Source of the DNA: an uncultured Olsenella sp.
GTDB lineage: Bacteria > Actinomycetota > Coriobacteriia > Coriobacteriales > Atopobiaceae
Length of the DNA stretch: 64,000 bases
NCBI GenBank assembly: GCA_949287905.1
Contig: CASEHX010000018.1
Location: forward strand, 1 to 64,000
Direction of reading: 5' to 3'
Shown here: piece after piece, positions 1 to 64,000 of the stretch
How the letters are laid out: the number at the start of each line of letters is the position of its first letter
Numbering within the stretch: position 1 is the first letter of the stretch
Translations under genes and position numbers: made by a program
Notes under the pieces: model-generated
Told to the model about the DNA's origin: nothing
What the model saw: the letters and a program-made list of their open reading frames with translations, nothing else
Database searches by the model: none

Positions 1-132
1 CCGCCTGCGTGGACGCCGGTCGGGACAGCACACTTTCTGTCCGAGTGCTAAAAACGGGGCGAGAGATATAAACACATGAGAAGCGGCCGCCTGCCTGCGC
101 AGACGGCCGCTTCGATAGCACACTTTTTGTCC
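1..132. repeat. R3: tandem copies of a 90-bp-spaced repeat at the window edge
   Basis: Two 39-base copies lie at 4-42 and 94-132, exactly 90 bases apart and about 70 percent identical. Their best conserved part is AGCACACTTT followed by TGTCC. The copies are separated by AT-rich sequence and by an inverted repeat at 82-112 (AAGCGGCCG ... CGGCCGCTT). No ORF is credible here. The array may continue to the left of the window. I do not recognise the family. Confidence 0.6.
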
Positions 133-147
133 TATAACCCTTGTTTT

Positions 148-341
148 CGCTTGACGAAAGTGGCCTCGTCTTAGCCAAAACCCGCAATATGACTGAGACG
201 AGCCCGCTTTCGTCAAGCGATTTGATCTAGAGGCTGAGACGAGGCCGCTACCGTCAAGCGATCTGAGCTAGAAGCTGAGACGAGCCCACTACCGTCAAGC
301 AACTTGGCTTTGAAACTGAGACGAGCCGTGCTTCACTGAAC
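148..341. repeat. R1 array, locus A: inverted/direct 27-bp repeats with 41-bp period
   Basis: One copy in minus orientation (148-176, containing CTCGTCTTAG at 165) is followed by four copies in plus orientation. Their CTGAGACGAG boxes begin at 193, 234, 275 and 316, so the period is exactly 41 bases. Each copy continues as a degenerate GCCCGCTTTCGTCAAG. The minus-to-plus offset is 28 bases (165 to 193). The same family and the same offset recur at 39410-39710. The region is downstream of the tRNA-Met terminator and shows no coding signal. Confidence 0.85.
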
Positions 342-343
342 GC

Positions 344-382
344 AAACAAAGAGCCGGCCGAGGGACTCCTCCCACGACCGGC
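344..382 (-). terminator. Terminator after tRNA-Met
   Basis: On the minus strand, GCCGGTCGTGGGA pairs with TCCCTCGGCCGGC across a GGAG loop with one mismatch, followed by TCTTTGTTTG. It lies immediately 3' of the tRNA. Confidence 0.7.
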
Positions 383-390
383 GAATCTCT

Positions 391-466
391 TGGTGGGCCC
401 TGAGGGATTCGAACCCCCAACCCAGGGATTATGAGTCCCCTGCGCTAACCGTTGCGCCAAGAGCCC
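391..466 (-). tRNA. tRNA-Met (anticodon CAT)
   Basis: The minus strand folds as a 76-nt cloverleaf: acceptor GGGCTCT/AGGGCCC, anticodon loop CTCATAA, T-arm GGTTCGAATC and an encoded 3' CCA. CAT marks an elongator Met tRNA or an Ile2 tRNA whose C34 is changed to lysidine. The two cannot be separated without identity analysis; the first base pair G-C rules out an initiator-type C-A mismatch. Confidence 0.9.
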
Positions 467-475
467 AAAGTTATG

Positions 476-502
476 AAAAAGGCGACGACCGAAGCCGCCG
501 CC
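476..502 (-). terminator. Terminator between the two tRNA genes
   Basis: On the minus strand GGCGGCGGC, loop TTCG and GTCGTCGCC form a continuous 9-bp stem with two G-T pairs, followed by TTTTT. It separates tRNA-Ala from tRNA-Met, so the downstream tRNA may depend on readthrough or on its own weak promoter. Confidence 0.85.
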
Positions 503-512
503 CTCATTAACA

Positions 513-588
513 TGGTGGAGATAAGGGGGTTCGAACCCCTGACCTCGTGACTGCCAGTCACGCGCTCTCCCAACTGAGCTATATCCCC
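513..588 (-). tRNA. tRNA-Ala (anticodon GGC)
   Basis: A 76-nt cloverleaf with acceptor GGGGATA/TATCTCC, anticodon stem CGTGA/TCACG with loop CTGGCAG (anticodon GGC), T-arm GGTTCGAAC and an encoded CCA. The G3-T70 wobble pair is the alanine identity element and confirms the assignment. Confidence 0.95.
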
Positions 589-605
589 GCGTTGGTGCGT
601 AGAAG

Positions 606-633
606 ATACTACCAAAACGAGCGCCTCAGTCAA
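606..633 (-). promoter_or_regulatory. Promoter of tRNA-Ala
   Basis: On the minus strand TTGACT (628-633), a 16-base spacer and TAGTAT (606-611) lie 18 bases upstream of the tRNA 5' end, the expected place for a stable-RNA promoter. Confidence 0.75.
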
Positions 634-706
634 CCGAGAATTTCAAAAATGTGGAGACGCGAGAAAAACGCCCTGTGCGCATTGCGCTCCAGCCAAGAAA
701 ACTCGA

Positions 707-1729
707 TCACCAGAGCATCTCACGGCTTATGTCCGCCGTGGTCGCCGCACCGCACATCTCCATGACGTCAACGAGCTCGCTCTGCAGCTGCTCGAGGTAC
801 GAGCGCACGCCGTCCTCTCCCCCGCCATAGGCCGCGACGACGAACGGGCGGCACACGAGGCATGCGCGCGCCCCCAGGGCAAGGGCCCGGAAGACGTCAA
901 GGCCGCTTCTGATCCCGCCGTCAACAAGGACCTCAATGCGGTCATCGACAGTTTCCACTATCAATGGAAGAACGTCCGCAGTCGCCGGTACGCCGTCAAG
1001 GACGCGGCCCCCGTGGTTGGAGACCACGATGGCGTCAACGCCCGCCTCAGCCGCTCTCAGAGCCGCAGAGGCCGTCATGACGCCCTTGAGCACAAACGGG
1101 ACGCCGGCCTCGTGGCAACGAGCGGCAACCCGGGCGATCTGCTCCGGGGACTTGGCTCCCGCTGGCGGGTTCATGCCCCTGAGAAACGGAAGTCCGGCGG
1201 CGTCGATGTCCATGGCAACTGCCGCGGGCCTTGTGAGGAGAATCTGCAAGAGGCGCGTCTCGAGCGTCTCGTCGTCCCACGGCTTGACCGTGGGAACGCC
1301 ACGCCCACCAAGCCTCGCCACGACCTTGGTTGCTGCCGTCATGAGCGAGGGGTCGGGGCCGTCACCGGTGAAGGCGAGCGTTCCCATGCTCGAGGCGGCA
1401 TGCAGCACGGCCTCGTTGTACCCCGTCGTGTCGTACCTCTCGCCGTAGTGCTTCCTGACGTCGCCGACGGGGCCGACCATCACGGGAAGGGAGAGCTCCT
1501 GACCCAGAACAGTGACACGCGTGTCCGCGGAGTAGCCCTCGTGAAGCGTGTCCATGTTGACGCTCAGGGCCTGCCAGGCGCCCCAGTTGCGATGTGCCAC
1601 GCGTCCCACGCCCTTGTCCCCAGGCCCGGGGATCACGCCTGCGCACGCGCGTCCGTCACAGACAGGACACGCCTTGCAGAAGGGGCCGATGTTTCCGCGT
1701 GCCGCGGCGGCGAGGTCAACATAGCTCAT
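707..1729 (-). CDS. FMN-dependent alpha-hydroxy-acid dehydrogenase family protein
   Basis: A 340-residue TIM-barrel flavoprotein of the LldD/glycolate oxidase superfamily, probably oxidising a 2-hydroxy acid such as lactate. Seen: the base-histidine motif SNHGGR at residues 237-242, a lysine in VLKGV near 215, and the FMN phosphate loop DGGIRSGLD near 270. The family's N-terminal part is replaced by a short Cys-rich stretch (Cys18, 21, 24, 29) spaced like a small metal site. The ATG at 1729 is chosen because GAGAGGAAG lies just upstream; longer in-frame starts run into proS. It is separated from proS by two hairpins. Substrate unknown; a redox-partner role for the Cys cluster is inference. 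Confidence 0.85.
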   Translation of the reverse strand: MSYVDLAAAARGNIGPFCKACPVCDGRACAGVIPGPGDKGVGRVAHRNWGAWQALSVNMDTLHEGYSADTRVTVLGQELSLPVMVGPVGDVRKHYGERYDTTGYNEAVLHAASSMGTLAFTGDGPDPSLMTAATKVVARLGGRGVPTVKPWDDETLETRLLQILLTRPAAVAMDIDAAGLPFLRGMNPPAGAKSPEQIARVAARCHEAGVPFVLKGVMTASAALRAAEAGVDAIVVSNHGGRVLDGVPATADVLPLIVETVDDRIEVLVDGGIRSGLDVFRALALGARACLVCRPFVVAAYGGGEDGVRSYLEQLQSELVDVMEMCGAATTADISREMLW

Positions 1730-1751
1730 GGGACTTCCTCTCGATAGAAGG

Positions 1752-1776
1752 GTGCCCCGGCCAGAGACCGGGGCAC
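1752..1776 (-). terminator. GC-rich hairpin between proS and the FMN dehydrogenase gene
   Basis: GTGCCCCGG and CCGGGGCAC form a 9-bp perfect stem with a 7-base loop. The T-run after it is poor, so it may be a terminator or a 5' leader hairpin of the downstream gene. Confidence 0.4.
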
Positions 1777-1782
1777 GTGAGT

Positions 1783-1813
1783 GATTCAAAAGGGGTCTGT
1801 CCCCTTTTGAATC
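1783..1813. terminator. 13-bp perfect palindrome, bidirectional terminator-like
   Basis: GATTCAAAAGGGG, TCTGT, CCCCTTTTGAATC. The stem carries A-runs and T-runs on both sides, so it can terminate transcription in either direction. It begins 7 bases after the proS stop codon. The GGGG...CCCC core with the TCTGT loop resembles small palindromes I have seen dispersed in unrelated genomes; this is recollection, not a search. Confidence 0.6.
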
Positions 1814-1820
1814 ATTTGAA

Positions 1821-3536
1821 TTAGGCTCGGGCGGGGACGACGCGCTCGGTGAGCCAGGAGACGAGCTCGTCCATCGGCACGTCGAAGCGCTCGCCGGTCT
1901 CGCGGACCTTGACCTCGGCCATGCCGTTCGCAACGCCACGCTTGCCCAGAATCACCTGGTATGGGATGCCGATGAGGTCCGCGTCGGCAAACTTGACGCC
2001 CGGGCGCTCCTTGCGGTCGTCGAGAAGGACCTCGAGGTCGGCGGCGCAGAGCTCGTCCACGACCCTCTCCGCGACCGGCGTGACCACATCGTCGTTCACC
2101 GCAAGCGGCACGACCTCGACCTCGTAGGGCGCCACGCAGACGGGCCAGGAGATGCCGTGCTCGTCGTTGTGCTGCTCCACGACGGCAGCCAGCGTGCGGG
2201 AGACGCCGATGCCGTAGCAGCCCATGAGGAACGGGCGCTCCACGCCGTCCTCGTCCGCGAAGGTGGCGCCCATAGACTCGGAGTACTTGGTGCCGAGCTG
2301 GAAGACCTGCGAGATCTCGATGCCGCGGGCACTCTTGAGAGCGGCGCCGCAGTGCGGGCAGGGGTCGCCCTCCTTCACGCTCACGAGGTCGGCCCACTCG
2401 TCGACCTCGAAGTCGCGCCCGGGCTTGGCGCCCGTGAAGTGGTAGTCCACCTCGTTGGCGCCGCAGGTCCAGCTCTGGCTCTCGCGCAGGGACTCGTCGC
2501 AGACCAGACGGATGCCGTGCGGAAGCCCCACGGGGCCGATGAAGCCCTTGTGCAGGCCGGCCAGCTCGAGCTCCTCGTCCGTCATGAGGTGGTAGGCGCC
2601 GAAGAGCTTGCCCGCCTTGATCTCGTTGAGCTCGTGGTCGCCGGGAACGATGGCAACGACGTTCGTGCCGTCCTCGGCAACGAGTGCGAGGGACTTGCGG
2701 GTGCCGTTCTCAGGGAAGCCGAAGAAGTCCGCCACGGCCTCGATGGAGCCGAGGCCCGGGGTGTGGACCTTCGTGAGCGTTCCGTCTCCGGGACCCTCGG
2801 TCACGGGCACCTTGGTGGCGGCAGCCTCGACGTCGGCGGCAAAGCCGCAGTCGCAGTAGACGAGCTCGGCCTCGCCGGAGTCGGCAAGCGCCATGAACTC
2901 CACGGAGGTGTCGCCGCCGATCTGGCCGGAGTCGGCCACGACAGGCAGCGCGTAGATGCCGCAGCGCTCGGCGATGCGCGCGTAGGCGGCCTTCTCCTGC
3001 TCGTAGCACTCCTGCAGCGACTCCTGCGTGGCGGAGAAGCTGTAGGCGTCCTTCATGATGAACTCGCGGCCGCGCATGAGGCCAAAGCGCGGGCGCATCT
3101 CGTCGCGGAACTTGTCCTGAATCTGGTAGAGCGTGCACGGGAGCTGCTTGTAGGAGCGCAGCTCGTTCTTCACGAGGTCCGTGAAGGTCTCCTCGTGCGT
3201 GGGGCCCAGGGCAAACTCGCGACCGTGGCGGTCGGAGATGCGCATGAGCTCGGGGCCGTAGGCGTCCCAGCGGCCGGACTCATGCCAGAGCTCGGCGGGC
3301 GTGAGGATGGGAACCATCATCTCCTGGGCGCCGATGGCCTCCATCTCGTCGCGGATGACGGCCTCGATCTTGCGGATCGAGCGCCACGCGAGCGGCAGGT
3401 AGCTGTAGAGGCCGGCGGCGGTCTTGCGGATCATGCCGGCGCGCAGCAGCAGCCGGTGGCTCGCGAGCTCCGCCTCGGCCGGATCCTCCTTGAGCGTGGG
3501 CGCGTACAGCGCGGACATCTTCTGATAACGCTTCAC
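1821..3536 (-). CDS. proS: Prolyl-tRNA synthetase (bacterial type)
   Basis: Charges tRNA-Pro with proline in the cytoplasm. The 571-residue protein has the bacterial ProS order: class II core with ALGPTHEE near residue 110 and motif 2 (FRDEMRPRFGLMRGREF) near 140, an inserted YbaK-type editing domain at about 225-380, motif 3 (GCYGIGVSR) near 440, and a C-terminal anticodon-binding domain. The GTG at 3536 is preferred over the upstream ATG at 3557: AGAAGGGA precedes the GTG at good spacing, and the seven extra residues have no ribosome-binding site. It follows ispG on the same strand across a 338-base gap that holds two structured elements. Confidence 0.95.
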   Translation of the reverse strand: MKRYQKMSALYAPTLKEDPAEAELASHRLLLRAGMIRKTAAGLYSYLPLAWRSIRKIEAVIRDEMEAIGAQEMMVPILTPAELWHESGRWDAYGPELMRISDRHGREFALGPTHEETFTDLVKNELRSYKQLPCTLYQIQDKFRDEMRPRFGLMRGREFIMKDAYSFSATQESLQECYEQEKAAYARIAERCGIYALPVVADSGQIGGDTSVEFMALADSGEAELVYCDCGFAADVEAAATKVPVTEGPGDGTLTKVHTPGLGSIEAVADFFGFPENGTRKSLALVAEDGTNVVAIVPGDHELNEIKAGKLFGAYHLMTDEELELAGLHKGFIGPVGLPHGIRLVCDESLRESQSWTCGANEVDYHFTGAKPGRDFEVDEWADLVSVKEGDPCPHCGAALKSARGIEISQVFQLGTKYSESMGATFADEDGVERPFLMGCYGIGVSRTLAAVVEQHNDEHGISWPVCVAPYEVEVVPLAVNDDVVTPVAERVVDELCAADLEVLLDDRKERPGVKFADADLIGIPYQVILGKRGVANGMAEVKVRETGERFDVPMDELVSWLTERVVPARA

Positions 3537-3631
3537 GTGCGTGTCCCTTCTGTTCAACGTGCAACGCCATTGATTCTACGACATACGGCCGAGAAGAACG
3601 GTCGAGGTCGCAACTCAACCTCCGCCCCCCT

Positions 3632-3711
3632 CGGCGGGGCTGACCTCCGGCGCTCAGACAGCTTGGCGCAGAGAACGCGCCAAGAACTCGCGGCGGAGGT
3701 CAGCCCCGCCG
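3632..3711 (+). repeat. Element E1: nested hairpin with conserved internal boxes
   Basis: An outer 17-bp perfect stem (3632-3648 with 3695-3711) encloses box A GGCGCTCAGACAG (3649-3661), an 8-bp perfect inner hairpin CTTGGCGC/GCGCCAAG with loop AGAGAAC, and box B AACTCGCGGC (3685-3694). The same two boxes recur in opposite orientation in E2, while the arms differ. It lies upstream of proS, which is on minus. Confidence 0.8.
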
Positions 3712-3757
3712 GGAAGGCGGCCATAGCGTCATGCCGTCGATGGTTGTCGCATAGTTG

Positions 3758-3880
3758 ACGTAGGTCCCGCGGCAGCGCGGGCAATTCCCGCCGCGAGTTC
3801 CGCAGCCGCGTCCTTTGCGGCGAGGACCTGTCTGAGCGCCGGGGATTGCCCGCGCTGCCGCGGGGCAGGACGACCTACGT
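3758..3880 (-). repeat. Element E2: second, inverted copy of the nested hairpin
   Basis: Read on minus: box A GGCGCTCAGACAG (3828-3840), an inner hairpin region with loop AAAGGAC between GCCGC and GCGGC, and box B AACTCGCGGC (3790-3799). It is enclosed by long arms: 3767-3789 pairs with 3841-3863 with one mismatch, and ACGTAGGTC at 3758-3766 pairs with 3872-3880 after an asymmetric insert. The outermost arm contains the ispG stop codon, so the element begins at the end of that gene. Confidence 0.8.
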
Positions 3881-4951
3881 GAAGCGTCGCTCGATCTCGG
3901 AGAAGAGCTCGTCGACGGCGTCTACCTCGTCGACGGTTCGGATCTTCTCGCCGGAAGCGAAGAGCACGGCCTTGCCGCGGCCACCCGCAAGTCCGATGTC
4001 AGCGCCCTTAGCCTCGCCGGGGCCGTTAACCACGCAGCCCATGACGGCAACGGTGATGGGGGCACGCACGGTGGAAAGGCGCCGCTCGACCTCCGCGGCC
4101 ACACCCATGAGGTCCCACTGGCAGCGTCCGCAGGTCGGACAGCTCACGAGCTCGGGGCGAAGACGCCTGAGGCCTACGGCCGAGAGCAGGTCCCAGGCTA
4201 CGTTGACCTCCTCGACCGGGTCTGCCGTAAGCGAGAGGCGGATGGTGTCCCCGATGCCCTCCATGAGCAGGGTGCCTATCGCCGCCGCGTTCTTGACGGT
4301 CCCCTGACGGAGGGTGCCCGCCTCGGTCACGCCGATGTGGAGCGGGACGTCTGGCAGCTCACGGGAGAGGGCGCGGTTAACCTCGACGGTCGTGGGGACA
4401 CCGTGGGCCTTCGCGGAGAGGACGATGTCGGCAAAGCCGCGGGAGCGGAAGTGGTCGACGAACGAAATGGCGGATCCCACGAGTTTCTCCACGTGCGTGA
4501 GGTCCTCGCGCTCGGCAAAGGAAGGGTCGAGCGATCCCGCGTTGACGCCGATGCGAATGGGGATGCCCGCGGCGCCCGCCTCGTCGATCACCGCGTCCAC
4601 CCGATCCCAGCTCCCGATGTTGCCAGGGTTCACGCGCAGCGCCGCAGCCCCGCGGCGGCAGGCCTCGATGGCGAGGTGGTGATCGAAGTGGATGTCCGCA
4701 ACCACGGGAAGCGGCGATCCCTCGCAGATGGCGGAGAAGCCCTCGAGGGCGGCGGAGGAGGGAACGGCAACGCGGATGATCTCGCAACCGGCGTCTGCGA
4801 GCCGACGAATCTGAGCGAGGGTGGCGTCGGCATCGGCCGTGTCGGTCGTGCACATCGACTGCACCGACACCGGAGCACCGCCGCCCACGACGACGTCCCC
4901 AACGTGGACGGACCTGGTCATCTGGCGCGGCTGCAGGGACTTCTCGTCCAT
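3875..4951 (-). CDS. ispG: 4-hydroxy-3-methylbut-2-enyl diphosphate synthase (flavodoxin/ferredoxin)
   Basis: Catalyses the reductive ring opening of methylerythritol cyclodiphosphate, the penultimate MEP-pathway step, with a [4Fe-4S] cluster. The 358-residue protein has the N-terminal TIM barrel (VQSMCTTDT near the start, LRVNPGNIG mid-barrel) and the C-terminal cluster domain with SCPTCGRC and GCVVNGPGEAKGADIG supplying the cysteines. The ATG at 4951 follows GGATAGGAGCATC, where the Shine-Dalgarno overlaps the rseP stop codon. This indicates coupling to rseP and dxr, another MEP gene, two genes upstream. The last codon lies in the arm of element E2. Confidence 0.95.
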   Translation of the reverse strand: MDEKSLQPRQMTRSVHVGDVVVGGGAPVSVQSMCTTDTADADATLAQIRRLADAGCEIIRVAVPSSAALEGFSAICEGSPLPVVADIHFDHHLAIEACRRGAAALRVNPGNIGSWDRVDAVIDEAGAAGIPIRIGVNAGSLDPSFAEREDLTHVEKLVGSAISFVDHFRSRGFADIVLSAKAHGVPTTVEVNRALSRELPDVPLHIGVTEAGTLRQGTVKNAAAIGTLLMEGIGDTIRLSLTADPVEEVNVAWDLLSAVGLRRLRPELVSCPTCGRCQWDLMGVAAEVERRLSTVRAPITVAVMGCVVNGPGEAKGADIGLAGGRGKAVLFASGEKIRTVDEVDAVDELFSEIERRFT

Positions 4952-4958
4952 GATGCTC

Positions 4959-6344
4959 CTATCCCACGATGAAGCGAGCAATGTCGTTTCTCAGGACCAC
5001 GACGAACACGAACAGTATGAACCCGAGTCCGAGATAGCTCAGCGTGTCGACCGCCTTTGCGGAGAGCGGCCGGCGCCGCACGAGCTGGATGACCTCTATG
5101 AGGATCTTCCCCCCGTCGAAGGGAGGGATCGGCAGGAGGTTCATGAAGCCCAGGGACATCGAGATGGCAGCGACGACGGAGGCGAGCTCAAAGGCACCCG
5201 AGGAGGCAGCCTCGGAGGTCATGACGGCGATTCCGACGACGGAGGACGACTGGTCGAGCACCTCCATCGTATGAGTGGGGACGATGAGCTTGGCGACGTA
5301 GCTCGCGACCTGTCCCGTGTAGTCGAGCGTCGCGGAGGCCGCCTGGAGGAAGTCGGGGTGGTACGTGTCCACGGTCGCGAGAATTCCGACCTGATCCGAC
5401 GCGACGCCGTCGGGCAGGTCTATGAGCACGGTGCTCTCGGACCCGTCGCGCTCGTAGGTGAGCTCGAAGTCGGTCCCGCTCTCGAGGAGCGGCTCGAGGG
5501 CGGCGACGAGCTCGTCCCACGTGGAGACGGGGGTGCCGTCGACCTCCGTGATGACGTCGCCCGCCTGAAGCCCGGCAGTGGCTGCGGGAGTCCCCTCCGT
5601 CACGCCCGAGATGGTGCTGACGTTTGCCACGTAGTCCACGCCGCGGACCATAAAGGCTGCGGTCACGATCAGAAACGCGAGCACGATGTTCACGAGCGGG
5701 CCCGCGAACAGCATCGCGCAGCGCTTGAGGAAGCCGACGCCAAGATAGGTCCTGCTGCGCTCGTGATCGAGAAACTCCTCCGCGCTCATGCCCGTGTCGC
5801 GACCCTCGCCCGCCTTCGTCGATCCCTCGAGCGCAAAGTCATGCCCGCGATCGTACTCGGTGAGGAGGTTGGCGTCGCGAGCGGGGGCCTCGAAGGCGGC
5901 GGGATAGGTCTTCTGGTTGGGGGTCTCCCCGAGCTCGGGGTTGTAGTAGGGCCTGACGGAGGCCCAGTCGCTCAGCGTGACGAGAAGGTCGTAGGCATGG
6001 TCGAGGTCTATGTGGAGCTCGTCCGCAACCTCCTGAGCGCTGACGCGCCCGCGGCGGGTCACGAGGTCGAGCGCCGGGGCGAGAAGCTCGTCCGAGGCGC
6101 CCTCCATGCCGCAGATGCGCGTGTAGCCACCGAGCAGGAGCGGCGTCACGCCGAACTCGGTACCCACGCTCCGGCTCTTGCGAGAGAGCCTGAAGCGGCA
6201 CGGCATGCCAAGAAAGAACTCCGTCGCACGCACGCGGAAGGCGCGCGCGGAGAGGTAGTGCCCGCCCTCGTGGACGAACACGAGCACGGAGAGCACGAGC
6301 ACGCCCCAGAAGACGATCCAGATCACGTTGAGAATACCGCTCAC
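4959..6344 (-). CDS. rseP: Site-2 intramembrane metalloprotease, RseP/RasP family
   Basis: A membrane zinc protease that cleaves transmembrane anchors of regulators such as anti-sigma factors and can clear signal peptides. The 461-residue protein has HEGGH at 25-29 in its first membrane segment, a PDZ domain in the middle (GTPAATAGLQAGDVITEVDG), and LLPIPPFDGG near 403-412 giving the third zinc ligand. Between the HEGGH helix and the next membrane helix is a soluble insert of roughly 130 residues whose part ALDLVTRRGRVSAQEVADEL looks like a winged helix-turn-helix. The GTG start shares its first G with the dxr TAG stop and has GGAGGT seven bases upstream. The target substrate is not identifiable here. 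Confidence 0.9.
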   Translation of the reverse strand: MSGILNVIWIVFWGVLVLSVLVFVHEGGHYLSARAFRVRATEFFLGMPCRFRLSRKSRSVGTEFGVTPLLLGGYTRICGMEGASDELLAPALDLVTRRGRVSAQEVADELHIDLDHAYDLLVTLSDWASVRPYYNPELGETPNQKTYPAAFEAPARDANLLTEYDRGHDFALEGSTKAGEGRDTGMSAEEFLDHERSRTYLGVGFLKRCAMLFAGPLVNIVLAFLIVTAAFMVRGVDYVANVSTISGVTEGTPAATAGLQAGDVITEVDGTPVSTWDELVAALEPLLESGTDFELTYERDGSESTVLIDLPDGVASDQVGILATVDTYHPDFLQAASATLDYTGQVASYVAKLIVPTHTMEVLDQSSSVVGIAVMTSEAASSGAFELASVVAAISMSLGFMNLLPIPPFDGGKILIEVIQLVRRRPLSAKAVDTLSYLGLGFILFVFVVVLRNDIARFIVG

Positions 6345-7546
6345 TAACAGACCTCCGAAAGCGCGCGCCGGGCAAGTTCCCTGGCGCGGACGTCGACATC
6401 GTCAAGCTGCTGAAGACTCTCTACCCGCTCGACGGACGTGAGCTCCATGACCCGGGAGACAATCCTCTCGATGTCCACAAAGGAGCACGCGCCCTCCCTG
6501 AACGCCGCGTTCGCAACCTCGTTGGCGGCGTTCATCGCGCACGGGAGCGTCCCGCCGGTCCTTCCGGCGTCTTTTGCGAGGGAGAGGCACCCGAAGGTCC
6601 CCTCGTCCGGCTCGGCAAAGGTGAGCGGTCCCGCGGACCACCAGTCCACGGACTCGACGGAGGCGTCCCACCTCTGGGGATAGCTCATGGCGTACTGGAT
6701 GGGCGCCCTCATGTCGGACGAGCCGAGCTGGGCCTTCACCACGCCGTCGGAGAACTCGACCATCGAGTGGATCATGCTCTGCCTGTGGATGAGCACGCTT
6801 ATGTCGTCAACGGGAACGTCGAAGAGGTGGTGCGCCTCGATGACCTCGAGGCCCTTGTTCATGAGCGACGCACAGTCGATGGTGATCTTGGCGCCCATCT
6901 TCCAGGTGGGATGCGCCAGCGCCTCCGCGGCGGTGACGCGGGCGAGCTCGTCGCGCGAGCGCCCGTAGAAGGGCCCGCCGGAGCACGTGAGCCAGATGCG
7001 CCTGAGGTCATCTCGCCTCTCCCCCACCAGGCACTGGAAGATCGCGCTGTGCTCGGAGTCCACGGGAATGAGGCGACCGGGCCCCGCAAGCGGCATCAGA
7101 AGGTCTCCGCCACAAACGATTGACTCCTTGTTCGCATAGGCGAGCGTCTTGCCAGCCCTCAGCGCCTCGTAGCCCGCATGCATCCCGGCGAAACCCACGA
7201 GCGCGTTGACAACGAGATCGACCTCTGGAAGCGAGGCAAGGTCGACCACGGCCTCGGGGCCAAAGCCTAGGTGGGCCCCCTCGGGCAGCTCCGCCAGACA
7301 GACGTCTTTCGAATGCGCGTCATCAGCGACGGCAAGCCACTCGACGCCAAACTCACGGGCGGCGGAGATCAGCGCCTCGGTCGAGGAGTTGACCGAGAGA
7401 GCGACAACGCGGACGCGGTCGCAATGTCTGCGGCAGACGTCCAGGGTCTGCGTTCCAATGGATCCCGAGCACCCGAGAATTGCCACGCGCAGGGGCTTGA
7501 CGTCTCCCATGTCGCGCCGATCGGAAACGGGGGCCTCGCTCATCAT
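6344..7546 (-). CDS. dxr: 1-deoxy-D-xylulose 5-phosphate reductoisomerase
   Basis: Converts DXP to methylerythritol phosphate with NADPH, the committed MEP step. The 400-residue protein shows the nucleotide loop GCSGSIGTQTLD near residue 24, ANKESIVCGG mid-protein, the metal-site motif PVDSEHSA, and HRQSMIHSMVEF. Its ATG overlaps the cdsA TGA stop in an ATGA arrangement with GGGAGG just upstream; a second ATG follows directly. It lies in the uppS-cdsA-dxr-rseP-ispG block common in bacteria, so isoprenoid precursor supply and use are co-expressed. Confidence 0.97.
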   Translation of the reverse strand: MMSEAPVSDRRDMGDVKPLRVAILGCSGSIGTQTLDVCRRHCDRVRVVALSVNSSTEALISAAREFGVEWLAVADDAHSKDVCLAELPEGAHLGFGPEAVVDLASLPEVDLVVNALVGFAGMHAGYEALRAGKTLAYANKESIVCGGDLLMPLAGPGRLIPVDSEHSAIFQCLVGERRDDLRRIWLTCSGGPFYGRSRDELARVTAAEALAHPTWKMGAKITIDCASLMNKGLEVIEAHHLFDVPVDDISVLIHRQSMIHSMVEFSDGVVKAQLGSSDMRAPIQYAMSYPQRWDASVESVDWWSAGPLTFAEPDEGTFGCLSLAKDAGRTGGTLPCAMNAANEVANAAFREGACSFVDIERIVSRVMELTSVERVESLQQLDDVDVRARELARRALSEVC

Positions 7547-8475
7547 AGGTAGCCTCCCACAAAAAGCAGAATCAGTGCGGCGGTGCTGCCAAAGAGCATC
7601 GAGTCGGAGCGGTCGAGAAGACCGCCGTGCCCGGGGATCACGTTGCCGGAGTCCTTGACGCCGACGCCGCGCTTGAGCCTGGACTCAAAGAGGTCGCCGA
7701 CGACCGAGACGATGCCGACGACGATGCCGAAGAGCACGGCCTGGTAGATGGGGAGCTCGGTCAGCACGAACGCACCGAGAAGAACCCAGACGAGGACGGA
7801 CCCGACGAGTCCTCCGACGAAACCCTCCACACTCTTGTTCGGGGAGATCTTCGGCGCGAGCTTGTGCGAGCCGATGGCGGAGCCAACGAAGTACGCGAAG
7901 GCGTCGTTCGCCCAGATCGAGAACATGATGCCCAGGGTCACGAGCGCACCGTTAAGGCCGGGGTCGATCTTGCGGAGCAGCACGATGGAGGCAAACGCGA
8001 AGGAGGTGTAGATGGGCCCGAAGGCGGTCACCGAGACGTCGGCGATGTTCACCCTCGGCGTGAAGACATACCAGCACGCGCTTGCCATGAGCAGGCAGAT
8101 GACCACGAAGGCACAGGCGACGAGCCCATGGAAGTACGCGGCGGCGGGAAACACGAGGGCCGCGATGAGGCCAAGCGCGTCGTTGGGCATGCGTCCGCCC
8201 ATCCGACAGATGCGGAAGAACTCGGAGCAGCAGAGCCAGGCCTCGGCGGTGACGAGAAGCGTCGTGGGGATAGGGCCGAGAAGAACGCAGGCGAGGGTGA
8301 TGACGGCGTAGATGGCGCCGGAGGTCGTCCTCGTGAGGAGCTTCTCGGTGGACCTTCTCGCCTTCTGCCCCTTGAGCCCGCCCGCGGCACGGGCCTCCTC
8401 ACGCGAGGACTTCCTCTCCTCGATCAGGTCACGGTGTCCCAGGAGCCGCCATCTGCTGCTACCCTTATCGCTCAA
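7543..8475 (-). CDS. cdsA: Phosphatidate cytidylyltransferase (CDP-diglyceride synthase)
   Basis: A membrane enzyme making CDP-diacylglycerol from phosphatidate and CTP. The 310-residue product has a hydrophilic N-terminus of about 50 residues, multiple membrane helices, and the family signature at its C-terminus (SRLKRGVGVKDSGNVIPGHG then GLLDRSDS). The ORF stays open far upstream, but the real start is probably the TTG at 8475. It overlaps the uppS TGA by four bases (TTGA) and has GGGGGAG ten bases upstream; everything further upstream lies inside uppS in another frame. The N-terminal tail is longer than in many CdsA proteins. Confidence 0.92.
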   Translation of the reverse strand: MSDKGSSRWRLLGHRDLIEERKSSREEARAAGGLKGQKARRSTEKLLTRTTSGAIYAVITLACVLLGPIPTTLLVTAEAWLCCSEFFRICRMGGRMPNDALGLIAALVFPAAAYFHGLVACAFVVICLLMASACWYVFTPRVNIADVSVTAFGPIYTSFAFASIVLLRKIDPGLNGALVTLGIMFSIWANDAFAYFVGSAIGSHKLAPKISPNKSVEGFVGGLVGSVLVWVLLGAFVLTELPIYQAVLFGIVVGIVSVVGDLFESRLKRGVGVKDSGNVIPGHGGLLDRSDSMLFGSTAALILLFVGGYL

Positions 8476-9257
8476 CGGCTCACCACTCCCCCAAAGCGAC
8501 GAGAACGGCTCTGATAAGACGCGACGGCACGAAGATAGTCCCAGCGCGTGAAGTCGGGCCACAGCGTTTCGGTGACGTAGAACTCCGTGTAGGCGAGCTG
8601 CCAGAGCAGGTAGTTGGAGAGGCGCATCTCTCCGGAGGTCCTTATCAGCAGGTCGGGATCGGGAAGCCCCGCGGTGTAGAGGCGCGACGCGAGCGCCTCC
8701 TCGTCGACGTCCTCGGGACGGAGGGCCCCGGAGGCGACGTCCTCGGCGAGCTCCCTCGCCGCTCGGGCGATCTCCGCCCTCGAGCCGTAGTTCACGGCAA
8801 GGGCAAGCACCATGCCCGTGTGGTCGGCGGTCTCGTCGAGACCACGCTGGAAGACCCTGCGCGTTCGCTCCGGGAGCTTCGTGAGGTCGCCAAAGAAGAG
8901 CAGGCGCACGTTCTCCTGGTGGAAGAGCGGGAGCTCGTTCACGAGCGTCGTCGCGAAGAGGTGCATGAGGAGGTCGACCTCGCGCTTGGGCCTGCGCCAG
9001 TTCTCGGTCGAGAACGCATAGACCGAGAACACGTCGACGCCGAGCCTCACGCTGGTCGTCACCGCCTCGCGCAGCGAGTCGACGCCCGCGACGTGACCCT
9101 TCGAGCGGTCGAGGCCGCGGGCCGTTGCCCAACGGCCATTGCCGTCCATGATGATGGAGACGTGGGAGGGAACGCGATCCAGGTCAATGTCCGAAAGGGC
9201 GACGCCATGGCCGCCCTCGGAGAAGTAGCTCTTGAGCTTGTCGATGTCTGTCAGCAC
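8472..9257 (-). CDS. uppS: Isoprenyl transferase (undecaprenyl diphosphate synthase type)
   Basis: A cis-prenyltransferase that extends farnesyl-PP to the undecaprenyl-PP lipid carrier for cell wall synthesis. The 261-residue protein has the family motifs IIMDGNGRWA, VYAFSTENWRRP and DLLIRTSGEMRLSNYLLWQ, then TEFYVTETLWPDF. An N-terminal extension of about 30 residues precedes the catalytic domain. The GTG start shares one base with the frr TAG stop, and GGAG lies five bases upstream, so translation is coupled to frr. Confidence 0.96.
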   Translation of the reverse strand: MLTDIDKLKSYFSEGGHGVALSDIDLDRVPSHVSIIMDGNGRWATARGLDRSKGHVAGVDSLREAVTTSVRLGVDVFSVYAFSTENWRRPKREVDLLMHLFATTLVNELPLFHQENVRLLFFGDLTKLPERTRRVFQRGLDETADHTGMVLALAVNYGSRAEIARAARELAEDVASGALRPEDVDEEALASRLYTAGLPDPDLLIRTSGEMRLSNYLLWQLAYTEFYVTETLWPDFTRWDYLRAVASYQSRSRRFGGVVSR

Positions 9258-9802
9258 TAGATCTCCATGACCTCTGCGCTCTTGGTCTTGAGCATGTCCT
9301 CGATCTTGGCGACATAGGAGTCGGTGAGCTTCTGGACGGCCTTCTTCTCACGGCTCTGCTCGTCGTCGGAGAGCTCCTCGTCTCGCTCGATCTTGCCGTT
9401 GACGTCACGACGGACGTTGCGCACGGAGACGCGCGCCTCCTCGGCGAGCTCCTTGCACTCCTTGACGAGCTCCTTGCGGCGCTCCTCGGTGGGCTTGGGG
9501 AACGGCAGGCGAATCGAGGTGCCGTCGTTGGACGGCGTGATGCCGAGGTCGGAGCTCTCGATGGCCTTCTCGATGGCGCGCAGGGCGCTCTTGTCCCACG
9601 GCTCGACGACGAGCATCGAGGCCTCGGGGACCTTGATGCCCGCGAGCTGGGTGATCGGGGTGGGCTGGCCATAGTAGTCGACCATGATGGGGGCGAGGAT
9701 CTGCGCGTTGGCGCGGCCGGTGCGAACGCGGGCGAAGTTGGCCTTGAGCGTGTCGATGCACTTGCCCATGTTCTTGTCGGCGCGATCGGTGTACTGGCTC
9801 AT
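9257..9802 (-). CDS. frr: Ribosome recycling factor
   Basis: Splits post-termination ribosomes with EF-G. The 181-residue length, the C-terminal helical region (SREKKAVQKLTDSYVAKIED) and the N-terminal FARVRTGRANAQIL are typical. The Shine-Dalgarno GAGGAG sits in the last codons of pyrH, whose stop is two bases before the ATG. The pyrH-frr pair is conserved widely in bacteria. Confidence 0.97.
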   Translation of the reverse strand: MSQYTDRADKNMGKCIDTLKANFARVRTGRANAQILAPIMVDYYGQPTPITQLAGIKVPEASMLVVEPWDKSALRAIEKAIESSDLGITPSNDGTSIRLPFPKPTEERRKELVKECKELAEEARVSVRNVRRDVNGKIERDEELSDDEQSREKKAVQKLTDSYVAKIEDMLKTKSAEVMEI

Positions 9803-9804
9803 GG

Positions 9805-10527
9805 TTAGTCCTCCTCGATGACGGTGGTGCCCACGGACTCCCCGCGCACGGCGCTCAGGAAGACGCCCGGCTGCTTGATGTCGAAGACCATGATGGGCAT
9901 GTGGTTGTCGTGGCAGAGCGCCGTGGCGGTGGCGTCCATGACCTTGAGGTCGCGGTTGAGCACCTCGCGATAGCTGATGGTGTCGAAACGCCTTGCGTCA
10001 GGGTTGGTGCGGGGGTCGGCGTCGTAGATGCCGTCGACGTTGGTGGCCTTCATGAGAACCTCGGCGCCGATCTCGCAGGCACGCAGGGCGGCCGCGGTGT
10101 CGGTGGTGAAGTACGGGTTGCCGGTGCCGGCGGCATAGATGGTGATGCGCCCCTTCTCGAGATGGCGGATCGCCCTGCGACGGATGTAGGGCTCGGCGAT
10201 CTGGCGCATCTCGATGGCGCTCATGACGCGGCAGTCCATGCCGTTGCGCTCGAAGCAGTCCTGCAGGGAGAGGGAGTTGATGACCGTGGCGAGCATGCCC
10301 ATGTTGTCTCCCTGGGCACGGTCCATGCCAGCGGCGGCACCCTGGATGCCACGGAAGATGTTGCCGCCTCCGACGACAATGGCGACCTGGACGCCGGCCT
10401 CGCAGACGGGCCTGATCTCCTCGGCAAGCCTCTGGGGAACGGCAGGATCGATGCCGAAGGCCTGGTCGCCCATGAGGGCCTCGCCGGAGAGCTTGAGCAA
10501 TACGCGCTTGTACTTGATGTCTGACAA
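9805..10527 (-). CDS. pyrH: UMP kinase
   Basis: Phosphorylates UMP to UDP; bacterial hexameric amino-acid-kinase-fold enzyme of 240 residues. Seen: [12 protein letters not shown] at the N-terminus, [11 protein letters not shown], the acceptor region [12 protein letters not shown], and [17 protein letters not shown]. The start is TTG at 10527 with GAGG five bases upstream; no ATG exists in a sensible position. It begins its own transcription unit after the tsf terminator. Confidence 0.97.
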
Positions 10528-10584
10528 GTCGACCTCGCTTTCCTCGACGCCCGATGGTAAAGGGCGGGTAATGTACTGACCGTG

Positions 10585-10593
10585 ATTCTAGCA
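10585..10593 (-). promoter_or_regulatory. Candidate promoter (extended -10) of pyrH
   Basis: TGCTAGAAT on minus is a good extended -10 element, 58 bases before the pyrH start and downstream of the tsf terminator. No convincing -35 is visible at normal spacing. Confidence 0.4.
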
Positions 10594-10643
10594 GAGGTGC
10601 ACGGGGCAAATCTCGCAGGGCGCCCACGTACGCGATACATACG

Positions 10644-10673
10644 AAAGGAGCCGGCGATTCTCTCGCCGGCTCC
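10644..10673 (-). terminator. Terminator of the rpsB-tsf operon
   Basis: GGAGCCGGCGA and TCGCCGGCTCC form an 11-bp perfect stem with a 5-base loop, followed by TTTCG on minus, 22 bases after the tsf stop. Confidence 0.85.
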
Positions 10674-10694
10674 CAGGCAAAACCTGTCCGATCG

Positions 10695-11570
10695 CTACTC
10701 GGCGTCGCCGAAGGTATAGCGGACGAAGCTCATGACCTCGATCGTGTCGTCGACGTCCTTGGAGACGTTCTTGGCGAGCTGGCCGATCGTGAGGGAGCTG
10801 TCCTTGACGAACTCCTGCTCGGTGAGGACGCTCTCCTTGAAGTACTTCTCGAGACGACCCTGCGCCATCTTCTCCTGGATGGCCTCGGGCTTGCCGGACT
10901 CGGCGGCCTGAGCCTTGTAGATGGCGAGCTCGTGCTCGATGATGTCGGCGGGAACGTCGTCACGACGGGCGGCGACGGGGGCAGCCGCGGCAATCTGCAT
11001 GGCAACGTCGTGCGCGAAGGTCTTGAACTGGTCGTTCTGGGCGGTCTCGTCCTTGCCGAGGGCAAAGGTGACGATGTCGGCGAGCTTGCCACCAAGGTGG
11101 ACGTAGCTGCCGAGGGCGCCGTTGTCGGCGGAGACGCGCTGGAAGCGGGTGATCTTCATGTTCTCGCCGATGACGTGAATCATCTCGGTGAGCTCGGCGT
11201 CGACCGTGGACTCGCCCATGGCGCACGCCTTGAGGGCGTCGACGTCAGCGGGGTCGTTCTCGGCGACGATCTTGGCGAGGTCGAGGGCAAAGCCCGTGAA
11301 CTTGGGGTTGTTGCCAACGAAGTCGGTCTCGCAGGTGAGCTCGAGAAGGGCGCCGACCTTGCCGTCCTCGGAGACGTAGGCGGCGATGGTGCCCTCGTTG
11401 GTGTCGCGGCCGGCGCGCTTGACGGCCTTGGCGATACCCATGGTGCGAAGGATGTCGACGGCCTTGTCGATGTCGCCATCGGCCTCGACGAGGGCCTTCT
11501 TGCACTCCATCATCGGGGAGTCGGTCATCTCGCGGAGCTGCTTGACGAGGGCGGCGGTAACCTGAGCCAT
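10695..11570 (-). CDS. tsf: Translation elongation factor Ts
   Basis: Guanine-nucleotide exchange factor for EF-Tu. The 291-residue protein has the N-terminal UBA-like region (LVKQLREMTDSPMMECKKAL) and the core motif CETDFVGNNPKF; the two C-terminal subdomains follow. GAGGAGAG lies four bases before the ATG. It is 43 bases downstream of rpsB, the usual bacterial pairing, and followed by a strong terminator. Confidence 0.97.
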   Translation of the reverse strand: MAQVTAALVKQLREMTDSPMMECKKALVEADGDIDKAVDILRTMGIAKAVKRAGRDTNEGTIAAYVSEDGKVGALLELTCETDFVGNNPKFTGFALDLAKIVAENDPADVDALKACAMGESTVDAELTEMIHVIGENMKITRFQRVSADNGALGSYVHLGGKLADIVTFALGKDETAQNDQFKTFAHDVAMQIAAAAPVAARRDDVPADIIEHELAIYKAQAAESGKPEAIQEKMAQGRLEKYFKESVLTEQEFVKDSSLTIGQLAKNVSKDVDDTIEVMSFVRYTFGDAE

Positions 11571-11613
11571 TGTTCTCTCCTCTGTCTAGTGACTGATGTC
11601 GTGTCTGACGAAA

Positions 11614-12369
11614 CTACTCGGCGGCAGGGGCCTCGGCGGCCTCGGCGGGAGCCTCGGTCGCGGCCATCTCCTCGGCCGTGATCTGCTCCTTGCCGGAGCC
11701 GGCGAGGACGGCGTCAGCGGCGAGCTCGCACATGAGCGAGACGGAGCGGATGGCATCGTCGTTGGCGGGGATGCCGTAGTCGACGACGTCGGGATCGGAG
11801 TTGGTGTCGAGAAGGCCGATGACGGGGATGTGGAGACGGTTGGCCTCGCGGATGGCGATCTCCTCGCGCTTGGTGTCAACGACGAAGATTGCGGCGGGGC
11901 GAGAGGTGAGCGTGCGGGCGCCGCCGAGGTTGGCCTGGAGCTTGGCGAGCTCCTTGGTGAGAACGGCCTGCTCCTTCTTGGGCAGCAGGCTCATGCGGCC
12001 GTCCTCGACCATGGCCTCGAGCTCCTCCATGCGGGCGATGCGGGAGCGGATGGTCACGAAGTTGGTGAGCATGCCGCCGAGCCAGCGCTGGTTGATGTAG
12101 GGCATGCCGCAGCGCTCGGCCTGCGTGGCGATGGGCTCCTGGGCCTGCTTCTTGGTGCCGACGAAGAGGATGGAGCCACCCTTGGAGGCCGTCTCCTTGA
12201 GGAAGGTGTAGGCACGGTCGGCGCCGAGCATGGTCTGCTTGAGGTCGAGGATGTAGATGCCGTTGCGCTCGCCAAAGATGAACGGCTTCATCTTGGGGTT
12301 CCAGCGACGGGTCTGGTGACCGTAGTGGCAGCCGGCGTCGAGCAGGGTCTGGATAGTGATCTTAGCCAT
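11614..12369 (-). CDS. rpsB: Small ribosomal subunit protein uS2
   Basis: A 251-residue 30S protein starting [20 protein letters not shown], with the S2 signatures [18 protein letters not shown] and [10 protein letters not shown]. The C-terminus is an Ala/Glu-rich tail (after residue ~225) that is not part of the conserved fold. CAGGAGGTTACC precedes the ATG. An in-frame upstream extension of 33 codons lies in the mRNA leader and is rejected. A leader of about 145 nt separates it from the promoter. Confidence 0.97.
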
Positions 12370-12522
12370 GGTAACCTCCTGTGGTTGGTCCTCCGCGTGA
12401 GGTCGTCCCCGCTTCGCCACCCAAGGCCTGGCTATAAGCCCCGAGCACCACGGCTGGCGGGTAGTCACGCGTGCGTCTTAGTGCCGCAAGCGGCACGCCG
12501 TGCCTTTGCACAGCGATTTGCA
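12370..12522 (-). promoter_or_regulatory. rpsB 5' leader with hairpins
   Basis: From the promoter to the start codon the leader is about 145 nt and GC-rich, with a perfect hairpin GTGCCGC/GCGGCAC at 12481-12496. A structured leader before rpsB is typical of S2 autoregulation in other bacteria. Whether this one binds S2 is inference; I do not recognise a named leader family. Confidence 0.4.
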
Positions 12523-12551
12523 AGTATAGCTGGCCACACGACGTCTGTCGA
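12523..12551 (-). promoter_or_regulatory. Promoter of rpsB-tsf
   Basis: TCGACA (12546-12551), a 17-base spacer and TATACT (12523-12528) on minus, upstream of a long leader. Confidence 0.75.
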
Positions 12552-12653
12552 GGTCGAGTCTGCCGAGGTTCACGAATTGACCAAGCTTTGGCGCGTCGTT
12601 CAGCGGGTCGAAGGGGCTGAGGGCCATGGTTGGCCCCTGAGGGCGGCGGAGGG

Positions 12654-13583
12654 TCATGTCCTCGGGTGGGCGCGACGCGCGGCCTCCTTGAGGCGCTCGA
12701 CCGAGAGATGGGTGTAGATCTGCGTCGTCGCAAGGCTCTCGTGGCCAAGAAGCTCCTGGACGCTCCTTAGGTCGGCCCCGCCGCCGAGGAGCTCCGTAGC
12801 AAAGGTGTGTCGCATGGCGTGCGGCGTGAGGGAGGGGTCGAGCCCCGCCTCGGCAACCCTTCGCTCAAAGCGCGTCCTGAGTGCGTCCGCCGACATGGGG
12901 TTTCCTCGCGTGGAGAGGAAGAGCGCCTCGGTGGGACGGTCGTCGCGTGAGAGGGCGGGCCTCCCCGCCTCCAGGTACGCGCCAACGCTCCCGAGGGCGG
13001 AGGCATACACGGGGACGATGCGCTCCTTGGACCCCTTTCCGAAGAGGCGCACCTGAGAGCTCGAGAAGTCCACGTCACCGAGGGACAGGCCGGCGACCTC
13101 GCCGATGCGTGCCCCGGTAGCGTAGAGCAGCTCGAGAAAGGCCCGGTCCCTCAACTGAACCGGGTCCTCCCCCTCACAGGTGGAGAGCAGCGTGCGGACC
13201 TCCCCGTCAGACATGGTGCTAGGAAGGCAGCGCGAGAGCTTGGGGTTGGCGACCGCCGCGACCGTTGCCGTGGGGCAGAGGCCCTCCCTGAGAAGCCACC
13301 GGTAGAGACCGCGCAGCGCGGAGAGGCGGCGAGAGACCGTGCGGACGGAGTAGCCCGCGCGCGAGAGCTCCGAGAGGTAGCCTCGAAGCTCGCGATGCCT
13401 GAGGCGGAGTGGAGAGACTCCCTCCCTCTGGGCCCATGCGAGAAAGGAGAGGTAGTCCTCCCGATACCCACGAACCGTGTTTGGGGACATCCCGCGCACA
13501 TCAGAAAGGTAGGAGCAGTATCGGTCGGCTCCGGCCTGAAAGACGCCCTGCTCGCCCTCTCGAATCTTGGCCTCAGGAGTCAT
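12654..13583 (-). CDS. xerC: Tyrosine recombinase XerC-like
   Basis: A 309-residue site-specific recombinase, probably one of the pair resolving chromosome dimers at dif. It has an N-terminal SAM-like core-binding domain (about 15-110) and a catalytic domain with Arg159 (TGARIGE), Lys183 (GKGSKER), His255-x-x-Arg258 (HAMRHT), His281 and the nucleophile Tyr290. The ATG at 13583 overlaps the end of trmFO by 11 bases. XerC and XerD cannot be told apart confidently; the trmFO-xer pairing favours XerC. Confidence 0.9.
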   Translation of the reverse strand: MTPEAKIREGEQGVFQAGADRYCSYLSDVRGMSPNTVRGYREDYLSFLAWAQREGVSPLRLRHRELRGYLSELSRAGYSVRTVSRRLSALRGLYRWLLREGLCPTATVAAVANPKLSRCLPSTMSDGEVRTLLSTCEGEDPVQLRDRAFLELLYATGARIGEVAGLSLGDVDFSSSQVRLFGKGSKERIVPVYASALGSVGAYLEAGRPALSRDDRPTEALFLSTRGNPMSADALRTRFERRVAEAGLDPSLTPHAMRHTFATELLGGGADLRSVQELLGHESLATTQIYTHLSVERLKEAARRAHPRT

Positions 13584-14916
13584 CCGCGTCCGTCCCAGCG
13601 CAGAGGAGCTCGGGACGTGAGGAGAGATACTCCCGAAGGTCGCCCCTCGCCCGGTCGACAAAAGCGCGCCGCCGCGCCTCCTTGTTTCGCGGAGGGTTCT
13701 CGAGCGGCGGAAAGAGGCCAAAGTTCACATGCATGGGCTGGTAGTTCTGAGTCTCGGGGTCGGTTGCGTAGGCAACGAGCGAGCCAAGGGAGCCCGTGAC
13801 GGGAAGGACCACCGACGGCAGGCCGCTCAGCTCGGCATAGACGTTGAGCGCGGCAAGAAGACCCGAGGCTATGGCCTCGACATATCCCTCGGTGCCCGTG
13901 ATCTGCCCCGCGAGACGAGCCCTCGTGCCGGGGATGGCGAAGGTGGGATCCAGCGCATGGGGTGAGTCGACGAAGCTGTTGCGGTGCATCACGCCATAGC
14001 GGAGGAACTCGGCCCCCTCGAGGCCCGGAATCATTCGGAAGACGCGCCGCTGCTCCCCCCAGGTGAGGTTGGTCTGGAAACCGACGAGGTTGTACGCCGT
14101 ATGGGCAGAGTTCTCGGCCCTAAGCTGAACGGCGGCCCAGGGGCGCCTCCCCGTCCTTGGGTCGACGAGTCCCACGGGCTTCATGGCCCCAAACCTCAGC
14201 GAGTCCCTTCCCGTTCGGGCGACCTCCTCAGCGGGCTGGCAGGCACAGAACAGCTCGCGCTGCTCGAAGTCCTTCGAGCACACGCGGTCGGCCGAGACGA
14301 GGGCCTCGACGAACGCCTCGTACTCCTCGCGTTCGAGCGGGCAGTTGAGGTAGTCACCGCTCCCCTGCTCGGCGTAGCGAGACTGCGAGAAGACGACGGA
14401 GCGATCGATGGTCTCGGCGTCCACGATGGGGGCGGCGGCATCGTAGAAGCTCAGTCGGTCACCTCCGACGCGCTCGGCAATGGCTCCGAAGAGCGCGTCG
14501 GCGCAGAGCGGGCCCGCAGCAATGACGCAGGGTCCCTCAGGAAGCTCGTCGACGCGCTCTCTGACGAGCTCGATGTTCTCACTCGAGAGCACCCGCTCGG
14601 TGACGGCGCGGGAGAACGCCTTCCTGTCGACGGCAAGCGCCCCGCCGGCGGGGACCGACGTCATCCGGGCGCACTCGAGAAGCACGCTTCCCATGAGGGC
14701 CAGCTCCCACTTGAGCTGACCCGCGGCGCTGTCCTCCTTCGTCGACTTGAGGGAGTTGGAGCAGACGAGCTCGGCGAGCTCCCCCGTGTGATGGGCGGGG
14801 CTCTCGTGCTCGGGTCGCTGCTCGAAGAGCCTGACCCTCACCCCCCTGCGGGCAAGCTGCAGGGCGCACTCGCATCCTGCCAGACCGCCCCCGACAACGC
14901 TCACGTAGTCCTGCAT
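13573..14916 (-). CDS. trmFO: tRNA (uracil-54-C5)-methyltransferase, folate/FAD dependent
   Basis: Makes ribothymidine-54 in the T-loop of tRNAs using methylene-tetrahydrofolate and FADH2. The 447-residue protein begins MQDYVSVVGGGLAGCECAL, a Rossmann FAD-binding motif, and includes NSLKSTKED and MHVNFGLFPPLE, both characteristic of TrmFO rather than GidA. GGGAGGAAC precedes the chosen ATG; an upstream in-frame extension overlaps dprA. It shares the block with dprA and xerC, as in Firmicutes. Confidence 0.94.
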   Translation of the reverse strand: MQDYVSVVGGGLAGCECALQLARRGVRVRLFEQRPEHESPAHHTGELAELVCSNSLKSTKEDSAAGQLKWELALMGSVLLECARMTSVPAGGALAVDRKAFSRAVTERVLSSENIELVRERVDELPEGPCVIAAGPLCADALFGAIAERVGGDRLSFYDAAAPIVDAETIDRSVVFSQSRYAEQGSGDYLNCPLEREEYEAFVEALVSADRVCSKDFEQRELFCACQPAEEVARTGRDSLRFGAMKPVGLVDPRTGRRPWAAVQLRAENSAHTAYNLVGFQTNLTWGEQRRVFRMIPGLEGAEFLRYGVMHRNSFVDSPHALDPTFAIPGTRARLAGQITGTEGYVEAIASGLLAALNVYAELSGLPSVVLPVTGSLGSLVAYATDPETQNYQPMHVNFGLFPPLENPPRNKEARRRAFVDRARGDLREYLSSRPELLCAGTDADDS

Positions 14917-14926
14917 GTTCCTCCCA

Positions 14927-15832
14927 TCAGCTTTTCCTCCCCCCATTTTGCCCCAAGAAGAAGAATTGCGTCGGCGAGTACCTCCCGTCGGGAAGGCGCT
15001 CGACCAAGCCATGAGCCTCGTGGTCGGTGAGCGTCCTCATGATGGTGAGGACGCTCTCGTTGAGGCGCTCGGCAAGCTCGTCCGGGCGTGCGGGCGAGGC
15101 GACGAGCGCGGCGATGACGGGACCCGCCCTTCTCGTGACCCCAGACTGCCCCAGCCTCGCGAGCCCGTAGTCGAGAGATATGGCCGTCGAGAGCTCCCGC
15201 TCGTCAGCGATGACGCGTGCGCCCTCGGCGAGCAGTCGATTGGTCCCGCTTGAGTTGGGCGAGAAGATGGAGCCGGGGATCGCATAGACGACCCTTCCCA
15301 ACTCGACGGCGACGTCCGCGGTGGACATGGTCCCCGACCTCCTCCCCGCCTCCGTGACGACGAGTACGCGCGAGAGCGCGGCGATGAGCCCGTTTCTCCT
15401 GGGAAACGACCAGCGCCTTGGTCCTGCGCCCCACGGCTCAGCGGAGATGACCGCGCCGCCCTGCAGCAGCGCGCCCTCGTAAACGTCAGTCGAGGACCTC
15501 GGGTAGACGAGGTCGGCCCCGCACCCTGAAACCACGACCGTCCTCCCCCCTGCGGCTATGGCAGCGGAGCCTGCGGCATGGTCACAGCCCATTGCCCCGC
15601 CCGAGACGACGGTGACGCCGCACTCGACGGAGATGCGCGCCGCCATCTCAGCGATTGACAGCCCGTAGGGCGTCGCCCTCCTGGCGCCCACGATCGAGAT
15701 GCAGGGTCCGAGGAGGGATTCGGGGTCTCCTCTGCCGTAGATTCTTTCCGGGGGGTTGGAAAGCTCCTCGAAGGCGTCGGGCCATCCGAACTTGCCACGC
15801 TCGATAATCCAGCCGTCTGCGGGTGCGCCCAT
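14927..15832 (-). CDS. dprA: DNA processing protein DprA
   Basis: Binds incoming single-stranded DNA and loads RecA during transformation. In the 301-residue protein the Rossmann core has SIVGARRATPYG, VVSGGAMGCDHAAG and PRRNGLIAALS; a C-terminal winged-helix-like region (LAERLNESVLTIMRTL) follows. The N-terminal SAM domain of longer DprA proteins is absent. The ATG at 15832 is two bases after the comM stop and has only a weak AAAGG, so coupling is likely. With comM next door it suggests competence genes are retained; other com genes are not in this window. Confidence 0.92.
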   Translation of the reverse strand: MGAPADGWIIERGKFGWPDAFEELSNPPERIYGRGDPESLLGPCISIVGARRATPYGLSIAEMAARISVECGVTVVSGGAMGCDHAAGSAAIAAGGRTVVVSGCGADLVYPRSSTDVYEGALLQGGAVISAEPWGAGPRRWSFPRRNGLIAALSRVLVVTEAGRRSGTMSTADVAVELGRVVYAIPGSIFSPNSSGTNRLLAEGARVIADERELSTAISLDYGLARLGQSGVTRRAGPVIAALVASPARPDELAERLNESVLTIMRTLTDHEAHGLVERLPDGRYSPTQFFFLGQNGGRKS

Positions 15833-15836
15833 GTCG

Positions 15837-17327
15837 CTAGCCTTTCGCTCGAGATCGGAATCCGAGGGCCTCGACAACGTCCCCCTCCGATATTCGCTCG
15901 TGCTCAGAGAGGTCTGCGATCGTACGCGCGACGCGTGTCGCCCGTACGATCGCGCGTCCTCCCAGGGAAAGCCCACGCGCAAGCGACTCGAAGGCCCTCC
16001 TTGCCTCAGGGGCAAGGTCGGCCGAGGGCGGGCGAGGCCTTCCACCGCCATGGCCGCATCGACCCTCCCTCCATGCCCTGAACTCCAAGGCCTGGAGCAC
16101 CGCTTCGCGCATCTGCTCGGAGGAGGTCTCCGAGCCCCCGTCGATGACCTTTGACGTCTCTGGCCGGGGCACGTCCACGACGATGTCTATGCGGTCCATG
16201 AGAGGTCCCCCGATGCGCGACTGATAGGCATGCACCTGCGCCGCAGAGCATGCGCAGTCGTGGCCTGGGTCCCCCAGGTGGCCGCAGGGACAGGGGTTCG
16301 ACGCCGCCACGAGCTGAAAGTGACAGGGGAAGGTGTACGTCCCGTCGACTCGGGTTATCTGGACCTCCCGATCCTCGAGCGGCTGCCTGAGCGCCTGGAG
16401 CGCCGCCCTTCCGAACTCGGGGATCTCGTCAAGGAACAGCACGCCCTCGTGGGCGAGCGTGATCTCCCCGGGAAGCACGGGTCTCCCACCACCGACGAGA
16501 CCGGCGATCGAAATCGAGTGGTGGGGTGCCCTGAAAGGGCGCTCCCCGAGCGCGATTCGACCGATCGGCTGCCCCGCTACGGAGTGAATGATCATGGCCT
16601 CAGCGGACTCCTCGCTCGTCATCCTGGGAAGAATGGTCGGGAGGCACCTGGCGAGCATCGTCTTTCCCGAACCGGGTGGCCCGATCATCAGGACTCCATG
16701 CCTGCCGGCAGCCGCAATCGTCATGGCCCTCTTCGGGAGCTCCTGATCGATGACGTCGGCAAAGTCGGGCTCCCCGGAGACCCCCGAAGCCTCACGTGCC
16801 TCGTGGAGGTCCAGGGGCGGCAGTCCCTCGACACCGCCCTTGAGTTGGGCGAGAGACCGAATCCCCTTCGCCTCGGACGCCATCGAGACGGCGAGCGAGC
16901 TCTCTGAGGACATGACGAGACCCAGCTCCCGTCGCTCGGCAAGGGAGGCGTAGGCGACTTCCCCACGTACGGGACAGACCGACCCGTCGAGCCCAAGCTC
17001 TCCGACAAAGAGCCTGCCCTCGGCAATGCGTGGGTCCAGCTGACGTGTTGCGATGAGTATGGCGACGGCGATGGGAAGGTCGAGGGAGGTTCCGCTCTTT
17101 CGAATCTCGCTTGGCCTGAGGTTGATCGTTACGTGCTCGCGGGGAAGCTCGAAGCCCGCGGAACGCATGGCGCAGCGAACCCTCGAGCGGGCCTCGAGAA
17201 CGGCCGAGTCGGGCATGCCGACGATGTCGAGACCGGGAAGACCGCCCGACAGGCTCACCTCAACAGTGACCGACACCGTCTCCACGCCATGAAGGGAGGC
17301 GGCGAGAACCGAGGCCCTGCCCGCCAT
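15837..17327 (-). CDS. comM: ComM/YifB-type AAA+ ATPase (Mg-chelatase-like)
   Basis: A 496-residue hexameric helicase-type ATPase that promotes branch migration during integration of transforming DNA in studied bacteria. Order: N-terminal Lon-protease-like domain (to about 170), AAA+ domain with Walker A GPPGSGKT and Walker B VLFLDEIPEF, and a C-terminal Mg-chelatase domain containing a Cys cluster (NPCPCGHLGDPGHDCAC). The ATG overlaps the yraN TGA by one base. Confidence 0.94.
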   Translation of the reverse strand: MAGRASVLAASLHGVETVSVTVEVSLSGGLPGLDIVGMPDSAVLEARSRVRCAMRSAGFELPREHVTINLRPSEIRKSGTSLDLPIAVAILIATRQLDPRIAEGRLFVGELGLDGSVCPVRGEVAYASLAERRELGLVMSSESSLAVSMASEAKGIRSLAQLKGGVEGLPPLDLHEAREASGVSGEPDFADVIDQELPKRAMTIAAAGRHGVLMIGPPGSGKTMLARCLPTILPRMTSEESAEAMIIHSVAGQPIGRIALGERPFRAPHHSISIAGLVGGGRPVLPGEITLAHEGVLFLDEIPEFGRAALQALRQPLEDREVQITRVDGTYTFPCHFQLVAASNPCPCGHLGDPGHDCACSAAQVHAYQSRIGGPLMDRIDIVVDVPRPETSKVIDGGSETSSEQMREAVLQALEFRAWREGRCGHGGGRPRPPSADLAPEARRAFESLARGLSLGGRAIVRATRVARTIADLSEHERISEGDVVEALGFRSRAKG

Positions 17328-17755
17328 CAGTCTTCCATCCCAAAGGCCCTGTAAGACTGCCTGAGACGAGCGTGCCCGTCGGGGAAGACCGTAAGCGAGA
17401 CGACGTCGAACCGCACGGTCTCCACCCAGCAGTGAAGCTGCAGGTAGTGATTGGCAGCGTTGCGATATCTCATTCGTTTGGGGAAGTCGACCGCCTCTTC
17501 GGGGAAGACGTCATTGTCGCTCGAGGCCCTCCTGGTCTTCACCTCGATAAAGGTGACCTGTGCCGGCGGGTCGGTCGGGTCGCGGGCTATGATGTCGATC
17601 TCTCCGTATGGGCTGGACCAATTCCTCTCGAGGATCTCCCATCCCCTTTCCCGCAGGTTGTCGCAGGCCCGAAGCTCCCCTCTTGCCCCGAGCTCGTGCG
17701 CCTCGATGTCACGCACGTCATTGACCACAGGCGCATAGGTCGTCTCCTCCAGCAT
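17327..17755 (-). CDS. yraN: YraN/UPF0102 family endonuclease-fold protein
   Basis: A 142-residue protein with the restriction-enzyme-like core YGEIDIIARD...TFIEVKTR that defines UPF0102; cellular role unknown. The start at 17755 is chosen because GAAGGAGGAG lies immediately upstream. The frame is open for 54 more codons but lacks another ribosome-binding site and conserved sequence there. It lies between rnhB and comM, the usual rplS-rnhB-yraN-comM-dprA order. Confidence 0.9.
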   Translation of the reverse strand: MLEETTYAPVVNDVRDIEAHELGARGELRACDNLRERGWEILERNWSSPYGEIDIIARDPTDPPAQVTFIEVKTRRASSDNDVFPEEAVDFPKRMRYRNAANHYLQLHCWVETVRFDVVSLTVFPDGHARLRQSYRAFGMED

Positions 17756-17926
17756 GGCTCCTCCTTCTTTGGCGACAACAAGAGCATCGCAAGAAGGACT
17801 TGCACGAATTGACTCCCAGACTGCATGAAGCTGTCGCGAGACTGACCGACTGAGGCCAGGAGGAGTATTCGAGGGCTCGTTCTCGTAATTCACGGGTGGA
17901 CGGAACGCGCCCGACACGCGGGTCGT
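17756..17926. other. 171-base gap between rnhB and yraN
   Basis: No hairpin terminator, promoter or separate gene is evident. The yraN frame remains open across most of it, but the strong Shine-Dalgarno at the end argues that it is untranslated leader. Confidence 0.5.
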
Positions 17927-18721
17927 TTAGAAAAGTCGAGGCGTCTCCATGAAGTTCCCACAGAAGGAGAGACGGTGGATGGGGCTCGGGCCGAGGTCGC
18001 GAATAGCGCGTATGTGCTCGGCGGAACCGTAGCCCTTGCAGCTTGCGAGATGATATCCGGGAAACTCGGCGTCATAGGAGACCATGAGCGCATCCCGGGC
18101 GACCTTGGCCACGATGGAGGCAGCGGAGATGCAGGCTACCCGAGCGTCCCCCTTAACGATGCAGACCTCCCTGGGGTGGGCTCCGACCGGATTGCCGTCA
18201 ATGAGAACCGTGTCGGGCACCAGGCCCGTGTCCTCGACGGCGCTGGCCATGGCCATTCTCAGGCAGGCGGACATCCCGAGCCTATCGATGGTCCCGTTGT
18301 CCACATGGGCGATTCCGACTGACACGGCATGCTCCCAGATCGTGGCGCTGAGCCGCTCGCGCACAGGGGGATCAAGCTGCTTAGAGTCATTGAGACCCCA
18401 GATGACAGGGTCCCGACGCAGGCAGACGGCGGCGACGGTCAGCGGGCCCGCGAGGGCGCCGCGCCCGACCTCGTCAACTCCGACGACGATGCCGTCGCCA
18501 CCGAGCTCAGTCTGAAGCGCGTACATGGCCCTTACGCGGTCACGCTCGCCCTCCTCGCGCACGACCCTTCTCCGGGCTACGTCAACGGCGTGCCGCACCT
18601 GCTTCCGCGGGTCCTCCCGATAGCGCTCGATGAGGACCCTTGCCTCGTCGAGCGAGGCGCTGGATAGCGTTGCGGCGATCTCGCGTGCCGTCGTGGGGCG
18701 ACCGCCCGCATCTTCGTGCAT
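17927..18721 (-). CDS. rnhB: Ribonuclease HII
   Basis: Removes ribonucleotides from RNA-DNA hybrids. In the 264-residue protein the catalytic core starts at about residue 77 with VGVDEVGRGALAGPLTVAA; later acidic residues are in LIDGNPVG and KGDARVACISAASIVAKVARD. An N-terminal extension of about 75 residues is longer than in E. coli RNase HII and resembles the extended Firmicute/actinobacterial form. GGAGGAACGAG precedes the ATG. Confidence 0.95.
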   Translation of the reverse strand: MHEDAGGRPTTAREIAATLSSASLDEARVLIERYREDPRKQVRHAVDVARRRVVREEGERDRVRAMYALQTELGGDGIVVGVDEVGRGALAGPLTVAAVCLRRDPVIWGLNDSKQLDPPVRERLSATIWEHAVSVGIAHVDNGTIDRLGMSACLRMAMASAVEDTGLVPDTVLIDGNPVGAHPREVCIVKGDARVACISAASIVAKVARDALMVSYDAEFPGYHLASCKGYGSAEHIRAIRDLGPSPIHRLSFCGNFMETPRLF

Positions 18722-18740
18722 CTCGTTCCTCCATAAGAAT

Positions 18741-18764
18741 GGAGCCGCCCAGAGGGGCGGCTCC
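18741..18764 (-). terminator. Hairpin after rplS
   Basis: GGAGCCGCC/GGCGGCTCC form a perfect 9-bp stem 22 bases after the rplS stop, with a weak T-tract (ATTCTTATGG). It probably attenuates rather than fully separates rnhB from rplS. Confidence 0.6.
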
Positions 18765-18786
18765 GCAGATCCAACTGAGCTGGATG

Positions 18787-19131
18787 TTAGTCGCGCTTCT
18801 CGCGAATGCGGGCGGCCTTGCCCACGCGGTCGCGGAGGTAGTAGAGCTTGGCGCGACGGACGTCACCGTGACGGACGACATCGAGCTTGGCGATCTTGGG
18901 GCTGTGCAGCGGGAAGGTGCGCTCGACGCCCACGGAGAAGCTGATCTTGCGAACGGTGAAGGTCTCACGGGCACCCTCGCCGCTCATGCGGATGACGTCA
19001 CCCTCGAAGACCTGCTCACGGGTGCGCTCGCCCTCGACGATGCGATAGTGAACCTTCACGTGGTCGCCGACCTTGACCGCGGGGATGTCCTCGCGAATCT
19101 GCTGACGCTCGATGGCACGAATGTAATCCAT
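18787..19131 (-). CDS. rplS: Large ribosomal subunit protein bL19
   Basis: A 114-residue 50S protein. Typical sequence [20 protein letters not shown] and [20 protein letters not shown], ending [24 protein letters not shown] precedes the ATG at 19131; the upstream in-frame start lies in the leader. It is the first gene of the rplS-rnhB-yraN-comM-dprA-trmFO-xerC run. Confidence 0.97.
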
Positions 19132-19199
19132 GTTCTCTTTCCTGTCTCTAGAGGTGCCGACGCTCAGCGAACGACACATAGCTTTACACGCAAGGCGAA

Positions 19200-19228
19200 A
19201 TTATAGGGCACTTTTCATCGGTGGACAA
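19200..19228 (-). promoter_or_regulatory. Promoter of rplS
   Basis: TTGTCC (19223-19228), 17-base spacer, perfect TATAAT (19200-19205) on minus, about 60 bases upstream of the start. Confidence 0.85.
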
Positions 19229-19240
19229 GAACAACACAAC

Positions 19241-20212
19241 TCAGAGGCACAACCCAACGACGACGCCCGCCTCGGAGTCGGGATTTGCGATCGTGCAGGG
19301 GTAGCCGGAGCTCATGACCTGATAGAAGTAGGAGCTCTCGTAGTCGAGTCCGGACATCGGAAAGGCCGTGCGGTACCACCAGGAAGCGTCGGCGCCACCG
19401 TACTCGAGCGACAGCGCGTTGTTGGGGTCGGAGCTGCAGGTGACACCGCGCTCCTCGAAGTACTCGTACTGCTCCCCCTCTGCCGAGAGGACGGCATCAT
19501 ATGCGGTGTAGTCAAGGTAGTAGGTCTTGGACCTGATCTCGTCTCCGTACTCGTCGGTGAAGAGCGTGATGTCGCCGCAGACCTCGGCGAGCGAGAACGC
19601 CCAAAGGGTGTCGACCGTCTGGGAGACGCCCGAGGCATCACCAAGCAGGCCGACGTTGTTCGTGGTCTTCGTGACCGCCCTCGCACGTTCGACGAGCTCG
19701 TCAGGGAGCAGCGCTGCCCCCTGATCGGAGAGCCAGGCGCGAAGCTCGCTCCCCTCCCAACCGCCTTCGCAGGTTGCCTCGGAGTTCATCTTGTGAAGGG
19801 AGATCGGGGAGATCAAGAGGGTGAGACCCGCCTTGCCGGTGCCGTCCGCGAGCTCGTCGGCTCTGATGCCGACTACGGTGGCAGAGGCCGTGCGGCCGTC
19901 CGTGAGGCTCACCGAGCGCATGTCGCCGATCCCGATTCCCCAGAGCGAGGCGACCTCTCGGCCCTCCTCGTCAGAGGAGGCGGCGGAGATGAGCCTTGAG
20001 ATGTCGGAGAGCTCCTCCCAGGAGTACTCCTCGAAGCTCTTGGGGCGAGAATCCTCCTCGGGCTGCTCCTCGACGACCGACTGCTGAGGCCGAAGCAACG
20101 GTGAGTCGGACATGATGAGATAGAGCAGAACGGCCCCGCCGACGAACACGACGAGCGAGGCGAAGACCGCAATGGCGGTGAGGCAGCCGCCTCCCCTGTT
20201 GTTTGAACTCAT
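19241..20212 (-). CDS. Membrane-anchored DUF6273-type extracytoplasmic protein
   Basis: A 323-residue protein with one membrane helix at about residues 12-35 and no lipobox, then a Glu/Ser-rich linker and an extracytoplasmic domain. The region GWEGSELRAWLS...LLPDELVERARAVTKTTN...TLWAFSLAEV matches the pattern I know as DUF6273, common in surface proteins of gut anaerobes, often near sequences related to formylglycine-type folds. No catalytic residues can be named. It lies 43 bases downstream of dgt with GGGAGGG before the ATG, so it is probably cotranscribed. Function unknown. Confidence 0.75.
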   Translation of the reverse strand: MSSNNRGGGCLTAIAVFASLVVFVGGAVLLYLIMSDSPLLRPQQSVVEEQPEEDSRPKSFEEYSWEELSDISRLISAASSDEEGREVASLWGIGIGDMRSVSLTDGRTASATVVGIRADELADGTGKAGLTLLISPISLHKMNSEATCEGGWEGSELRAWLSDQGAALLPDELVERARAVTKTTNNVGLLGDASGVSQTVDTLWAFSLAEVCGDITLFTDEYGDEIRSKTYYLDYTAYDAVLSAEGEQYEYFEERGVTCSSDPNNALSLEYGGADASWWYRTAFPMSGLDYESSYFYQVMSSGYPCTIANPDSEAGVVVGLCL

Positions 20213-20255
20213 GAATCCCTCCCTACTCCGACACGGAGGACATGATATACAAGCC

Positions 20256-21302
20256 TCACCGCTTGCGCCAGGAGCGGGGCACCTTCAGCGTCTCGTAGAC
20301 GTCGATCGCATAGCGGTCGGTCATGCCGGAGATGAAGTCGGCCACCTGCACCTCGGGAGAGCCCTCGTCATGAGCGAGGTACTCTCGGGGAACCTCGTCA
20401 AGATGCCCGACGAAGTGGTCAAAGAGCTCGCCGAGCATACCGTAGGCCTTTGGCTCCTCCCACTTCGCGTCACCACGGGAGTAGAGGTTGTCGAAGAGGT
20501 ACGAGCGCATCTCCATCATCGCGTCCCAGACGGAGTCGGACATCGCGATGTCGCCGCAGCTCGAGCTGACGGCAACGACGTCATGAACCATCGTCTCTAT
20601 TCTCTCGGAGGAGCTGGCGCCGAGGACGCGCCGCGCATCGGCGGGGAGAACCTCCTCGGAAAGAAGCCCCGCCCTCTCGGCGTCATCGATGTCATGACAG
20701 ACGTAGGCGATCCTGTCCGCAAGGGAGACGACGCGTCCCTCGAGCGTCATGGGACGGACGCCTCCGGTATGGTGCTTGATTCCGTCAATCACCTCTCGAC
20801 AGAGGTTGAGCCCTCTGCCGCCGCGCTCGAGGAATTCGACGATTCGGACGCCCTGCTCGTTATGGGAGAAGAACCGGTGGCCCCATGGGTCGTCATCCTC
20901 GCAGCTCCGGTATCGAGCGATGGCATGACTGATCGCGCGCTCCCCTACGTGGCCAAAGGGCGTGTGGCCGAGGTCATGGCCCAGTGCGATAGCCTCCGTC
21001 AGGTCTTCGTTGAGCCCGAGCGGGCGTGCGATCGACCGGGCAACCTGAGAGACCTCGAGGGTATGGATCAGCCTGGTGCGGTAGTGGTCGCCCTCGGGGG
21101 CGAGAAAGACCTGGGTCTTGTGAGCGAGACGACGAAAGCTCTTGCTATGGAGAATGCGGTCTCGGTCGCACTGGAAGCACGTCCTGAGAGGGTCTGGCTC
21201 CTCGGGAGCCTCGCGGCCGAGCGAGGCGTCGGAGAAGGTCGCGTCCGAGGAGAGACGCTCGTGCTCGTAGCGCTCCAGGTCGAGTCTCGTGTTCTCACGC
21301 AT
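20256..21302 (-). CDS. dgt: dGTPase-like HD-domain deoxynucleotide triphosphohydrolase
   Basis: Likely hydrolyses dNTPs to nucleoside and triphosphate. The 348-residue protein has HSKSFRRLAHKTQVFL near residue 50 and an HD site with RLIHTLEVSQ and ALGHDLGHTPFGHVGE. Length matches the shorter, type-2 Dgt family of many Gram-positives. Its Shine-Dalgarno (GGAG) lies just beyond the T-tract of the ppdK terminator, so expression depends on readthrough or on an unseen promoter. Confidence 0.9.
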   Translation of the reverse strand: MRENTRLDLERYEHERLSSDATFSDASLGREAPEEPDPLRTCFQCDRDRILHSKSFRRLAHKTQVFLAPEGDHYRTRLIHTLEVSQVARSIARPLGLNEDLTEAIALGHDLGHTPFGHVGERAISHAIARYRSCEDDDPWGHRFFSHNEQGVRIVEFLERGGRGLNLCREVIDGIKHHTGGVRPMTLEGRVVSLADRIAYVCHDIDDAERAGLLSEEVLPADARRVLGASSSERIETMVHDVVAVSSSCGDIAMSDSVWDAMMEMRSYLFDNLYSRGDAKWEEPKAYGMLGELFDHFVGHLDEVPREYLAHDEGSPEVQVADFISGMTDRYAIDVYETLKVPRSWRKR

Positions 21303-21311
21303 GGCTGCTCC

Positions 21312-21344
21312 AAAAGAAAGGAGGGGGCCAAGGCCCCCTCCTCC
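21312..21344 (-). terminator. Terminator of ppdK
   Basis: GGAGGGGGCC, TT, GGCCCCCTCC followed by TTTCTTTT on minus, 27 bases after the ppdK stop. Confidence 0.85.
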
Positions 21345-21370
21345 AACGATCAGGACGATGTCACCCTGTC

Positions 21371-24130
21371 CTACTTGGCAACCTTGGCGGCGCCACCGTT
21401 GGCCTCGATCTTGGCCTGGGCGGCCGCGAGGCGGGCGATGGGCACGCGGTACGGCGAGCAGGACACGTAGTCGAGACCGAGGTCGTAGTACATGTGGATG
21501 GACTCGGGGTCACCACCGGTCTCGCCGCAGACGCCGCAGACGATGTCCGGGTTGCCGGCGTGGCCACCCTCGACGCCCATCTTGACGAGCTTGGCAACGC
21601 CCTTGTCGAGCGTGGCGAAGGGGTTCGTCTTGCAGATCTTCTTGTCGAGGTAGAGCGGCATGAAGGCAGCCTCAACGTCGTCACGGGAGAAGCCAAGGCC
21701 CATCTGCGTGAGGTCGTTGGTGCCGAAGGAGAAGAAGTCGGCGTGCTTGGCGATGTCCTCGGAGGTGATGGCAGCGCGCGGGATCTCGATCATGGTGCCG
21801 ACCGGGATGTCGAGCTCGACGCCGTACTCCTCGGCGACGGCCTTGATGTTCTCCTCGACGACCTCGCGGACGAGAGCGAGCTCCTCCTCGAAGGCCACGA
21901 GCGGGATCATGATCTCCGGCTTGGGGTTGAGGCCCTGCTTCTGGAGCTCGGCAGTGGCGGAGGCGATGGCCTTCACCTGCATGACGTTGAGCTCGGGGTA
22001 GACCAGGCCGAGGCGGCAGCCACGAAGGCCGAGCATCGGGTTGGCCTCCTGGAAGGAGTCGAGCTTGGCGAGAAGCGCCTTCTTCTCGGAGACGTCCTTG
22101 CCCTCGGCCTCCTCCTTGGCGATCTCGACGTCGAGGTCACGCGGATCCTCGAGGAACTCGTGCAGGGGCGGATCGAGCAGGCGCACGATGACGGGCATGC
22201 CGTCCATGGCCTTGAACATCTCGAGGAAGTCGCCCTTCTGGGCAGCGCCGAGCTTCTCGACGGCGTCAGCCTTGACGGCCTCGTCGTCGGCGAGGATGAA
22301 GTTCTGGATGAGCTGCTTGCGCTCACCGAGGAACATGTGCTCGGTACGGCAGAGGCCGATGCCGGAGGCGCCGTTGTCCTTGGAGAGCTGAGCGTCGGCG
22401 GGGTTGTCGGCGTTCGCGCGGACACCGATCACGCGGCCGCGCTCGGCGTCGTTGCGAACCTCGTCGGCCCAGTCGAGGATGGTCTGGAGGTCGCCACCGA
22501 GCTCCGGGCGGACGAGGGCAACCTCGCCGAGAATGACGTCACCGGTGGTGCCGTCGATGGAGATGACGTCGCCCTCGTGGAGGGTGATGTCGGTACCGGA
22601 GATGGTGCAGACCTTGTTGACCGCGTCGATCTGGAGGGCGTCGACGCCGCAGACGCAGGGCGCACCCATGCCACGGGCGATGACGGCCGCGTGGGAGGTC
22701 TTGCCACCGTGAGAGGTCAGGATGCCCTCGGCGGCAACCATGCCGTGCAGGTCGTCCGGGGTGGTCTCCCAGCGCACGAGGATGCAGGGCTTGCCGGCCT
22801 CGGCGTAAGCCTCGGCATCAGCGGAGGAGAACACGACGGCGCCGACGGCGGCACCCGGGGAGGCGTTGAGGCCCTTGGCGATGACCTTGTAGTCGGCCTT
22901 GGGGTCAAACTGCGGGTGGAGGAGCTGGTCGAGCTGCTCGGGAGCAACGCGCATGACCGCCTCCTCCTTGGAGATGCGGCCCTCCTCGTACATCTGAATG
23001 GCGACCTTGAGCGCGGAGAGAGCGGTGCGCTTGCCCACGCGGGTCTGGAGCATCCACAGCTTGCCCTGCTCGATGGTGAACTCGAGGTCCATCATGTCAG
23101 CGTAGTGGTCCTCGAGGATCTCGAAGACGTGGAAGAGCTCCTTGCCAGCCTCCTCGAGGCCCGGGACCTTGGGCAGGTCGGCGATCGGCTCGGTGTTGCG
23201 GATGCCGGCCACGACGTCCTCGCCCTGGGCGTTGACCAGGAAGTCGCCGTAGCGCTCGTTGGTGCCGTCGGCGGGGTTGCGCGTGAAGGCGACGCCGGTG
23301 GCGGAGGTGTTGCCCTTGTTGCCGAACGCCATCACCTGGACGTTGACGGCGGTGCCGAGCTCGTCAGGAATCTTGTTCTGCTTGCGGTAGAGGATGGCGC
23401 GGTCGGTGTTCCAGGAACCGAAGACGGCCTGCTCGGCGAGACGGAGCTGCACCAGCGGGTCGTGCGGGAACTCGATCTTGCCGTCCACGAGGACCTCGGG
23501 GTACTTCTCGGCGTCGACGTTCTCGGCGAAGATCTGCTTGAACGTGGCGACGAGGTCCTTGAGGTCGTCAGCGTCGAGCTCGGTGTCGAGCTTGACGCCC
23601 TTCTCGGCCTTCTTGGCGGCGATGGCGTCCTCGAAGAGCTGGCCGGAGACGCCCATGACGACGTCCGAGAACATCTGGACGAAACGACGGTAGGAGTCGT
23701 AGGCGAAGCGGGGGTTCTCGGTCTGCTTGATGAGGCCCTGGACGGAGTCATCGTTGAGGCCGAGGTTGAGAACGGTGTCCATCATGCCCGGCATGGAGAA
23801 GGGGGCGCCGGAGCGGACGGAGACGAGCAGCGGGTCCTCGGAGTCGCCGAGCTTCTTGCCCATGCGCTCCTCGAGGTCCTTGCGGTACTCGTCGATCTCG
23901 TCGAGGACGCCCTCAGGCCAGACGTTGCCGGCGCTGGAGTAGGCGACGCAGGTCTGGCAGGTGATCGTGAATCCAGGAGGGACGGGCAGGCCGATGTTGG
24001 CCATCTCGGCGAGGTTGGCTCCCTTGCCGCCCGTGATCCACTTGGCCTCGGCAACCGAGTCGCCAGCGACCTCGGTCACGTTGTTGCCGTTGGCGTCGAA
24101 GCCAAAGCGGTATACGTGCTTTTCTGCCAT
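21371..24130 (-). CDS. ppdK: Pyruvate, phosphate dikinase
   Basis: Interconverts pyruvate, ATP and Pi with PEP, AMP and PPi; in anaerobes it often runs toward pyruvate. In the 919-residue protein the N-terminal ATP-grasp domain begins GGKGANLAEM, the swivelling domain has the phosphohistidine loop GGKTSHAAVIARGMG, and the PEP/pyruvate TIM barrel ends with FGTNDLTQM and VCGVCGETGGDP carrying the catalytic Cys. AGGGAGAAAA precedes the ATG at 24130. It is monocistronic by signals (own promoter and terminator), next to a truncated PPDK regulator. Confidence 0.97.
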   Translation of the reverse strand: MAEKHVYRFGFDANGNNVTEVAGDSVAEAKWITGGKGANLAEMANIGLPVPPGFTITCQTCVAYSSAGNVWPEGVLDEIDEYRKDLEERMGKKLGDSEDPLLVSVRSGAPFSMPGMMDTVLNLGLNDDSVQGLIKQTENPRFAYDSYRRFVQMFSDVVMGVSGQLFEDAIAAKKAEKGVKLDTELDADDLKDLVATFKQIFAENVDAEKYPEVLVDGKIEFPHDPLVQLRLAEQAVFGSWNTDRAILYRKQNKIPDELGTAVNVQVMAFGNKGNTSATGVAFTRNPADGTNERYGDFLVNAQGEDVVAGIRNTEPIADLPKVPGLEEAGKELFHVFEILEDHYADMMDLEFTIEQGKLWMLQTRVGKRTALSALKVAIQMYEEGRISKEEAVMRVAPEQLDQLLHPQFDPKADYKVIAKGLNASPGAAVGAVVFSSADAEAYAEAGKPCILVRWETTPDDLHGMVAAEGILTSHGGKTSHAAVIARGMGAPCVCGVDALQIDAVNKVCTISGTDITLHEGDVISIDGTTGDVILGEVALVRPELGGDLQTILDWADEVRNDAERGRVIGVRANADNPADAQLSKDNGASGIGLCRTEHMFLGERKQLIQNFILADDEAVKADAVEKLGAAQKGDFLEMFKAMDGMPVIVRLLDPPLHEFLEDPRDLDVEIAKEEAEGKDVSEKKALLAKLDSFQEANPMLGLRGCRLGLVYPELNVMQVKAIASATAELQKQGLNPKPEIMIPLVAFEEELALVREVVEENIKAVAEEYGVELDIPVGTMIEIPRAAITSEDIAKHADFFSFGTNDLTQMGLGFSRDDVEAAFMPLYLDKKICKTNPFATLDKGVAKLVKMGVEGGHAGNPDIVCGVCGETGGDPESIHMYYDLGLDYVSCSPYRVPIARLAAAQAKIEANGGAAKVAK

Positions 24131-24201
24131 TTTTCTCCCTTGCTCTCTTTGTCCGAGCGCCCGCGGGCGCACTTACGACGACGCACAAACGTCCTCATGA
24201 A

Positions 24202-24229
24202 ATCCTAGCAGCGGATGAAAAAAACTCAA
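24202..24229 (-). promoter_or_regulatory. Promoter of ppdK
   Basis: TTGAGT (24224-24229), 16-base spacer, TGC-extended TAGGAT (24202-24207) on minus, 72 bases before the start codon. Confidence 0.75.
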
Positions 24230-24271
24230 GTTGGAATTCGGGATTCGGGAGCGAGGGACAGGCAAACGGAA

Positions 24272-24299
24272 GGCGGGGCCGACTTGCGCCGACCCCGCC
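24272..24299 (-). terminator. Terminator after the PPDK-regulator-like gene
   Basis: GGCGGGGTCGGC, loop GCAA, GTCGGCCCCGCC, a 12-bp stem with two G-T pairs and a GNRA loop, then TTCCGTTTG, 21 bases after the stop. Confidence 0.75.
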
Positions 24300-24320
24300 A
24301 CATATTCGATGTGAAGCGCC

Positions 24321-24722
24321 CTACTCGGAGACGGGCAAGTCGCTGTAGACCGCGCCGATCTCGTGCGTTGGCTCCTCGCCGGTGAGCGTCGAGATGACGG
24401 TGACGGCGGGGCCGAGAAGGTCGATCGAGGGGATCCCCCTCCGGTCGAGCTCGCGGCGAATCTCGCGACGGAGCGTCCCGTTTGCGAAGGTGTGGAAGAC
24501 TGCGCAGGGACGCTCGGGGTCGTAGTGCTCGTCGAAGTAGGCGCGAACGGTCTCGACGTCCTTCACGTTGGAGAGTCGCTCGATGTCGACCGAGGAGTCG
24601 CCGAACTGGGCGGCAGCGGCCATTACGACGGTGTTCGCCGTCTCGCCGCGCGCGTCGGACAAAACGTAGATGAGAGGGACGACCTGTCCGAAGATGTCGT
24701 CATCAAGATCGAGCTTGGCCAT
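24321..24722 (-). CDS. Half-length PPDK/PEP-synthase regulatory protein (DUF299 N-terminal region only)
   Basis: A 133-residue protein. Residues 17-118 (IYVLSDARGETANTVVMAAA ... FHTFANGTLRREI ... GIPSIDLLGPAVTVI) match the N-terminal half of the DUF299 kinase/pyrophosphorylase that phosphorylates and dephosphorylates PPDK. The C-terminal half, which carries the P-loop (G-x-S-R/T-x-x-KT) needed for nucleotide binding, is absent: the frame ends with a stop and a clean terminator, and no P-loop is encoded in any frame of the 190 bases before ppdK. The ATG at 24722 follows AGGAGG. Proximity to ppdK suggests a link, but catalysis as known for the family is not possible with this fragment alone. 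Confidence 0.75.
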   Translation of the reverse strand: MAKLDLDDDIFGQVVPLIYVLSDARGETANTVVMAAAAQFGDSSVDIERLSNVKDVETVRAYFDEHYDPERPCAVFHTFANGTLRREIRRELDRRGIPSIDLLGPAVTVISTLTGEEPTHEIGAVYSDLPVSE

Positions 24723-24780
24723 CGTGCGTCCTCCTATCCCTGCCGGCTGTGCGAGCTTTCGCTCCCCGTGCCAGACTATA

Positions 24781-26877
24781 CTACTTCTTCCTCGAGAGAG
24801 CCCCGATGTCGGCAACGCCCGCGAACACCTCTACGAAGCGGTTGAGAAGCCTCAGACGGTTCTCCCTTACCGCAGTATCCTCGTCCATGACAAGTACATC
24901 GTCGAAGAATCGGTCGATGGGTGCCCTGAGTTCGGCAAGGGCGCCGAGCGCGGCGGCGTAGTCGTCGCCGGCAAGGGCGCTCGTAACGGCAACGGACCCC
25001 TGCTCACAGGCATCGAGGAGGCTTCTCTCGGAGTCCCCGAGAAGCCCTGCGTCGACATCGGTGCCAAGAGTCGCGTCGCTCAGGTGAGCGGCACGGGCGT
25101 AGGCGGTCGCAAGGTCATCGAAGAGCTCGGGGCTCTGGGAGCGGGCATCCTCGAGCGCATGGGCGCGAGCCATGAACTCGATCGGGTCGATGACCCCGAC
25201 CGCGGAGACGGCCTCGATCGTGTCGGGACGAAGCCCCTCGTCCTTGGCGATGGCCACAAGGCGCGCCTGGAAGAACCTCACGACGGCGGACGCGACCCCC
25301 TCGAGGTCGAACTCCAGCCCCTGCCCGAGGTAGGCGCCGAGGGAGAGGCCGATGAGCTGACGAAGGTCGCAGCCGGGAAGCGTGCGGAGCATCGCGATGA
25401 CGCCGATGGTTGCGCGACGCACGGCGTAGGGGTCGGAGGATCCGGTGGGCGGCTCGTTGATGGCAAAGATGCCGCAGATGGTGTCGAGCTTGTCGGCAAT
25501 GGCGACGCACCTGCCACAGACGCCGGAGGGCAGCTCGTCTCCGGCGAAGCGCGGGCGGTAGTGCTCGCGGATGGCGGAGCAGACCTCGGGGGCCTCGCCC
25601 GCCGCGGCGGCGTAGTAGCCTCCCATGACGCCCTGCTGGTTGGTGAACTCCACGACCGCCTGGGAGACGAGGTCCGCCTTGGCAAGGTGGGCCGCACGCG
25701 TGGCCGCGGCGACGCCGGCCGAGTCCTGACCCGCCTGGGTGGCGACGGCAGAGGCAAGCCCCTCCATGCGCTCGACCTTCTGGAGCATCGTTCCGAGGCG
25801 CTCCTGGAAGGTGACCGACCCGAGACGCTCGACGAGCTCCTCCATCGGGCGCTTGAGGTCCTCCTCGTAGAAGAACTTCGCGTCGTCGAGGCGGGCGCGG
25901 ACGACCTTCTCGTTTCCTGAGACCACGGTCTCAGACACGGCGGGATCGGCGTTCGAGACAACGACGAACTCGCGGGTGAGGCTGCCGCTGGCGTCATAGA
26001 TCGGGAAGTAGCGCTGGTTGGAGAGCATCGACTCGCAGATGATCTCATGGGGAACCTCGAGGAAGGACTCGTCAAAGGTCCCTACGAGAACCGTGGGCCA
26101 CTCGCAGAGGTTCACGACCTCGTCAAAGATGCGCTTGGGGGTGTCCACGTGCGCCCCTCCGCGCTCGGCCTCGATCCTGGCGATGCCCGCACGGATGGCC
26201 TCGGCGCGACGCTCGGCCGAGAGCACGAACGCGCGCTCGAGCGTGGCCTCGTAGTCGGCCGGCGAGGAGACGACGTGCTCCCCCGGCGCCAGGACCCTGT
26301 GACCGCGGGTGGTGTTCCCCGAGGTCACGTCAGCATAGGTCACGGGAACCACGTCACCGCCGAGAAGGGCGCAGATCCAGCGAATGGGGCGGACGAACGT
26401 GGCATGCTCGGAACCCCAGCGCTGGCTGCGATAGTTGGGCCACTGAAGGTCGCCGATGACGGCGGCGGAGAGCTCGGAGAGGATGGGCGCGGCGGGCTTT
26501 GAGGGAACGCTCCTCTCGGCGAAGACGTACTCGTTGCCGTCGGTGTCGACGCGACGGACAAGCTCTGAGGCGTCGGCCCCGCACTTGCGGGCGAAGCCGA
26601 GGGCGGCCTTGGTCGGAGCCCCGCTCTCGTCGAATGCAATGGCGGCCTTGGGACCGCGCTTGACCTCGTGAATCTCGTCGGTCGCAACGGCGACGTCCGA
26701 GACTACCGCCGCGAGGCGACGAGGGGTGGAGACGACGCGGACCCCGCCATGTGCGAGCCCGGCGGCGTCAAGGCCCTTCTCCACGAGTCCGCCGAGCTGC
26801 TGGGCGGCGTTCATGAGCGGCGCGGAGGGCATCTCCTCCGTGCCGATCTCGAGCAGAAAGTCACGAGTCTCGGCCAT
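24781..26877 (-). CDS. glyS: Glycyl-tRNA synthetase beta subunit
   Basis: The tRNA-binding subunit of the heterotetrameric bacterial GlyRS. The 698-residue protein starts ETRDFLLEIGTEEMPSAPL (canonical) and includes GLRPDTIEAVSAV and an anticodon-binding region at the C-terminus. It starts directly after the glyQ stop (TAAATG), with the Shine-Dalgarno GGGGGAGG in the last glyQ codons, which suits stoichiometric synthesis. Confidence 0.97.
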   Translation of the reverse strand: MAETRDFLLEIGTEEMPSAPLMNAAQQLGGLVEKGLDAAGLAHGGVRVVSTPRRLAAVVSDVAVATDEIHEVKRGPKAAIAFDESGAPTKAALGFARKCGADASELVRRVDTDGNEYVFAERSVPSKPAAPILSELSAAVIGDLQWPNYRSQRWGSEHATFVRPIRWICALLGGDVVPVTYADVTSGNTTRGHRVLAPGEHVVSSPADYEATLERAFVLSAERRAEAIRAGIARIEAERGGAHVDTPKRIFDEVVNLCEWPTVLVGTFDESFLEVPHEIICESMLSNQRYFPIYDASGSLTREFVVVSNADPAVSETVVSGNEKVVRARLDDAKFFYEEDLKRPMEELVERLGSVTFQERLGTMLQKVERMEGLASAVATQAGQDSAGVAAATRAAHLAKADLVSQAVVEFTNQQGVMGGYYAAAAGEAPEVCSAIREHYRPRFAGDELPSGVCGRCVAIADKLDTICGIFAINEPPTGSSDPYAVRRATIGVIAMLRTLPGCDLRQLIGLSLGAYLGQGLEFDLEGVASAVVRFFQARLVAIAKDEGLRPDTIEAVSAVGVIDPIEFMARAHALEDARSQSPELFDDLATAYARAAHLSDATLGTDVDAGLLGDSERSLLDACEQGSVAVTSALAGDDYAAALGALAELRAPIDRFFDDVLVMDEDTAVRENRLRLLNRFVEVFAGVADIGALSRKK

Positions 26878-27789
26878 TTAGGCCACCTCCCCCTTCTTCG
26901 GAGCGGCATCCGTCTTTCCGGCAACCTCCGCAAGGTAGGACTCGCAGCAGAGCTTGGCGATGGTTCGGACGCGCAGGATGTAGTTGGCACGCTCGGTGGC
27001 CGAGATGGCCCCGCGGGCGTCGAGCAGGTTGAACGCGTGAGAGCACTTCATGACGCAGTCATAGGCGGGAAGCGGAAGCTTGCGCTCCAGGCAGGAGTGG
27101 CACTCCGCCTCGTAGTCGTCGAACTTCTGACGCATCATCTCGACGTTGGCGACCTCGAAGTTGTAGGTCGAGAACTCGAACTCGTTCTCGTGGAAGACGT
27201 CCCCGTAGGTCATGGGCGTGCCGTCGGGAAGGTAGGACCACACGACGTCATAGACGGAGTCGACGCCCTGGATGTACATCGCGATGCGCTCGAGGCCATA
27301 GGTGATCTCAACGGGCACGGGATCGCACTCGATGCCGCCCACCTGCTGGAAGTAGGTGTACTGGGTGACCTCCATGCCGTCCATCCAGACCTCCCAGCCG
27401 AGACCCCAGGCGCCGAGCGTGGGGCTCTCCCAGTCATCCTCGACGAAGCGGACGTCGTGCTCGGCGGGATCGAGCCCGATGGCCTTGAGGGACCCGAGGT
27501 AGAGGTCCTGGGAGTCAACAGGGCACGGCTTGAGGATGACCTGGAACTGGTAGTAGTGCTGCATGCGGTTGGGGTTCTCGCCGTAGCGACCGTCCGCGGG
27601 GCGGCGGCAGGGCTGGGGATAGCACGTCCGCCAGGCGCCGGGCCCAAGAGAGCGCAGGGTCGTCGCCGTGTGGAAGGTTCCTGCCCCGACCTCGGAGTCG
27701 TACGGCTGCATGACCGTGCAACCCTGAGCCGCCCAGTAACGCTCCAGCTCGAGGATCATGTCCTGAAAGGTCAGCGGTGTCTTGCTCAT
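26878..27789 (-). CDS. glyQ: Glycyl-tRNA synthetase alpha subunit
   Basis: The catalytic class II subunit, 303 residues, beginning [18 protein letters not shown] with the strictly conserved [19 protein letters not shown] and [26 protein letters not shown] precedes the ATG. No T-box structure is present upstream; lepB lies directly before it. Confidence 0.97.
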
Positions 27790-27814
27790 GATGTTCCTCT
27801 CTTCCCCTCCCGAC

Positions 27815-28405
27815 CTAGAGCAGGCCGATGTCGGAGAGCGGCCAGTACGTAAGAATCGCCCTCGATGTTACGTCATCGACGCTCACGGGGCCAAAGAATC
27901 GCGAGTCCTTCGAGTTGGTGCGATTGTCACCCATCACCCAGATGCAGTTCTCGGGCACGGTGTAGGGATAGCTTATCCCTGCGGACCCGCCAAGATCGGA
28001 CAGGCTCTCGGTCCTCGCCTGGCTGCCCTCGTCATCTCGGATCACATACGGCTCGTCAAGGCGCTCGCCGTCAACATAGACGAAGCCGTCAACGAGGTCG
28101 ATCGTCTGACCGGCCGTGGCAATGACGCGCTTGACGAGAGTCTCCCCCTCGTCAAGCGGGCTCGCGAAGGTAACGATGTCGCCCGCCTCGGGTCCGCCGA
28201 AGAAGAGCGTGACCCGCTCGCCGAGAATGAGGTCCCCCTCATGGATGGTCTCTCGCATGGAGCCCGAGGGCACATAATAGGCGCCTATCACAAAGACGCG
28301 GAGTGCGACCGCCAGAAGAACCCCCGCGGCGACCGTTCCCATGAGCCAGGACCCGCAACCGTGACGCGGCTCGGGTACGGCTTCCTCCCTGAAATGCTTG
28401 GCCAT
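27815..28405 (-). CDS. lepB: Signal peptidase I
   Basis: A 196-residue membrane serine protease that releases exported proteins. One N-terminal membrane helix (about 20-40) is followed by the catalytic Ser in [10 protein letters not shown], the Lys in [11 protein letters not shown], and box [15 protein letters not shown]. The ATG is two bases after the trmD stop. Confidence 0.95.
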
Positions 28406-28407
28406 GC

Positions 28408-29151
28408 CTAGTCGCCCTCCCCTTCAAGCATCAGCTCGCGGGCGCGCGCCCGCTCGTTGGGATCCAGCCGTGCAGACTCGAGCAGGTCCGGACGCCACCG
28501 AGCGGTCCGTTCGATGGCGTTCTCTCTTCTCCACTGAGCAACGCGACCGTGGTCGCCGGACAGAAGGACCTCGGGCACGTCCATTCCCCGATAGCTCGAT
28601 GGCCTCGTGTACTGGGCATACTCGAGCAGTCCGGAGTCTTGGGAGAACGACTCGTCGACCGAGGACGCCTCGTCCCCGAGTGCGCCGGGAAGCAGCCTGA
28701 CCACGGAGTCGATGACGACGAGCGCCGCAAGCTCGCCTCCGGTAAGCACGTAGTCCCCGATCGAGAAGACGTCGTCGGCAAGCGTGTAGACGCGCTCGTC
28801 GATCCCCTCGTAGCGCCCGCATACGCACAGCACGCGCTCCTTGTCCGCAAGACGCTCGGCGGCACGCTGGTCAAAGCGGGTCCCACAGGGAGAGAAGAAC
28901 ACGACGTGCGGCCTCGGCCCCTTTGACCCGATATCATCGAGCGCCTCGAAGATGGGGGCTGGCTTCATGAGCATGCCGGGACCCCCACCGAAGGGGGCGT
29001 CGTCAACGGTCCTGTGCCGGTCGTGCGTCCAGTCCCTCAGGTCATACGCCCTGAACTCAAAGACTCCCGACCTCAGGGCCCTGCCCATGATGGATGTCTC
29101 GAGATAGGGCGAGAACACCTCCGGAATCACGGAGAGCGCCTCAAAGAGCAT
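28408..29151 (-). CDS. trmD: tRNA (guanine-37-N1)-methyltransferase
   Basis: Methylates G37 next to the anticodon to prevent frameshifts. The 247-residue SPOUT-knot enzyme shows GGGPGMLMKP, CGRYEGIDERV and LPGALGDEASS. The start at 29151 overlaps rimM by 11 bases; the longer frame would extend deep into rimM. It lies in the rpsP-khpA-rimM-trmD operon found across bacteria. Confidence 0.96.
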   Translation of the reverse strand: MLFEALSVIPEVFSPYLETSIMGRALRSGVFEFRAYDLRDWTHDRHRTVDDAPFGGGPGMLMKPAPIFEALDDIGSKGPRPHVVFFSPCGTRFDQRAAERLADKERVLCVCGRYEGIDERVYTLADDVFSIGDYVLTGGELAALVVIDSVVRLLPGALGDEASSVDESFSQDSGLLEYAQYTRPSSYRGMDVPEVLLSGDHGRVAQWRRENAIERTARWRPDLLESARLDPNERARARELMLEGEGD

Positions 29152-29674
29152 CTCCGACCCCCTCCCAGTCGAGACCCGCCGGAACGCGAACGGTGATGGG
29201 GCCATCCTCGGGAACCTCGCTCACGACCTCGTCGACGACGGGAATCAGCATCTCCCCCATTTCGCAGCGGAGAACCCAGACGTCGTTTGCCGGGCCGCAC
29301 ATGACCTCGTGAATCGTCGAGACGACGCCGCTGAAGGCATCGACGACCTGCCTTCCGACGAGGCGCTCACGGTCATGGAGCGGAAGATCGCCGGGAAGGT
29401 CGGAGACTCTCGCAAGGACATAGGAGCCCACGAGCCCCTCTGCATCACCCATCGAGTCGACTCCGGAGAGTGCCACGAGAGATCCGGAGCGCCCGTCAGA
29501 GGAGCACGATTCGACCTGACGCCAGCGTGACCCCTTGAGCCTCGGAGGTACGAGGGCGACCTCAAGTCCCTCGAAGACAAGAGGGGGAAGGCCGTGAACG
29601 GGAACCGTCACGACCTCCCCCCGTCTCCCGTGGGCCTTGGCCACACGGGCTATGCACCGGTAACGGTCTTGCAT
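29141..29674 (-). CDS. rimM: 16S rRNA processing protein RimM
   Basis: A 30S maturation factor binding uS19. The 177-residue protein has an N-terminal barrel beginning RYRCIARVAKAHGRRGEV and a PRC-barrel domain (LVGRQVVDAFSGVVSTIHEV ... EMLIPVVDEVV). The Shine-Dalgarno is weak, suggesting coupling to khpA, whose stop is six bases upstream. Confidence 0.93.
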   Translation of the reverse strand: MQDRYRCIARVAKAHGRRGEVVTVPVHGLPPLVFEGLEVALVPPRLKGSRWRQVESCSSDGRSGSLVALSGVDSMGDAEGLVGSYVLARVSDLPGDLPLHDRERLVGRQVVDAFSGVVSTIHEVMCGPANDVWVLRCEMGEMLIPVVDEVVSEVPEDGPITVRVPAGLDWEGVGDAL

Positions 29675-29680
29675 GTATGC

Positions 29681-29971
29681 CTAACCCACGACCTCGACCT
29701 CGACCGCGGTCCCAACGCGCTGGCCCAGGGCCCTCGCGAGGGTGCGAATAGCCTTGATCGTGCGGCCCTTGCGGCCGATCACGCGACCGGCATCCTCCTC
29801 GGAGCAGCTCACCTCGATGAGCGCACCCTCCTCACCGTCAGTCACGTCAAGCGAGACGGAGTCCTCGTCGTCGACGAGGCCGCAGACGATGTACTCGACA
29901 AGATCTGCGACGCGATCGGAGGGAAGCTCCTGGGTGGCGTCAGGGGCAAGGGATCCGTCAATGGTCCCCAT
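29681..29971 (-). CDS. khpA: KH-domain RNA-binding protein KhpA
   Basis: A small single-stranded-RNA-binding protein (96 residues) between rpsP and rimM. The KH signature is GRVIGRKGRTIKAIRTL with GRKG as the GxxG loop. In other Gram-positives KhpA pairs with KhpB and affects cell division. A GTG directly after the rpsP stop would add three residues; the ATG at 29971 is preferred because AGGTG sits six bases before it. Confidence 0.92.
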   Translation of the reverse strand: MGTIDGSLAPDATQELPSDRVADLVEYIVCGLVDDEDSVSLDVTDGEEGALIEVSCSEEDAGRVIGRKGRTIKAIRTLARALGQRVGTAVEVEVVG

Positions 29972-29980
29972 GAAAGACAC

Positions 29981-30313
29981 CTACTCGGCGTCCGACTCGG
30001 CCTCAGCGGCAGCAGCGGCGGCCTTGGCAGCGGCCTTCTTGGAGATCTTGGCCTTCTTCTCGACGGCAGGCTGACCATCGCGAGCGATGTCAATGAGGTG
30101 AGAGACGGCGTTGGTGGGCTGGGCGCCCTTGGCCATCCACTCGTCGACCTTCTCGAGGTTGATGTCGATGGTCTTGGGGTTGGTCAGCGGGTTGTAGCGG
30201 CCGACCTCCTCGATGTAGCGGCCGTCGCGGGGCATGCGGCCGTCAGCGACGACGACGCGGTAGTACGGACGCTTCTTGGCACCGTGACGGGCCAGGCGAA
30301 TCTTGACTGCCAA
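29981..30313 (-). CDS. rpsP: Small ribosomal subunit protein bS16
   Basis: A 110-residue 30S protein: [19 protein letters not shown], then [12 protein letters not shown]. The C-terminus has a Lys/Ala/Glu-rich tail beyond the conserved 80 residues. The start is TTG at 30313: GGAGGAG lies six bases before it, and the only nearby in-frame ATG overlaps that Shine-Dalgarno. First gene of the rpsP-khpA-rimM-trmD-lepB-glyQ-glyS run. Confidence 0.95.
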
Positions 30314-30388
30314 TGAACACTCCTCCATACGTGCGGTGCGCGGGGTTAGTTGGGTTGGCCGCACCGCTGGGCCACAAAACGACTTATC

Positions 30389-30416
30389 ATCTTACGACTC
30401 TTTGCCCGACTGACAA
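30389..30416 (-). promoter_or_regulatory. Promoter of rpsP operon
   Basis: TTGTCA (30411-30416), 16-base spacer, TAAGAT (30389-30394) on minus, 76 bases before the rpsP start. Confidence 0.65.
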
Positions 30417-30557
30417 GGTGCAGATTTTGTGAAAGGAGCTGAATCGCGCCATATTCACTGGTCAGGCTTCAGGGAGTTTTAAGCTCCTCTGGGTAGGATA
30501 CCCCACGTGACGCGTGGCGAGAAGGTCGCGACGCACCCCAGAAGAAGGGCAGTCGAC

Positions 30558-31232
30558 ATGAACATCCTTATCGTCGAAGACGAGAGAAACCTTGCGGACG
30601 CCATCGTCCGCATCGTGAACGACGCCTCGTATAACGCCGAGGCGGTCTATGACGGTCGCTCCGGTCTCAGGGCCGCCCTCTCCGGAACCTACGATGCGAT
30701 GATTCTCGACATCATGCTTCCCGGCATGGACGGTCGAGAGGTCGTTCGCGAGATGCGCCGCCACGGCGTCTCCATCCCCGTTCTGCTCCTGACCGCCAGG
30801 ACCTCCACCGCAGCGAAGGTCGAGGGGCTCGACGCCGGCGCGGACGACTACATGACCAAGCCCTTCGAGGCCGACGAGCTTCTGGCCAGGCTCAGGGCGC
30901 TCACGAGGCGCCGCGGCGACGTGCTTCTCGAGCAGGCGACCTTTGCCGACATCACGCTCGACCTCTCGACCCACGACCTCAGCTGCAACGACGAGTCGGT
31001 GCATCTCTCGGGAAAGGAGTTCGAGGTCATGAGGATCCTGATGACCTCGAGCACTCGCGTCGTCTCGAAGCACGATCTCCTGGGTCGCGTCTGGGGAGAC
31101 ACCGATGCCTCGGAGAACTCCGTCGAGGCCTACGTCTCGTTCCTGCGCAAGAAGCTCTCGCACATCGGATCCAAGGTGCAGATCACGACGCTGAGAATGC
31201 TAGGCTATCGTCTCGAGGTCCTCGGCGAATAG
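30558..31232 (+). CDS. OmpR/PhoB-family response regulator
   Basis: A 224-residue transcription regulator. The receiver domain (1-115) has Asp8, phosphoacceptor Asp51 (ILDIMLPG), Thr79 and Lys101 (TKPFEADE). A winged-helix DNA-binding domain follows, ending ENSVEAYVSFLRKKL and TLRMLGYRLE. The ATG at 30558 fits the domain start; AGAAGG precedes it. It forms an operon with the kinase 11 bases downstream, divergent from rpsP. Regulon unknown. Confidence 0.93.
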   Translation: MNILIVEDERNLADAIVRIVNDASYNAEAVYDGRSGLRAALSGTYDAMILDIMLPGMDGREVVREMRRHGVSIPVLLLTARTSTAAKVEGLDAGADDYMTKPFEADELLARLRALTRRRGDVLLEQATFADITLDLSTHDLSCNDESVHLSGKEFEVMRILMTSSTRVVSKHDLLGRVWGDTDASENSVEAYVSFLRKKLSHIGSKVQITTLRMLGYRLEVLGE

Positions 31233-31243
31233 AGGGGTAGGAC

Positions 31244-32470
31244 GTGCTCGCCCGGCTGCGCAGGGAATTCATAGCTATCTCCATGCTTCTCGTGGGGCTC
31301 GTGCTCATTGGCGTGCTCGGCATGACGCTCTTCACAAACGCCATGACCCTGCGGTCCGTGACAACGAGGATCCTCTCGAAGGCGATTGCCGGAGACATAA
31401 CCTCGGCGCAGATCGGCGACACGACGGGTGAGCAGAGCGCCGAGATGATGCTCGCCGTCGTCGTAGACGTACGCAGAGACGGGACGACCACCATCATCGG
31501 CGACTCTCCGTTGGAGATCTCCCCCGAGCGACTCGAGAGCGTCATCAATGAGGCGCTCTCCGCCTCGGCAGACACCGGTGAGTCCACCGAATACCCCATC
31601 TCCTGGGAGCGAGCCGAGAAGCCCTGGGGGATGCGCATCGCCCTCGTCGACACCTACTCGCGAGACGCGGCCCTCCGCTACCAGGCGTTCAACGGCACCG
31701 TTATCTTCTTCGTCTCGATGCTCGCCCTCTTCGCGGTCTCCTACGTACTCTCGGGATGGGCCCTCAAGCCTGTTGTGCGGGCGTGGACGCAGCAGCACCG
31801 CTTCGTCTCGGATGCCTCGCACGAACTCAAGACCCCGCTTACCGTGATTCTCGCCAATATGCAGATCCTCCAGAGGCAGAAGGGCGTCGACCAGGAGTCG
31901 AGAAGATGGGTGGAGAGCACGATCGACGAGGCGACGCACATGAAGGAGCTCGTCGAGGAGCTGCTCACGCTCGCCCAGGCTGACGAACGGGCCATCTCCG
32001 GGTCTGGAGCGCACGGCAACACCGAAGCAATTGACGTCTCGAGCGTCGTCGAGGGATGCTGTCTGGAATTTGACCCCGTCGCCTTCGAGCGTGGCTGCCT
32101 GCTTGACGAGCACATACTGCCCGGCGTAACCGCTCGCATCGAACGAGGGCCCTACCAGCGCGTCGTGAGGACCCTGCTCGACAACGCCACGAAGTACGCA
32201 CCTGCGGGGTCTACCGTGAGCGTTCATCTGACGCGAGAGGGAAAGCGCTCCAAGCTCTCGATCCGAAACCAAGGTGACGTGATCGACCCCGAGGACCTCG
32301 AGCATCTCTTCGATCGCTTCTACAGGACCGATCGTGCGCGCGAGCGTCAGGGAGAGGGCGGCTTTGGCCTTGGGCTTGCGATAGCCAGGAGCATCGTCGT
32401 GTCCTACGGCGGGACCATCACCGCCACCTCGGAGGAGCGGGAGGGGACGACCTTCACGGTGACCCTCTAG
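31244..32470 (+). CDS. Sensor histidine kinase
   Basis: A 408-residue membrane kinase partnering the preceding regulator. Membrane helices at about 9-31 and 151-172 flank a sensor domain of about 120 residues. The dimerisation helix carries His193 in FVSDASHELKTPLT; the ATPase domain has LLDNATKYAP (N box) and GFGLGLAIARSIV (G2). The G1 region reads NQGDVIDPEDLEHLF and lacks the usual DxGxG. The GTG start follows GAGGGGTAGGA. There is no HAMP domain: the second helix leads almost directly into the H-box helix. Confidence 0.9.
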   Translation: MLARLRREFIAISMLLVGLVLIGVLGMTLFTNAMTLRSVTTRILSKAIAGDITSAQIGDTTGEQSAEMMLAVVVDVRRDGTTTIIGDSPLEISPERLESVINEALSASADTGESTEYPISWERAEKPWGMRIALVDTYSRDAALRYQAFNGTVIFFVSMLALFAVSYVLSGWALKPVVRAWTQQHRFVSDASHELKTPLTVILANMQILQRQKGVDQESRRWVESTIDEATHMKELVEELLTLAQADERAISGSGAHGNTEAIDVSSVVEGCCLEFDPVAFERGCLLDEHILPGVTARIERGPYQRVVRTLLDNATKYAPAGSTVSVHLTREGKRSKLSIRNQGDVIDPEDLEHLFDRFYRTDRARERQGEGGFGLGLAIARSIVVSYGGTITATSEEREGTTFTVTL

Positions 32471-32501
32471 GGGCACCTCAGGGAGACGCCGGGCCACCCT
32501 G

Positions 32502-33779
32502 TCAGAAATCCGCCTTGTTCATGGGTGCGGTTCCTGTCGTCCCGCCCTTCAACCGAAGCTCGTGTCCGTATCCCACGACGTCATCGCCGTAGCGCTCCCT
32601 CAGCGCATCAGTCACGCGGCCCAGCGCCGAGAGGTCCCTGCCGGACCCGTCGGCCACGTCCTCTCCCCCGAATAGCGGAAGCTGAACGTCACGCTCCCCG
32701 TCGAACGAGGAGACCCCCACACCCACGAGCCTGACCGACTCCCCGGGCTGCCAGACCTTCCGCAACAGGGCCCTTGCCTCGTGCCCGATGACACGCCCGT
32801 CATCCGTCTGGCAGGACATCGCGCATTGGGCGCTCTTCGCATGGCTGACGTCGAACTTGAGCCTGAGGGTGACGGTCCTCCCCTTGAGGCCCCTCCTCCT
32901 CAGTCTGCGTGCGACCATCTCGGAGATGCTGGAAATGGCAGCGAGAATGTCGCGCTCGTCGACGAGGTCCTCGGCAAACGTCCGCTCGTTCGAGACGGAC
33001 TTGACCTCATCCTCTGCCGCGGCCTCGCTGACGCGGCTCCGCTCGAGCCCCGCAGCGCGCTCGGCCATGCGCGGACCGATTATGCCGAACTCGTGCTCGA
33101 GCTCGTCCTTGTCACTGCGAGCGAGGTCCCCGAGCGTGCGGACTCCCATGCGGCGCAGTCTCTCCTGGGTGGCTGGTCCGATTCCGCTCATGCAGCCAAC
33201 GGGCAGGGGTGCCAGGAAGGCGCCCTCAGTGCCGGGAAGGACCACCGTGAGGCCACGCGGCTTCTCCCTCTCGGAGGCGATCTTCGCGACCGTCTTGTTT
33301 ACCCCAAGGCCGATGGAGCAGGTGACTCCCAGTCGAGAGACGCGCTCCTGGACCCGACGACAGATGGCCACGGGGTTCTCATGGGAGAAGCGTCCCGGCG
33401 AGACGTCGAAGAAGGCCTCGTCGATCGAGACCTGTTCGACGAGGGGCGTCTCGTCAACGAGAATGCCCATTACGGCTGAGCTCAGTTCTTTGTAGCGATC
33501 GTAGTGGCCGCGCGTCCAGATGGCCTGAGGGCACAGCCTTCGCGCGGTCGCGGCGGGCATGGCCGAGTGGACCCCAAAGCGCCTCGCCTCATAGGAGGCG
33601 GTCGACACCACGCCACGGCGGTCCGCCGACCCTCCCACGATGACCGGCTTTCCACGCCATTCGGGGTGGTCGAGCTGCTCGACGGAGGCAAAGAAGGCGT
33701 CGAGGTCGAGCAGGCCGATCGCGGGGCCCTCCCAAACCGTCAGGGGGCCGTGTGACTCGTTGGAAGCCGCCGGGGCCAC
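32502..33779 (-). CDS. dinB: DNA polymerase IV (Y-family)
   Basis: A translesion polymerase, 425 residues. Catalytic acids are Asp25 (GLLDLDAFFASVEQ) and the SIDEAFFD pair near 130. The finger helix-hairpin-helix reads GIGPATQERLRRMGV. The C-terminal QLPLF is a good beta-clamp-binding motif. The GTG at 33779 has GAGGG eight bases upstream within the end of rsfS; the open frame continues far into rsfS and is not used. It converges with the histidine kinase. Confidence 0.92.
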   Translation of the reverse strand: MAPAASNESHGPLTVWEGPAIGLLDLDAFFASVEQLDHPEWRGKPVIVGGSADRRGVVSTASYEARRFGVHSAMPAATARRLCPQAIWTRGHYDRYKELSSAVMGILVDETPLVEQVSIDEAFFDVSPGRFSHENPVAICRRVQERVSRLGVTCSIGLGVNKTVAKIASEREKPRGLTVVLPGTEGAFLAPLPVGCMSGIGPATQERLRRMGVRTLGDLARSDKDELEHEFGIIGPRMAERAAGLERSRVSEAAAEDEVKSVSNERTFAEDLVDERDILAAISSISEMVARRLRRRGLKGRTVTLRLKFDVSHAKSAQCAMSCQTDDGRVIGHEARALLRKVWQPGESVRLVGVGVSSFDGERDVQLPLFGGEDVADGSGRDLSALGRVTDALRERYGDDVVGYGHELRLKGGTTGTAPMNKADF

Positions 33780-33783
33780 GGGA

Positions 33784-34143
33784 CTAACCCTCGAGGTCGA
33801 GCTCCACGCGCGGAGCGTCTCCCCAGAGCGTCTCCAGACGGTAGAAGTCTCTCGTCTCCCGCTTGAAGACGTGAACGACAACGGAACCGTAGTCGAGAAG
33901 GACCCACGAGAGGCCCTCGCGGCCCTCGCAGGAGAGCGGTGAGAGCCCGCAGTTGGCGCTGACCTTCTCCCTGACCTCGTCCACAATGGCGTCGACCTGA
34001 CGGGGGTTCTCGCCCGTGGCGATGAGGAAGTAGTCACAGACGTCGGTCTTGGTGGAGAGGTCGATGAGGACGATGTCGCTCGCCTTCTTGGAATCGGCGG
34101 CGTGCGCCGCAACCTTTGCGATCTCGAGTGGGGTGCAACCCAT
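33784..34143 (-). CDS. rsfS: Ribosomal silencing factor RsfS
   Basis: A 119-residue protein that binds uL14 and blocks subunit joining during starvation. Seen: SDIVLIDLSTKTDVCDYFLIATG, EGREGLSWVLLDYGSVVVHVF, RDFYRLETLWGDA. AGGAGACCAC precedes the ATG. It follows yqeK and nadD, the conserved order. Confidence 0.95.
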   Translation of the reverse strand: MGCTPLEIAKVAAHAADSKKASDIVLIDLSTKTDVCDYFLIATGENPRQVDAIVDEVREKVSANCGLSPLSCEGREGLSWVLLDYGSVVVHVFKRETRDFYRLETLWGDAPRVELDLEG

Positions 34144-34151
34144 GTGGTCTC

Positions 34152-34787
34152 CTAGCCTTTCTTGCGGTTTCGACGTGCGGCGAGCGCGTTGTAGACCTCG
34201 ATGGTCCTCGGGTACAGGTAGCGCCCGCCCTCGATAACATAGACGATGCCGCCCGAGAACGACTCCCAGAAGAGGTCGTCGAGCGACGCCCTTCCGACGA
34301 GCTTTCGAACTCTCTCGATGCCGGGACTGGAGGGCCTCAGCGGCTCGATGCCGTCGGCGACGAACAGGACCTCGTCAAGCGGGCTCATGTCGGCAGCGGC
34401 GGAGGTGTGGACGGCTATGGCATGCCACACGGCTGGCGGCAGCTCGGGATAGCGCGCGGGAAGGACCTTCGCGGCAACCCTGCCGTGCAGGAGGGAGTGG
34501 ACGAGCTCCAACTCGACCCCCATGTCGATGCCAAGGTCCTTGGCGTGGGCAATCTGCTCGGAGACCGAGCAGGCCTTCTCCCAGTCGTGGAGCAGGCCCG
34601 CCGCACGCGCGAGAAACGGATCCACCCCATAGGCAACGGCCAGCCTCTCGGCGCAGCGTGCCACTGAGAGCGAGTGGGCGAGTCTCCGAGGCTTGGTCGT
34701 GAGGTGATCCGAGACGTCGCTCTTGATGCGCGCGAGAAGAACCTCCTGGTCGGCCGTGTAGGAGACCTTCGCCTTCTTCTTCCCCAT
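34152..34787 (-). CDS. yqeK: YqeK-type HD-domain diadenosine tetraphosphate hydrolase
   Basis: Probably a symmetrical Ap4A hydrolase. The HD metal site in the 211-residue protein reads RLAHSLSVARCAERLA then GLLHDWEKACS, with LLHGRVAAKVL and AVHTSAAADMSPLDEVLFVAD further on. The ATG overlaps the nadD stop by one base. The nadD-yqeK-rsfS order supports the call; activity itself is from family knowledge. Confidence 0.9.
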   Translation of the reverse strand: MGKKKAKVSYTADQEVLLARIKSDVSDHLTTKPRRLAHSLSVARCAERLAVAYGVDPFLARAAGLLHDWEKACSVSEQIAHAKDLGIDMGVELELVHSLLHGRVAAKVLPARYPELPPAVWHAIAVHTSAAADMSPLDEVLFVADGIEPLRPSSPGIERVRKLVGRASLDDLFWESFSGGIVYVIEGGRYLYPRTIEVYNALAARRNRKKG

Positions 34788-35494
34788 CAGGCGACCACCT
34801 CCCCGGTCTGTCCGTACCGGCTTCTGGAGGCGCCATAGAGCCCGTGCTTGTGAAGATACCCGGTGACCTGGTCGGGCGTGAGATAGCGCAGGCTCTGTCC
34901 CGCCATGACGCGCTCTCGAAGGTAGCTCGAGGAAATGGCGAGCGCGGGAACGGAAAGATAGGTCACGTCGAAGTCGAGTCCTGACGCCGCAATGGCGTCC
35001 CAGGCACGATCGAGGTCATAGCCGGGCCGCGTGGCCGCAACGAGATGGGCGAGCCGCGCGATGTCGTCGGCATCCCTCCAGGAGACGATCTCCGTGATGG
35101 CGTCGGCACCGGTGATGAAGTAGAACTCAACGTTGTCTGGATACAACTCGCGGAGAAGACGGAGGGTGTCGGCCGTATAGGTCACGCCATCCCTGTCGAT
35201 CTCAAAGCGGGAGGCGACGAAGTGGGGGTTGTCGGCAGTCGCGAGGAGCGTCATGGCAAAGCGCTCCTCCCCGGATGTGACTCGCTTGTCCTGCTTGAAC
35301 GCGGGCCTGCCGGCTGGCATGAAAACCACGAGGTCAAGGCCGAGGTCGTCGAATGCCTGCTCCGCCGCCACGAGGTGTCCGTTGTGAATCGGGTCGAACG
35401 TGCCGCCCATGATCCCGAGGCGATACGTCCTCCCCTCATCGGTCCCGAGGACGGGAAGGTCGTGCTCACGCAGGAGCGAGACGTCGACCGTCAT
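34787..35494 (-). CDS. nadD: Nicotinate-nucleotide adenylyltransferase
   Basis: Makes nicotinate adenine dinucleotide in NAD synthesis. The 235-residue protein has the nucleotidyltransferase motif GGTFDPIHNGHLVAAEQ at about 30 and ISSSYLRERV near the C-terminus. About 25 extra N-terminal residues precede the domain. The ATG overlaps the proA TGA (ATGA), so the longer start is supported by coupling; an internal ATG just before GGTFDP is the alternative. Confidence 0.94.
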   Translation of the reverse strand: MTVDVSLLREHDLPVLGTDEGRTYRLGIMGGTFDPIHNGHLVAAEQAFDDLGLDLVVFMPAGRPAFKQDKRVTSGEERFAMTLLATADNPHFVASRFEIDRDGVTYTADTLRLLRELYPDNVEFYFITGADAITEIVSWRDADDIARLAHLVAATRPGYDLDRAWDAIAASGLDFDVTYLSVPALAISSSYLRERVMAGQSLRYLTPDQVTGYLHKHGLYGASRSRYGQTGEVVA

Positions 35495-36774
35495 CGGACC
35501 TGCCCCTCCCCCCTCGCGAGATACTTCGTCGTGGTCAGTGCGGAGGCTCCCATCGGCCCACGGGCATGAAGCTTCTGGGTCGAGATCCCGATCTCGGCGC
35601 CAAGACCGAAGACGCCCCCGTCAGTGAAGCGCGTCGAGGCGTTCGCGTAGACGACGGCAGCGTCGACCCCCGCGAGGAAGCGCTCGCAGGCATCGTAGGA
35701 GTCGGCCACGATGGCCTCCGAGTGCCCCGTGCCGTACCGGTTGATGTGCTCGATGGCCTCGTCGACATCGGAGACGACGCGCACGCTCATCTCGAGCGCG
35801 AGGTACTCCCTGCCCCAATCGTCATCCGTCGCCTCGACGAGGTGGGAGCGGACGAGATCCGCCGAGTCGCCCTCGAGAAGCGCCGCAGCGGAGGCCGTCT
35901 CGGCGTCGACATGGAGAAGAACGCCCGCGGTTGCGAGCTCGACGAGCATCTCCGGGAGAAAGCGCTCGGCAACAGAGCGGTCGACGAGGAGCGACTCCGC
36001 GGCGTTGCAGACGCCGACGCGCTGGGTCTTTGCGTTCATGACGATGGAGCGCGCCTTGTCAAAGTCCGCCGAGGCATGGACGTAGACGTGGCAGTTCCCC
36101 GTGCCCGTCTCGATCACGGGGACCTTGGCCCCCTCTACGCAGGCGCGGATCAGCGAGGCCCCGCCGCGAGGGATGAGGACGTCGACCAGACCGGTCGCCC
36201 CAAGGAGCTCGGAGGTCTGCGTATGGCTGGCGTCGTCGTCCACATACTGCAGGGCGTCAACGGGCAGCCCCGCACCCTCGAGAGCGGCCCTGCAGGCGTC
36301 CACGATGGCAAGGCAGGACTCACGCGCCGCAGACCCTCCCTTGAGCACGCAGGCGTTGCCGGAGCGAACGCAGAGCCCGAAGGCGTCGGCGGTGACGTTG
36401 GGCCGGGCCTCGTAGATCATTGCGACGACGCCCAGAGGAACCGTCACCTGCTCGATTCTCAGACCACAGGAGATGGTCGTACCTCCCACGATGCGTCCCA
36501 GGGGATCCTCCTGGCGGGCGATGTCCTCGAGCGAGTCGGCTATGGCGCCGATCCTCTTCTCGTCCAGCATCAGCCTGTCCTGAAGCGGGAGGCTCATCCC
36601 CGCCTCTCTCGCCCTCTCGAGGTCACGCTCGTTGGCTGCGATGATGTCTCCGGCACAGGAGCGGATGTTCGATGCGGCGAGAAGGAGCGCGCGCTCGCGG
36701 TCCCCTCGATTCGCCCGCCCGATGATGGGGGCTGCGGCCTTGGCGAGCGACGCCTTGGTTCTTGCCTCAGACAT
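35491..36774 (-). CDS. proA: Glutamate-5-semialdehyde dehydrogenase
   Basis: The second proline biosynthesis step, reducing glutamyl phosphate with NADPH. The 427-residue ALDH-fold protein has the catalytic Cys in QRVGVCNAAESLLV, plus EARPNVTADAFGLC and CVLKGGSAA. GAAGGAGAGAC precedes the ATG. It lies 11 bases after proB. Confidence 0.96.
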   Translation of the reverse strand: MSEARTKASLAKAAAPIIGRANRGDRERALLLAASNIRSCAGDIIAANERDLERAREAGMSLPLQDRLMLDEKRIGAIADSLEDIARQEDPLGRIVGGTTISCGLRIEQVTVPLGVVAMIYEARPNVTADAFGLCVRSGNACVLKGGSAARESCLAIVDACRAALEGAGLPVDALQYVDDDASHTQTSELLGATGLVDVLIPRGGASLIRACVEGAKVPVIETGTGNCHVYVHASADFDKARSIVMNAKTQRVGVCNAAESLLVDRSVAERFLPEMLVELATAGVLLHVDAETASAAALLEGDSADLVRSHLVEATDDDWGREYLALEMSVRVVSDVDEAIEHINRYGTGHSEAIVADSYDACERFLAGVDAAVVYANASTRFTDGGVFGLGAEIGISTQKLHARGPMGASALTTTKYLARGEGQVR

Positions 36775-36785
36775 GTCTCTCCTTC

Positions 36786-37898
36786 CTAGAAGACGAGAAG
36801 ATCGTCACGGTGAACCGCGGGCTGAGCGCGGTCGGATCCGAGAAAACGAGCGATTACGTCGAGCTTGATGCCACGGACCTTGCCCATGTCCTCAGAGGAG
36901 TAGCGAGCGATGCCGCGGCCGATTATGTCGCCGCGGGACGTGCGCACGTTGACGACGTCCCCGGCCACGTAGTGCCCCATCGTCGAGACCACCCCCACGG
37001 GAAGGATGGAGGCGCCGCGCTCGAGCACAGCCTGAGAAGCTCCCTCGTCGAGCGTGATGGTGCCGCGCGGCACCTCGGCGAGACCGATCCAGAGCTTGCG
37101 GCCACCCTCGTGAGGCGAGCCCTCGGGAGCCTCGAACCGCGTGCCCACGGGCATGCCCCGAACGACGTCGAGAAGCACGCGCTCGCGACGGCCGCGACAT
37201 ATGACCGTGGGAATCCCGGCGGCGAGCATGGCGCGCGCCGCACGGAGCTTGGAGGACATTCCTCCCGTACCGAAGGACGTGCCGGCACCTCCCGCACGAG
37301 AGGTGAGGTCCTGATCGACCTCCTCGACGCGTTCGATGAGCGTCGCGGTCGGATCCTCCTGGGGGTTTGAGGTGTAGAGCCCCTCGACGTCGGAGCAGAT
37401 GACGTAGAGGTCGGCGCCCACCAGAGCGGAAACGAGGGCGCCGAGCATGTCGTTGTCACCAAACGCGAACTCCGCCGTCGAGACGGTGTCGTTCTCGTTG
37501 ACCACGGGAATGGCGCCCAGCTCGAGAAGCCTCGTGAGCGTAGTGCGCGCGTTGAGAAAGGCATCGCGGTCCATGACGTCGCGCCTGGTGAGAAGAACCT
37601 GGGCACAGGGAATGCCGGACAGGGCGAGCACGTCAGCATACGCCTGGGTAAGACGCGCCTGGCCCGCCGACGCGCATGCCTGAAGCGTTCCCATGTCCGA
37701 GGGTCGCCCCGATATGCCGAGCACGTCCCTACCTGCCGCGACGGCGCCGGAAGAGACGATGACGACCTTCGTCCCGCTGGAAACAAGGGAGGAGACTTGC
37801 GAGCAGAGCGAGGCGATGAACCCACCGTCGAGGGACCCACGCTCGTCGACGAGCGTGGAGGACCCGATCTTGACGACGATCAGACGAGGGGCGCCCAC
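36786..37898 (-). CDS. proB: Glutamate 5-kinase
   Basis: Phosphorylates glutamate, the first and feedback-regulated proline step. The 370-residue protein has an amino-acid-kinase domain (VVKIGSSTLVD, VIVSSGAVAAG, VVNENDTVS, GTSFGTGGMSSKLRAA) and a C-terminal PUA domain from about 275. The GTG start follows the obgE TAG directly, with GGGGGAGG in the end of obgE. Confidence 0.96.
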   Translation of the reverse strand: MGAPRLIVVKIGSSTLVDERGSLDGGFIASLCSQVSSLVSSGTKVVIVSSGAVAAGRDVLGISGRPSDMGTLQACASAGQARLTQAYADVLALSGIPCAQVLLTRRDVMDRDAFLNARTTLTRLLELGAIPVVNENDTVSTAEFAFGDNDMLGALVSALVGADLYVICSDVEGLYTSNPQEDPTATLIERVEEVDQDLTSRAGGAGTSFGTGGMSSKLRAARAMLAAGIPTVICRGRRERVLLDVVRGMPVGTRFEAPEGSPHEGGRKLWIGLAEVPRGTITLDEGASQAVLERGASILPVGVVSTMGHYVAGDVVNVRTSRGDIIGRGIARYSSEDMGKVRGIKLDVIARFLGSDRAQPAVHRDDLLVF

Positions 37899-39320
<1,422 letters not shown>

Positions 39321-39323
39321 TCA

Positions 39324-39353
39324 ATGGTACGGCAACGGGGCCAACGCGTCCAA
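39324..39353 (-). promoter_or_regulatory. Promoter of obgE operon
   Basis: TTGGAC (39348-39353), 18-base spacer, TACCAT (39324-39329) on minus, 24 bases before the obgE GTG. Confidence 0.6.
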
Positions 39354-39409
39354 CGCAGCTTATTGAGGGCCATCCCGCATCGTCCGCCATGTGTCTGGAT
39401 GAGCGATGC

Positions 39410-39710
39410 GAGATGACTCTCGTCTCAGCCAAGCGAGCAGGAGAGCTTGATGAATCGGGGCTCGTCTCAGCCCAAAGCTCTTCTCGCTTGACAAAATCAG
39501 GCTCGTCTCAGCCGAGCGACCGCTTGGGCTTGACGAAATCGGGCTCGTCTCAGCCTTAGCAGCAAATGCAACTGAGACGAGCCCCGTTTCGTCAAGAATA
39601 TGGGCGCCAAAGCTGAGACGAGCCTCGTTTCGTCAAGATTATGGGCGCCAAAGCTGAGACGAGCCCAGTTTCGTCAAGCCACAACCCCACCGAGGCTGAG
39701 GCGAGGCCGG
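39410..39710. repeat. R1 array, locus B: four inverted then four direct repeats, 41-42-bp period
   Basis: Minus-orientation copies have CTCGTCTCAG at 39419, 39461, 39502 and 39544. Plus-orientation copies have CTGAGACGAG (last one CTGAGGCGAG) at 39572, 39613, 39654 and 39695. The full unit extends through a degenerate TTTCGTCAAG. Two consecutive spacers share TATGGGCGCCAAAG. The inversion offset is 28 bases (39544 to 39572), as in locus A. Central copies could pair as a long stem with a short loop. The array lies between the rpmA terminator and the obgE promoter, so it is probably not transcribed by either. Confidence 0.9.
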
Positions 39711-39729
39711 GCTCGGACAGTCGCGCCCC

Positions 39730-39760
39730 AAAAGAAAACCCCGCGCCCAGGAACGCGGGG
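39730..39760 (-). terminator. Terminator of rplU-rpmA
   Basis: CCCCGCG and CGCGGGG with an 8-base loop, followed by TTTTCTTTT on minus, 26 bases after rpmA. Confidence 0.9.
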
Positions 39761-39785
39761 TCGAGACGAGCTATGGGGTTGCGCC

Positions 39786-40034
39786 CTACGCCTCGCGAAC
39801 GTGCACGCGGTGCTTGACGCCCTTGGTGAACTCAACGGTGCCGGCGGTGAGGGCGAACAGGGTGTCGTCCTTGCCGATGCCGACGTTGTCACCGGGGTGG
39901 ATGTGCGTGCCACGCTGACGGACGAGAATCTCGCCAGCCTTTACGAACTGGCCGCCGTAGCGCTTGGTGCCCAGACGCTGGGCGTTGGAATCGCGGCCGT
40001 TACGGGACGAGCCGAGACCTTTCTTGTGAGCCAT
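39786..40034 (-). CDS. rpmA: Large ribosomal subunit protein bL27
   Basis: An 82-residue 50S protein. It begins directly [19 protein letters not shown], without the cleavable N-terminal extension seen in many Firmicutes, and continues [20 protein letters not shown]. Follows rplU in the standard rplU-rpmA-obgE order. Confidence 0.97.
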
Positions 40035-40070
40035 GGTATGACCTGCCTTCTCTAGAGCGAGGGACGAGAG

Positions 40071-40379
40071 TTACGCGGGAATCTCAACGACCTTGATCTT
40101 GGTGAGGTTCTGACGGTGGCCGTTGGCGCGGTGATAGCGCTTGCGCTTCTTGAGCTTGAAGACGAGAACCTTCTCGCCCTTGAACTGCTCGACGACCTCA
40201 GCGGTGACGGTCTTGCCCTCGAGGGGAGCGGAGCCAACGATGGTCTTGGTGCCGTCGTTCACGAGGAGGACGGGGAGCTCGACCTTGTCGCCAGGCTGCG
40301 CGTCGAGCTTCTCAACGTCGATGACGTCGCCCTTGGCAACCTTATACTGCTTGCCCCCAGTTGCTACGATTGCGTACAT
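40071..40379 (-). CDS. rplU: Large ribosomal subunit protein bL21
   Basis: A 102-residue 50S protein: MYAIVATGGKQYKVAKGDVI at the start, KVLVFKLKKRKRYHRANGHR at the C-terminus. A short leader of about 35 nt follows a strong promoter; GAAGGG is the ribosome-binding site. Confidence 0.97.
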   Translation of the reverse strand: MYAIVATGGKQYKVAKGDVIDVEKLDAQPGDKVELPVLLVNDGTKTIVGSAPLEGKTVTAEVVEQFKGEKVLVFKLKKRKRYHRANGHRQNLTKIKVVEIPA

Positions 40380-40420
40380 GTGCGAAACCCTTCATTGCTG
40401 GCTGAATGCAACAGTTGCTT

Positions 40421-40449
40421 ATATTACTAGCAGCGTCTCGGCTCGTCAA
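40421..40449 (-). promoter_or_regulatory. Promoter of rplU-rpmA
   Basis: TTGACG (40444-40449), 17-base spacer, TAATAT (40421-40426) on minus: one of the best matches to the sigma-70-type consensus in the window. Confidence 0.85.
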
Positions 40450-40524
40450 CGAATAGTTGGCTGGCTGGCCACTCCGTAAGGGAAAAGACGGTGAGGTTCG
40501 CCGCGTCAAGACGATGCGCCTTGC

Positions 40525-41289
40525 TCAGAATAATGGTGCCGCAACGCTCTGGCAAAACGGACCGAGAGGCTCCACAAGACGCCCATCTTCTTCGTGGCTC
40601 TGGCCGATGCGCCTCACCCGAACGAAAGAGGGCCTCTCGATCCCGGCGCGTTGCAGGGCGGCGTCGATCAGGACGCCCGGCCTGAGAAAGGCCCCGCTCC
40701 CCGACCTCGTCTCGAGCGTGACGACCACATCGCCTCCCGGGGCATCTTCGACCGAGGCGTCGACGAGACACCGGTCGAGGTTGATCGTTTTCTCTCGGTC
40801 GCCACGAAGGTATGTGAGCGAGCCCTCGTCGCGCACCGCCGCGATACCCTCGAGCACGGCGCTCGACCTCATGCCCTCCCCCGCGATCTCCACGCTCCAC
40901 GTCGCGCGATCGAGCCAGGCCTCGAGGGCTGGAAGCGTTCCCGGAACGTAGCCCGCGCGAAGCGGCGCAAGGGCGGCAGGGGTGGCGGCCGCGAGCATCG
41001 CGAGCGCCTCGCCCTCGTCTACCCGCTCGGTGAGCCTCACGTCAAAGTACTCGCAGCACGAGCTCGCCCCCACCGGAAGCGCCCCGGAAAACTGGAGGCG
41101 CATCCTCCTCGCGAACCCGTTTCCTATGGAGAAGGGAAGGCCGGAGCGCCTGACACAGCGCTCTATGGTCGCAATGAGGTCGAGGTGCCCGAGATAGGAG
41201 AGCCTCCTGTCCTTGGCGTACTCCACGCGAAGACGGTCAAGCTCGGCCTTTGTGGGCAGATCCTGCGGTCGACCGGAGTATGGCTGCAT
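40525..41289 (-). CDS. TIGR03936/DUF2344 radical-SAM-linked protein
   Basis: A 254-residue protein matching the family that always accompanies the TIGR03960 radical SAM protein and is sometimes fused to it. Conserved features visible: RVEYAKDRRLSYLGHLDLIA and NGFARRMRLQFSGALPVGASS in the N-terminal half. The ATG at 41289 overlaps the stop of the radical SAM gene by one base (TGATG), so the pair is translationally coupled. Function unknown; linkage to rplU-rpmA is common in anaerobes and Actinobacteria. Confidence 0.88.
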   Translation of the reverse strand: MQPYSGRPQDLPTKAELDRLRVEYAKDRRLSYLGHLDLIATIERCVRRSGLPFSIGNGFARRMRLQFSGALPVGASSCCEYFDVRLTERVDEGEALAMLAAATPAALAPLRAGYVPGTLPALEAWLDRATWSVEIAGEGMRSSAVLEGIAAVRDEGSLTYLRGDREKTINLDRCLVDASVEDAPGGDVVVTLETRSGSGAFLRPGVLIDAALQRAGIERPSFVRVRRIGQSHEEDGRLVEPLGPFCQSVAAPLF

Positions 41290-43166
41290 CAGCCCCTCAC
41301 CCCCCAGATGACGTTCTTGACGCCCAGGCTCGGGCAGACGCCACAGCCGGTGCAGGACGCACGCGTGCAGTCGGGCGTTGTGACGCCCTCCACGGCACGA
41401 AGCCACTCGCGCTGCAGATACCCCTTGGAGACGCCGGGCGAGGTGTGGTCCCACGGAAGCCGAGCGGAGAGGGGGAACTCCTCGCAGGCAACGTCAGCGA
41501 GGTCCAAGCCGCACTCCTCGGCCGCCTCGGTCCAGAGGTCAAAGCGAAACTCGCTCGTCCAAGCGTCGAAGCGACACCCCTTGCGCCATGCCGACCGCAC
41601 GAGGTCAAAGCCGGCGCGGCCCATCTTAGAGAGGGCACCCTCAACGAGCGAGACGTCGGCGTCATGGTAGGAGATGCGAATGGCCCGGTCGCGCACCTCA
41701 TGGAGCAGGAGCTGCTGGCGCCTCTTCACCTCGTCGGGATCGAGCTGCGGGGCCCACTGGAAGGGCGTGTGCGCCTTGGGAACGAGAACCGCAACGGATA
41801 TGGAGACGGACACGCCGCTCTTCCGACCCTTCCCCACGACCTCGCGCCCAATCTCGAGAACGCGCTCGGCGAGACGCGCAATGCCGACGACGTCCTCGTC
41901 CGTCTCGGTGGGAAGGCCCATCATGAAATAGAGCTTCATGCGTCGCCATCCGGCCTCATAGGCGTTTCTGGCGGCCCGCTCGAGGTCCTCCTCGGTGACG
42001 TTCTTGTTGATGACGTCCCTCAGGCGCTGGGTTCCCGCCTCGGGGGCGAAGGTGAGCCCTCCCCTCCTGCCCCCTGCGACGGCGGCAGCCATGTCGACGC
42101 CAAAGGAGTCGAGTCGCTGGGAGGGAATGGAGACGCGGACGCCCTTCCCCTCGAGCTCCCCGTTGAAGCCGGCGAGGATCTCCTCGCACTGAGAGTGGTC
42201 CGTCGTAGACAGCGACGAGAGCGAGATCTCGTTGTGTCCGCTGGCGAGAAGCGCCTCAACGCCACACGAGACCACCTGGTCCGCCGGCCTCTCGCGCACA
42301 GGCCGGTAGGTCATGCCGGCCTGGCAGAACCTGCAACCGCGGGCACAGCCCCGGAGGACCTCGAGGGAGAGGCGATCCTGGACGATGCCCATGTAGGGAA
42401 CGATCTTCTGGGCAACGGCCGGGGTCTCGGAAAGGTCGGCGATCGCCCGCTTCATGACGACGTCAGGAGCGTCCTCGCCGGCACGAGGGACCGCATGGCC
42501 CCACCTCGTCGAGGACTCGTCGATGACGACGTCGTAGAGCGAGGGAACGTAGGTACCCGGCACCCCGGCGAGCCTGCGGAGGATCGCGGAGCGCGTGCAA
42601 CCCTCCGCTCGAGCGTCTCGGATGCAGGCGCACGTCTCGACGATGGAATCCTCGCCGTCGCCGAGAAGAACCGCGTCGAAGACGGGCGCCAGCGGCTCGC
42701 AGTTCCACGCGGACGGCCCGCCCGCGAGGATGATGGGGTCGTCCTCGTCTCGGTCGGAGGACTCCAGGGGAATGCCCGCGAGGTCAAGCGTCTCCAGAAC
42801 GTTGGTGGCGATGAGCTCGTGAGCGAGCGTGAAGCCTATCGCGTCAAAGGAGGCGAGAGGGGCAGCGCCCTCGAGCGAGAGAAGCGGAATGCCCTTCTCG
42901 CGCATGAGGGCGGAGAGGTCCTTCCAGGGCAGGAAGCATCGTTCGCAGCTCATGCCCTCCTGAGCGTTGATCCTGTTGTAGAGGATGGCGACGCCGAGGT
43001 TTGGCTGCCCAACCTCGTAGACGTCAGCGTAGACCATGCAGAGGTGAAAGGGCCCCTCCTGGTCTTCGCAGGCACCCCACTCGTGATCGAGGTAGCGCGC
43101 GGGATGCTCCACGTTGGCGAGCAGAGGCTCGATGAGATGGAAGAGATTCTCTCTCGGCACCCTCAT
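41289..43166 (-). CDS. TIGR03960-family B12-binding-like radical SAM protein
   Basis: A 625-residue radical SAM enzyme of unknown reaction. The N-terminal half resembles a cobalamin-binding Rossmann domain (VYADVYEVGQPNLGVAILYN; GGPSAWNCEPLAPVFDAVLL). The SAM cluster motif is RGCARGCRFCQAG (Cys-x3-Cys-x2-Cys) near residue 275. A second Cys-rich segment closes the protein (CTRASCTGCGVCPSLG), possibly an auxiliary cluster. The ATG overlaps the previous gene's stop (ATGA). Together with its TIGR03936 partner it suggests modification of a ribosome-linked or RNA substrate, which is inference only. Confidence 0.88.
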   Translation of the reverse strand: MRVPRENLFHLIEPLLANVEHPARYLDHEWGACEDQEGPFHLCMVYADVYEVGQPNLGVAILYNRINAQEGMSCERCFLPWKDLSALMREKGIPLLSLEGAAPLASFDAIGFTLAHELIATNVLETLDLAGIPLESSDRDEDDPIILAGGPSAWNCEPLAPVFDAVLLGDGEDSIVETCACIRDARAEGCTRSAILRRLAGVPGTYVPSLYDVVIDESSTRWGHAVPRAGEDAPDVVMKRAIADLSETPAVAQKIVPYMGIVQDRLSLEVLRGCARGCRFCQAGMTYRPVRERPADQVVSCGVEALLASGHNEISLSSLSTTDHSQCEEILAGFNGELEGKGVRVSIPSQRLDSFGVDMAAAVAGGRRGGLTFAPEAGTQRLRDVINKNVTEEDLERAARNAYEAGWRRMKLYFMMGLPTETDEDVVGIARLAERVLEIGREVVGKGRKSGVSVSISVAVLVPKAHTPFQWAPQLDPDEVKRRQQLLLHEVRDRAIRISYHDADVSLVEGALSKMGRAGFDLVRSAWRKGCRFDAWTSEFRFDLWTEAAEECGLDLADVACEEFPLSARLPWDHTSPGVSKGYLQREWLRAVEGVTTPDCTRASCTGCGVCPSLGVKNVIWGVRG

Positions 43167-44098
43167 GAAGCGTTACCTCCAATGGTCACATAACCCTCCG
43201 CATCCGCCGAGGAAACCGCGGGGAGCGGCTCTCCCCCACGAGAGGCCACGGGCGACGACTCCCCGCGTGAGAAGGGCCGAAGCTGCGGGGCGTCAAACCA
43301 GAGCCGCAACGCCTCACCGGTGAGCAGGGTGCCCCCGAGCGCGACACCGGCGCGAGCGACCAGACCGAGGCCCGGCAGAACGGCGACGAGTCGTCGGGAG
43401 ACCATCCTCCACGCGAGGGCGAGCCCCAGTACGCCGGAAAGCTCCAGGGCCCGGGAAGGCTCGAGCCCCTTTCCGTATGCAGCCGAGACGTCGAGGGCCA
43501 GCCTCATCTGGTTGGCCGTCATGACGGGAAAGTCCGAGCCAGAGACGAGGGGCAGCGCCGTCACGCCGGCGTTCTGGAGGGCGCAGCGCCTCACCATGCC
43601 GTCAACGACAACGTCGCGGCAGAAGGGGAAGTTCGCCGCCAGGGCGATCTCCTTGTCGATAACGGAGCAGAGCCAGCGAGAGAGCTTGTCGAGAAGGGCC
43701 TCGCGACTCGAGCCCGCGACGACGGAAACATTGGCGAGGGACTGCTCGTCCTCGGAGAAGGCGGGGGCGTCAAGGGCACCCTCCGCCACAAGGGCGACGG
43801 GGATGCCGCGGCGAGCATATGCGAGAGGCACCTCGACCGAGGACCGCTCGCCGACGAGCATGATCGCGGCGTCCACATCTCGGGGGTCGTGAGGGGCCCT
43901 CCGAAAGTCGTAGACGAGCACCTCGCCGCCCGGTCGCTGCGGCATGAGCGCATCCCTCACCGCGCAGCCGATCCAATGCGGACAGGCAGAGTCGACAAGG
44001 ACATGCAGGAGAAGACGCTCGTCCCTTCTCCTCGCTGACGCCCTGGCAAACCCGGCGACCTCAGCGGTTTTTCCCACGGACCAAGATCTACCCGACAC
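43163..44098 (-). CDS. DUF697/YcjF-domain protein
   Basis: A 311-residue protein. The N-terminal 145 residues resemble a degenerate GTPase or Rossmann-like domain (LLHVLVDSACPHWIGCAVRD, AAIMLVGERSSVEVPLAYAR) without an intact P-loop. Residues ~160-275 match the DUF697 pattern: ALPLVSGSDFPVMTANQMRL then GVLGLALAWRMVSRRLVAVL with hydrophobic helices. The tail is low complexity. GTG start with GAGGGAG upstream, 28 bases after rodA. DUF697 proteins are often membrane-associated partners of small GTPases; function here unknown. Confidence 0.75.
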   Translation of the reverse strand: MSGRSWSVGKTAEVAGFARASARRRDERLLLHVLVDSACPHWIGCAVRDALMPQRPGGEVLVYDFRRAPHDPRDVDAAIMLVGERSSVEVPLAYARRGIPVALVAEGALDAPAFSEDEQSLANVSVVAGSSREALLDKLSRWLCSVIDKEIALAANFPFCRDVVVDGMVRRCALQNAGVTALPLVSGSDFPVMTANQMRLALDVSAAYGKGLEPSRALELSGVLGLALAWRMVSRRLVAVLPGLGLVARAGVALGGTLLTGEALRLWFDAPQLRPFSRGESSPVASRGGEPLPAVSSADAEGYVTIGGNAS

Positions 44099-44126
44099 GA
44101 GACTCCCTCACAGAAAACGCGAAGGC

Positions 44127-45323
44127 CTAGGCGGCCTTCTGGCGATGTCTCCACACGCTCTGGACGATACCCACGGCAACGAGCTGCACGACCATCGAGG
44201 AGGACCCGTAGCTCACAAAGGGCAGGGGAATTCCCGTGATCGGCATGATGCCGAGGCACATCCCGACGTTCTCAAGGACCTGGAACGTCCACATTGCCAC
44301 ACAGCCCACGAGGACGAGCCTCATATAGAGGGACTCCGTCCTCATGGCAAGAAGTATGGTCGTTACGATCATGCAGGCAAACAGCGCGAGAAGCACGACT
44401 GAACCGACGAAGCCAAACTGCTCGGCGAAGAGGGAGAACACGAAGTCGGTCTGGGCCTCGGGAACAAAGCCGTTGAGCGCCTGGGTCGCATTGCCAAAGC
44501 CCTTGCCGAAGAAACCGCCGGAGCCAACGGCGATCATGGCCTGGGTGAGGTTGTACCCGTTGTTTGTGGGGTCAACGTCGGGGTCGACGAAGACGATGAG
44601 ACGGTTGAGCTGATACTCCTTGAGGATATGAGGTATTCCCTCGATCATCGACGTTATGATCACGAGCGCCGCGACACCGACGATGAGGGCGATCGTGAGG
44701 AGGACCCAGGTGCGCGGGGCACCGCTCACGATGATGATGGTGGCGCCGATGAAGAAGATGACGAGACCCGTCCCGAGGTCGAGGGACATGATGAGGAGAA
44801 GCGGGACGAGCAGCGTGCCGCAGAGCTTCGCGTAGTCCCTGAACGTCTCTATCTTGCCGTTATACTGCGCCGCGGCAGAGGCCATCAGGAAGATGACGAC
44901 GATCTTGGAGGGCTCGGAGGGCTGGAATCTCACGGGTCCGAGCCTGACCCAGCCCATCATGCCGTTCACCTCGTAACCGAGGCCCGGGATGCGAGGGAGA
45001 ACCATGAGCACGCAAGCCAGGATGAAGAGCGCCGTGGTCATGCTCGAGAGCGCCCTCGTGTCGTAGTGCCACACGGCTACGGCCGCCGCGAGTCCGATGG
45101 CTATGCCGGCGAGGTGGCTCGCGAAGTTTGCCTCGGGAATGGAGAGGGAGGCGGAGAGTATCGTCACCACGCCGATGACGACGAGCAGCAGGGCCGGGAT
45201 GAGCTGAGAGAGATACAGGTCCCTCAACGGGCCGCCAGCACCGGAGGCGCGTGAGGAGGGCCTCACGTGACGTCCGGAGCCCTTGGTGCCAAGGGTCAGG
45301 GTCTCCTTCATTTCTCGTGCCAT
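44127..45323 (-). CDS. rodA: SEDS-family peptidoglycan polymerase RodA
   Basis: A lipid II glycosyltransferase for side-wall elongation, working with PBP2. The 398-residue protein has about ten membrane helices and the SEDS signatures VRFQPSEPSK, LSLDLGTG-type loop MSLDLGTGLV, GGFFGKGFGNATQ, ETDF-like AQTDFVFSLFAEQFGF and TGIPLPFVSYGSSSM. GGGGAGGCGAG precedes the ATG at 45323; the longer frame starts inside the PBP2 gene. Confidence 0.94.
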   Translation of the reverse strand: MAREMKETLTLGTKGSGRHVRPSSRASGAGGPLRDLYLSQLIPALLLVVIGVVTILSASLSIPEANFASHLAGIAIGLAAAVAVWHYDTRALSSMTTALFILACVLMVLPRIPGLGYEVNGMMGWVRLGPVRFQPSEPSKIVVIFLMASAAAQYNGKIETFRDYAKLCGTLLVPLLLIMSLDLGTGLVIFFIGATIIIVSGAPRTWVLLTIALIVGVAALVIITSMIEGIPHILKEYQLNRLIVFVDPDVDPTNNGYNLTQAMIAVGSGGFFGKGFGNATQALNGFVPEAQTDFVFSLFAEQFGFVGSVVLLALFACMIVTTILLAMRTESLYMRLVLVGCVAMWTFQVLENVGMCLGIMPITGIPLPFVSYGSSSMVVQLVAVGIVQSVWRHRQKAA

Positions 45324-45333
45324 CTCGCCTCCC

Positions 45334-47376
45334 CTAGTCACCCGCCGCATACACGGCCTCAGAGTTGTCGGGCTCGCCGTAGATCGCCCCTAGCGTGTCG
45401 CGGACGACGAGCATGGCGGTAGTCGCGCCCCAGTCGCCGCCGTCGACGTTGGAGAAGACCACGTACTTGGGATCCTCGGACGGGGCAAAGCAGCCAAACC
45501 AGCAAATGTTCCTTCCCGGGCCTATCTGCTCGCCCGTGCCCGTCTTTGAGGAGACGGAAATGCTCATATTCGTCCAATGGGACGCCTGTGACTCCGACTC
45601 CTCATAGGTGACGCCCCACATGCCGCGCTCGATGAGGTCGCGGAAGCTGTCGCTCTCCTCGATGGAAAAGACCTCCTCGGGGCGATACTCGCTCACGAAG
45701 CTCTCGCCGACCTTCGCGCGGACGCCCATGAGCACATGAGGCTTCCATGCGGGTCCCCTGTTGGCGATGCTGCAGTAGGACTGCGCCATCTGCAGGCAGG
45801 TAACCTGGACGTCGCCCTGACCGATGGAGATGTTGCAGTTGTCTCCGCCCTTCCAGGTGCTGTCCTCGTCGGAGTACCCCAGGGCCTTGTAATGCTCGCG
45901 CTTCCAGGCAGCATCCGGGATGACGCCAGCCTCCTCGCCATTGAGGTCGATGCCGGTCTTGGAACCAAGGCCGTAGGCGCGGAAGGTCTCCTGCATGCCC
46001 TCGGGGTTCTCGGAGTTGTAGAACCCCTTGCCGATCTCGTAGAAGACGACGTCGCACGAATAGGTGATGCCCGAGGAGAGGCCGATGGCCCCGTGACCGG
46101 ACTCCTGCCAGCACTTCATGATCGTGTCCCCCTGGGACCTTCCCGACCATGACCACCAGCCCGAGCAGTACCAGGAGGAGTCGGGGGTGGCGATCCCGTA
46201 GTTGAGGGCGGCGAACGACGTGAGGGGCTTGATGACGGAGCCGGCTGGATACTGTCCGGAGATGGCGCGATTGAGCAGAGGATAGTGAGAGTCCTCGGCA
46301 GAGAGCGCGTCCCAGTCGGACTGGGCGATGCCACCGGTGAAGACGTTCGGCGAGAAGGTCGGGTAGCTTGCCATGGCTATGACCTCGCCATTGGTGCAGT
46401 CAAGGGCAACAACGCTACCACCGGGACAGTCCGCCCCGGCCGCGCGCCGCTGCTCGACGATCCGCGCGAGCGACTCCTCAGCCGCCTTCTGGATGTCGAT
46501 GTCGAGCGTGAGGACGACGTCAGAACCGGGGACGGGATCGATGCTCGTGGAGTAGCCGAGCACGTCTCCATGCGCATCGACGAAAACCGTCTGCTCGCCG
46601 CGAACCCCGGCGAGCACGCTCTCGTAGCTCAGCTCGACACCGGACTGCCCGACGATGTCTCCGGAGCGATACTCGGGAAGGCCGTCCTCGCCGTTCTCGC
46701 TTGCCTCGAGCTGCTCCTGGGTGACCGTGCCCACATATCCAACGACGTGCGCGGCAAGCGTGCCGTGAGGATACGAGCGCTGGGTTCTCTCCTGAATGCT
46801 CACGCCGGGAAAGACGTCAGGGTGCTCCCCGATGAAGGCCACGACGCGCCTCGAGACGTCGACTGAGATCATGCGCGGGCTCTGGTAGCCCTCGGTCGTG
46901 TCCTGCAGCCTCCTTCGGACAGCCTGGGCAGGCATGCCGATGAGGTTGCCGAGCAGCTGGACCTCGATCTGGTCGTCGACGACGGACCCATCGGCAACAA
47001 CGGTCAGGCTCGCACGGTTGGTAACGATCTCACGACCATTTCGGTCGAGAATCCTCCCTCGGGGAGCCTGGGTGTAAATCGTGCTCCTGCGGTTTCTCTC
47101 AGCCTGCTCGGCATACTCGTCCGACGAGACGAGCTGCATGGACCACAGCCTCGCTGCAAGGACGGCGAACACGGCCCCAACACCAACGAGCAGCCCCGTG
47201 AGGCGATTTGAGGCGGTCTTCTCAGTCGAGGAGTCCGAGCCACCGGCCGCCTTGGGGGCCGCACCGCCAATGTCCATCGTGAAATTGGCCTCCGACCTAC
47301 CAAAGACGAGGTAGACAACGACGAGGCCAATCGCAAGGACGAGACAGACGGCAACGATGATGAGCGAGAGGTCCAT
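45334..47376 (-). CDS. mrdA: Penicillin-binding protein 2 (class B transpeptidase)
   Basis: A cross-linking transpeptidase paired with RodA. The 680-residue protein has a dimerisation domain from about 95 (RGRILDRNGREIVTN) and a transpeptidase domain with Ser380-x-x-Lys383 (PAGSVIKP), SCD at 440-442 and KTG at 611-613. Unusually there are two hydrophobic segments at the N-terminus, about 3-25 and 59-77, so the topology differs from the single-anchor norm. The start at 47376 has AGGG nearby; the upstream frame overlaps mreD. Confidence 0.94.
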   Translation of the reverse strand: MDLSLIIVAVCLVLAIGLVVVYLVFGRSEANFTMDIGGAAPKAAGGSDSSTEKTASNRLTGLLVGVGAVFAVLAARLWSMQLVSSDEYAEQAERNRRSTIYTQAPRGRILDRNGREIVTNRASLTVVADGSVVDDQIEVQLLGNLIGMPAQAVRRRLQDTTEGYQSPRMISVDVSRRVVAFIGEHPDVFPGVSIQERTQRSYPHGTLAAHVVGYVGTVTQEQLEASENGEDGLPEYRSGDIVGQSGVELSYESVLAGVRGEQTVFVDAHGDVLGYSTSIDPVPGSDVVLTLDIDIQKAAEESLARIVEQRRAAGADCPGGSVVALDCTNGEVIAMASYPTFSPNVFTGGIAQSDWDALSAEDSHYPLLNRAISGQYPAGSVIKPLTSFAALNYGIATPDSSWYCSGWWSWSGRSQGDTIMKCWQESGHGAIGLSSGITYSCDVVFYEIGKGFYNSENPEGMQETFRAYGLGSKTGIDLNGEEAGVIPDAAWKREHYKALGYSDEDSTWKGGDNCNISIGQGDVQVTCLQMAQSYCSIANRGPAWKPHVLMGVRAKVGESFVSEYRPEEVFSIEESDSFRDLIERGMWGVTYEESESQASHWTNMSISVSSKTGTGEQIGPGRNICWFGCFAPSEDPKYVVFSNVDGGDWGATTAMLVVRDTLGAIYGEPDNSEAVYAAGD

Positions 47377-47383
47377 GTAAGCC

Positions 47384-47938
47384 CTAGAGCCCCCTTCTCG
47401 AGAGGCGGCCGCCCCCGCCAACCCCAGAGCCGAGGTTGGGTCCAGAGGTTCTCACACGCGAGAAAAAGAAGACGAAGGGAAGCAGGAAGAGGAACGTGAG
47501 GAGGGCGGTCGGGAGAGCCCTGAGGAAGATGACGTCAAAGAAGGACCCGCCCTGACCAACGAGCAGCATCGCGAGATGGTAGACGAGCGAGACGCCAAGG
47601 TCGGCGATCGCGCCTCGGGCGACCGCAAGGCCAAACTCACCCGGAACGCGCTCGCGACCCTCGTAGGAAAGCGCGTAAGCGGCCACGCTGAGGCAGAATG
47701 CCATGAGGCCGATGGGCGCGGTCGAGGAGAGGTCGAAGAGAAGCCCCGAGACGAACCCTGCCACAGCCGCAGTGCCGGGGCTGAGCATCGGAGCGCTCGA
47801 GACGACGAACACGAGAGCAAAGTTCGCGTGACCATTGCCGATGGAGACGTTGGGGGCAAGGGCCAGCTGGAGAACGAGGCATATGATGGAGAGAACGACG
47901 ATCGTGCGAGCGTTCCTGTTCTTGTCGGCGACCTGCAT
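47384..47938 (-). CDS. mreD: Rod shape-determining protein MreD
   Basis: A 184-residue integral membrane protein of the elongasome with five or six predicted helices. Weakly conserved family; the call rests on hydrophobicity, length and position between mreC and the PBP2 gene. The ATG at 47938 has GGAGG five bases upstream; a GTG six bases earlier is possible. The C-terminus is a Gly/Arg-rich tail. Confidence 0.85.
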   Translation of the reverse strand: MQVADKNRNARTIVVLSIICLVLQLALAPNVSIGNGHANFALVFVVSSAPMLSPGTAAVAGFVSGLLFDLSSTAPIGLMAFCLSVAAYALSYEGRERVPGEFGLAVARGAIADLGVSLVYHLAMLLVGQGGSFFDVIFLRALPTALLTFLFLLPFVFFFSRVRTSGPNLGSGVGGGGRLSRRGL

Positions 47939-47947
47939 CAGCACCTC

Positions 47948-48916
47948 CTACTCGACACCATCGTCATCGGACTGCGCGGCGTCGTCCGCCCGTTCCCCGC
48001 CGCCCCTCTCCTGAGAGTCGGCCTCGGCGATGTCCTCGGAGGTCGCGCGCTGCTCCTCGGTGAGCGAGGTAATGACGAGCACCTCCTCGGATGAGCCCGT
48101 GTCGGCATAGAGCTCGACGACGATGTCGAGATAGAGCTCACCGGGGTTGTTGGTGACGCTGACGACCTCGCCGATGGGAAGCCCCTTCGGAAAGACCCCG
48201 CCCAGGCCACTGGTGACGATGGAGTCCCCAACTTGGACGTCCTGGTTGGACGAGACGAGCTCGAGCTTGACCTCGCCGGTGGCCGATCCCGTCAGCATGC
48301 CATGGGACCGAGTCGACTGCACGAGGGCGGAGATGGACGACCCCTCGTCGCTCAGAAGCCGCACGGTGGAACTCGAGGGACCGCACGAGACGACCTGACC
48401 GATGACGCCGGCGGAGGTCATGACGGGCATGCCGGAAGTGACGCCCGACGCGCTCCCCCGGTCGATGGTAACCGTCGAGCTCCATGAGTCGTTGGAGCCG
48501 GAGACGATGGTGCCGCTGACAGACTGCAGGTCGTAGCTGCTGCGAAGGTCAAGCAGCTCCTGAAGCCTCTCCGCGGAGCCAGCCTGCTCCTCAAGCTCGG
48601 CGTTGCGAGCTCTCAGCTGCTCGACCTCCTCCTGGAGCTCAGAGAGGGTCGCCTGGTCGGCGGTGAGGTTGGAGAAGATGTTCCCAAGGCCCCTAAACGG
48701 CGCGGTAACAGCAAGACCAGCATATCTGACGGGCATCGTCGCGGTCTGAAAGAAGCCGCGCACGGTCTCCAGGGGCCCCTCGCCGCCAGACTGGCAGCTG
48801 AGGGTGAAGAGAACGAGAGACACGACGACGCAGGCGATGAGCCTGCGCGCACCGCTCGACTTTCTCGCTGTACCCAAGGTCGGGGCATTCTGACGCCCCC
48901 TTGAGGAAAGCGGCAC
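47948..48916 (-). CDS. mreC: Rod shape-determining protein MreC
   Basis: An extracytoplasmic scaffold of the elongasome. The 322-residue protein has a membrane helix at about 25-42, a coiled coil (LSELQEEVEQLRARNAELEE) and two beta-barrel halves (VTIDRGSASGVTSGMPVMTS; VGDSIVTSGLGGVFPKGLPIG). The tail is acidic low complexity. The start is uncertain: the GTG at 48916, one base after the mreB stop, is the first possible and lacks a separate Shine-Dalgarno. Confidence 0.88.
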   Translation of the reverse strand: MPLSSRGRQNAPTLGTARKSSGARRLIACVVVSLVLFTLSCQSGGEGPLETVRGFFQTATMPVRYAGLAVTAPFRGLGNIFSNLTADQATLSELQEEVEQLRARNAELEEQAGSAERLQELLDLRSSYDLQSVSGTIVSGSNDSWSSTVTIDRGSASGVTSGMPVMTSAGVIGQVVSCGPSSSTVRLLSDEGSSISALVQSTRSHGMLTGSATGEVKLELVSSNQDVQVGDSIVTSGLGGVFPKGLPIGEVVSVTNNPGELYLDIVVELYADTGSSEEVLVITSLTEEQRATSEDIAEADSQERGGGERADDAAQSDDDGVE

Positions 48917-48917
48917 C

Positions 48918-49961
48918 CTACTGACCCGTGCTCTGGACGTAGCCGCCCGAGAGGGCGTTCGCCTCGAGGACCTTAGCACAGCCGTTGACCACGTTCTCGA
49001 GAGCCGTGGGGCTCACGTTCACGGGAACGCCCGTCTCCTCCCTGAGTCGATGGTCGAGGCCGCGCAGGAGGCCGCCGCCACCAGTGAGGAGAATGCCGTA
49101 GTACATGAGGTCGGACGCAAGATCGGGAGGCGTCACGTCAAGGGCGTCCTTGACGGCCTTGGTGACCTCGTCAAGCGGGCGGTCGAGGGCGCGGCGGATC
49201 TCCTCGCTCTCGATGCGCACGGTCTTGGGAAGGCCACTCATGACGTCGCGCCCGTTCACCTCGACGTCAAGCTCTTCGGCAAGCGGCGCCGCGGAGCCGA
49301 CCTTGATCTTGATGTCCTCGGCCGTACGCTCGCCGATGGAAAGGTTGTAGGCGTCGCGGACATGCTGGAGGATCGTCTGGTCGAACTCGTCGCCCGCGGT
49401 GCGGATGGACTGCGAGACGACGATGCCGCCCATGGAGATGACGGCAACCTCGGTGGTGCCGCCACCGATGTCGACGACCATGGAACCCGTCGGGTCCTCG
49501 ATCGGAAGGTCGGCGCCGATGGCGGCAGCCATGGGCTCCTCGATCAGATACGCCTGGCGAGCGCCAGCCTGGATGGTCGCCTCGAAGACGGCGCGCTTCT
49601 CGACGGAGGTCACGCCAGAGGGGACGCAGACAACGACGCGAGGCCTCGGGGACCAGGGATAGCGACGGGCTCGGGCCTTCTCGATGAAGTAGCGGAGCAT
49701 GACCTCGGTGACGTCAAAGTCAGCGATGACGCCATCCTTGAGGGGGCGCTCGGCGATGATGGAGCCGGGGGTGCGGCCGATCATGCGCTTGGCATCGGCA
49801 CCGACGGCAAGCACGCGGCTCTCGCTCTTGTCAATGGCGACCACGGAGGGCTCGTTGATGACGATGCCCTGTCCGCGAACGGCAACGAGCGTGTTGGCCG
49901 TACCAAGGTCGATGGCGAGGTCTCCGCCGTATTCTCCGAAGAGTGAGTCAAAGATTGACAT
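48918..49961 (-). CDS. mreB: Actin-like rod shape protein MreB
   Basis: A filament-forming ATPase guiding side-wall synthesis. The 347-residue protein has DLAIDLGTANTLV (phosphate 1), VVDIGGGTTEVAVIS (phosphate 2) and LLTGGGGLLRGLD (adenosine site), plus a membrane-proximal N-terminus MSIFDSLFG. The ATG at 49961 has AGGTG six bases upstream; a GTG three codons earlier abuts the TPR gene stop. Its presence with mreCD, PBP2 and rodA implies a rod-forming cell. Confidence 0.96.
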   Translation of the reverse strand: MSIFDSLFGEYGGDLAIDLGTANTLVAVRGQGIVINEPSVVAIDKSESRVLAVGADAKRMIGRTPGSIIAERPLKDGVIADFDVTEVMLRYFIEKARARRYPWSPRPRVVVCVPSGVTSVEKRAVFEATIQAGARQAYLIEEPMAAAIGADLPIEDPTGSMVVDIGGGTTEVAVISMGGIVVSQSIRTAGDEFDQTILQHVRDAYNLSIGERTAEDIKIKVGSAAPLAEELDVEVNGRDVMSGLPKTVRIESEEIRRALDRPLDEVTKAVKDALDVTPPDLASDLMYYGILLTGGGGLLRGLDHRLREETGVPVNVSPTALENVVNGCAKVLEANALSGGYVQSTGQ

Positions 49962-49970
49962 CGGGTGCAC

Positions 49971-51503
49971 CTACTCGTTCTCGCCCTCGGGGGAGCTGGT
50001 GTTCTGAGCGCCCTGGTCGGCGGTGTCGGCAGCGTCGCTGCTGTCAGAAGAGCCAGCGGTATCGCTCGCGTCGGCTCCCTCGGTGACATCAGAGGAATCA
50101 GAATCGGGGTCAGACGTATCGATGGAATCAGTCATGCCAGTGGTGCCGTCGACATCCGTGGAGAGATCGCCCTCGTCGGACGTGAGGGTCTCGTCCACGG
50201 TCAGCCCGGAGTCAGAGTCGTCGACCACGGAGCGATACTCGGCCTCGACGTCGGAGACCTTCCAGCCAAGCCCGTCGCGGACCATCTTGATGGTGTAGTC
50301 CTGGTCGACGCCAGATCCGAGCGTGGCCGTGACGGTGACGGTGGAGTCGGTCATCGAGCGGTCGATGCCCGTAACCTCGATGGAGGCGCCGGAAAGCAGG
50401 AGGTCGGAGCACTCCTGGACCTGAGACTCGGAGGCGCCGTCAACGAACAGGTCGGAAATGTCCGTTCCCTGGGTCTTGGCGTCAAAGAGCTGCTCGACGA
50501 CGCTCTGCTGGGTGGGCCAGCCATAGCCCCTCACATAGGCAAAGACGCCGGCGCCGACAATGAGGGCGAGCAGGACGATGATGACGATGAAGACCTTGAG
50601 ACCGGTGTGACGATGCTTGCGCCTCACCTTGCGGTCGATCTTGTCCTGCCTGACGAGGTCCTCCTCGGAAACCGAGAAGAAGCCCGTGTCCTCAGGCGAG
50701 GGCATGAGCTCGCCGGAGGCGCCGGCGGGGTCGAGGGGGTCGTAGGAGGTGGCGTACCCCGCAGCCGCGAGAAACGCGTCGGTCTCGGAGGGCTTCCTCG
50801 AACCGATGGAGGCAACGGCCCTGCGGGCGGCGTCATAGGAGGCCTGGGCCTCGGGGCTGAGGGTATAGGTACCGTCGGCCGTAGCGTGGGTGAAGGCGTC
50901 GACGGCCTCGCTCATGCGGTTGGCGGCAACATAGGCGAGGGCGAGGTCGCACCAGATCTTGTTCTGGTCCTCGAGCGGGTTGGTGAAGTCAAGGGCGGTG
51001 CGGTACGCCTCGACGGCGTCCACCGCGCGGTTGAGCCTCATGAAGCAGCTCCCGAGGTTGGTGAGAGCCACGGCCGGGGCGGGGTTGGTCTCGTCGATCG
51101 CGGCGCTGCGGTAGGCGATCCCGGCGTTGCGAACGTCACCGATCTGCTCGTAGGCGTTGCCAAGGGCAAGATAGGCCTTGTACGGGGTGGCGTAGGCAGA
51201 GTCGGAGACGGCGGAGGTGAGGGCACCGACCGCATCCTGGGGACGACCGGCGGCCAGAAGGGCGCGACCGAGGTTGCACTGGAGCGCGCCGCGCTTCCCG
51301 TAGGCGGCGTCGGCAAGCGCCGCCTCATACGCTGCGGCGGCAAGGTCGAACTGACCGAGCTTCATGTAAGCGTTGCCGCGCAGGTGATCGATCTCGCCAA
51401 AGGCCTCTCCCGGGTCCTTGGCGTCGTCGAGAAGGGTGATCGCGCGGAGCCAGTCGCCCTGCTGATAGGCGCGCTTACCAGATTCATATGCCTGCTGATT
51501 CAC
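49971..51503 (-). CDS. TPR-repeat single-pass membrane protein
   Basis: A 510-residue protein with TPR units in the N-terminal ~240 residues (for example QAYESGKRAYQQGDWLRAIT and LGRALLAAGRPQDAVGALTS), a basic stretch, one membrane helix (VFIVIIVLLALIVGAGVFAYV without its last residue) near 295-314, an extracytoplasmic domain of about 110 residues, and an Asp/Ser/Thr-rich tail of about 85. The arrangement puts the TPRs in the cytoplasm. The GTG start has AGGAGG. It precedes mreB, so a role in the elongasome is plausible but unproven. Confidence 0.8.
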   Translation of the reverse strand: MNQQAYESGKRAYQQGDWLRAITLLDDAKDPGEAFGEIDHLRGNAYMKLGQFDLAAAAYEAALADAAYGKRGALQCNLGRALLAAGRPQDAVGALTSAVSDSAYATPYKAYLALGNAYEQIGDVRNAGIAYRSAAIDETNPAPAVALTNLGSCFMRLNRAVDAVEAYRTALDFTNPLEDQNKIWCDLALAYVAANRMSEAVDAFTHATADGTYTLSPEAQASYDAARRAVASIGSRKPSETDAFLAAAGYATSYDPLDPAGASGELMPSPEDTGFFSVSEEDLVRQDKIDRKVRRKHRHTGLKVFIVIIVLLALIVGAGVFAYVRGYGWPTQQSVVEQLFDAKTQGTDISDLFVDGASESQVQECSDLLLSGASIEVTGIDRSMTDSTVTVTATLGSGVDQDYTIKMVRDGLGWKVSDVEAEYRSVVDDSDSGLTVDETLTSDEGDLSTDVDGTTGMTDSIDTSDPDSDSSDVTEGADASDTAGSSDSSDAADTADQGAQNTSSPEGENE

Positions 51504-51530
51504 GATTGTCCTCCTGTATGCTCTTGGCGG

Positions 51531-52079
51531 CTACGCGCCCAGATGCTCGATGCGGACCGAATTGATGACGTCGCCGGCGCGAAGCTCGCGAATGACCTCC
51601 GCACCCTCGATGGTCTTCCCGAAGACGGTGTACCCGGAGTCAAGGCCATGCTGGGGCCCGAGGCAGAAGTAGAACTGGGATCCGGCGGAGTTGGGGTCAG
51701 ACGAGCGCGCCATGGCGAGCGCGGCGTCCTCGTGGGAGTTCCTCGGATTTGTGGTGAACTCCTCCTTGATCCTGTAGCCGGGACCGCCCGTGCCGGGCAT
51801 GCCCGTGGGACCCACCTCTCCGCGAGCCACCTGATCCGAGGTCATCTCCCTCGTGTTGGGGCATCCGCCCTGGATGACGAAGCCTGGAACGTAGCGATGG
51901 AACTTGAGGTCGTCGTAGAAGCCGCTCGTCGCGAGCTCGCAGAAGTTGGCGGCATGAATGGGGGCACCCTCGCCGTCGAGGGAAACCCTGATGGTGCCAC
52001 GACTCGTGTCGAACACGGCAACCTCGTCGCCAGCGAGCTCGTAGGTTGGCGTGTAGAGCGGGTCCTGAATGAATCCCAT
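51531..52079 (-). CDS. Cyclophilin-type peptidyl-prolyl isomerase
   Basis: A 182-residue cytoplasmic prolyl isomerase with no signal peptide. Seen: FHRYVPGFVIQGGCPN, AMARSSDPNSAGSQFYFCLG and YTVFGKTIEGAEVI, the cyclophilin active-site blocks with the catalytic Arg in FHR. The Trp that binds cyclosporin is replaced (HGLDSGYTVFG). GGAGG is five bases before the ATG. First gene of the run leading to mreBCD. Confidence 0.92.
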   Translation of the reverse strand: MGFIQDPLYTPTYELAGDEVAVFDTSRGTIRVSLDGEGAPIHAANFCELATSGFYDDLKFHRYVPGFVIQGGCPNTREMTSDQVARGEVGPTGMPGTGGPGYRIKEEFTTNPRNSHEDAALAMARSSDPNSAGSQFYFCLGPQHGLDSGYTVFGKTIEGAEVIRELRAGDVINSVRIEHLGA

Positions 52080-52130
52080 CGTTGCCTCCACAGGCGCATG
52101 AAGCGCCGATAGCCAGTATTCAACTCCTTG

Positions 52131-52139
52131 ATTCTATCA
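52131..52139 (-). promoter_or_regulatory. Candidate promoter of the cyclophilin-TPR-mre run
   Basis: GATAGAAT on minus gives a good -10 (TAGAAT) 52 bases upstream of the start; the -35 region is weak. Confidence 0.4.
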
Positions 52140-52230
52140 GGATGTACTCGATTTCACATATTCGGCAGACGAAAGCACCTACTTGACGAATCGCGTTCCC
52201 CAGGCGCAAAGCCGACGGGGCAGTCGCCCC

Positions 52231-53226
52231 CTACTCGTCCGACTCTGCGGGAGCCCAGGAGTCGTAGCTCTCCGAGAAGAGCCTCCCGTAGTCCCTCGAC
52301 GCGTCGAGCAAGGAGTCGATCGAGCCCTCGACCGAGGAGATGTCGCTCGCTCCCTCCGCAAGCTCCCAGGCACGCGTGAGGGAGTCACAGCGGTTTCTCA
52401 GCCAGCTCCCGAGCGTCTTGAGGTTACTGATGTCCTCGTCGTGAGAGCCCCCGGCAAAGCCCCCCTCTTCAAGCCCGGCTATCGCGTTGGAGACCGAGAT
52501 GGAGATCGCCCCAGCCCTCTCGAGCCCGGTCTCAGCGTCAACGGAACCCGAGCCGTCAATGAGGTCGCGAAGGTCCCCCTCGCTCGAGTCGATCTGCTCA
52601 GACAGCTCGCCAAGCTCCTCATGGGTTTCCGTGAGCACCTCCAGGGTGCTTTGTGAAGAGGAGTTCGGGGTCTCCTCTCTGTCATGGTCCTGCCCCGAGA
52701 GCGACTCCACGAAGCCGGGAAACCCGGACATGGAGGTATCCGCGGGCTCCTTGGCCTTTGTCTGCGTCGCCTGCGGGTCCCACGGGTGGGTGATCAGCAG
52801 CGTCGTTCCGCCAACGACCACGAGGGCGAGAAGGGCGGCAAAGGCGAACGCGCGCGGTCGCGGCATGCGATCACGAATCGCCCCGGGCGAGGCCTCGGGG
52901 TCGTTACCCGGAATGGCGCTCTCGATTCGCGCGTGATTGTCGGAGGCGTCTCCCCCTCCCGGCTCGTCCTCGGAATCCCCCTCCCCTGCCGACTCGATCT
53001 CGGGGAGGTTCATGGCCATTCTTCTGCGCGAGCGCGAGAGCCCGGTCTCATGCCCACATTTGGGGCATGAGTCGAGACCCTCGGGTATGAGCGCACCGCA
53101 CTCGGAGCACCACAGGACGTTGTCGAGAGAGATTCTCTGCGTCACGTCGAGCGGCTCCTGGCAGTGGGGACACACGAGGTCGTCGCCAGCAAGGATGTGG
53201 CCGCAATGCGGACAGGTCCTGGTCAA
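52231..53226 (-). CDS. Double zinc-ribbon membrane protein with extracytoplasmic coiled-coil domain
   Basis: The 331-residue protein starts with two zinc ribbons (CPHCGHILAGDDLVCPHC; CSECGALIPEGLDSCPKCG), then a polar linker, a membrane helix at about 127-146 and an extracytoplasmic, mostly helical domain of 185 residues rich in Glu and Ser. The ribbons would be cytoplasmic. TTG start with GGGGGAGG six bases upstream. No enzyme motif is visible; function unknown. It is 17 bases after acnA. Confidence 0.8.
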   Translation of the reverse strand: MTRTCPHCGHILAGDDLVCPHCQEPLDVTQRISLDNVLWCSECGALIPEGLDSCPKCGHETGLSRSRRRMAMNLPEIESAGEGDSEDEPGGGDASDNHARIESAIPGNDPEASPGAIRDRMPRPRAFAFAALLALVVVGGTTLLITHPWDPQATQTKAKEPADTSMSGFPGFVESLSGQDHDREETPNSSSQSTLEVLTETHEELGELSEQIDSSEGDLRDLIDGSGSVDAETGLERAGAISISVSNAIAGLEEGGFAGGSHDEDISNLKTLGSWLRNRCDSLTRAWELAEGASDISSVEGSIDSLLDASRDYGRLFSESYDSWAPAESDE

Positions 53227-53243
53227 TCGAAAACCTCCCCCGC

Positions 53244-55904
53244 CTAGGCGATCGAATCGAGAACGTAGGGAAGGATGCCGCCACGCGAGAGGAAGAGGCC
53301 CTCCATGGGGGTGTCGACCCTGACCGTGCAGGAGAACTCGAGATGGCGCCCATCGGGGCCATCCGCGCAGACGCGCACCTCGCGAGGCGAGGGAAGCCCG
53401 GACGAGAGGTCGACCGCCTCAACGGTGAAGGTCTCGTCTCCGAGAATCCCGAGAGACTCGGCCGAGTCGCCCTCGGCGAACTGCAGGGGCAGCACCCCCA
53501 TCTGAACCAGGTTGGAACGGTGAATCCTCTCAAAGCTCTCCGCGATGACCGCCCGAACGCCGAGCAGGAGCGGGCCCTTGCCTGCCCAGTCACGGCTCGA
53601 ACCGGAGCCGTAGAGCTTTCCGGCAACGACGATGAGGGGTGTGCCCGCCTCTCGATAGCGCTCGGAGGCGTCGAAGATCGACACGATCTCGCCCGTGAGG
53701 AGGTCCTTCGTCCAGCCGCCCTGCCGTCCCTCGGCGAGGATGTTCCTGAGCTTGACGTTCGCAAAGGTTCCACGGGCCATGACCTCATGGTTTCCGCGAC
53801 GCGCGCCGTAGGTGTTGAAGTCCTCGGGCGAGACCCCCCTCTCCACGAGATAGCGAGCCGCCGGAGAGTCCTTGGCGATCGAGCCTGCGGGAGAGATGTG
53901 GTCGGTGGTCACGAAGTCGCCGAGATACGCAAGGACGCGGGCGCCACGCACCTCGACGACGTCCTGCGCGCGAGCGATGTCGAAGTACGGCGCGCGGCGG
54001 ACATAGGTGGAGTCCTCAGCCCAGGGGAAGGTTGCGGATTCCGAGGACTCGATCGAGCGCCACACGGCCGAGCCCTCGGCCACGTTCCTGGCGCTCTCCT
54101 CAAACAGCGAGGAGTCGAGGTGGGCGTCGAGAGCCGCGGACACCTCCTCGTCGGTGGGCATGATGTCCGAGAGCATGACGGCGGTGCCGTCGGCGGAGAA
54201 GCCGACGGGCTCGGTGGTGAGGTCGACGTCCATCGTACCCACCAGAGAGTACGCGACCACGAGGGCGGGCGCGCACAGATAGTTCTGGCTCACGTCCGGG
54301 GAGATGCGCCCCTCGAAGTTGCGATTGCCGGAGAGCACGCTCGTGAGCTCCATGTCGTCGGCGTGGGCCTTGAGGCAGGGCTTGATCTCACCGGAGTTGC
54401 CGATGCAGCTCATGCAGCCAAAGCCGCAGGTGTAGAACCCGAGTCTCCTAAGCGGCTCGGAGAGGCCGCAGCGCTCGAGCAGGAGCTCCGTAGCGTGACT
54501 GCCGGGGGCGAGCACCTTCTTGACCCAAGGCTTGGGCTCGAGCCCGCGCTCGGCCGCGTGGCGAGCGAGAAGACCGGCCGCAACCATCATCGCGGGATCG
54601 GTCGCGGTCGTGCAGCTGGTGATGGCGGCGATGGCGATCGCGCCATGGGAGAGCCTCCCCACTCCCTCGACCTCGAAGCTCTCTCCGAGATCCCTGCCCG
54701 CCTCGAGCGCGGCGGCCTCGAAGCGCCCCTTCAGCCCGGAGACGGAGACGCGGTCATGGGGACGAGAGGGACCGGCGAGCGAGGGCTCCACCTGAGAGAG
54801 GTCGAGCTCGAGGCTGCAAGCGTAGACGCGGTCGGCGCAGGAGCCGAAGACGCCCTGCTCCCCCAGGTAGCCGCGAGCGAACGCAAGGTCCTCCTCGCGC
54901 CTGCCGGCGAGGCGGAGATAGTCAAAGGTCGCGTCGTCAGCGGGGAAGAGCGTGGCGGTGGCGCCGTACTCGGGTGTCATGTTTGAGACGCAGGCACGCT
55001 GCGTGGCGGTGAGGGAGGCGACCCCATCGCCCGTGACCTCGACGATGGAGCCCACGACGCCCGCAGACCTCAGGAGCTGGGCAACGGAGAGCGCGACGTC
55101 CATGCCGGAGACCGCGGGCTGGAGCGACCCCGAGAGCCTGAGCTCGACGACGGGCGGAACGAGCATGGAGACCGGCTGCCCGAGCGCGGCCGCCTCTGCC
55201 TCGATGCCTCCGACGCCCCATCCGAGGACGCCGACGCCGTTGGCGGTCGTGGTGTGAGAGTCGGTTCCGACGAGCGTGTCAAAGCAGGCCACGCTCCCTT
55301 CGCTGAGGGCGTCGGTCGTCACGACGTCGCAGAATCGCTCGATGTTCAGCTGGTGGCATATTCCCTCGCCGGGGGGCACGATCTGAACGTTGGAGAAGGA
55401 ACGGCTCGCCCACTTGAGGAAGGAGAAGCGCTCTCGGTTGCGGCTCGCCTCCATCTGCTGGTTCTTCTCGACGGCGCAGGGGCACTCCGCCTCGTCGGCG
55501 ATCACCGAGTGGTCCACCACGAGCGTGCAGGGAATCCTGGGGTTGACGAGCATCGGATCGCCGCCGCGCTCAACCATGGCGTCGCGCATGGCGGCAAAGT
55601 CAACGAATACGGGGACGCCCGTGAAGTCCTGGAAGAGCACGCGCGCGGGCATGAAATCGATCTCGTCTCCGGCGCGCCCCTCGAGGCCGGCCTCCACGAT
55701 CGCCCGAGCCATGCGAACGGCGTCCTCGTCTGAGGCGGCGCGACGGACGACGTTCTCCAGAAGGACCACCAGGGCGCGCGGAAGTCGCTCCGAGCCAGGA
55801 ATGCGAGAGACCAGGTGGGCGTCACGCTCGACCCCGCAGAAGCACAGCCTCGTCGGGCGGCGCGCAGCGAGGACCCCCTCGTTGAACTCAACCGAATCAG
55901 TCAT
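53244..55904 (-). CDS. acnA: Aconitate hydratase A
   Basis: Interconverts citrate and isocitrate using a [4Fe-4S] cluster. The 886-residue protein carries cluster cysteines in AITSCTTATDP and CGFGCMSCIGNSGE, with VGTDSHTTTANGVGVLGWG and KNQQMEASRNRERFSFLKWA. The C-terminal swivel domain has GSGSSRDWAGKGP. The ATG overlaps the ATPase stop by eight bases. Aconitase in a probable anaerobe suggests a partial oxidative branch for glutamate, consistent with proA/proB nearby; that link is inference. Confidence 0.95.
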   Translation of the reverse strand: MTDSVEFNEGVLAARRPTRLCFCGVERDAHLVSRIPGSERLPRALVVLLENVVRRAASDEDAVRMARAIVEAGLEGRAGDEIDFMPARVLFQDFTGVPVFVDFAAMRDAMVERGGDPMLVNPRIPCTLVVDHSVIADEAECPCAVEKNQQMEASRNRERFSFLKWASRSFSNVQIVPPGEGICHQLNIERFCDVVTTDALSEGSVACFDTLVGTDSHTTTANGVGVLGWGVGGIEAEAAALGQPVSMLVPPVVELRLSGSLQPAVSGMDVALSVAQLLRSAGVVGSIVEVTGDGVASLTATQRACVSNMTPEYGATATLFPADDATFDYLRLAGRREEDLAFARGYLGEQGVFGSCADRVYACSLELDLSQVEPSLAGPSRPHDRVSVSGLKGRFEAAALEAGRDLGESFEVEGVGRLSHGAIAIAAITSCTTATDPAMMVAAGLLARHAAERGLEPKPWVKKVLAPGSHATELLLERCGLSEPLRRLGFYTCGFGCMSCIGNSGEIKPCLKAHADDMELTSVLSGNRNFEGRISPDVSQNYLCAPALVVAYSLVGTMDVDLTTEPVGFSADGTAVMLSDIMPTDEEVSAALDAHLDSSLFEESARNVAEGSAVWRSIESSESATFPWAEDSTYVRRAPYFDIARAQDVVEVRGARVLAYLGDFVTTDHISPAGSIAKDSPAARYLVERGVSPEDFNTYGARRGNHEVMARGTFANVKLRNILAEGRQGGWTKDLLTGEIVSIFDASERYREAGTPLIVVAGKLYGSGSSRDWAGKGPLLLGVRAVIAESFERIHRSNLVQMGVLPLQFAEGDSAESLGILGDETFTVEAVDLSSGLPSPREVRVCADGPDGRHLEFSCTVRVDTPMEGLFLSRGGILPYVLDSIA

Positions 55905-58278
55905 TGTTGCCCTCCACCTTTCTTACGAGCGCGACAAAGCGCTCGCTCTTGTTGAGCCTGGTCGTCGACAGGTTGTACAGAACGTCGAAGAAGACCGCTG
56001 AAACGACCCCCGCGACGACGATCACGACACCCATGCTACCGGTAAGGTCGACTATCTCGAAGAACGAGGCGAAGACCGTACACCCAAGCGCAACAATTGC
56101 GACTATGACAAGGAGCAGCGCGACGCGCAGGGACGTCAGGGGCTGCGAGATCTTCCAGATGAGCGCGATGCCCACGATGGCCACGAGGACGGTGCACACC
56201 GACGAGATCTCGCCGTAGGAGTGACCGATGGCACGGCCAACGAGGAGCTCCGCGAGAAGGGCGCACACTATGGCAATGGAGGCCGGGAGCGAGCGCACGA
56301 GGACGTTGGCGAGGAAGTTGCCCCTTACGAGCTCGTGGTTGGGCTCGAGGGCGAGGACGAACGACGGGATGCCGATGATCGCGGTGGAGAGCAGCGACAT
56401 CTGAATGGGGATGAAGGGATAGGGCGGCATCACGATGCATATGAGCGCGAGAAGCGCCGTGAAGACCGTCTTGACGAGGAAGAGCGACGCAGACCGCTGG
56501 AGGTTGTTGATGGAGCGTCGCCCCTCCGAGACGACCTCGGGCATGTGCGAGAAGTCGTTGTCGGCGAGCACGATCTCGGAGACGTTGCGCGCCGCGGCGG
56601 AGCCCGAGGCCATGGCGACCGAGCAGTCAGCCTCGCGAAGGGCGAGCACGTCGTTCACGCCGTCGCCGGTCATGGCGACCGTGCGACCGCGCCTGTGGAG
56701 CGCTCGCACGAGCTCGCGCTTCTGCTGGGGCGTCACGCGGCCGAAGACGCGCGCCTCGTCAACAGCGGCGTCCAGGAGCTCCGGGGTGCCAAGCGTCGTC
56801 GCGTCAACGTAGCGCTCGGCGAGCGGGATGCCCGCGCGCTGCGCGATCGCGGAAACCGTCCTGGGGTCATCCCCGGAAATCACGCGGAGCTCCACGCCCT
56901 GGTCGAGGAAGTAGCTCATGGTCTCACCGGCCGTGGGGCGAATCTCGTCCCTTATGGCGACGCAGCCGAGAAGGCGCACTCCCCCCTGGAGGGAGTCGTC
57001 GCCGTCAAAGCCCCCCGCCTCCCCCACCACGAGCACGCGCTCCGTGGCGTCAAAGGCGGTTGCGAGGGCATCCGCCTCTGACACGCGGTCGGGACCGAGC
57101 ACAAACGCGGCGGCTCCCATCACGAGCGCGCGGCCGGCATCCGTCACGCATCCCGAGTACTTTCGGGCCGATGAGAAGGGGACGACGCGGCGGCAGCCCT
57201 CCGACCCCAGGCTCTTCTCGTTCGCATACTTGAGAATCGCTCGAGCGGTCTCGTTCGCATCCGCCTCGTTGGCGGAGACGATCGTGGCGAGCGCCCGTGC
57301 GACCTCGCCCTCGGGGACGCCCGCGGCCCCGACGACGCTTGCGACCTCCATCTCACCGGTCGTGATCGTCCCCGTCTTGTCCAGACAGAGCGTGTCCACG
57401 CGCGCGAGGGTCTCGACGCAGTATGCCTGCTGGACGAGAACCATGCGCCTGCCAAGACGGAAGGTGGCTATGGCGAGAACGGAGGAGGTGAGCAGGACGA
57501 GCCCCTGGGGAATCATGCCGATGACCGCAGCAACAGAGGTGAGGATGGCGTCATTGAGGCTGCCGTGGTCCATGAGCCAGGTGCGGAGAAAGAGGCCGAG
57601 ACCGAGGGGGACGAGGATGATGGTCCCGAGCTTGATGATCGCTCGCAGCGTGCTCTGGATCTCCGAGTGAACCGCCTTCACGTACTTGGCCTCGGCGTTG
57701 ATGCGGGCAGCATAGCCCTCCGCCCCGACGCGCGTCACGCGGGCGACGAGGCTTCCGGCATCGACGAAGCTTCCCGAGAGAAGCTCGTCTCCGGGCCCCT
57801 TTGAGACCGGCTTCGCCTCACCGGTGAGCAGGCTCTCGTTCATGGAGACAAAACCCTCGACGATCGTCGCGTCTGCCGGAACCTGGTCTCCGTGCGAGAG
57901 CCTCATGAGGTCGTCGGCGACGAGCTCGGACGGGGGCATCTCGCGCTCCCCCGTCGCACGAATGACCGTGACCTCCTTCTGGGTGAGGATGGTCAGCTTG
58001 TCAACCATGCGCTTGGCACGAATCTCCTGAGTGACGCCAATGATGAGGTTCGCGGCGACCACGCACATGAAGAGCATGTTCCGGTACTGGCCCGTGACGA
58101 GCACGAGCGCGGCAAGGACGAGGTTGACGGCGTTGAACAGGGTGAAGGCATGCTCGGCAAGAATCTGTCCGACGCTCTTGGTCTTCACGTCAGTGTTGGC
58201 GTTCGTGCGGCCCTGGGCCACACGCTCGGCGACCTCCTCGTCGGTGAGGCCCCTTTGAAGAGCGCTCTTATCGTCCAG
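55897..58278 (-). CDS. P-type cation-transporting ATPase (CtpE-like)
   Basis: A membrane ion pump of about 793 residues. Seen: phosphorylation motif CLDKTGTITTG, actuator loop SLLTGEA, nucleotide site and hinge MTGDGVNDVLALREADCSVAM, and about ten membrane helices. The C-terminal half has four or more helices without heavy-metal CPx motifs, closest to the CtpE calcium-type group by recollection. The first in-frame ATG/GTG-type start is the GTG at 58221, but the family's conserved N-terminus GLTDEEVAERVAQGRTN begins upstream of it. A CTG at 58278 with GGGGGAG six bases before it would include this. An ATG at 58310 is one base out of frame. Confidence 0.85.
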   Translation of the reverse strand: MDDKSALQRGLTDEEVAERVAQGRTNANTDVKTKSVGQILAEHAFTLFNAVNLVLAALVLVTGQYRNMLFMCVVAANLIIGVTQEIRAKRMVDKLTILTQKEVTVIRATGEREMPPSELVADDLMRLSHGDQVPADATIVEGFVSMNESLLTGEAKPVSKGPGDELLSGSFVDAGSLVARVTRVGAEGYAARINAEAKYVKAVHSEIQSTLRAIIKLGTIILVPLGLGLFLRTWLMDHGSLNDAILTSVAAVIGMIPQGLVLLTSSVLAIATFRLGRRMVLVQQAYCVETLARVDTLCLDKTGTITTGEMEVASVVGAAGVPEGEVARALATIVSANEADANETARAILKYANEKSLGSEGCRRVVPFSSARKYSGCVTDAGRALVMGAAAFVLGPDRVSEADALATAFDATERVLVVGEAGGFDGDDSLQGGVRLLGCVAIRDEIRPTAGETMSYFLDQGVELRVISGDDPRTVSAIAQRAGIPLAERYVDATTLGTPELLDAAVDEARVFGRVTPQQKRELVRALHRRGRTVAMTGDGVNDVLALREADCSVAMASGSAAARNVSEIVLADNDFSHMPEVVSEGRRSINNLQRSASLFLVKTVFTALLALICIVMPPYPFIPIQMSLLSTAIIGIPSFVLALEPNHELVRGNFLANVLVRSLPASIAIVCALLAELLVGRAIGHSYGEISSVCTVLVAIVGIALIWKISQPLTSLRVALLLVIVAIVALGCTVFASFFEIVDLTGSMGVVIVVAGVVSAVFFDVLYNLSTTRLNKSERFVALVRKVEGNND

Positions 58279-58424
58279 CGCGATCTCCCCCTCTCGTTAC
58301 GAGCGTCCATTGTGCCACGGCCGTGGGCCGGTTATCCAAACCTTACGAAAAAGAGAGAAAGCCCGAACATGGGGCGCCGGGAGCTGCCCAGGGAAGCAGC
58401 GGGCGAGGTTCTGGGTCAACGCCG

Positions 58425-58463
58425 GGAAAAGAGAGAGGCCAGACGCCAAGGTGGCATCTGGCC
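58425..58463 (-). terminator. Terminator of tRNA-Arg
   Basis: GGCCAGATGCCA, CCT, TGGCGTCTGGCC, a 12-bp stem with one wobble pair, followed by TCTCTCTTTTCC on minus, 11 bases after the tRNA. Confidence 0.85.
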
Positions 58464-58474
58464 TGCAAGTCAGC

Positions 58475-58551
58475 TGGTGCGCCCAGGGGGATTCGAACCC
58501 ACGACCTTCTGCTCCGGAGGCAGACGCTCTAATCCACTGAGCTATGGGCGC
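58475..58551 (-). tRNA. tRNA-Arg (anticodon CCG)
   Basis: A 77-nt cloverleaf: acceptor GCGCCCA/TGGGCGC, anticodon stem TCTGC/GCAGA with loop CTCCGGA (CCG), T-arm GGTTCGAATC, encoded CCA. Reads the codon CGG, useful in a high-GC genome. Confidence 0.93.
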
Positions 58552-58562
58552 GTGCGAGGGAA

Positions 58563-58568
58563 AGTATA
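58563..58568 (-). promoter_or_regulatory. Candidate -10 of tRNA-Arg promoter
   Basis: TATACT on minus, 11 bases from the tRNA 5' end; no clear -35 at standard spacing. The rest of 58569-58700 shows no gene. Confidence 0.45.
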
Positions 58569-58707
58569 GCCAAACGAGCGGAGCTTTGCTGGGGTCGCAG
58601 CCAGGCTCCGTCAGCGGGGCGGACGATGCGCGCCCGGCTCCATGAGAGGGTCGCGAGTGGGGCACGCGGGCCGTGGGCCCGTAACCGAGCGGTCACAACC
58701 ACGTGGT

Positions 58708-58713
58708 ATCATC
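58708..58713 (+). promoter_or_regulatory. Candidate -10 of the aro operon promoter
   Basis: TATCAT preceded by GG, 34 bases before the aroF start; the -35 region is not consensus. Confidence 0.4.
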
Positions 58714-58747
58714 GCGCCGCATCTCAACGAACCCATGAGGAGACCCC

Positions 58748-59773
58748 ATGATTGCAGTAGTCAGGGAAAGCGCCACCCCCGAGCAGCTCGACCACCTCGT
58801 CAGCTGGATCGAGGACCGAGGCTTCAGGACCAACGTCTCGCAGGGCGCGAGCGAGACCATCATCGGCATCATCGGCGACACCACGCGCATCGACCCCTTC
58901 ATCCTCGAGAGCATGGACATCGTCGACCGGGTCCAGCGCGTCTCGGAGCCCTACAAGCTCGCCAACCGCAAGTTCCACCCCGAGGACACCGTCGTCGACT
59001 GCGGACACGGCGTGCTCGTGGGCGGCGGGAGCTTCCAGGTCATCGCGGGCCCATGCTCCGTCGAGGGAGACAACCTCATCAAGATAGCCCGCGCCGTCAA
59101 GGCGGCGGGCGCCACCATGCTGCGCGGCGGGGCCTTCAAGCCCCGCACCTCACCCTACACGTCTCAGGGCATGGGCGCAGAGGGGCTCGACCTTCTCATG
59201 GAGGCGGGCGAGGAGCTTGGGATGCCCGTCGTGACCGAGGTCATGGACCCGCGAGACGTCCAGCTCTTCCTCGACAAGGGCGTCAATGTCATGCAGATCG
59301 GCGCCCGCAACGCCCAGAACTTCTCGCTCCTGCGCGAGGTGGGCAAGACCAACGTGCCCGTCCTTCTCAAGCGCGGCATGTCGGAGACCATAGACGAGCT
59401 GCTCATGGGCGCTGAGTACGTGATGAGCGAGGGCAACGCCAACGTCATGCTCTGCGAGCGGGGCATCCGCACCTTCGAGACGCGCACGAGAAACACCTTC
59501 GACGTGAACGCGATCCCCGTCCTGCACCACCTCACGCATCTTCCCGTCATCGGCGACCCGAGCCATGCCACCGGCTATACGCGCTACGTCAGAAGCGCGG
59601 CCTATGCCGCCGTCGCCGCGGGTGCCGACGCCCTCGAGATCGAGGTGCACGACTGCCCGGCCAAGGCATGGTCCGACGGTGCCCAGGCGCTCACCCCCGA
59701 GCAGTTCTCCGACGCCATGCGCCGCATAGCGCTCATCCGGGAGGCCGTCGTCGCATCTGTTGAGGAGGCCTAG
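58748..59773 (+). CDS. aroF: 3-deoxy-7-phosphoheptulonate synthase (type I-beta, with N-terminal ferredoxin-like domain)
   Basis: Condenses PEP and erythrose 4-phosphate, the first shikimate step. In the 341-residue protein an N-terminal domain of about 70 residues (MIAVVRESATPEQLDHLVSW) is the FL domain that mediates aromatic feedback in the Thermotoga-type enzyme. The barrel has VIAGPCSVEG, LRGGAFKPRTSPY, GARNAQNF and DPSHATG. GAGGAGACCCC precedes the ATG. First gene of the aro block; tyrA follows directly. Confidence 0.95.
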   Translation: MIAVVRESATPEQLDHLVSWIEDRGFRTNVSQGASETIIGIIGDTTRIDPFILESMDIVDRVQRVSEPYKLANRKFHPEDTVVDCGHGVLVGGGSFQVIAGPCSVEGDNLIKIARAVKAAGATMLRGGAFKPRTSPYTSQGMGAEGLDLLMEAGEELGMPVVTEVMDPRDVQLFLDKGVNVMQIGARNAQNFSLLREVGKTNVPVLLKRGMSETIDELLMGAEYVMSEGNANVMLCERGIRTFETRTRNTFDVNAIPVLHHLTHLPVIGDPSHATGYTRYVRSAAYAAVAAGADALEIEVHDCPAKAWSDGAQALTPEQFSDAMRRIALIREAVVASVEEA

Positions 59774-60652
59774 GTGTCAGACGAGAAGAACGCGTCCCCG
59801 ACCTTCGTTGCCGGCCGCTGCGGCGTGGTGAGCCTCGGGCTCATGGGCGGCTCGTTCGCAAAGGCCTTTGCCGCTGCCGGAGTCGAGGTCTTCGCCTGGA
59901 ACCGCACCCGCTCCACGCTCGATCTTGCCATGATCGAGACCATTGACGGCGAGCTGGACGAGGCTACGATCCCCACCTGCGAGCTCATCGTGCTCGCGGG
60001 ATACCCCGCCTCTGCGATCGAGTGGCTGGAGAGCTACGCCCCGCTCGTCTCCCCCGGCGCCATCGTCATCGACACGGTTGGCGTCAAGCGCGTCATCTGC
60101 GAGCGCTGCGAGAAGATCTGCGAGCCCCACGCCTTCACCTTCGTTGGCTGTCACCCCATGGCGGGCACCCAGTACTCGGGGTTCGCCCGCGCCCGAGCCA
60201 CGATGTTCAAGGGTGCGCCCATGGTCGTGGTGCCACCGGCCATGGACGACCTGGAGCGCGCAACCGTCCTCGAGCGTCTGAAGGAGCTTCTCGCCCCGTG
60301 CCAGTTCGGGAGCTTCACGCTTGCGACCGCCGACGAGCACGACCGCAACATCGCGTTCACCTCGCAGCTTGCCCACGTGGTGTCCAACGCCTACGTCAAG
60401 AGCCCGACGGCACGAGACCACCGGGGCTTCTCCGCGGGAAGCTACAAGGACCTCACCCGCGTTGCGCGCCTGAACGCGCCCATGTGGACCGAGCTCTTCC
60501 TGGACAACGCCGACCATCTAGGCCACGAGCTTGACGTCATCATCGACAACCTCACGGCCTACCGCGACACCCTCGCGGCGGGCGACGCAGACGAGCTCGA
60601 GGCCCTTCTCGCCGAGGGGGACCGCATCAAGCGAGAGATTGAGGGCAGGTAG
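59774..60652 (+). CDS. tyrA: Prephenate dehydrogenase
   Basis: Oxidatively decarboxylates prephenate toward tyrosine. The 292-residue protein has the NAD motif GVVSLGLMGGSFAKAF, GCHPMAGTQYSGF and a C-terminal helical dimerisation domain with FSAGSYKDLTRVA. No ACT domain is attached. The GTG start directly follows the aroF stop with GAGGAGG upstream, so the two are coupled. Confidence 0.93.
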   Translation: MSDEKNASPTFVAGRCGVVSLGLMGGSFAKAFAAAGVEVFAWNRTRSTLDLAMIETIDGELDEATIPTCELIVLAGYPASAIEWLESYAPLVSPGAIVIDTVGVKRVICERCEKICEPHAFTFVGCHPMAGTQYSGFARARATMFKGAPMVVVPPAMDDLERATVLERLKELLAPCQFGSFTLATADEHDRNIAFTSQLAHVVSNAYVKSPTARDHRGFSAGSYKDLTRVARLNAPMWTELFLDNADHLGHELDVIIDNLTAYRDTLAAGDADELEALLAEGDRIKREIEGR

Positions 60653-60653
60653 C

Positions 60654-61727
60654 ATGGAGAGAATCGAGGTGAGCGCCTCCTCGCGCTCCTACGAGGTACT
60701 CGTCGGAGCCGGGCTGCTCGGTGAGGTCGGCGGGCTCGTCCGATCGGCCACCGGCTGCGACCGCTGCTGCGTCATCACCGAGACGAACGTCGGCCCGCTC
60801 TACGCAGACGCCGTTGAACGGGCGCTCTCCTCTGTGGGAATAGAGGTTGCCCCGCGCGTGGTCTTCCCCGCCGGGGAGCCTTCGAAGACGCTCGCCACCC
60901 TCGGATCGATCCTCGAGGAACTCGCGGATCGCGAGCTTACCAGAGACGACGTCGTCATCGCCCTTGGCGGTGGCGTGACGGGCGACATGGGAGGGCTCGC
61001 CGCGGCACTCTACCTGCGAGGCGTTCGCGTGGTCCAGGTCCCCACGTCGCTGCTAGCGATGGTCGACTCCTCGGTCGGCGGCAAGACCGCCGTGGACCTC
61101 GGGGCGGGAAAGAACCTCGTCGGAGCCTTCTGGCAGCCGAGCCTCGTCGTTGCTGACGTGCTCACGCTCGCAACCGTTCCAGACGAGCTCTTCCGTGACT
61201 CGTGCGGCGAGGTGATCAAGCATGCCGTCCTCGCCGACGCCACGCTTCTCGACGAGCTTGAGACATGCCCCCTCTCCGTTGGCGACGAGCCTGAGCGCCT
61301 CTCCTCTGTCGTAGCGCGAAACGTTGCCATCAAACGCGACGTGGTGAATGCCGACGAGCGAGAGCGGGGCCTGAGGCAGACGCTCAACCTCGGACACACC
61401 GTCGGTCACGCCATCGAGGCCGCGAGCGACTTCACCCTTGGTCACGGCTCGTGCGTCGCCGCGGGCCTCTGCATCATCTCCCGTGCCGCGGCGCGACGCG
61501 GGTGGTGCTCGAAGCGACTCCCCGACCGCATAGAGCGCTGCGTGGCCGCCCACGGGCTCCCCACGGGAACCGACATAGACTCAAAGACGCTCATGCACTA
61601 CGCAACTCACGACAAGAAGCGCCACGGAGACGGGGTCAACATCGTGGTCCCGCTCGAGGTCGGTCGCTGCGAGGTTCGCCGCGTCAGCATGGACGAGCTG
61701 CGCGCACTGATTGACCTTGGTCACTGA
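60654..61727 (+). CDS. aroB: 3-dehydroquinate synthase
   Basis: Cyclises DAHP to 3-dehydroquinate with NAD and a divalent metal. The 357-residue protein has ALGGGVTGDMGGLAAALYLR, PTSLLAMVDSSVGGKTAVD, CGEVIKHAVL and LNLGHTVGHAIE, with the metal-ligand Glu and His residues present. ATG one base after the tyrA stop. The next aro gene, aroA, lies 2.1 kb downstream beyond the nuclease island. Confidence 0.95.
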   Translation: MERIEVSASSRSYEVLVGAGLLGEVGGLVRSATGCDRCCVITETNVGPLYADAVERALSSVGIEVAPRVVFPAGEPSKTLATLGSILEELADRELTRDDVVIALGGGVTGDMGGLAAALYLRGVRVVQVPTSLLAMVDSSVGGKTAVDLGAGKNLVGAFWQPSLVVADVLTLATVPDELFRDSCGEVIKHAVLADATLLDELETCPLSVGDEPERLSSVVARNVAIKRDVVNADERERGLRQTLNLGHTVGHAIEAASDFTLGHGSCVAAGLCIISRAAARRGWCSKRLPDRIERCVAAHGLPTGTDIDSKTLMHYATHDKKRHGDGVNIVVPLEVGRCEVRRVSMDELRALIDLGH

Positions 61728-61812
61728 CGACCCGGGGGCCTTCTCGCCGCCCTTCTCGCCGCTTTGCTCCGACACGGGTCGCACAGCCCACTTCTGGCCG
61801 CACTCACCACTG

Positions 61813-62020
61813 ACGGCAGTGCGCAGTGGCACCGGCCATGCGCACTGCCGACGATTATGTGCAGCGGCGTCGGTTGTGCGCAGTGCTGACAGCTGTGCGA
61901 ACGCAGCGTGAATATGAAACCGTAGCTAAATGAAGTGACGAGAAACTCCTCTTCTCGCAGCGCAGCGCATAACCGTCAGGACAGCGCATAACCGACGTCG
62001 CTACGCACGATAACCGTCCC
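61813..62020. repeat. R2 array, left: 19-bp repeats, five inverted then three direct
   Basis: In minus orientation the TGCGCA-like boxes begin at 61820, 61839, 61858, 61877 and 61896, an exact 19-base period. After the core, plus-orientation copies with CGCATAACCG begin at 61966 and 61985, with a more diverged third copy near 62004. It lies downstream of aroB with no credible coding sequence. Confidence 0.85.
61921..61957. repeat. R2 core, left copy
   Basis: This 37-base segment aligns without gaps to 63469-63505 at 27 identical positions. It contains CGAGAA (61939-61944) and TTCTCG (61952-61957), a 6-bp dyad with 7-base loop. It lies where repeat orientation flips. Confidence 0.8.
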
Positions 62021-62325
62021 ATCGCCAGCGAGGCTGCGGCCTCAAGCCAAGGGCTCCACCCGCAGATGGACAGCGCGCCGCGAGCCACACGCCACGAGAA
62101 CTTTCCATAATCCGACCAAATACGTCTTACTGAGGCTCGGACGTGGGTCAAAACCGCACGCTTCGCACACCCAGAGCCGCTCGCCGCGCAAACCCCGCCA
62201 TTTACGAAATGGCCAGCCTTGTGAAATCCCCCGTGCTCAGGCGCTCCACCAGCGGAAAGTGTGCCTCTGGCAGATTGCGTCAGTCTCATGCAGCCAACCG
62301 TCAGATGCAAGATCGCTCCCTCTCG
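62021..62325. other. Intergenic region between R2-left array and nuclease gene
   Basis: About 300 bases with no gene I can support. The nuclease frame is open upstream to 62143 but with no ribosome-binding site and unusual composition. Only the promoter at its right end is recognisable. Confidence 0.5.
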
Positions 62326-62331
62326 TATAGT
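62326..62331 (+). promoter_or_regulatory. -10 element of the nuclease gene; leaderless transcript likely
   Basis: TATAGT ends 9 bases before the ATG at 62341. A start site 6-8 bases after it would leave almost no leader, and no Shine-Dalgarno precedes the ATG. Confidence 0.55.
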
Positions 62332-62340
62332 GGTCGCACC

Positions 62341-63285
62341 ATGATCACCGTTGATGACATATCCGCGCTCTCGCGCTGGGCGGATCCCGCTCTCGCAGCG
62401 CGACTCGCCCCCGTCGAGAAGCCCGTCTTCTGGTCAACCTCCTCGGAGAGCGTCAGGGACCAGGCCGTCCTTCGTGCTGCGAGGCTCGAGGCAACGACCG
62501 AGAGACCGCTTCACGTGCTTGTCCCCTCAGCCGGAGAGCGAGTGCGCTGCCAGGGGGTCGTCTCTCACGTCTGGTCCACGCCGTTGCCTGACAACGCCCT
62601 CTATCACCTGACGCCCGAGGTTATTCTCGCCTCCCCACAATTCTGTCTTCAGGGAATCTCCGCTCGAGGCAGTCTCGTCAAGGCAGTTGTCACGGCAATG
62701 GAAATCTGCGGGGACTACGGAAGGACCCCGCACGCAAATGGCGGCTTTTTCAAACGGTCCCCTCTAGCTCGACTTCCCGAGCTTCGCGAGCACTTCGATC
62801 GCAATCACGGATACGGAGCAAAGAAGGCGAGAAGGGCGCTGAGGCACGTCGTCGAGGGCTCGCGCTCACCGATGGAGACAGTCGTCATCCTGCTCTTCAC
62901 CCTGCCAGTCGAGATGGGCGGATGTGGCCTTCCTGACCCCGAGGTCAACGTGAGAATCGAGATACCCCCCGATCTACGGGCGGCCCTGGGGAAACCGTAT
63001 GTTGTCGTCGACCTCTGCTGGAGGGGCGTTCGCATCATTCTTGAGTATGACAGCTACCTCTGGCACTCCACGGCGGCTGCCGTCGACTCTGACAGTACGA
63101 GAAACGAGGGGCTGCGCGACCTTGGCTGGATGGTTCGGTCCGTGACCGTAGGCATGCTGACAAACGACAGGATGCGACGGCATCTGGTGTCCAAGGTAAT
63201 GGAGCGTTTTGGGAGGAAGCTCCCAGCAACGCCCCAGTTTGACCAGCTTCAACATGACCTAATCCAGGAGCTGCTGACCTGCTAG
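62341..63285 (+). CDS. DUF559/Vsr-like PD-(D/E)XK nuclease-domain protein
   Basis: A 314-residue protein. The N-terminal ~165 residues are alpha/beta of unknown fold and resemble the front part of AbiEi-like/DUF559 proteins of Coriobacteriia by recollection. The C-terminal domain has a nuclease pattern: Glu179 in GSRSPMETV, Asp224 in VVVDLCWRGV, Glu235-x-Asp237 in IILEYDSYLWHS, then an Arg/Asn helix and LGWMVRSVTV, as in Vsr and DUF559. No methylase, toxin or antitoxin partner is adjacent. It sits alone between aroB and aroA, bracketed by two R2 arrays. Role unknown: defence, repair or element-encoded nuclease are all possible. Confidence 0.75.
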   Translation: MITVDDISALSRWADPALAARLAPVEKPVFWSTSSESVRDQAVLRAARLEATTERPLHVLVPSAGERVRCQGVVSHVWSTPLPDNALYHLTPEVILASPQFCLQGISARGSLVKAVVTAMEICGDYGRTPHANGGFFKRSPLARLPELREHFDRNHGYGAKKARRALRHVVEGSRSPMETVVILLFTLPVEMGGCGLPDPEVNVRIEIPPDLRAALGKPYVVVDLCWRGVRIILEYDSYLWHSTAAAVDSDSTRNEGLRDLGWMVRSVTVGMLTNDRMRRHLVSKVMERFGRKLPATPQFDQLQHDLIQELLTC

Positions 63286-63320
63286 GCGGTCGCCTCGACG
63301 CAACGATTGCAGGAGGTGAT

Positions 63321-63720
63321 GACGCTTATGCGCGGTTGCGACGGCTGTGCACATCAAAGACGGTTGTGCACACCCCTAACGGGAGGCACGACAACGCGAC
63401 GGTTGTGCGCTGCGCGAAAGGGTATGCGCAATGCCGCCGGTTGTGCGCATAGCACACATTCATAGATCCGCAGGTAGACGAATTGGCGAGAAGAACCTCT
63501 CCTCGGGAAACTTCGCACAACCGCTCAGACCGCGCACAACCGAAGCCGTTGCGCACAGCCGTCACCGTTGCGCACAGCCGTCACCGTTGCGCACCACCGC
63601 TTCCGTTGCGCACCACCGCTTCCGTTGCGCACAGCCGTCACCGTTGCGCATACCCGTCAGAAACGCGCTCAACCGCAGCCGTGCCGCGCAGCCTTCGCCA
63701 ACACGCATGGCCGTCGAGGG
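63321..63720. repeat. R2 array, right: 19-bp repeats, seven inverted then eleven direct
   Basis: Minus-orientation boxes (GTGCGC or variant) begin at 63328, 63347, 63366, 63385, 63405, 63424 and 63443. Plus-orientation copies (CGCACARCCG or variant) begin at 63514, 63533, 63552, 63571, 63590, 63609, 63628, 63647, 63666, 63685 and 63704, an exact 19-base period eleven times. The best unit is CGCACAGCCGTCACCGTTG. The minus-to-plus offset is 71 bases, identical to the left array. Confidence 0.92.
63469..63505. repeat. R2 core, right copy
   Basis: Ungapped match to 61921-61957 (27 of 37). The dyad is CGAGAA with TCCTCG, one mismatch from perfect. Confidence 0.8.
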
Positions 63721-63864
63721 GCAGCGCGGCACCGGCTCGCGCGGTCGAGCGGAATGGGAATGGGTTTCTCGGTTGTGACGTGTCCTTGAATTGCGGCGAC
63801 CCGCTCGTTGACTCGCGCTAGCATAGTGAGGCATTTGTCACTCCCGAACACGTTGGAGCGCCCC
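63721..63864. other. Upstream region of aroA
   Basis: No gene. TTGACT at about 63809 and TAGCAT ten bases later are promoter-like fragments at wrong spacing; no confident promoter can be assigned. Confidence 0.35.
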
Positions 63865-64000
63865 TTGAACGCAGTCGTCAAGCCCGTACCGCTTACCGGA
63901 GAGATCAGCGCACCGTCATCCAAGTCAGAGGCCCATCGAGCCCTCATCTGCGCCGCGTTCGCACCCGGAACGACTGACATCGACTGCTCGTCCACGTCTG
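63865..64000 (+). CDS. aroA: 3-phosphoshikimate 1-carboxyvinyltransferase (EPSP synthase), 5' part
   Basis: The window ends after 45 codons. The translation reads VVKPVPLTGEISAPSSKSEA then HRALICAAFAPGTTDI and CSSTS, matching the N-terminus of EPSP synthase (PSSKSxxHRAL with the catalytic Lys, and the following CxxxS pattern). TTG start with GGAG six bases upstream. It continues the shikimate pathway of aroF-tyrA-aroB beyond the island. Confidence 0.9.
   Translation, partial: MNAVVKPVPLTGEISAPSSKSEAHRALICAAFAPGTTDIDCSSTS

Follow-up and report, generated by a model that had tools for sequence, protein, structure and literature searches.

Scattered through the intergenic DNA of gut Olsenella and their close kin are dozens of repeat arrays whose spacing is locked to the DNA helix, and this suggests the existence of an undescribed DNA-binding machine. 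Bacterial intergenic repeats have usually been explained either as the relics of mobile elements or as RNA hairpins. Here the conserved quantity is three-dimensional: it is the rotational phase on the DNA helix, which is kept across sequence-unrelated families of neighbouring species. This is a sign that common gut bacteria possess a DNA-organising or regulatory complex not yet described. We consider it probable that the arrays of the principal family, R1, are platforms for an unidentified, sequence-specific and oligomerising DNA-binding protein; the binding is inferred, there being no binding data. By kind the arrays are intergenic repeats or protein-binding arrays, and a phase-locked dyad geometry with an exchangeable sequence fits no family that we are able to name.

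The window, the whole 64,000-nucleotide stretch of DNA that was analysed, is positions 1-64000 of contig C18 of a 1.985-Mb genome, and its box matches outnumber those in every one of 100 shuffles. Array A contains one inverted and four direct copies of the box CTGAGACGAG, at 165 (minus strand), 193, 234, 275 and 316, exactly as a sequence-only reading had placed them, with an inverted-to-direct offset of 28 and a period of 41. Its left arm is a single 25-nt unit on the minus strand (150-174), in which the box (165-174) reads CTAAGACGAG, a single mismatch to CTGAGACGAG, and the tail occupies 150-156. An 18-bp centre (175-192) separates the divergent boxes, and the right arm, on the plus strand, consists of a first unit with the exact consensus CTGAGACGAGCCCGCTTTCGTCAAG (193-217), a second (234-258), a third (275-299) and a terminal box without a tail (316-325). 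To the right of the array lie the genes for tRNA-Met and tRNA-Ala (391-588, minus strand); immediately to its left are two near-repeats with hairpins (3-42 and 93-132), each ending in AGCACACTTTNTGTCC.

Array B spans 39404-39720 between rpmA, the gene for ribosomal protein L27, upstream (39786-40034, minus strand) and obgE, the gene for the GTPase Obg, downstream (37899-39299, minus strand). It has four boxes on either side of an 18-bp centre (39554-39571). The left arm, on the minus strand, runs outward through unit 1 (39529-39553, box at 39544), unit 2 (39487-39511, box at 39502) and unit 3 (39446-39470, box at 39461) to a terminal box with a degenerate tail (39419-39428). The right arm, on the plus strand, runs through units at 39572-39596, 39613-39637 and 39654-39678, each beginning with its box, to the terminal box CTGAGGCGAG (39696-39705), which has one mismatch and a degenerate tail. 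The two arrays had been said to share a single geometry; the offset of 28 is indeed common to both, but the strict period of 41 does not extend to array B, where the steps are 41 or 42.

The R1 unit can be written as CTGAGACGAG-N8-CGTCAAG, 25 nt in length and often reading CTGAGACGAGCCCGCTTTCGTCAAG, followed by a spacer of 16 or 17 nt; the outer ends of an array are often a bare box without a good tail. This pattern has 147 matches in the 1.985-Mb genome (G000), versus 0 for the reversed control. Our census comprised 61 arrays with 356 units in five genomes, namely G000 (24 arrays), G020, G026, G016 (two) and G027 (one), and left out a pair at L189:6131 (a chance match) and a single unit in L185. 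A single divergent dyad, with the orientation -...-+...+, is found in 61 of the 61 arrays. The period is 41 or 42 in 232 of 234 steps (127 and 105, respectively, with one step each of 43 and 39), and the offset is 28, equivalent to a gap of 18 bp, in 57 of the 61 arrays. The exceptions are offsets of 18 in two orthologous arrays (gap 8 bp), 27 in one (gap 17) and 29 in one (gap 19). Arbitrary offsets at other loci, which would have refuted the conserved geometry, were looked for in all 61 arrays of the five genomes and are not borne out. Arrays within one genome share descent and tandem duplication, so these raw counts are not independent. Among 140 genomes of the family, R1 is confined to the clade of G000, G020 and G026 and to the two carriers with one or two loci, a lone weak match in G054 being the only exception; the sequence records that contain the unit are Olsenella/Atopobiaceae metagenome-assembled genomes.

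Judged by flanking genes, the majority of the G000 arrays have an ortholog in G020, G026 or both. In the innermost units of such orthologs the box is 98.8% identical, the tail 94.6%, the eight bases between them 74% and the spacer 70%; the centres are 76% identical, and the lengths of both spacers and centres hold. The proposal that geometry is kept more strictly than sequence is thus true of spacers and centres, genome-wide and across species, with two refinements. The 10-bp box is itself almost invariant, so that what is conserved is the box together with the geometry, and, as described below, the geometry outlasts even the exchange of the box for an unrelated sequence in sister species. An arm mostly keeps its identity and its side of the locus, even as its number of units varies. 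The 18-bp centre alone looks inverted in 4 of 23 ortholog comparisons, with 17/18 identity in two and a weaker 13/18 in the other two, as might be expected if the inner palindrome flips occasionally; the centre of array A is probably one such case, with 13 of 18 positions matching its G020 ortholog when flipped versus 7 of 18 directly.

At the rpmA-obgE site of array B, several other species of the genus have different repeats. One family belongs to sister species and is unrelated to R1 in sequence: its unit, likewise of 25 nt, is GGTACA-N10-TTTCTCGGC, with 401 matches in G023, 429 in G025 and 247 in G009, 21-34 in G004, G010 and G026, and background numbers elsewhere. All 36 scored GGTAC arrays have at most one dyad, and it is always divergent. 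Their steps are 31, 41-42, 52, 62, 83-85 or multiples, and their centre gaps 8, 18-19, 29, 39, 50, 60 and more, the larger of which probably include degenerate units that were not scored. A Rayleigh test at 10.5 bp gave R=0.89 for 35 centre gaps and R=0.95 for the steps; with each distinct value counted only once, R=0.77 with p about 1e-4 for the centre gaps, and p about 4e-5 for the steps. The spacing is quantised by about 10.5 bp, which is the criterion for a helically phased array, and, taken modulo 10.5, the centre gaps have a phase of 8.0 bp in GGTAC and 7.5 in R1. The few GGTAC units of G004 are mostly imperfect and still phased, as if they were decaying.

Other repeats occur as well. 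G023 contains a third family (GTGCCGACGG), with steps of 41, 42, 62, 41 and 41 and a gap of 7, and further families have steps of 19, 30-31 and 39-41. Within the window, positions 63323-63675 hold a second class of array, in which the box GCGCACAACCG recurs at 19-bp intervals and a single divergent dyad surrounds a 64-bp centre that contains GCAGGTAGA...GGCGAGAAGAACC; the arrays of G013 have another box (GTGTACGTAACC), likewise a 19-bp step and a similar centre core. Three G023 loci (L163, L164 and L165) carry nine or ten copies of the 20-bp palindrome ACTCATTTCCGGAAATGAGT at steps of 30-31 and 39-41 bp, and one of these palindrome arrays occupies the rpmA-obgE site. Repeated intergenic palindromes of 24 bp (GGACCCAAATCCGGATTTGGGTCC) are present in G018 (L170, 14391-16190). 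Several species share, with variation, a long inverted-repeat element whose core is GGACTGTCCGAGCGCCGGACC / GGTCCGCCGCGAGTTCCGCAGCC; it was seen in G018 (L171, ~4970-5200), in G017 (L176, ~11828-12080) and upstream of obgE in G015.

No scored array lies inside any called gene. With both neighbours known, 0 of 58 R1 arrays are situated between divergent genes, versus 18 of 55 other long intergenic gaps of the same loci; the gene calls came from a home-made hexamer model, and orthologous arrays are not independent. Every R1 array is 3' of at least one gene, so that R1 sits beyond gene ends. This preference is not a rule of the class, because 11 of 34 GGTAC arrays occur between divergent genes. 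Both kinds of array are missing from many genomes of the genus, and their function is therefore not essential to it. G016, a distant species of the genus, acquired both of its R1 arrays horizontally, together with an island encoding a GH20 glycosidase and LemA (L105, 6386-12124): beside the first array the native sequence (96% to G004) gives way to a donor-like one (95% to G000) that runs past LemA.

The binding platform that we favour would operate as follows. Each 25-bp unit would be one asymmetric bipartite site, made of the invariant box and a TTTCGTCAAG-type tail. The units recur every four helical turns, which would place all the sites on one face of the DNA, and the two arms would lead outward from one dyad, across a gap of 8, 18 or 29 bp that changes by whole turns only. 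The protein is inferred to assemble from the dyad outward along this one face, and related proteins of switched specificity may serve the different families and lineages. The most likely function, again only inferred, is an architectural nucleoprotein complex in intergenic DNA, acting as an insulator, an anchor or a transcription road-block. The observations beneath this scheme are the geometry itself, its helical quantisation, the conservation of the box, the intergenic location and the long-term positional stability, together with the lack of selection for arm pairing and the reappearance of this geometry in sister species on a recognition sequence unrelated to that of R1. That unrelated sequences share the whole-turn quantisation is our main reason for inferring a protein that reads a single helix face. 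A bolder generalisation, which we offer only tentatively, is that of a chromatin-like system in which a protein family builds dyad-symmetric, one-face filaments, the recognition sequence having been replaced wholesale between sister species and the geometry (a four-turn pitch and a dyad gap of 8 + n x 10.5 bp) retained. No candidate gene for an array-binding protein was found. A direct route to the complex is to identify the protein that binds the known, near-invariant 10-mer.

The strongest competitor of the binding platform, which we nonetheless think unlikely, is that the arrays are non-autonomous mobile repeats of a REP/REPIN or MITE-like kind, which a transposase acting in trans has spread, the transpososome and not any host function fixing their geometry. 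Like REPINs, R1 is a high-copy, intergenic and lineage-specific family, and there is one dyad per element; Y1 (RAYT-like) transposases are present in almost every genome of the genus; and duplications of arrays with identical or near-identical centres flank accessory genes at L095, L099 and L100. The arrays at L099 (6499-8529), two in number and identical in centre, bracket a 363-aa open reading frame that scores low for coding and matches nothing in Pfam or NCBIfam. Mobility accords poorly, however, with array positions that are old and have stayed unchanged in three species even as the spacers diverged, and with outer ends that are not conserved, a bare box often closing the array. Nor do the transposases fit: those RAYT genes whose flanks were read have their own, different repeats, and in G000 (C28 and C25) and G020 (C116) the Y1_Tnp genes are flanked by GTGACAAAGGGGTCGTAGCC... 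or TTCAAAAGGGGACAG... and not by R1. The check took in 20 Y1_Tnp neighbourhoods, and applies to the flanks read and not to every flank. The G026 Y1 gene is not an ortholog of that in G000 and G020, and the array-poor G015 has six such genes; RAYT genes do not track the arrays. Of the RAYT-like Y1 transposases of the genus (L303-L322), several have beside them a repeat of the type CAAAGGGGACAG... that is theirs alone, and the copies in G004 and on G018 contig C37 look broken. A REPIN hairpin was rejected since R1 units are not palindromes and complementarity between left and right partners does not exceed the random level. A mobile or plasmid origin was likewise set aside: plasmids gave no match for R1 or GGTAC, phages none for R1, and the viral contigs lacked the R1 unit.

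We give little credence to the arrays acting as RNA, that is, as transcribed palindromes serving as bidirectional terminators or 3' stabilisers. Every array does contain an inverted repeat, and R1 keeps to the 3' side of genes. Opposite-arm units, however, show no excess likeness (4.88 mismatches versus 4.94 across different arrays; innermost-pair permutation p=0.66), so that arm pairing, whether in RNA or as a cruciform, is not maintained by selection. Furthermore, rpmA already has a terminator-like site (39737-39762, minus strand), beyond which array B lies upstream of obgE; the GGTAC arrays between divergent genes rule out transcription termination as a general function; and helical quantisation has no obvious meaning for an RNA. 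For the window and six array loci, Rfam returned tRNAs and nothing else, giving no match of the arrays to a known structured RNA.

Equally doubtful is a neutral history of tandem duplication and template switching, through which the period was merely inherited without selection. It would account for the likeness of units within one arm (3.1 mismatches, versus 4.9 between arrays), for the differing unit numbers of orthologs and for the inversion of some centres alone, as expected of hairpin-loop flips. It would not account for a near-invariant box, or for spacers that are only ~70% identical between orthologs (43% between different arrays) with lengths essentially unchanged save for 16 versus 17, or for the period, dyad and phase shared by two sequence-unrelated families and changing by whole turns only. 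Dozens of dispersed intergenic sites that resemble protein-binding sites might also recall a macrodomain or segregation mark which, in the manner of matS or SlmA/Noc sites, is limited to one region of the chromosome, but this is scarcely tenable, as most species of the genus lack arrays and 14 R1 flanks mapped to orthologous positions in the complete genome G028 are spread between the vicinity of ori and that of ter (~0.12 to 0.89 of the way, with dnaA at 1.99 Mb, ter taken as opposite and synteny assumed; a few segments mapped weakly and the last three were excluded) and not over one domain.

Several further candidates were discarded. The arrays are not CRISPR arrays, since the spacers are 16-17 nt and often alike within an arm, and the direction reverses at the dyad. 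A sigma-70 promoter array was rejected, array B having no promoter-like match. The idea that CGAGAAG forms a universal core was dropped; it is enriched relative to base composition, but much of this is probably Glu-Lys codon usage in genes. A search of the literature on intergenic repeats of Olsenella, Collinsella or the Coriobacteriia found nothing relevant.

Each of the known systems closest to R1 shares only part of its design. Helically phased operator and iteron arrays consist of direct repeats at whole-turn spacing and are bound cooperatively on one DNA face; R1 has the same direct repeats and whole-turn spacing, but such arrays are found at one locus, a promoter or an origin, whereas G000 has about 24 R1 loci, every one with its own dyad. 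The DUS/USS uptake signals are near-invariant 10-mers that differ between sister lineages and form inverted pairs at gene ends. R1 resembles them in its near-invariant 10-mer, in the variation of sequence among sister lineages and in its inverted pairing at gene ends, but they occur as thousands of single copies, coding ones included, and R1 as intergenic arrays. Stoperator sites vary between phage groups. The stoperators of Cluster A mycobacteriophages are described as asymmetric intergenic sites, as R1 units are, bound by a monomeric two-domain repressor (PMC9283540); they are single short phage sites, in contrast to the helically phased dyad arrays of R1, which are chromosomal and for which no repressor was found. 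The REP, BIME and REPIN-RAYT repeats are short, high-copy, intergenic and lineage-specific inverted repeats whose families differ between relatives (PMC3116915), and R1 is like them in all of these traits, including the inverted arrangement. It departs from them in showing neither RAYT adjacency, in the flanks read, nor selection for arm complementarity, and in its architecture: non-palindromic units, many of them in the same direction in each arm at a fixed four-turn pitch, and exactly one dyad.

Follow-up and report, generated by a model that had tools for sequence, protein, structure and literature searches.

The spacer between ispG and proS in this uncultured Olsenella sp. carries an inverted pair of elements, E1 and E2, which are two members of a family of nested palindromes 75-130 nt long. 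Variable outer arms and a variable inner hairpin enclose two short boxes that are invariant across four phyla, and the copies sit at gene ends under an orientation rule. On balance, we favour the view that E1 and E2 are an inverted pair from a new family of extragenic palindromes similar to REP/BIME repeats. The family would have spread horizontally and be maintained at the 3' ends of genes; in each copy, an asymmetric internal-loop core that does not vary lies between outer arms and an inner hairpin that do. The motif is not specific to ispG-proS, which is one of many loci that carry it.

Two nested palindromes between ispG and proS

Within the window, meaning the whole 64,000-nucleotide stretch of DNA that was analysed, open reading frames and a gene finder place proS (prolyl-tRNA synthetase, named from its protein sequence) at 1821-3536 and ispG, present in 30 of 31 genomes of the genus, at 3875-4951, both on the minus strand. 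The initial annotation described paired nested hairpins with shared boxes and opposite orientations in the spacer between these genes, and both are there: E1 (3632-3711, plus strand) lies about 95 nt upstream of proS and antisense to it, and E2 (3766-3864, minus strand) directly downstream of ispG in the sense orientation. The 5' outer arm of E1, on the box A side and toward proS (3632-3648), is complementary to its 3' outer arm (3695-3711) at 17 of 17 positions. Between the arms follow box A (GGCGCTCAGACAG, 3649-3661, an exact match to the invariant family core), an inner hairpin of the type that we call T1 (CTTGGCGC-AGAGAAC-GCGCCAAG, 3662-3684) and box B (AACTCGCGGC, 3685-3694). E2 has the same order on the minus strand: 5' outer arm (3841-3864), box A (again an exact match, 3828-3840), an inner hairpin of type T2 (GTCCTCGCCGC-AAAGGAC-GCGGCTGCGG, 3800-3827), box B (3790-3799) and 3' outer arm (3766-3789), the arms pairing at 23 of 24 positions with one A.C mismatch. 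Only E2 has an additional 8-bp basal stem, in which 3873-3880, containing the ispG stop codon (3875-3877), forms the 5' side and 3758-3765 (ACGTAGGT on the plus strand) the 3' side. The spacer inside the inverted pair (3712-3757) has about 70% identity among orthologues. Boxes A and B are identical in E1 and E2 and the 7-nt loops are AGAGAAC and AAAGGAC, whereas the outer arms (17 and 24 bp) and the inner stems are unlike in sequence, each being self-complementary. Neither element is followed by a run of T residues; the sequence after E1 is GGAAGGCGG and that after E2 is GACCTACG.

Folded as DNA, E1 and E2 gave z-scores of -7.8 to -8.2 on both strands, and folded as RNA -6.7 to -7.5; no shuffled sequence was equally stable in either case. 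The boxes had been taken to be unpaired, which is correct only in part: CGC/GCG and GA/TC pair within them, and what stays unpaired is a TCA bulge, a CAG/AAC internal loop and a G.G mismatch. The invariant segment thus forms an internal loop with bulges and is not open throughout.

The proposal that the arms differ and yet covary was borne out by many more copies. Among 20 aligned copies from the same genome, 94.3% of cells pair and both sides have changed in 14 of 23 pairs; the covariation score was 0.474, compared to 0.140 for shuffled alignments (0/500) and at most 0.11 for slid ones. A cross-phylum model of 22 sequences scored 0.743 compared to 0.181 when shuffled. When further copies were checked for unpaired arms, 2618 of 2783 arm cells were Watson-Crick paired in more than 120 unique copies. 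The outer arms average about 23 bp and differ in sequence in every copy, yet about 94% of their positions form Watson-Crick pairs; arm position 4 is a fixed A.C or C.A mismatch in 41 of 123 copies of the genus. Two main types of inner hairpin recur, T1 (CTTGCCGC/GCGGCAAG) and T2 (TCCTCGCCGC/GCGGCTGCGG), and paired copies frequently combine one of each.

A repeat family with a patchy distribution across phyla

The genome that contains the window has 31 copies by covariance model (E<=0.001), 37 matching segments in a DNA search with the locus, and 13 copies by exact box pattern. The covariance-model search across Coriobacteriia that had been suggested from E1 and E2 found the element in all 31 genomes of the genus, at 1-30 copies each, and, with the cross-phylum model, in 82 of 296 sampled Coriobacteriia, deep families included. 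Named relatives with the element are Olsenella, Thermophilibacter and other Atopobiaceae; one genome (G488) has 37 copies, and two loci from relatives (L151 and L166) carry the same ispG-proS pair. Every carrier lineage has box A, as GGCGCTCRGACAG, opposite box B within a hairpin.

A search with the box pattern retrieved Omnitrophota, one Eisenbacteria MAG and one Gemmatimonadota MAG, all with the complete nested structure. Eisenbacteria and Gemmatimonadota are represented by one MAG each, and their copies could lie on misbinned contigs; Omnitrophota carriers number 17 of 237 sampled genomes, with 56 copies in one and 3-13 in four others. The model is specific, since the 297 other Gemmatimonadota of the 298 sampled, which served as a negative control, gave no element-like match. 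A longer core, GGCGCTCAGACAGTCCTCG..CTGCGGAACTCGCGGC, is common to deep Coriobacteriia and the other phyla, and T2 therefore looks like the ancestral inner type. Pattern matches in Xanthomonas, Lysobacter, Polaromonas, Plesiocystis, Caballeronia and Phycisphaerales were without arms and were taken as chance; two viral matches, also without arms, were discarded. Neither plasmid nor phage records contained the exact 44-nt core, and viral contigs lacked the T2 pattern. At the gathering score, 4227 Rfam covariance models found only tRNAs in the window, and a relaxed search added only sub-threshold chance matches, nearly all to microRNA models. A literature search, with subscription journals outside its coverage, found no description of the repeat or of the boxes as a repeat.

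The window also holds other repeats. The motif GGCGAGAAGRAC has 25 sites (e.g. 63485-63496, plus) when at most one mismatch is allowed, compared to an expectation of 1.7 from shuffles; 18 are on the plus and 7 on the minus strand. Many outer arms contain it too, as does the region upstream of proS in most relatives. The repeat TTGACGAAAGCGGGCTCGTCTCAG, distinct from the element, lies close to the start of the contig, in window positions 1-300 (L058, 217-268), and in L140 near 859; relatives carry it as well, in part as an inverted repeat.

Position and orientation at gene ends

Using gene calls from a gene finder trained on the examined loci, we found nearly all copies to be intergenic. Sense copies in the genus start a median of 7 nt past the stop codon; Omnitrophota copies are 36 sense to 1 antisense and start a median of 21.5 nt (about 20) past it. 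The 18 single antisense copies in the genus are oriented with box A facing the following gene, whose start lies a median of 40 nt away. All 13 element pairs between co-directional genes are arranged sense-then-antisense ('+-'), never the reverse, and one further pair lies between convergent genes. Divergent spacers are avoided (4 of 82 element groups in the genus).

One Omnitrophota genome (G060) has a second hairpin, with a constant CATCGAG loop and a terminator-like T-rich tail, about 70 nt after 31 of its 38 copies and downstream of both arms, and all but one of the 13 hairpins of this kind within 82 kb come after an element. There, the element is therefore a 3'-UTR hairpin ahead of a terminator-like hairpin, and the latter presumably acts as a terminator. 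Intergenic regions in this genome (L254-L293) are modular: the element hairpin is followed by the constant-loop CATCGAG hairpin with its variable stem, then by a TTTCGTTAT..ATAACGAAA or CGTCACATGTGTGACG palindrome, and then by a promoter-like stretch before the next gene.

Conservation, turnover and nesting of copies

Across 28 genomes of the genus, the ispG-proS spacer has the pair present, partly deleted, fused or absent. Where the pair is present, the boxes are 97% identical among orthologues, compared to 90% for ispG coding sequence, 70% for the spacer, 70% for the inner hairpin and 60-69% for the arms, so that conservation within the spacer is highest in the boxes. Both sides of an arm change jointly. 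Inner arms were also replaced jointly at this locus (CATATGCCCC vs GGCAACCTCC), and inner types have been exchanged under unchanged outer arms (L183 vs L181). One genome (G002) has a fused E1-E2 pair, in which a neighbouring arm has been copied anew, in inverted form, as the 3' arm of E1. In another (G030, L194), tandem repeats around GCCGAGAAATGCCGCCCTCTGTACC occupy the place of E1. At a different gene end, the stop codon is clean in L088 and occupied by elements in L073, L054 and L170; comparison of empty and occupied sites, available at species distance only, revealed no target-site duplication.

Elements are also nested within the inner hairpin of older ones (G000 C1:85004-85168, L170, G488 and G441), with further cases at L364, L394, L406, L407, L411 and L418. 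That the boxes stay constant at fixed sites argues for a function or for homogenisation among copies; nesting, patchiness and swings in copy number argue for mobility. Copy number, presence and absence at sites, nesting and the patchy cross-phylum spread indicate that the repeat is mobile or was formerly so.

Candidate mobility enzymes

Y1 (RAYT-like) transposases are encoded in 28 of 31 genomes of the genus. However, several carriers of the element lack a RAYT (G004, G019, G026, G441, G360, G063 and G065), the 20 RAYT loci of the genus have no element within 1.5 kb at E<=0.01 (one marginal match, E=0.36), and the RAYT genes are flanked by palindromes and repeats other than the element. We therefore rejected mobilisation by RAYT as a present requirement. 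No transposase was found among the genes between closely spaced copies in G060, nor did we find other candidates for a mobility enzyme.

At L298 (G000:C28 near 15150), a Y1 transposase gene of the genome that contains the window has three tandem copies of GTGACAAAGGGGTCGTAGCCGACTGTCAC before it and one inverted copy after it, its own cognate repeat. Naked palindromes of the TTGGGGAC(AG) type, with arms of 27-52 bp, stand directly after stop codons at L083 630, L113 3063, L117 6846, L122 1877 and L116 2449. They constitute a second palindrome family, enriched around RAYT-like genes.

Comparison with known systems

Like REP, BIME and REPIN sequences, the element is a multi-copy extragenic palindrome found by gene 3' ends and rarely between divergent genes, which frequently forms inverted pairs of two subtypes and is patchy between species (PMC3733652). 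Published REPs follow ORFs at no more than 20 bp from the 3' end, also as inverted dimers (PMC3733652), and those within 15 nt of a stop codon stall ribosomes (PMC12306157). There are clear differences, however. The element is 75-130 nt long, compared to 20-40 bp for a REP; its constant part is the internal loop and its stems are free, whereas the stem sequence of a REP is family-specific; and its core is the same in Actinomycetota and Omnitrophota. It has neither the unpaired GTAG or CGTC end tag nor the link to a RAYT flanked by the repeat that marks the GTAG type. A CGTC/GTAG tag was a first impression from single flanks, and CGTC is present within 10 nt 5' of the arm in just 21 of 127 copies. 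The TAG found 5' of the arm is mostly the stop codon of the host gene, with at most mild enrichment in the genus (45/61 vs 362/584). The element thus works like a REP, yet is not assigned to the GTAG or CGTC REPs.

Other systems share some of these features. An integron attC site is a hairpin just past a stop codon with conserved asymmetric bulged boxes and a variable terminal structure, and in this the element is alike. Unlike attC, its invariant boxes are, by inspection, without GTTRRRY/RYYYAAC core sites, it has variable paired arms outside the boxes, and its copies are dispersed singly beside housekeeping genes rather than in cassette arrays. With cis-regulatory RNA motifs of the Rfam type it shares covarying stems, constant unpaired segments and a sense 3'-UTR position, but it differs in being dispersed beside unrelated genes, in matching no Rfam model and in the lack of an observed G.U preference. 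Long intergenic palindromes also occur in the same genomes as MITEs or RAYT-transposon palindromes (GGGGACAG palindromes and GTGACAAAGGGGTCGTAGCC repeats); their sequence differs from that of the element, and it is they, not the element, that surround Y1 transposase genes.

Alternative explanations

The initial annotation left the choice between an RNA motif and a mobile palindrome. Its broader claim, a structured element under selection, agrees with the covariation, the box conservation and the signs of mobility, but the arms lack the G.U excess that would argue for RNA. Outside positions 3-4, the arms in the genus have 36 G.T to 31 A.C, and at positions >=5 over all loci 57 G.U to 69 A.C; because control hairpins (H2) likewise show no G.U excess, this test is weak and we do not rely on it. 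Sense bias and placement favour an RNA role, while antisense partners and, as far as this weak test goes, the parity of G.U and A.C favour maintenance at the DNA level. The element could be a structured RNA acting in cis: a putative conserved RNA-binding protein would bind the asymmetric internal loop of this 3'-UTR hairpin and control termination or decay of the upstream mRNA, with spread being secondary. The 36:1 sense bias, the start just past the stop codon, the linked CATCGAG-loop hairpin in G060 and the 97% conservation of the boxes are all consistent with it. We nevertheless consider this reading somewhat unlikely, given the antisense partners and single antisense copies, the patchy distribution and nesting, and the lack of a match in Rfam. 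Ordinary intrinsic terminators that share sequence by chance would likewise stand just past stop codons, and inner hairpins in deep Coriobacteriia are terminator-like. This explanation is very improbable: it is contradicted by an internal loop that is constant across phyla, by the missing T-runs after E1 and E2, by the separate terminator-like hairpin after the element in G060 and by the existence of antisense copies.

Two further explanations concern the origin of the arms, which are unrelated among loci yet always complementary. The core may be a folded single-strand DNA recombination site, similar to attC or IS200-type sites, whose insertion point is the tip of a palindrome already in place, either a terminator or an older copy; the outer arms would then be target and not element. 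The Russian-doll nesting fits this, and REP dimers inserted into palindromes have been published (PMC3733652). However, few naked hairpins of comparable strength lie past stop codons and most of those are members of other repeat families, several empty sites have weak hairpins only, and no recombinase was identified; we regard this explanation as improbable. Alternatively, a mobile hairpin might make its own arms, with sequence beside the constant core being copied inverted to the other side on insertion or repair; the arms would then be locus-specific, and a single conserved factor would recognise the core in both Actinomycetota and Omnitrophota. Such copying predicts what is seen in the fused pair of G002 and in the inner arms replaced together at ispG-proS, although we think it unlikely overall.

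We return to the REP/BIME-like family as the explanation that we favour. In this view, a putative enzyme acting in trans would have moved the hairpin, so spreading the family horizontally, and the box A/box B core would be the docking site of a putative conserved factor. Copies may be retained beside stop codons, where, as hairpins at gene ends, they would limit read-through or shield the mRNA 3' end, and arm complementarity may be kept by copying one arm onto the other, plus selection. Against this explanation, selfish repeats alone are insufficient because the boxes are more conserved than neighbouring coding sequence, and an RNA element could likewise account for the strong sense bias and the invariant internal loop.

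Extragenic palindromes described so far hold their stems constant and differ from one lineage to another, whereas this element keeps its internal loop, the same 20-odd bases in distant phyla, and leaves its stems free. A constant core with free stems makes both the putative factor that recognises it and the origin of long perfect palindromes directly testable. Many gene 3' ends in gut Atopobiaceae carry this unannotated structured element.

Follow-up and report, generated by a model that had tools for sequence, protein, structure and literature searches.

The intergenic DNA between rpmA and obgE in an uncultured Olsenella sp. holds eight copies of one box, arranged as two inverted arms around a centre, and raises the question of what such an array is for and what binds it. 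We addressed this question in the window (the whole 64,000-nucleotide stretch analysed here), in the genome to which it belongs (G000; 1.985 Mb, 29 contigs) and in genomes of the same genus and beyond.

The array between rpmA and obgE

The features of the window to which we refer are listed below; rpmA and obgE are the names that we presume for the flanking genes from their translations.

39404 to 39428, minus strand: box L4, outermost left; core retained, second element gone
39446 to 39470, minus strand: box L3
39487 to 39511, minus strand: box L2
39529 to 39553, minus strand: box L1
39554 to 39571, no strand: 18-bp centre; sequence free, 56 of 61 arrays share this length
39572 to 39596, plus strand: box R1
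39613 to 39637, plus strand: box R2
39654 to 39678, plus strand: box R3
39696 to 39720, plus strand: box R4, outermost right, degenerate
39737 to 39762, minus strand: rpmA intrinsic terminator, just ahead of the array (terminator scan)
39786 to 40034, minus strand: rpmA, ribosomal protein L27 (translated sequence)
37899 to 39299, minus strand: obgE, GTPase (translated sequence)
165 to 325, no strand: second CTGAGACGAG array of the window, one box left, four right, centre 18 bp; 3' of two tRNA genes
62341 to 63285, plus strand: distant member of the nuclease-like family, beside repeats of a 19-bp unit

The array spans 39404 to 39720 and consists of four leftward and four rightward boxes of ~25 bp, each of which, reading outward from the array middle, comprises the core CTGAGACGAG, a 5-bp gap and a second element, TTTCGTCAAG. 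Cores start at 39419, 39461, 39502 and 39544 on the minus strand and at 39572, 39613, 39654 and 39696 on the plus strand, the last being CTGAGGCGAG, with one mismatch to CTGAGACGAG. The steps between them are 42, 41 and 42 bp in the left arm, 28 bp across the centre and 41, 41 and 42 bp in the right arm, in agreement with the initial annotation, which had described eight copies recurring every 41 to 42 bases, four of them inverted and four direct about the centre. The outermost boxes on both sides retain the core and have lost the second half. The window contains 15 occurrences of the 11-mer CTGAGACGAGC with at most one mismatch, whereas 100 dinucleotide shuffles gave 4.27 on average and never more than 10.

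With respect to the setting of the array, the annotation had placed it between a terminator and a promoter. The terminator is there, running from 39762 to 39737 behind rpmA. The promoter could be followed only in part: a sigma-70 scan found none, and obgE is preceded by a conserved block, GTTGGACGC...GTTGCCGTACCAT, that recurs in the obgE upstream regions compared within the genus. At gathering score, Rfam 15 matches in the window are tRNAs only, with none at the array. A coding reading of the arrays was rejected, since pitches of 41 and 42 bp break the reading frame.

Dispersal, geometry and conservation of the arrays

A scan of related genomes with the motif, which the annotation had called for, revealed that the arrays are dispersed, with 61 CTGAGACGAG arrays in five genomes of one genus. 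G000 contains 136 exact copies of CTGAGACGAGC (reversed control, 0) and 22 arrays with at least three boxes. At least one centre is present in 5 of the 31 genomes of the genus (G000 20, G026 17, G020 15, G027 4 and G016 2). A collection of 84,980 species, from which the records closest to G000 are possibly left out, yielded 45 stretches, 36 of them from four Olsenella/Atopobiaceae assemblies, with 18-bp centres apart from two, of 17 and 8 bp; the 9 stretches from unrelated bacteria contain no 18-bp centre.

The geometry is constant across most of the 61 arrays. Of the steps between boxes of one direction, 238/244 measure 41 or 42 bp, which supports the earlier proposal of a helically phased protein platform acting at the DNA level. 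The centre measures 18 bp in 56 arrays, 8 bp in two that are orthologous, and 17, 19 and 59 bp in one each, and an arm may have as few as one box or as many as seven. First boxes match the core at 9.98/10 and those further out still match it well, while the second element score falls from 8.61 in the first box to 6.85 by the fourth and is 6.25 in outermost boxes versus 8.37 inside (background, 2.34). Because outermost boxes retain the core and score low on the second element, the order within an array is core-second-core-second-core.

We compared 47 orthologous array pairs, confined, like the inversion tally below, to arrays with the exact 28-bp centre step and the full 102-bp context. Core identity is 938/940, a value that is biased upward by the choice of arrays whose cores have at most one mismatch. 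Identity is 800/940 in the second element, 350/470 in the 5-bp gap, 1120/1598 in the spacers and 535/846 in the centre, and the flanks are ~89% identical. Core and spacing are kept between species while centre and spacer sequences drift. Furthermore, the centre alone, and not the first-unit spacers, is inverted between species in L097 versus L051 and L090 (18-bp centre; L097 892-929, L051 2805-2842) and in L107 versus L054. Over all pairs the centre is direct in 33, flipped in 14 and unclear in 8, a tally that takes in pairs agreeing in one flank and some cross-matched paralogous places, so we base the claim of inversion on the two cases in which both flanks agree. Either cutting or passive processes acting at inverted repeats can produce such flips.

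The rpmA-obgE gap itself varies in length among 30 genus genomes, being 125 to 157 bp in 13, 175 bp in one and 303 to 796 bp in the remaining 16; differing repeat elements occupy many of these longer gaps. The rpmA-obgE gap is a hot spot (L109-L138), near-empty in 13 to 14 genomes and filled with varied repeats in others, among them 20-bp palindromes in G023, 19-bp units in G013 and TTTTGGGCAA pairs in G010 and G024. In G009 it holds an array of a different core, TGGTACAG, at the 41/42 pitch. TGGTACAG pairs spaced by 41 or 42 bp number 53 in G009, 39 in G023, 13 in G025, 5 in G010 and 3 in G026, and the other 26 of the 31 genomes have none. When no pitch is preset, its same-direction steps in the stretches analysed are 41 (18), 42 (10), 82 to 84 (7) and 126 bp (1), with four others (31, 32, 94 and 103). 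The TGGTACAG centre gaps (27, 27, 38, 58, 68, 68, 69, 69 and 90 bp) are fitted best by a period of 10.4 bp among the 8 to 14 bp tested (R 0.965), a fit equalled at any period by 0.27% of random sets of six distinct gap values.

The annotation had made spacing by multiples of the helical repeat at other loci the test of its reading. This holds for families of the 41/42 design, since the pitch recurs over the 61 arrays and in a family with an unrelated core; a more distant class departs from it, using a 19-bp unit. We observe this related class, with its non-integer number of helical turns, in G013 and in the surroundings of the window's own family member (61950-63710), where the gene at 62341-63285 lies between short GCGCATAACCG repeats upstream and an inverted GCGCACAACCG array of the 19-bp unit downstream. 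Solo ACCTATGGCA and CTGAGACGAG elements also stand side by side, ~50 bp apart, at G000:C12:46579-46883 and G000:C18:204801-205147. Elements of many code words are accompanied by one recurring motif, GGCGAGAAG/CTTCTCGCC (flanks of L161, L166, L167, L171, L172, L189, L195 and L206), which may be a shared recognition part. A GTGCCGACGG array of G023 has a centre (L157 11567-11607) that consists of a hairpin and then a T run and so may double as a terminator.

A nuclease-like protein family and its code words

Two CTGAGACGAG arrays in G000 enclose a 363-residue ORF (L060). The gene with the CTGAGACGAG code in this genome lies at G000:C22:68111-69199, and the rpmA-obgE locus has the array only. A homolog in G027 (L094) is likewise enclosed by CTGAGACGAG arrays, among different neighbour genes. 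At the oppF locus, G000 has array-gene-array (L060) and G020 a single array (L075). Near-identical array pairs also enclose other genes, namely, small ORFs (L054 3704-4633), a zinc-ribbon/Sel1-like ORF (L108 4809-6045) and a sugar-uptake operon (L061 2630-7521); L054 and L108 differ in the enclosed genes at the same locus.

The protein belongs to a multicopy family of ~360 residues found mostly in Coriobacteriales, with 6 to 16 matches per genome in 31/31 genus genomes. In a phylum sample of 198 genomes, 17 have matches, of which 13 belong to the same order; the best E among the other four, which lie outside that order, is 3e-13. Taking match starts as gene starts, we observe the same inverted 8-mer pair at equal distance in both flanks of 30/62 homologs with full 900-bp flanks (32/70 when short flanks are included), compared with 1/1000 random segments and 0/476 ORFs; about half of the homologs have no such flanking repeats by this test. 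Further homologs, many of them distant, have the pair in 17/40 cases, including 8/26 outside the genus (1100-bp flanks, without a separate control). The stricter test superseded a first, blunter k-mer test, in which at least three shared copies per flank were found in 31/70 genes versus 48/800 random segments.

Pfam gives only weak matches for the family, with MTES_1575 (PF18741) matching 17/62 members at E <= 1 (best E, 0.005). Of six members scanned singly, three match MTES_1575, all below the 38.2-bit cut-off; these matches, at residues 215-289, cover the conserved RKPD...(V)EYxG..H..D..R. The conserved residues of the family, which include P227, D228, Y248, G250, H253, D262 and R265, are consistent with a Vsr-like site, and we make the weak assignment of a putative Vsr/MTES_1575 endonuclease-like family. 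NCBIfam has no match in the six members, PADLOC anti-phage defence models match 0/6, and no relative of the family protein is found among PDB sequences; an AlphaFold model built from 2 sequences has a mean pLDDT of 34. A viral or phage origin was rejected, as IMG/VR contains no match by array DNA pattern or by protein profile. Searches of the open PMC literature returned nothing on these repeats or this protein family.

The repeats around family genes differ in sequence, and the code word tracks the protein clade. After removal of 8-mers containing the widespread CGAGAA, a code word is common to 11/13 inter-genome homolog pairs at >=70% identity, to 1/123 at 50 to 70% and to 0/314 below; code sharing among close homologs may partly reflect common descent of a cis-linked block. 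Dispersed copies of a word are found in the same genomes as its gene: CTTAGG-N-TTGGAG occurs 44/33/24 times in G000/G020/G026, in which the cognate gene is present, versus 1/0/1 in G016/G027/G004. ACCTATGGCA, with a recurring 19 and 62/63-bp layout, occurs 23/13/16 times in the former three genomes versus 3/3/4 in the latter. Predicted beforehand for G007, CCGTTAGGAA has 31 copies there and 0 to 4 in the 30 other genomes; the secondary guesses of G016, G004 and G021 did not come true (0, 1 and 0 copies). CGACTTGGCAG, predicted for G030/G003/G024, has 21/11/9 copies in these and, unpredicted, 12 in G014. GGACCCAAAT surrounds family genes of G018 and G022 and is also present in their rpmA-obgE gaps, and three code words coexist in one genome.

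The coupling has exceptions. No cognate CTGAGACGAG gene was detected in G020 and G026, which carry 15 and 17 arrays and whose best homologs, at 55 to 56%, have another code; nor was a cognate TGGTACAG gene in G009 (53 hits) or a cognate CGACTTGGCAG gene in G014 (12 hits). Some of the assemblies are incomplete, and it is unlikely that this explains all of the missing cognate genes. In G025, the flanks of the family gene carry GGTACAC and not the dispersed TGGTACAG.

Possible functions and known systems

We consider it fairly probable that the array serves as a platform on the DNA at which one member of this undescribed multicopy nuclease-like (Vsr/MTES_1575-type) family, which occurs mainly in Coriobacteriales, docks. 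The reading builds on direct observations: the geometry, the dispersal, the conservation of core and spacing and the gene between two arrays, together with the clade-specific words, the dispersed same-code copies in the same genomes, the small centre inversions and the one-array versus array-gene-array alleles at orthologous loci. Each family protein would recognise the core of ~10 bp, probably together with the second element, and, because the pitch equals four helical turns, the box-bound copies would align on one helix face. At the centre the two arms would come together symmetrically, and there the endonuclease-like domain may nick or cut. A dispersed population of arrays would then be maintained, with occasional copying, and the gene would remain as a single copy between two arrays.

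The arrays might instead be architectural or regulatory sites for a nucleoid or regulatory protein of the host that has no relation to the nuclease-like family, the family genes merely happening to lie nearby. This fits the helical phasing, the conserved core and spacing and the arrays in genomes without a detected cognate gene. We regard it as unlikely, given that identical inverted repeats stand on both sides of 30/62 family genes versus 0/476 ORFs, that the code changes with the protein clade and that three codes in one genome would be needless for a general architectural protein. The annotation had envisaged an architectural or regulatory protein; nothing that we found favours an architectural protein of a general kind or a regulator of promoters. 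The best candidate binder is the nuclease-like family, whose genes sit between cognate arrays, and 0/19 classifiable G000 arrays lie between divergent genes (11 are co-directional and 8 convergent). That same placement, 3' of genes, would suit an RNA element in which the inverted array forms a long transcript hairpin, as a terminator or 3' stabiliser, and the one G023 centre that reads as a terminator (L157) points the same way. Opposite first-unit spacers, however, are alike at 5.47/16 positions within an array versus 6.6/16 between arrays; because paired spacers are less alike within arrays than between, the arms are not complementary and we rejected a long hairpin. With no Rfam family at the array and no obvious RNA meaning for a fixed pitch and 10.4-bp phasing, an RNA function is highly improbable.

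Movement offers two further explanations. As recombination landing pads, the arrays would mainly be repeats for the entry and exit of accessory genes, comparable to solo LTRs after gene loss, and protein activity would not be needed today. The oppF alleles (array-gene-array in G000, one array in G020) and the array pairs flanking other genes (L054, L108 and L061) speak for this; left-over repeats should decay, yet the cores are near-perfect while the spacers drift, and the centre length is 18 in 56/61. Taken as the main function we find it improbable, although landing-pad use and a binding function are compatible and can both be true. It is highly improbable that the arrays are canonical REP/REPIN elements mobilised by a Y1 (RAYT-type) transposase: all 5 array-bearing genomes do have 1 to 3 Y1_Tnp genes above the Pfam cut-off, but the four Y1 loci checked (L304-L307) of eight matches have no CTGAGACGAG, the boxes form no REP hairpin, and the repeats flank a different protein family.

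Returning to the docking platform, the shared code word, the gene between arrays and the relatives with other words together suggest an undescribed protein-DNA partnership dispersed within these genomes. A broader version, which we advance tentatively and rate at slightly less than an even chance, is that Coriobacteriales harbour a new class of intragenomic partnership, with up to a dozen or more endonuclease-like paralogs per genome, some having a private ~10-bp word set in helically phased mirror arrays around the gene itself and at many other sites, and that the proteins nick, flip or open the centre, keeping and spreading the arrays as accessory-gene entry points. If true, a protein family would have changed its DNA code word many times with the geometry fixed, providing dozens of natural protein-DNA code pairs from which to learn how a nuclease-like fold reads DNA, and the helical phasing of the arrays would be testable base by base. 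It would also be a possible explanation of gene-exchange hot spots in common gut and rumen bacteria, and would mean that the REPIN-RAYT way of life within bacterial genomes had been built a second time, independently.

Plasmid centromere arrays such as sopC consist of tandem units of ~43 bp to which a partner protein binds. The unit is close to the 41/42-bp pitch observed here, where a partner protein is likewise proposed; sopC units are unidirectional and belong to one replicon, whereas the present arrays have inverted arms and number about 20, dispersed along the chromosome. As for the protein, the weak profile match in 17/62 members links the family to MTES_1575 (PF18741), a Vsr-type REase that the portion of PMC3710099 used here describes as a fusion partner of HEPN, helicase and wHTH domains. 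The family matches fall below the Pfam cut-off where shown, and in that portion of the paper MTES_1575 is not described beside repeat arrays.

The closest likeness in logic is to REPIN-RAYT systems, in which, according to the parts of the reports used here, REP hairpins are acted on by the RAYT, a Y1 transposase (Bertels and Rainey 2011, PMC3116915; PMC8049555). Common to both, as far as those parts go, are dispersed intergenic inverted repeats in several flavours per genome, the adjacency of each flavour to its own single-copy protein gene and long persistence, even in genomes without the gene (PMC3116915; PMC8049555). Repeats that lie beside a single-copy cognate gene and are also dispersed are found here, except in G020, G026 and G009. 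Neither the protein nor the hairpin fits membership in REPIN-RAYT: the family is putatively Vsr/REase-like, from weak matches, with no Y1 match in its members, and the boxes are non-palindromic, with a weak dyad only and arm spacers that are not complementary. The arrays here are, moreover, long, helically phased and symmetric about a centre of fixed length, and their movement is a matter of interpretation. Our best reading, in which binding, cutting and spreading are all conjectural, is that a logic like that of REPIN-RAYT has been built from unrelated parts.

Follow-up and report, generated by a model that had tools for sequence, protein, structure and literature searches.

In the REP/RAYT systems, a gene has one copy of its repeat on each side, further copies lie scattered, and gene and repeat change together (Nunvar 2010, PMC2817692). 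REPIN-RAYT systems are inherited vertically and are copied at a low rate (PMC8049555). Among nucleases, the MTES_1575 REase family (PF18741) takes its name from a protein in which it is fused to HEPN (PMC3710099). Here we describe a locus of gut Olsenella in which the gene for a predicted nuclease lies between two repeat elements of its own, in a stretch of 64,000 nucleotides that was analysed as a whole (the window). The analysis suggests an undescribed, slow-moving element whose enzyme is a nuclease of the repair or homing type rather than a transposase. To our knowledge, no known mobile or repeat-propagating system has a Vsr-type nuclease as its sole enzyme. In the literature searched, outside which most subscription journals lay, we found neither a published description of this system nor a paper linking DUF559 nucleases with inverted repeats.

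Results

Two arrays of outward-reading boxes flank the gene

The window contains two arrays of 19-bp boxes, one on each side of the nuclease gene, and both were found where the original prediction had placed them, flipping orientation around a core (Table 1). Each box consists of TGCGCAYARCCG followed by 7 loosely conserved bases (TCGCGRG), giving the 19-bp period. Minus boxes lie to the left of the core and plus boxes to its right, so that every box reads outward. The core is 62 bp long and asymmetric, with a consensus of approximately TnCAnATCCGCAGGTAGATGGCTTGGCGAGAAGAAC, and both window cores point in the same direction. The last minus and first plus boxes are indeed equally spaced in the two arrays, with a step of 74 between box starts; the earlier figure of 71 was counted from another anchor base. 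This spacing is not peculiar to the two window arrays; the step is common to all 21 measured arrays of the genome (mostly 74, 75 in five and 72 in one).

Table 1 Features of the cassette and its neighbours in the window.
Feature	Coordinates	Strand	Description
aroB	60654..61727	+	3-dehydroquinate synthase; flanks the cassette on the left; defines insertion site A
Upstream element	61814..61994	.	5 minus 19-bp boxes (61814, 61833, 61852, 61871, 61890), core 61902-61963, 2 plus boxes (61964, 61983); R1 match 61891-61975, 48 bits
Upstream core	61902..61963	+	..CCGTAGCTAAATGAAGTGACGAGAAAC..; directional, plus orientation; from alignment
Nuclease gene	62341..63285	+	314 aa; predicted AbiEi-like N-terminal domain ~1-174 and Vsr/I-Bth0305I-like catalytic domain ~175-291
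Downstream element	63323..63713	.	6 minus boxes (63323, 63342, 63361, 63400, 63419, 63438), core 63450-63511, 10 plus boxes (63512 to 63664, then 63702); R1 match 63438-63523, 64.5 bits
Downstream core	63450..63511	+	..ATCCGCAGGTAGACGAATTGGCGAGAAGAAC..; orientation as upstream core; from alignment
aroA start	63866..64000	+	right neighbour, runs off the window; SSKSEAHRALICAAFAPG motif

The 12-mer core of the box, with at most one mismatch, has 136 matches in the genome, whereas the reversed pattern has 8. For the two-box geometry the count over both strands is 40, compared to 0 for the control. Thus the arrays are not a product of chance. We rejected an RNA element as an explanation because no Rfam match was found near the arrays and the 7-nt inter-box stretches of the two arms are not mutually complementary. 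The window also contains 17 occurrences of GGCGAGAAG/CTTCTCGCC, compared to 2.3 expected (for example at 61740-61765), beside many arrays and inside the core. Although over-represented here, GGCGAGAAG is mostly located elsewhere, and it was dropped as a candidate insertion target.

A predicted endonuclease with a Vsr-type fold

An in-frame GTG at 62143 is unsupported as the start of the gene, and orthologs align from 62341. In Pfam, the only match of the protein was a weak one between its C-terminal domain and MTES_1575 (PF18741, a Vsr-type REase), with an E value of 0.0051 and 17.3 bits against a curated cut-off of 38.2. The gene had been called DUF559-like; however, DUF559 (PF04480) has no match anywhere in the genome, and the kinship is one of fold only.

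An AlphaFold2 model built from 27 relatives had a mean pLDDT of 92. In this model, residues 175-291 resemble the catalytic domain of I-Bth0305I (3r3p; Z 9.9, 2.3 Å, 94/97 residues) as well as Vsr (1vsr; Z 7.2) and TnsA (Z 6.3). Residues 1-171, modelled alone, were best matched by the AbiEi antitoxin of Streptococcus agalactiae (6y8q; Z 7.1) and then by Rv2827c (Z 4.5), scores within the range where chance resemblance is possible; the AbiEi alignment covers the region after the wHTH. Across 27 sequences from two clades, the catalytic-type residues D224, E235 and H242 do not vary, and dN/dS is 0.12-0.21 between close pairs. Thus, as judged from these sequence comparisons, the protein has been kept by purifying selection. 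With its modelled Vsr-type catalytic fold and conserved acidic and His residues, it is predicted to be an endonuclease.

Further arrays are dispersed over the genome and mostly stable

The two arrays and the nuclease had been proposed as a possible self-contained element. The 2.0-Mb Olsenella genome was searched with R1, a sequence-only box-core-box model that had this same genome as its training set and undercounts arrays in which the boxes differ. The search instead found 22 clear copies of the element and one decayed copy. The window arrays are two of the 22, and the 20 further arrays are dispersed over the genome. When 21 arrays were checked, 18 overlapped no predicted gene, and most lay 40-160 bp past a gene end rather than before a start. 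Relatives had 1-51 matches per genome, and the records with the box pattern were from Olsenella or uncultured Atopobiaceae. The arrays had no match in viral contigs and the locus none in phage records, on which grounds a phage or plasmid origin was rejected; one distant homolog (27%) was found in a Collinsella record.

The three closest species (G000, G010 and G027) share the places of most of their arrays, and of nearly all the solitary ones. G027 lacks the array at C1:205641, as do G002 and G024, where the intergenic space is short, and at C26:49134 G027 retains only two decayed boxes. A target-site duplication or clean empty site was sought at three sites, none of which was clean enough to read one. 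The shared places and the lack of a clean recent insertion indicate that the present activity of the element is low or nil, a point that counts against a mobile element.

In G000, two arrays with nearly identical cores lie ~1 kb apart (C1:212824-213075 and 213833-214141, L051), and G010 and G027 have retained the two together. At C24:7776-7918, G000 has a solitary array; between the same neighbours G010 instead has a ~1 kb gene (C18, L301), which by eye has a KilA-N/ORF6N-type look. Elsewhere, a RAYT-like Y1 gene (L235, G000:C28:15150-15488) is surrounded by several GTGACAAAGGGGTCGTAGCCGACTGTCACAT-like repeats, a separate REP family.

Every full-length ortholog lies between two arrays

Nineteen of the 31 genus genomes contain full-length orthologs of the nuclease gene (21 in all, 52-100% identity). 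When their flanks were read, arrays were found on both sides of all 21; R1 alone found both flanks of most. Usually 230-400 bp separate the upstream array from the start and 50-210 bp separate the stop from the downstream array, which in G005 is ~700 bp from the gene. The sole truncated homolog, in G026, has remnants of boxes on a single side. Most of the genomes are drafts, and some flanks end at contig borders. By eye, a small HicA/HicB-like toxin-antitoxin pair lies between the nuclease gene and the far downstream array in G005 (site B, L191), and a HicA/HicB-like pair is also seen near the cassette in G009.

The predicted co-occurrence of arrays and nuclease gene was thus borne out across the genus. 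The original prediction had also named arrays scattered without a link to the nuclease as a reason to abandon it; the arrays are scattered, with the 20 further copies described above, but they are not unlinked, as all full-length orthologs are flanked. We ourselves first held the link to be incidental because the other 14 paralogs of this genome are not next to these arrays, and gave this up because the orthologs in other species are flanked.

The cassette was found at aroB-aroA (site A) in 6 species, at sites B and C in 4 species each, at site D in 2 species, at site E as second copies in G003 and G025, and at single sites in G020, G014 and G001. Orthologs that share a site are not independent cases; counted conservatively, there are ~8 sites. 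These genomic sites are unrelated and both arrays are kept at each, which indicates, at the level of sequence, that the array-gene-array unit relocates carrying both arrays. The proposal that the arrays are the ends of a mobile unit fits this pattern. At site C of G019 (L202) the cassette is reversed relative to its neighbours, compared to G021, G028 and G029, as expected from an inversion between the two inverted arrays or from a second insertion at the same place.

The aroB-aroA junction could be read in 30 species. Six have the cassette, two (G010 and G024) have one array without the nuclease, and 22 have neither. In these 22, aroB and aroA are contiguous, as had been anticipated, with a gap of at most ~160 bp. 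A solo array that occupies the place of the full cassette of G027, a sister species, has the appearance of a loss by recombination between two near-identical arrays; a solo array at aroB-aroA may also be a separate solo insertion.

Boxes diverge together with the nuclease

The box sequence varies by species and the core is retained. The box is, for example, TGCGCACAACCG in G000 and G027, TGTACATACCCTC in G005, G009, G016 and G018, TGTACGTACCCT in G029 and G021, TGTACACGATGC in G019, TGTACACAACGC in G028, and CGTACACACCCGG in the second cassettes G003b and G025b. The upstream and downstream arrays of one cassette have a common box. The more distant two nucleases are, the less similar are their elements (rho -0.39, permutation p 0.0005; -0.22 for pairs at different sites). 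The tree of the nuclease parallels that of aroB (r 0.74, p 0.0005), and so inheritance appears to be mostly vertical, with relocations between clades.

Solitary arrays best matched the cassette of their own genome in 16/43 cases and that of their own clade in 29/43. A strict match to the own cassette therefore fails, and the remaining solitary arrays look like leftovers, or orphans, of other cassettes. G025, which has two cassettes, has solitary arrays of both box types and of a third type without a cassette.

Private flanking repeats recur beside paralogs

The nuclease family has 15 members in this genome. We compared the 450 bp upstream of each with the 450 bp downstream, and 10/15 shared a repeat of >=15 nt between the two flanks that was private to the gene, compared to 0/134 controls. 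These repeats are usually part of an inverted repeat whose sequence differs from gene to gene. A clade of paralogs at a fixed locus (G008, G009, G012, G013, G015 and G023) likewise carries, on both sides, inverted repeats whose arms are private to each species, with G013 showing one side at the exact-match setting.

Homologs are present in 28/40 genomes from other genera of the order, and 8/29 tested loci there have a flank-shared repeat. Among these is G051, from another family, with CCGCAGGTCAG in both elements, and the elements beside the homologs in G051, G035, G064 and G031 contain a similar GCAGGTA/GCAGGTC string. The core motif GCAG[GC]T was not enriched beside other paralogs (3/28 flanks compared to 23/260 controls) and R1 had no match beside other paralogs or in other genera. 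We therefore rejected a universal core for all paralogs and kept it for the window subfamily only.

Discussion

The array-nuclease-array cassette is present once in the window. We consider it probable that this cassette is an old, mostly vertically inherited mobile element, or one that was once mobile and is now domesticated, which behaves in the manner of REP/RAYT with an unrelated enzyme. In the mechanism that we propose, the nuclease would bind and cut these elements and so bring about their copying. Its AbiEi-like N-terminal half would bind the boxes that face outward to the left and right of the core, and the fixed 74-bp step would position the catalytic half, of Vsr/homing type, above the core. 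Once the core had been nicked or broken, repair could copy the element, core and boxes, to another intergenic place; alternatively, repair of the core break might move the whole cassette. Solitary arrays would be non-autonomous copies, or solo remnants after loss of the gene between two arrays. Besides the low present activity, two observations weigh against this reading: many solitary arrays do not best match the cassette of their own genome, and the core motif is not enriched beside the other paralogs.

The main rival, which we regard as unlikely, is a regulatory use of the boxes, with the nuclease-fold protein or another DNA-binding protein as a repressor and the arrays as its operators, so that the element would be immobile and the system would consist of autoregulation and a scattered regulon. 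AbiEi antitoxins bind their own promoter at inverted repeats, and the modelled AbiEi-like fold of the N-terminal domain could by analogy do the same. The rigid step length, the intergenic position of 18/21 arrays and their stability in close species would also suit operators. However, every cassette has an array downstream of the gene too, the unit changes site and retains both arrays, solo arrays remain at aroB-aroA, and the majority of arrays are downstream of a gene instead of before a start. A pure repressor, moreover, would not need the catalytic-type residues that are conserved here. The Vsr/REase-type fold and the many fast-changing paralogs per genome would be at home in defence or self/non-self recognition, where the nuclease would cut invading DNA and the chromosomal arrays would be decoys or protection sites. 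A defence module had indeed been suggested, but there is no PADLOC model match, the fixed neighbours include no linked defence genes, the searches of viral contigs and phage records were negative, and private repeats on two sides with solo copies are unexpected for a restriction-like system; we judge this reading improbable.

In another rival reading, the arrays are REPINs mobilised by resident RAYTs (Y1 transposases), with the nuclease as a passenger. Y1_Tnp proteins of RAYT size do occur in 28/31 genus genomes. However, 0/12 RAYT loci have these arrays, several having other repeats of their own, G004 and G019 have the cassette and arrays with no Y1_Tnp match, and the gene that is always flanked is the nuclease, not the RAYT. 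RAYT as the mover is thus largely refuted and very improbable, and because RAYT loci lack these arrays and cassettes occur without Y1, we propose that the nuclease itself may act on the elements. Chance placement of intergenic repeats near the gene can be practically dismissed: although arrays are abundant in some genomes (up to 51 matches), 22 arrays in 2 Mb would give a chance of ~1e-4 for one gene, and the flanking of 21/21 orthologs on both sides at ~8 independent sites refutes it.

The mobile, REP/RAYT-like reading of the cassette may extend further. We hold tentatively, at a little under an even chance, that Vsr/homing-type nucleases, each with private inverted repeats on both sides and scattered copies, spread these repeats without a transposase or recombinase in at least two families of the order, with ~15 paralogs per genome that each have their own repeat. 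This would be a second, unrelated invention of the REP/RAYT kind. The recurrence of nuclease-repeat pairing across paralogs and genera offers many natural pairs for tests of co-change between a nuclease and its DNA site. If true, it would mean a new route of repeat spread in bacterial genomes and a testable function for a large protein family now called hypothetical.

Several known systems share parts of this design. The catalytic domain is predicted to have the fold and the D/E/H residue pattern of Vsr and I-Bth0305I (EDxHD), but here there is an extra AbiEi-like N-terminal domain, cognate repeats lie on both sides, and there is no intron or mismatch-repair context. MTES_1575, which the C-terminal domain matches weakly and below the cut-off, was described as a domain of large HEPN/transglutaminase fusions, with no repeats described (PMC3710099). 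TnsA of Tn7-like transposons has a related nuclease fold (Z 6.3), and the box arrays resemble the transposase-site arrays at the ends of such elements; in contrast, the gene here is small and stands alone, with no TnsB/TnsC partner found between the arrays. The N-terminal fold resembles AbiEi-type antitoxins at a score where chance is possible (Z 7.1, in the region after the wHTH), but here it is fused to a nuclease, and the neighbours are aroB and aroA, with no AbiEii toxin gene beside it. The BrickBuilt MITE of Porphyromonas gingivalis is similar in having ~20 intergenic copies, with tandem 23-nt units inside an inverted-repeat element; unlike the boxes here, its tandem units do not flip around a core, and its abstract mentions no cognate gene (PMC4596501).

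REP/RAYT shares several features with the cassette. In both, a nuclease-type gene always lies between two repeats of its own, scattered non-autonomous copies are intergenic, the repeats change together with the gene, and inheritance is mostly vertical. The enzymes differ, as RAYT is a Y1 (HUH) transposase of the IS200/IS605 type that binds and cuts its repeat in single-stranded form and the protein here is Vsr/homing-endonuclease-like. So do the repeats, since REPs are single hairpins headed by GT(A/G)G (GTAG), whereas here 19-bp direct boxes are inverted round a directional 62-bp core. Finally, unlike REP/RAYT, the unit of gene and flanks described here appears to relocate between clades.
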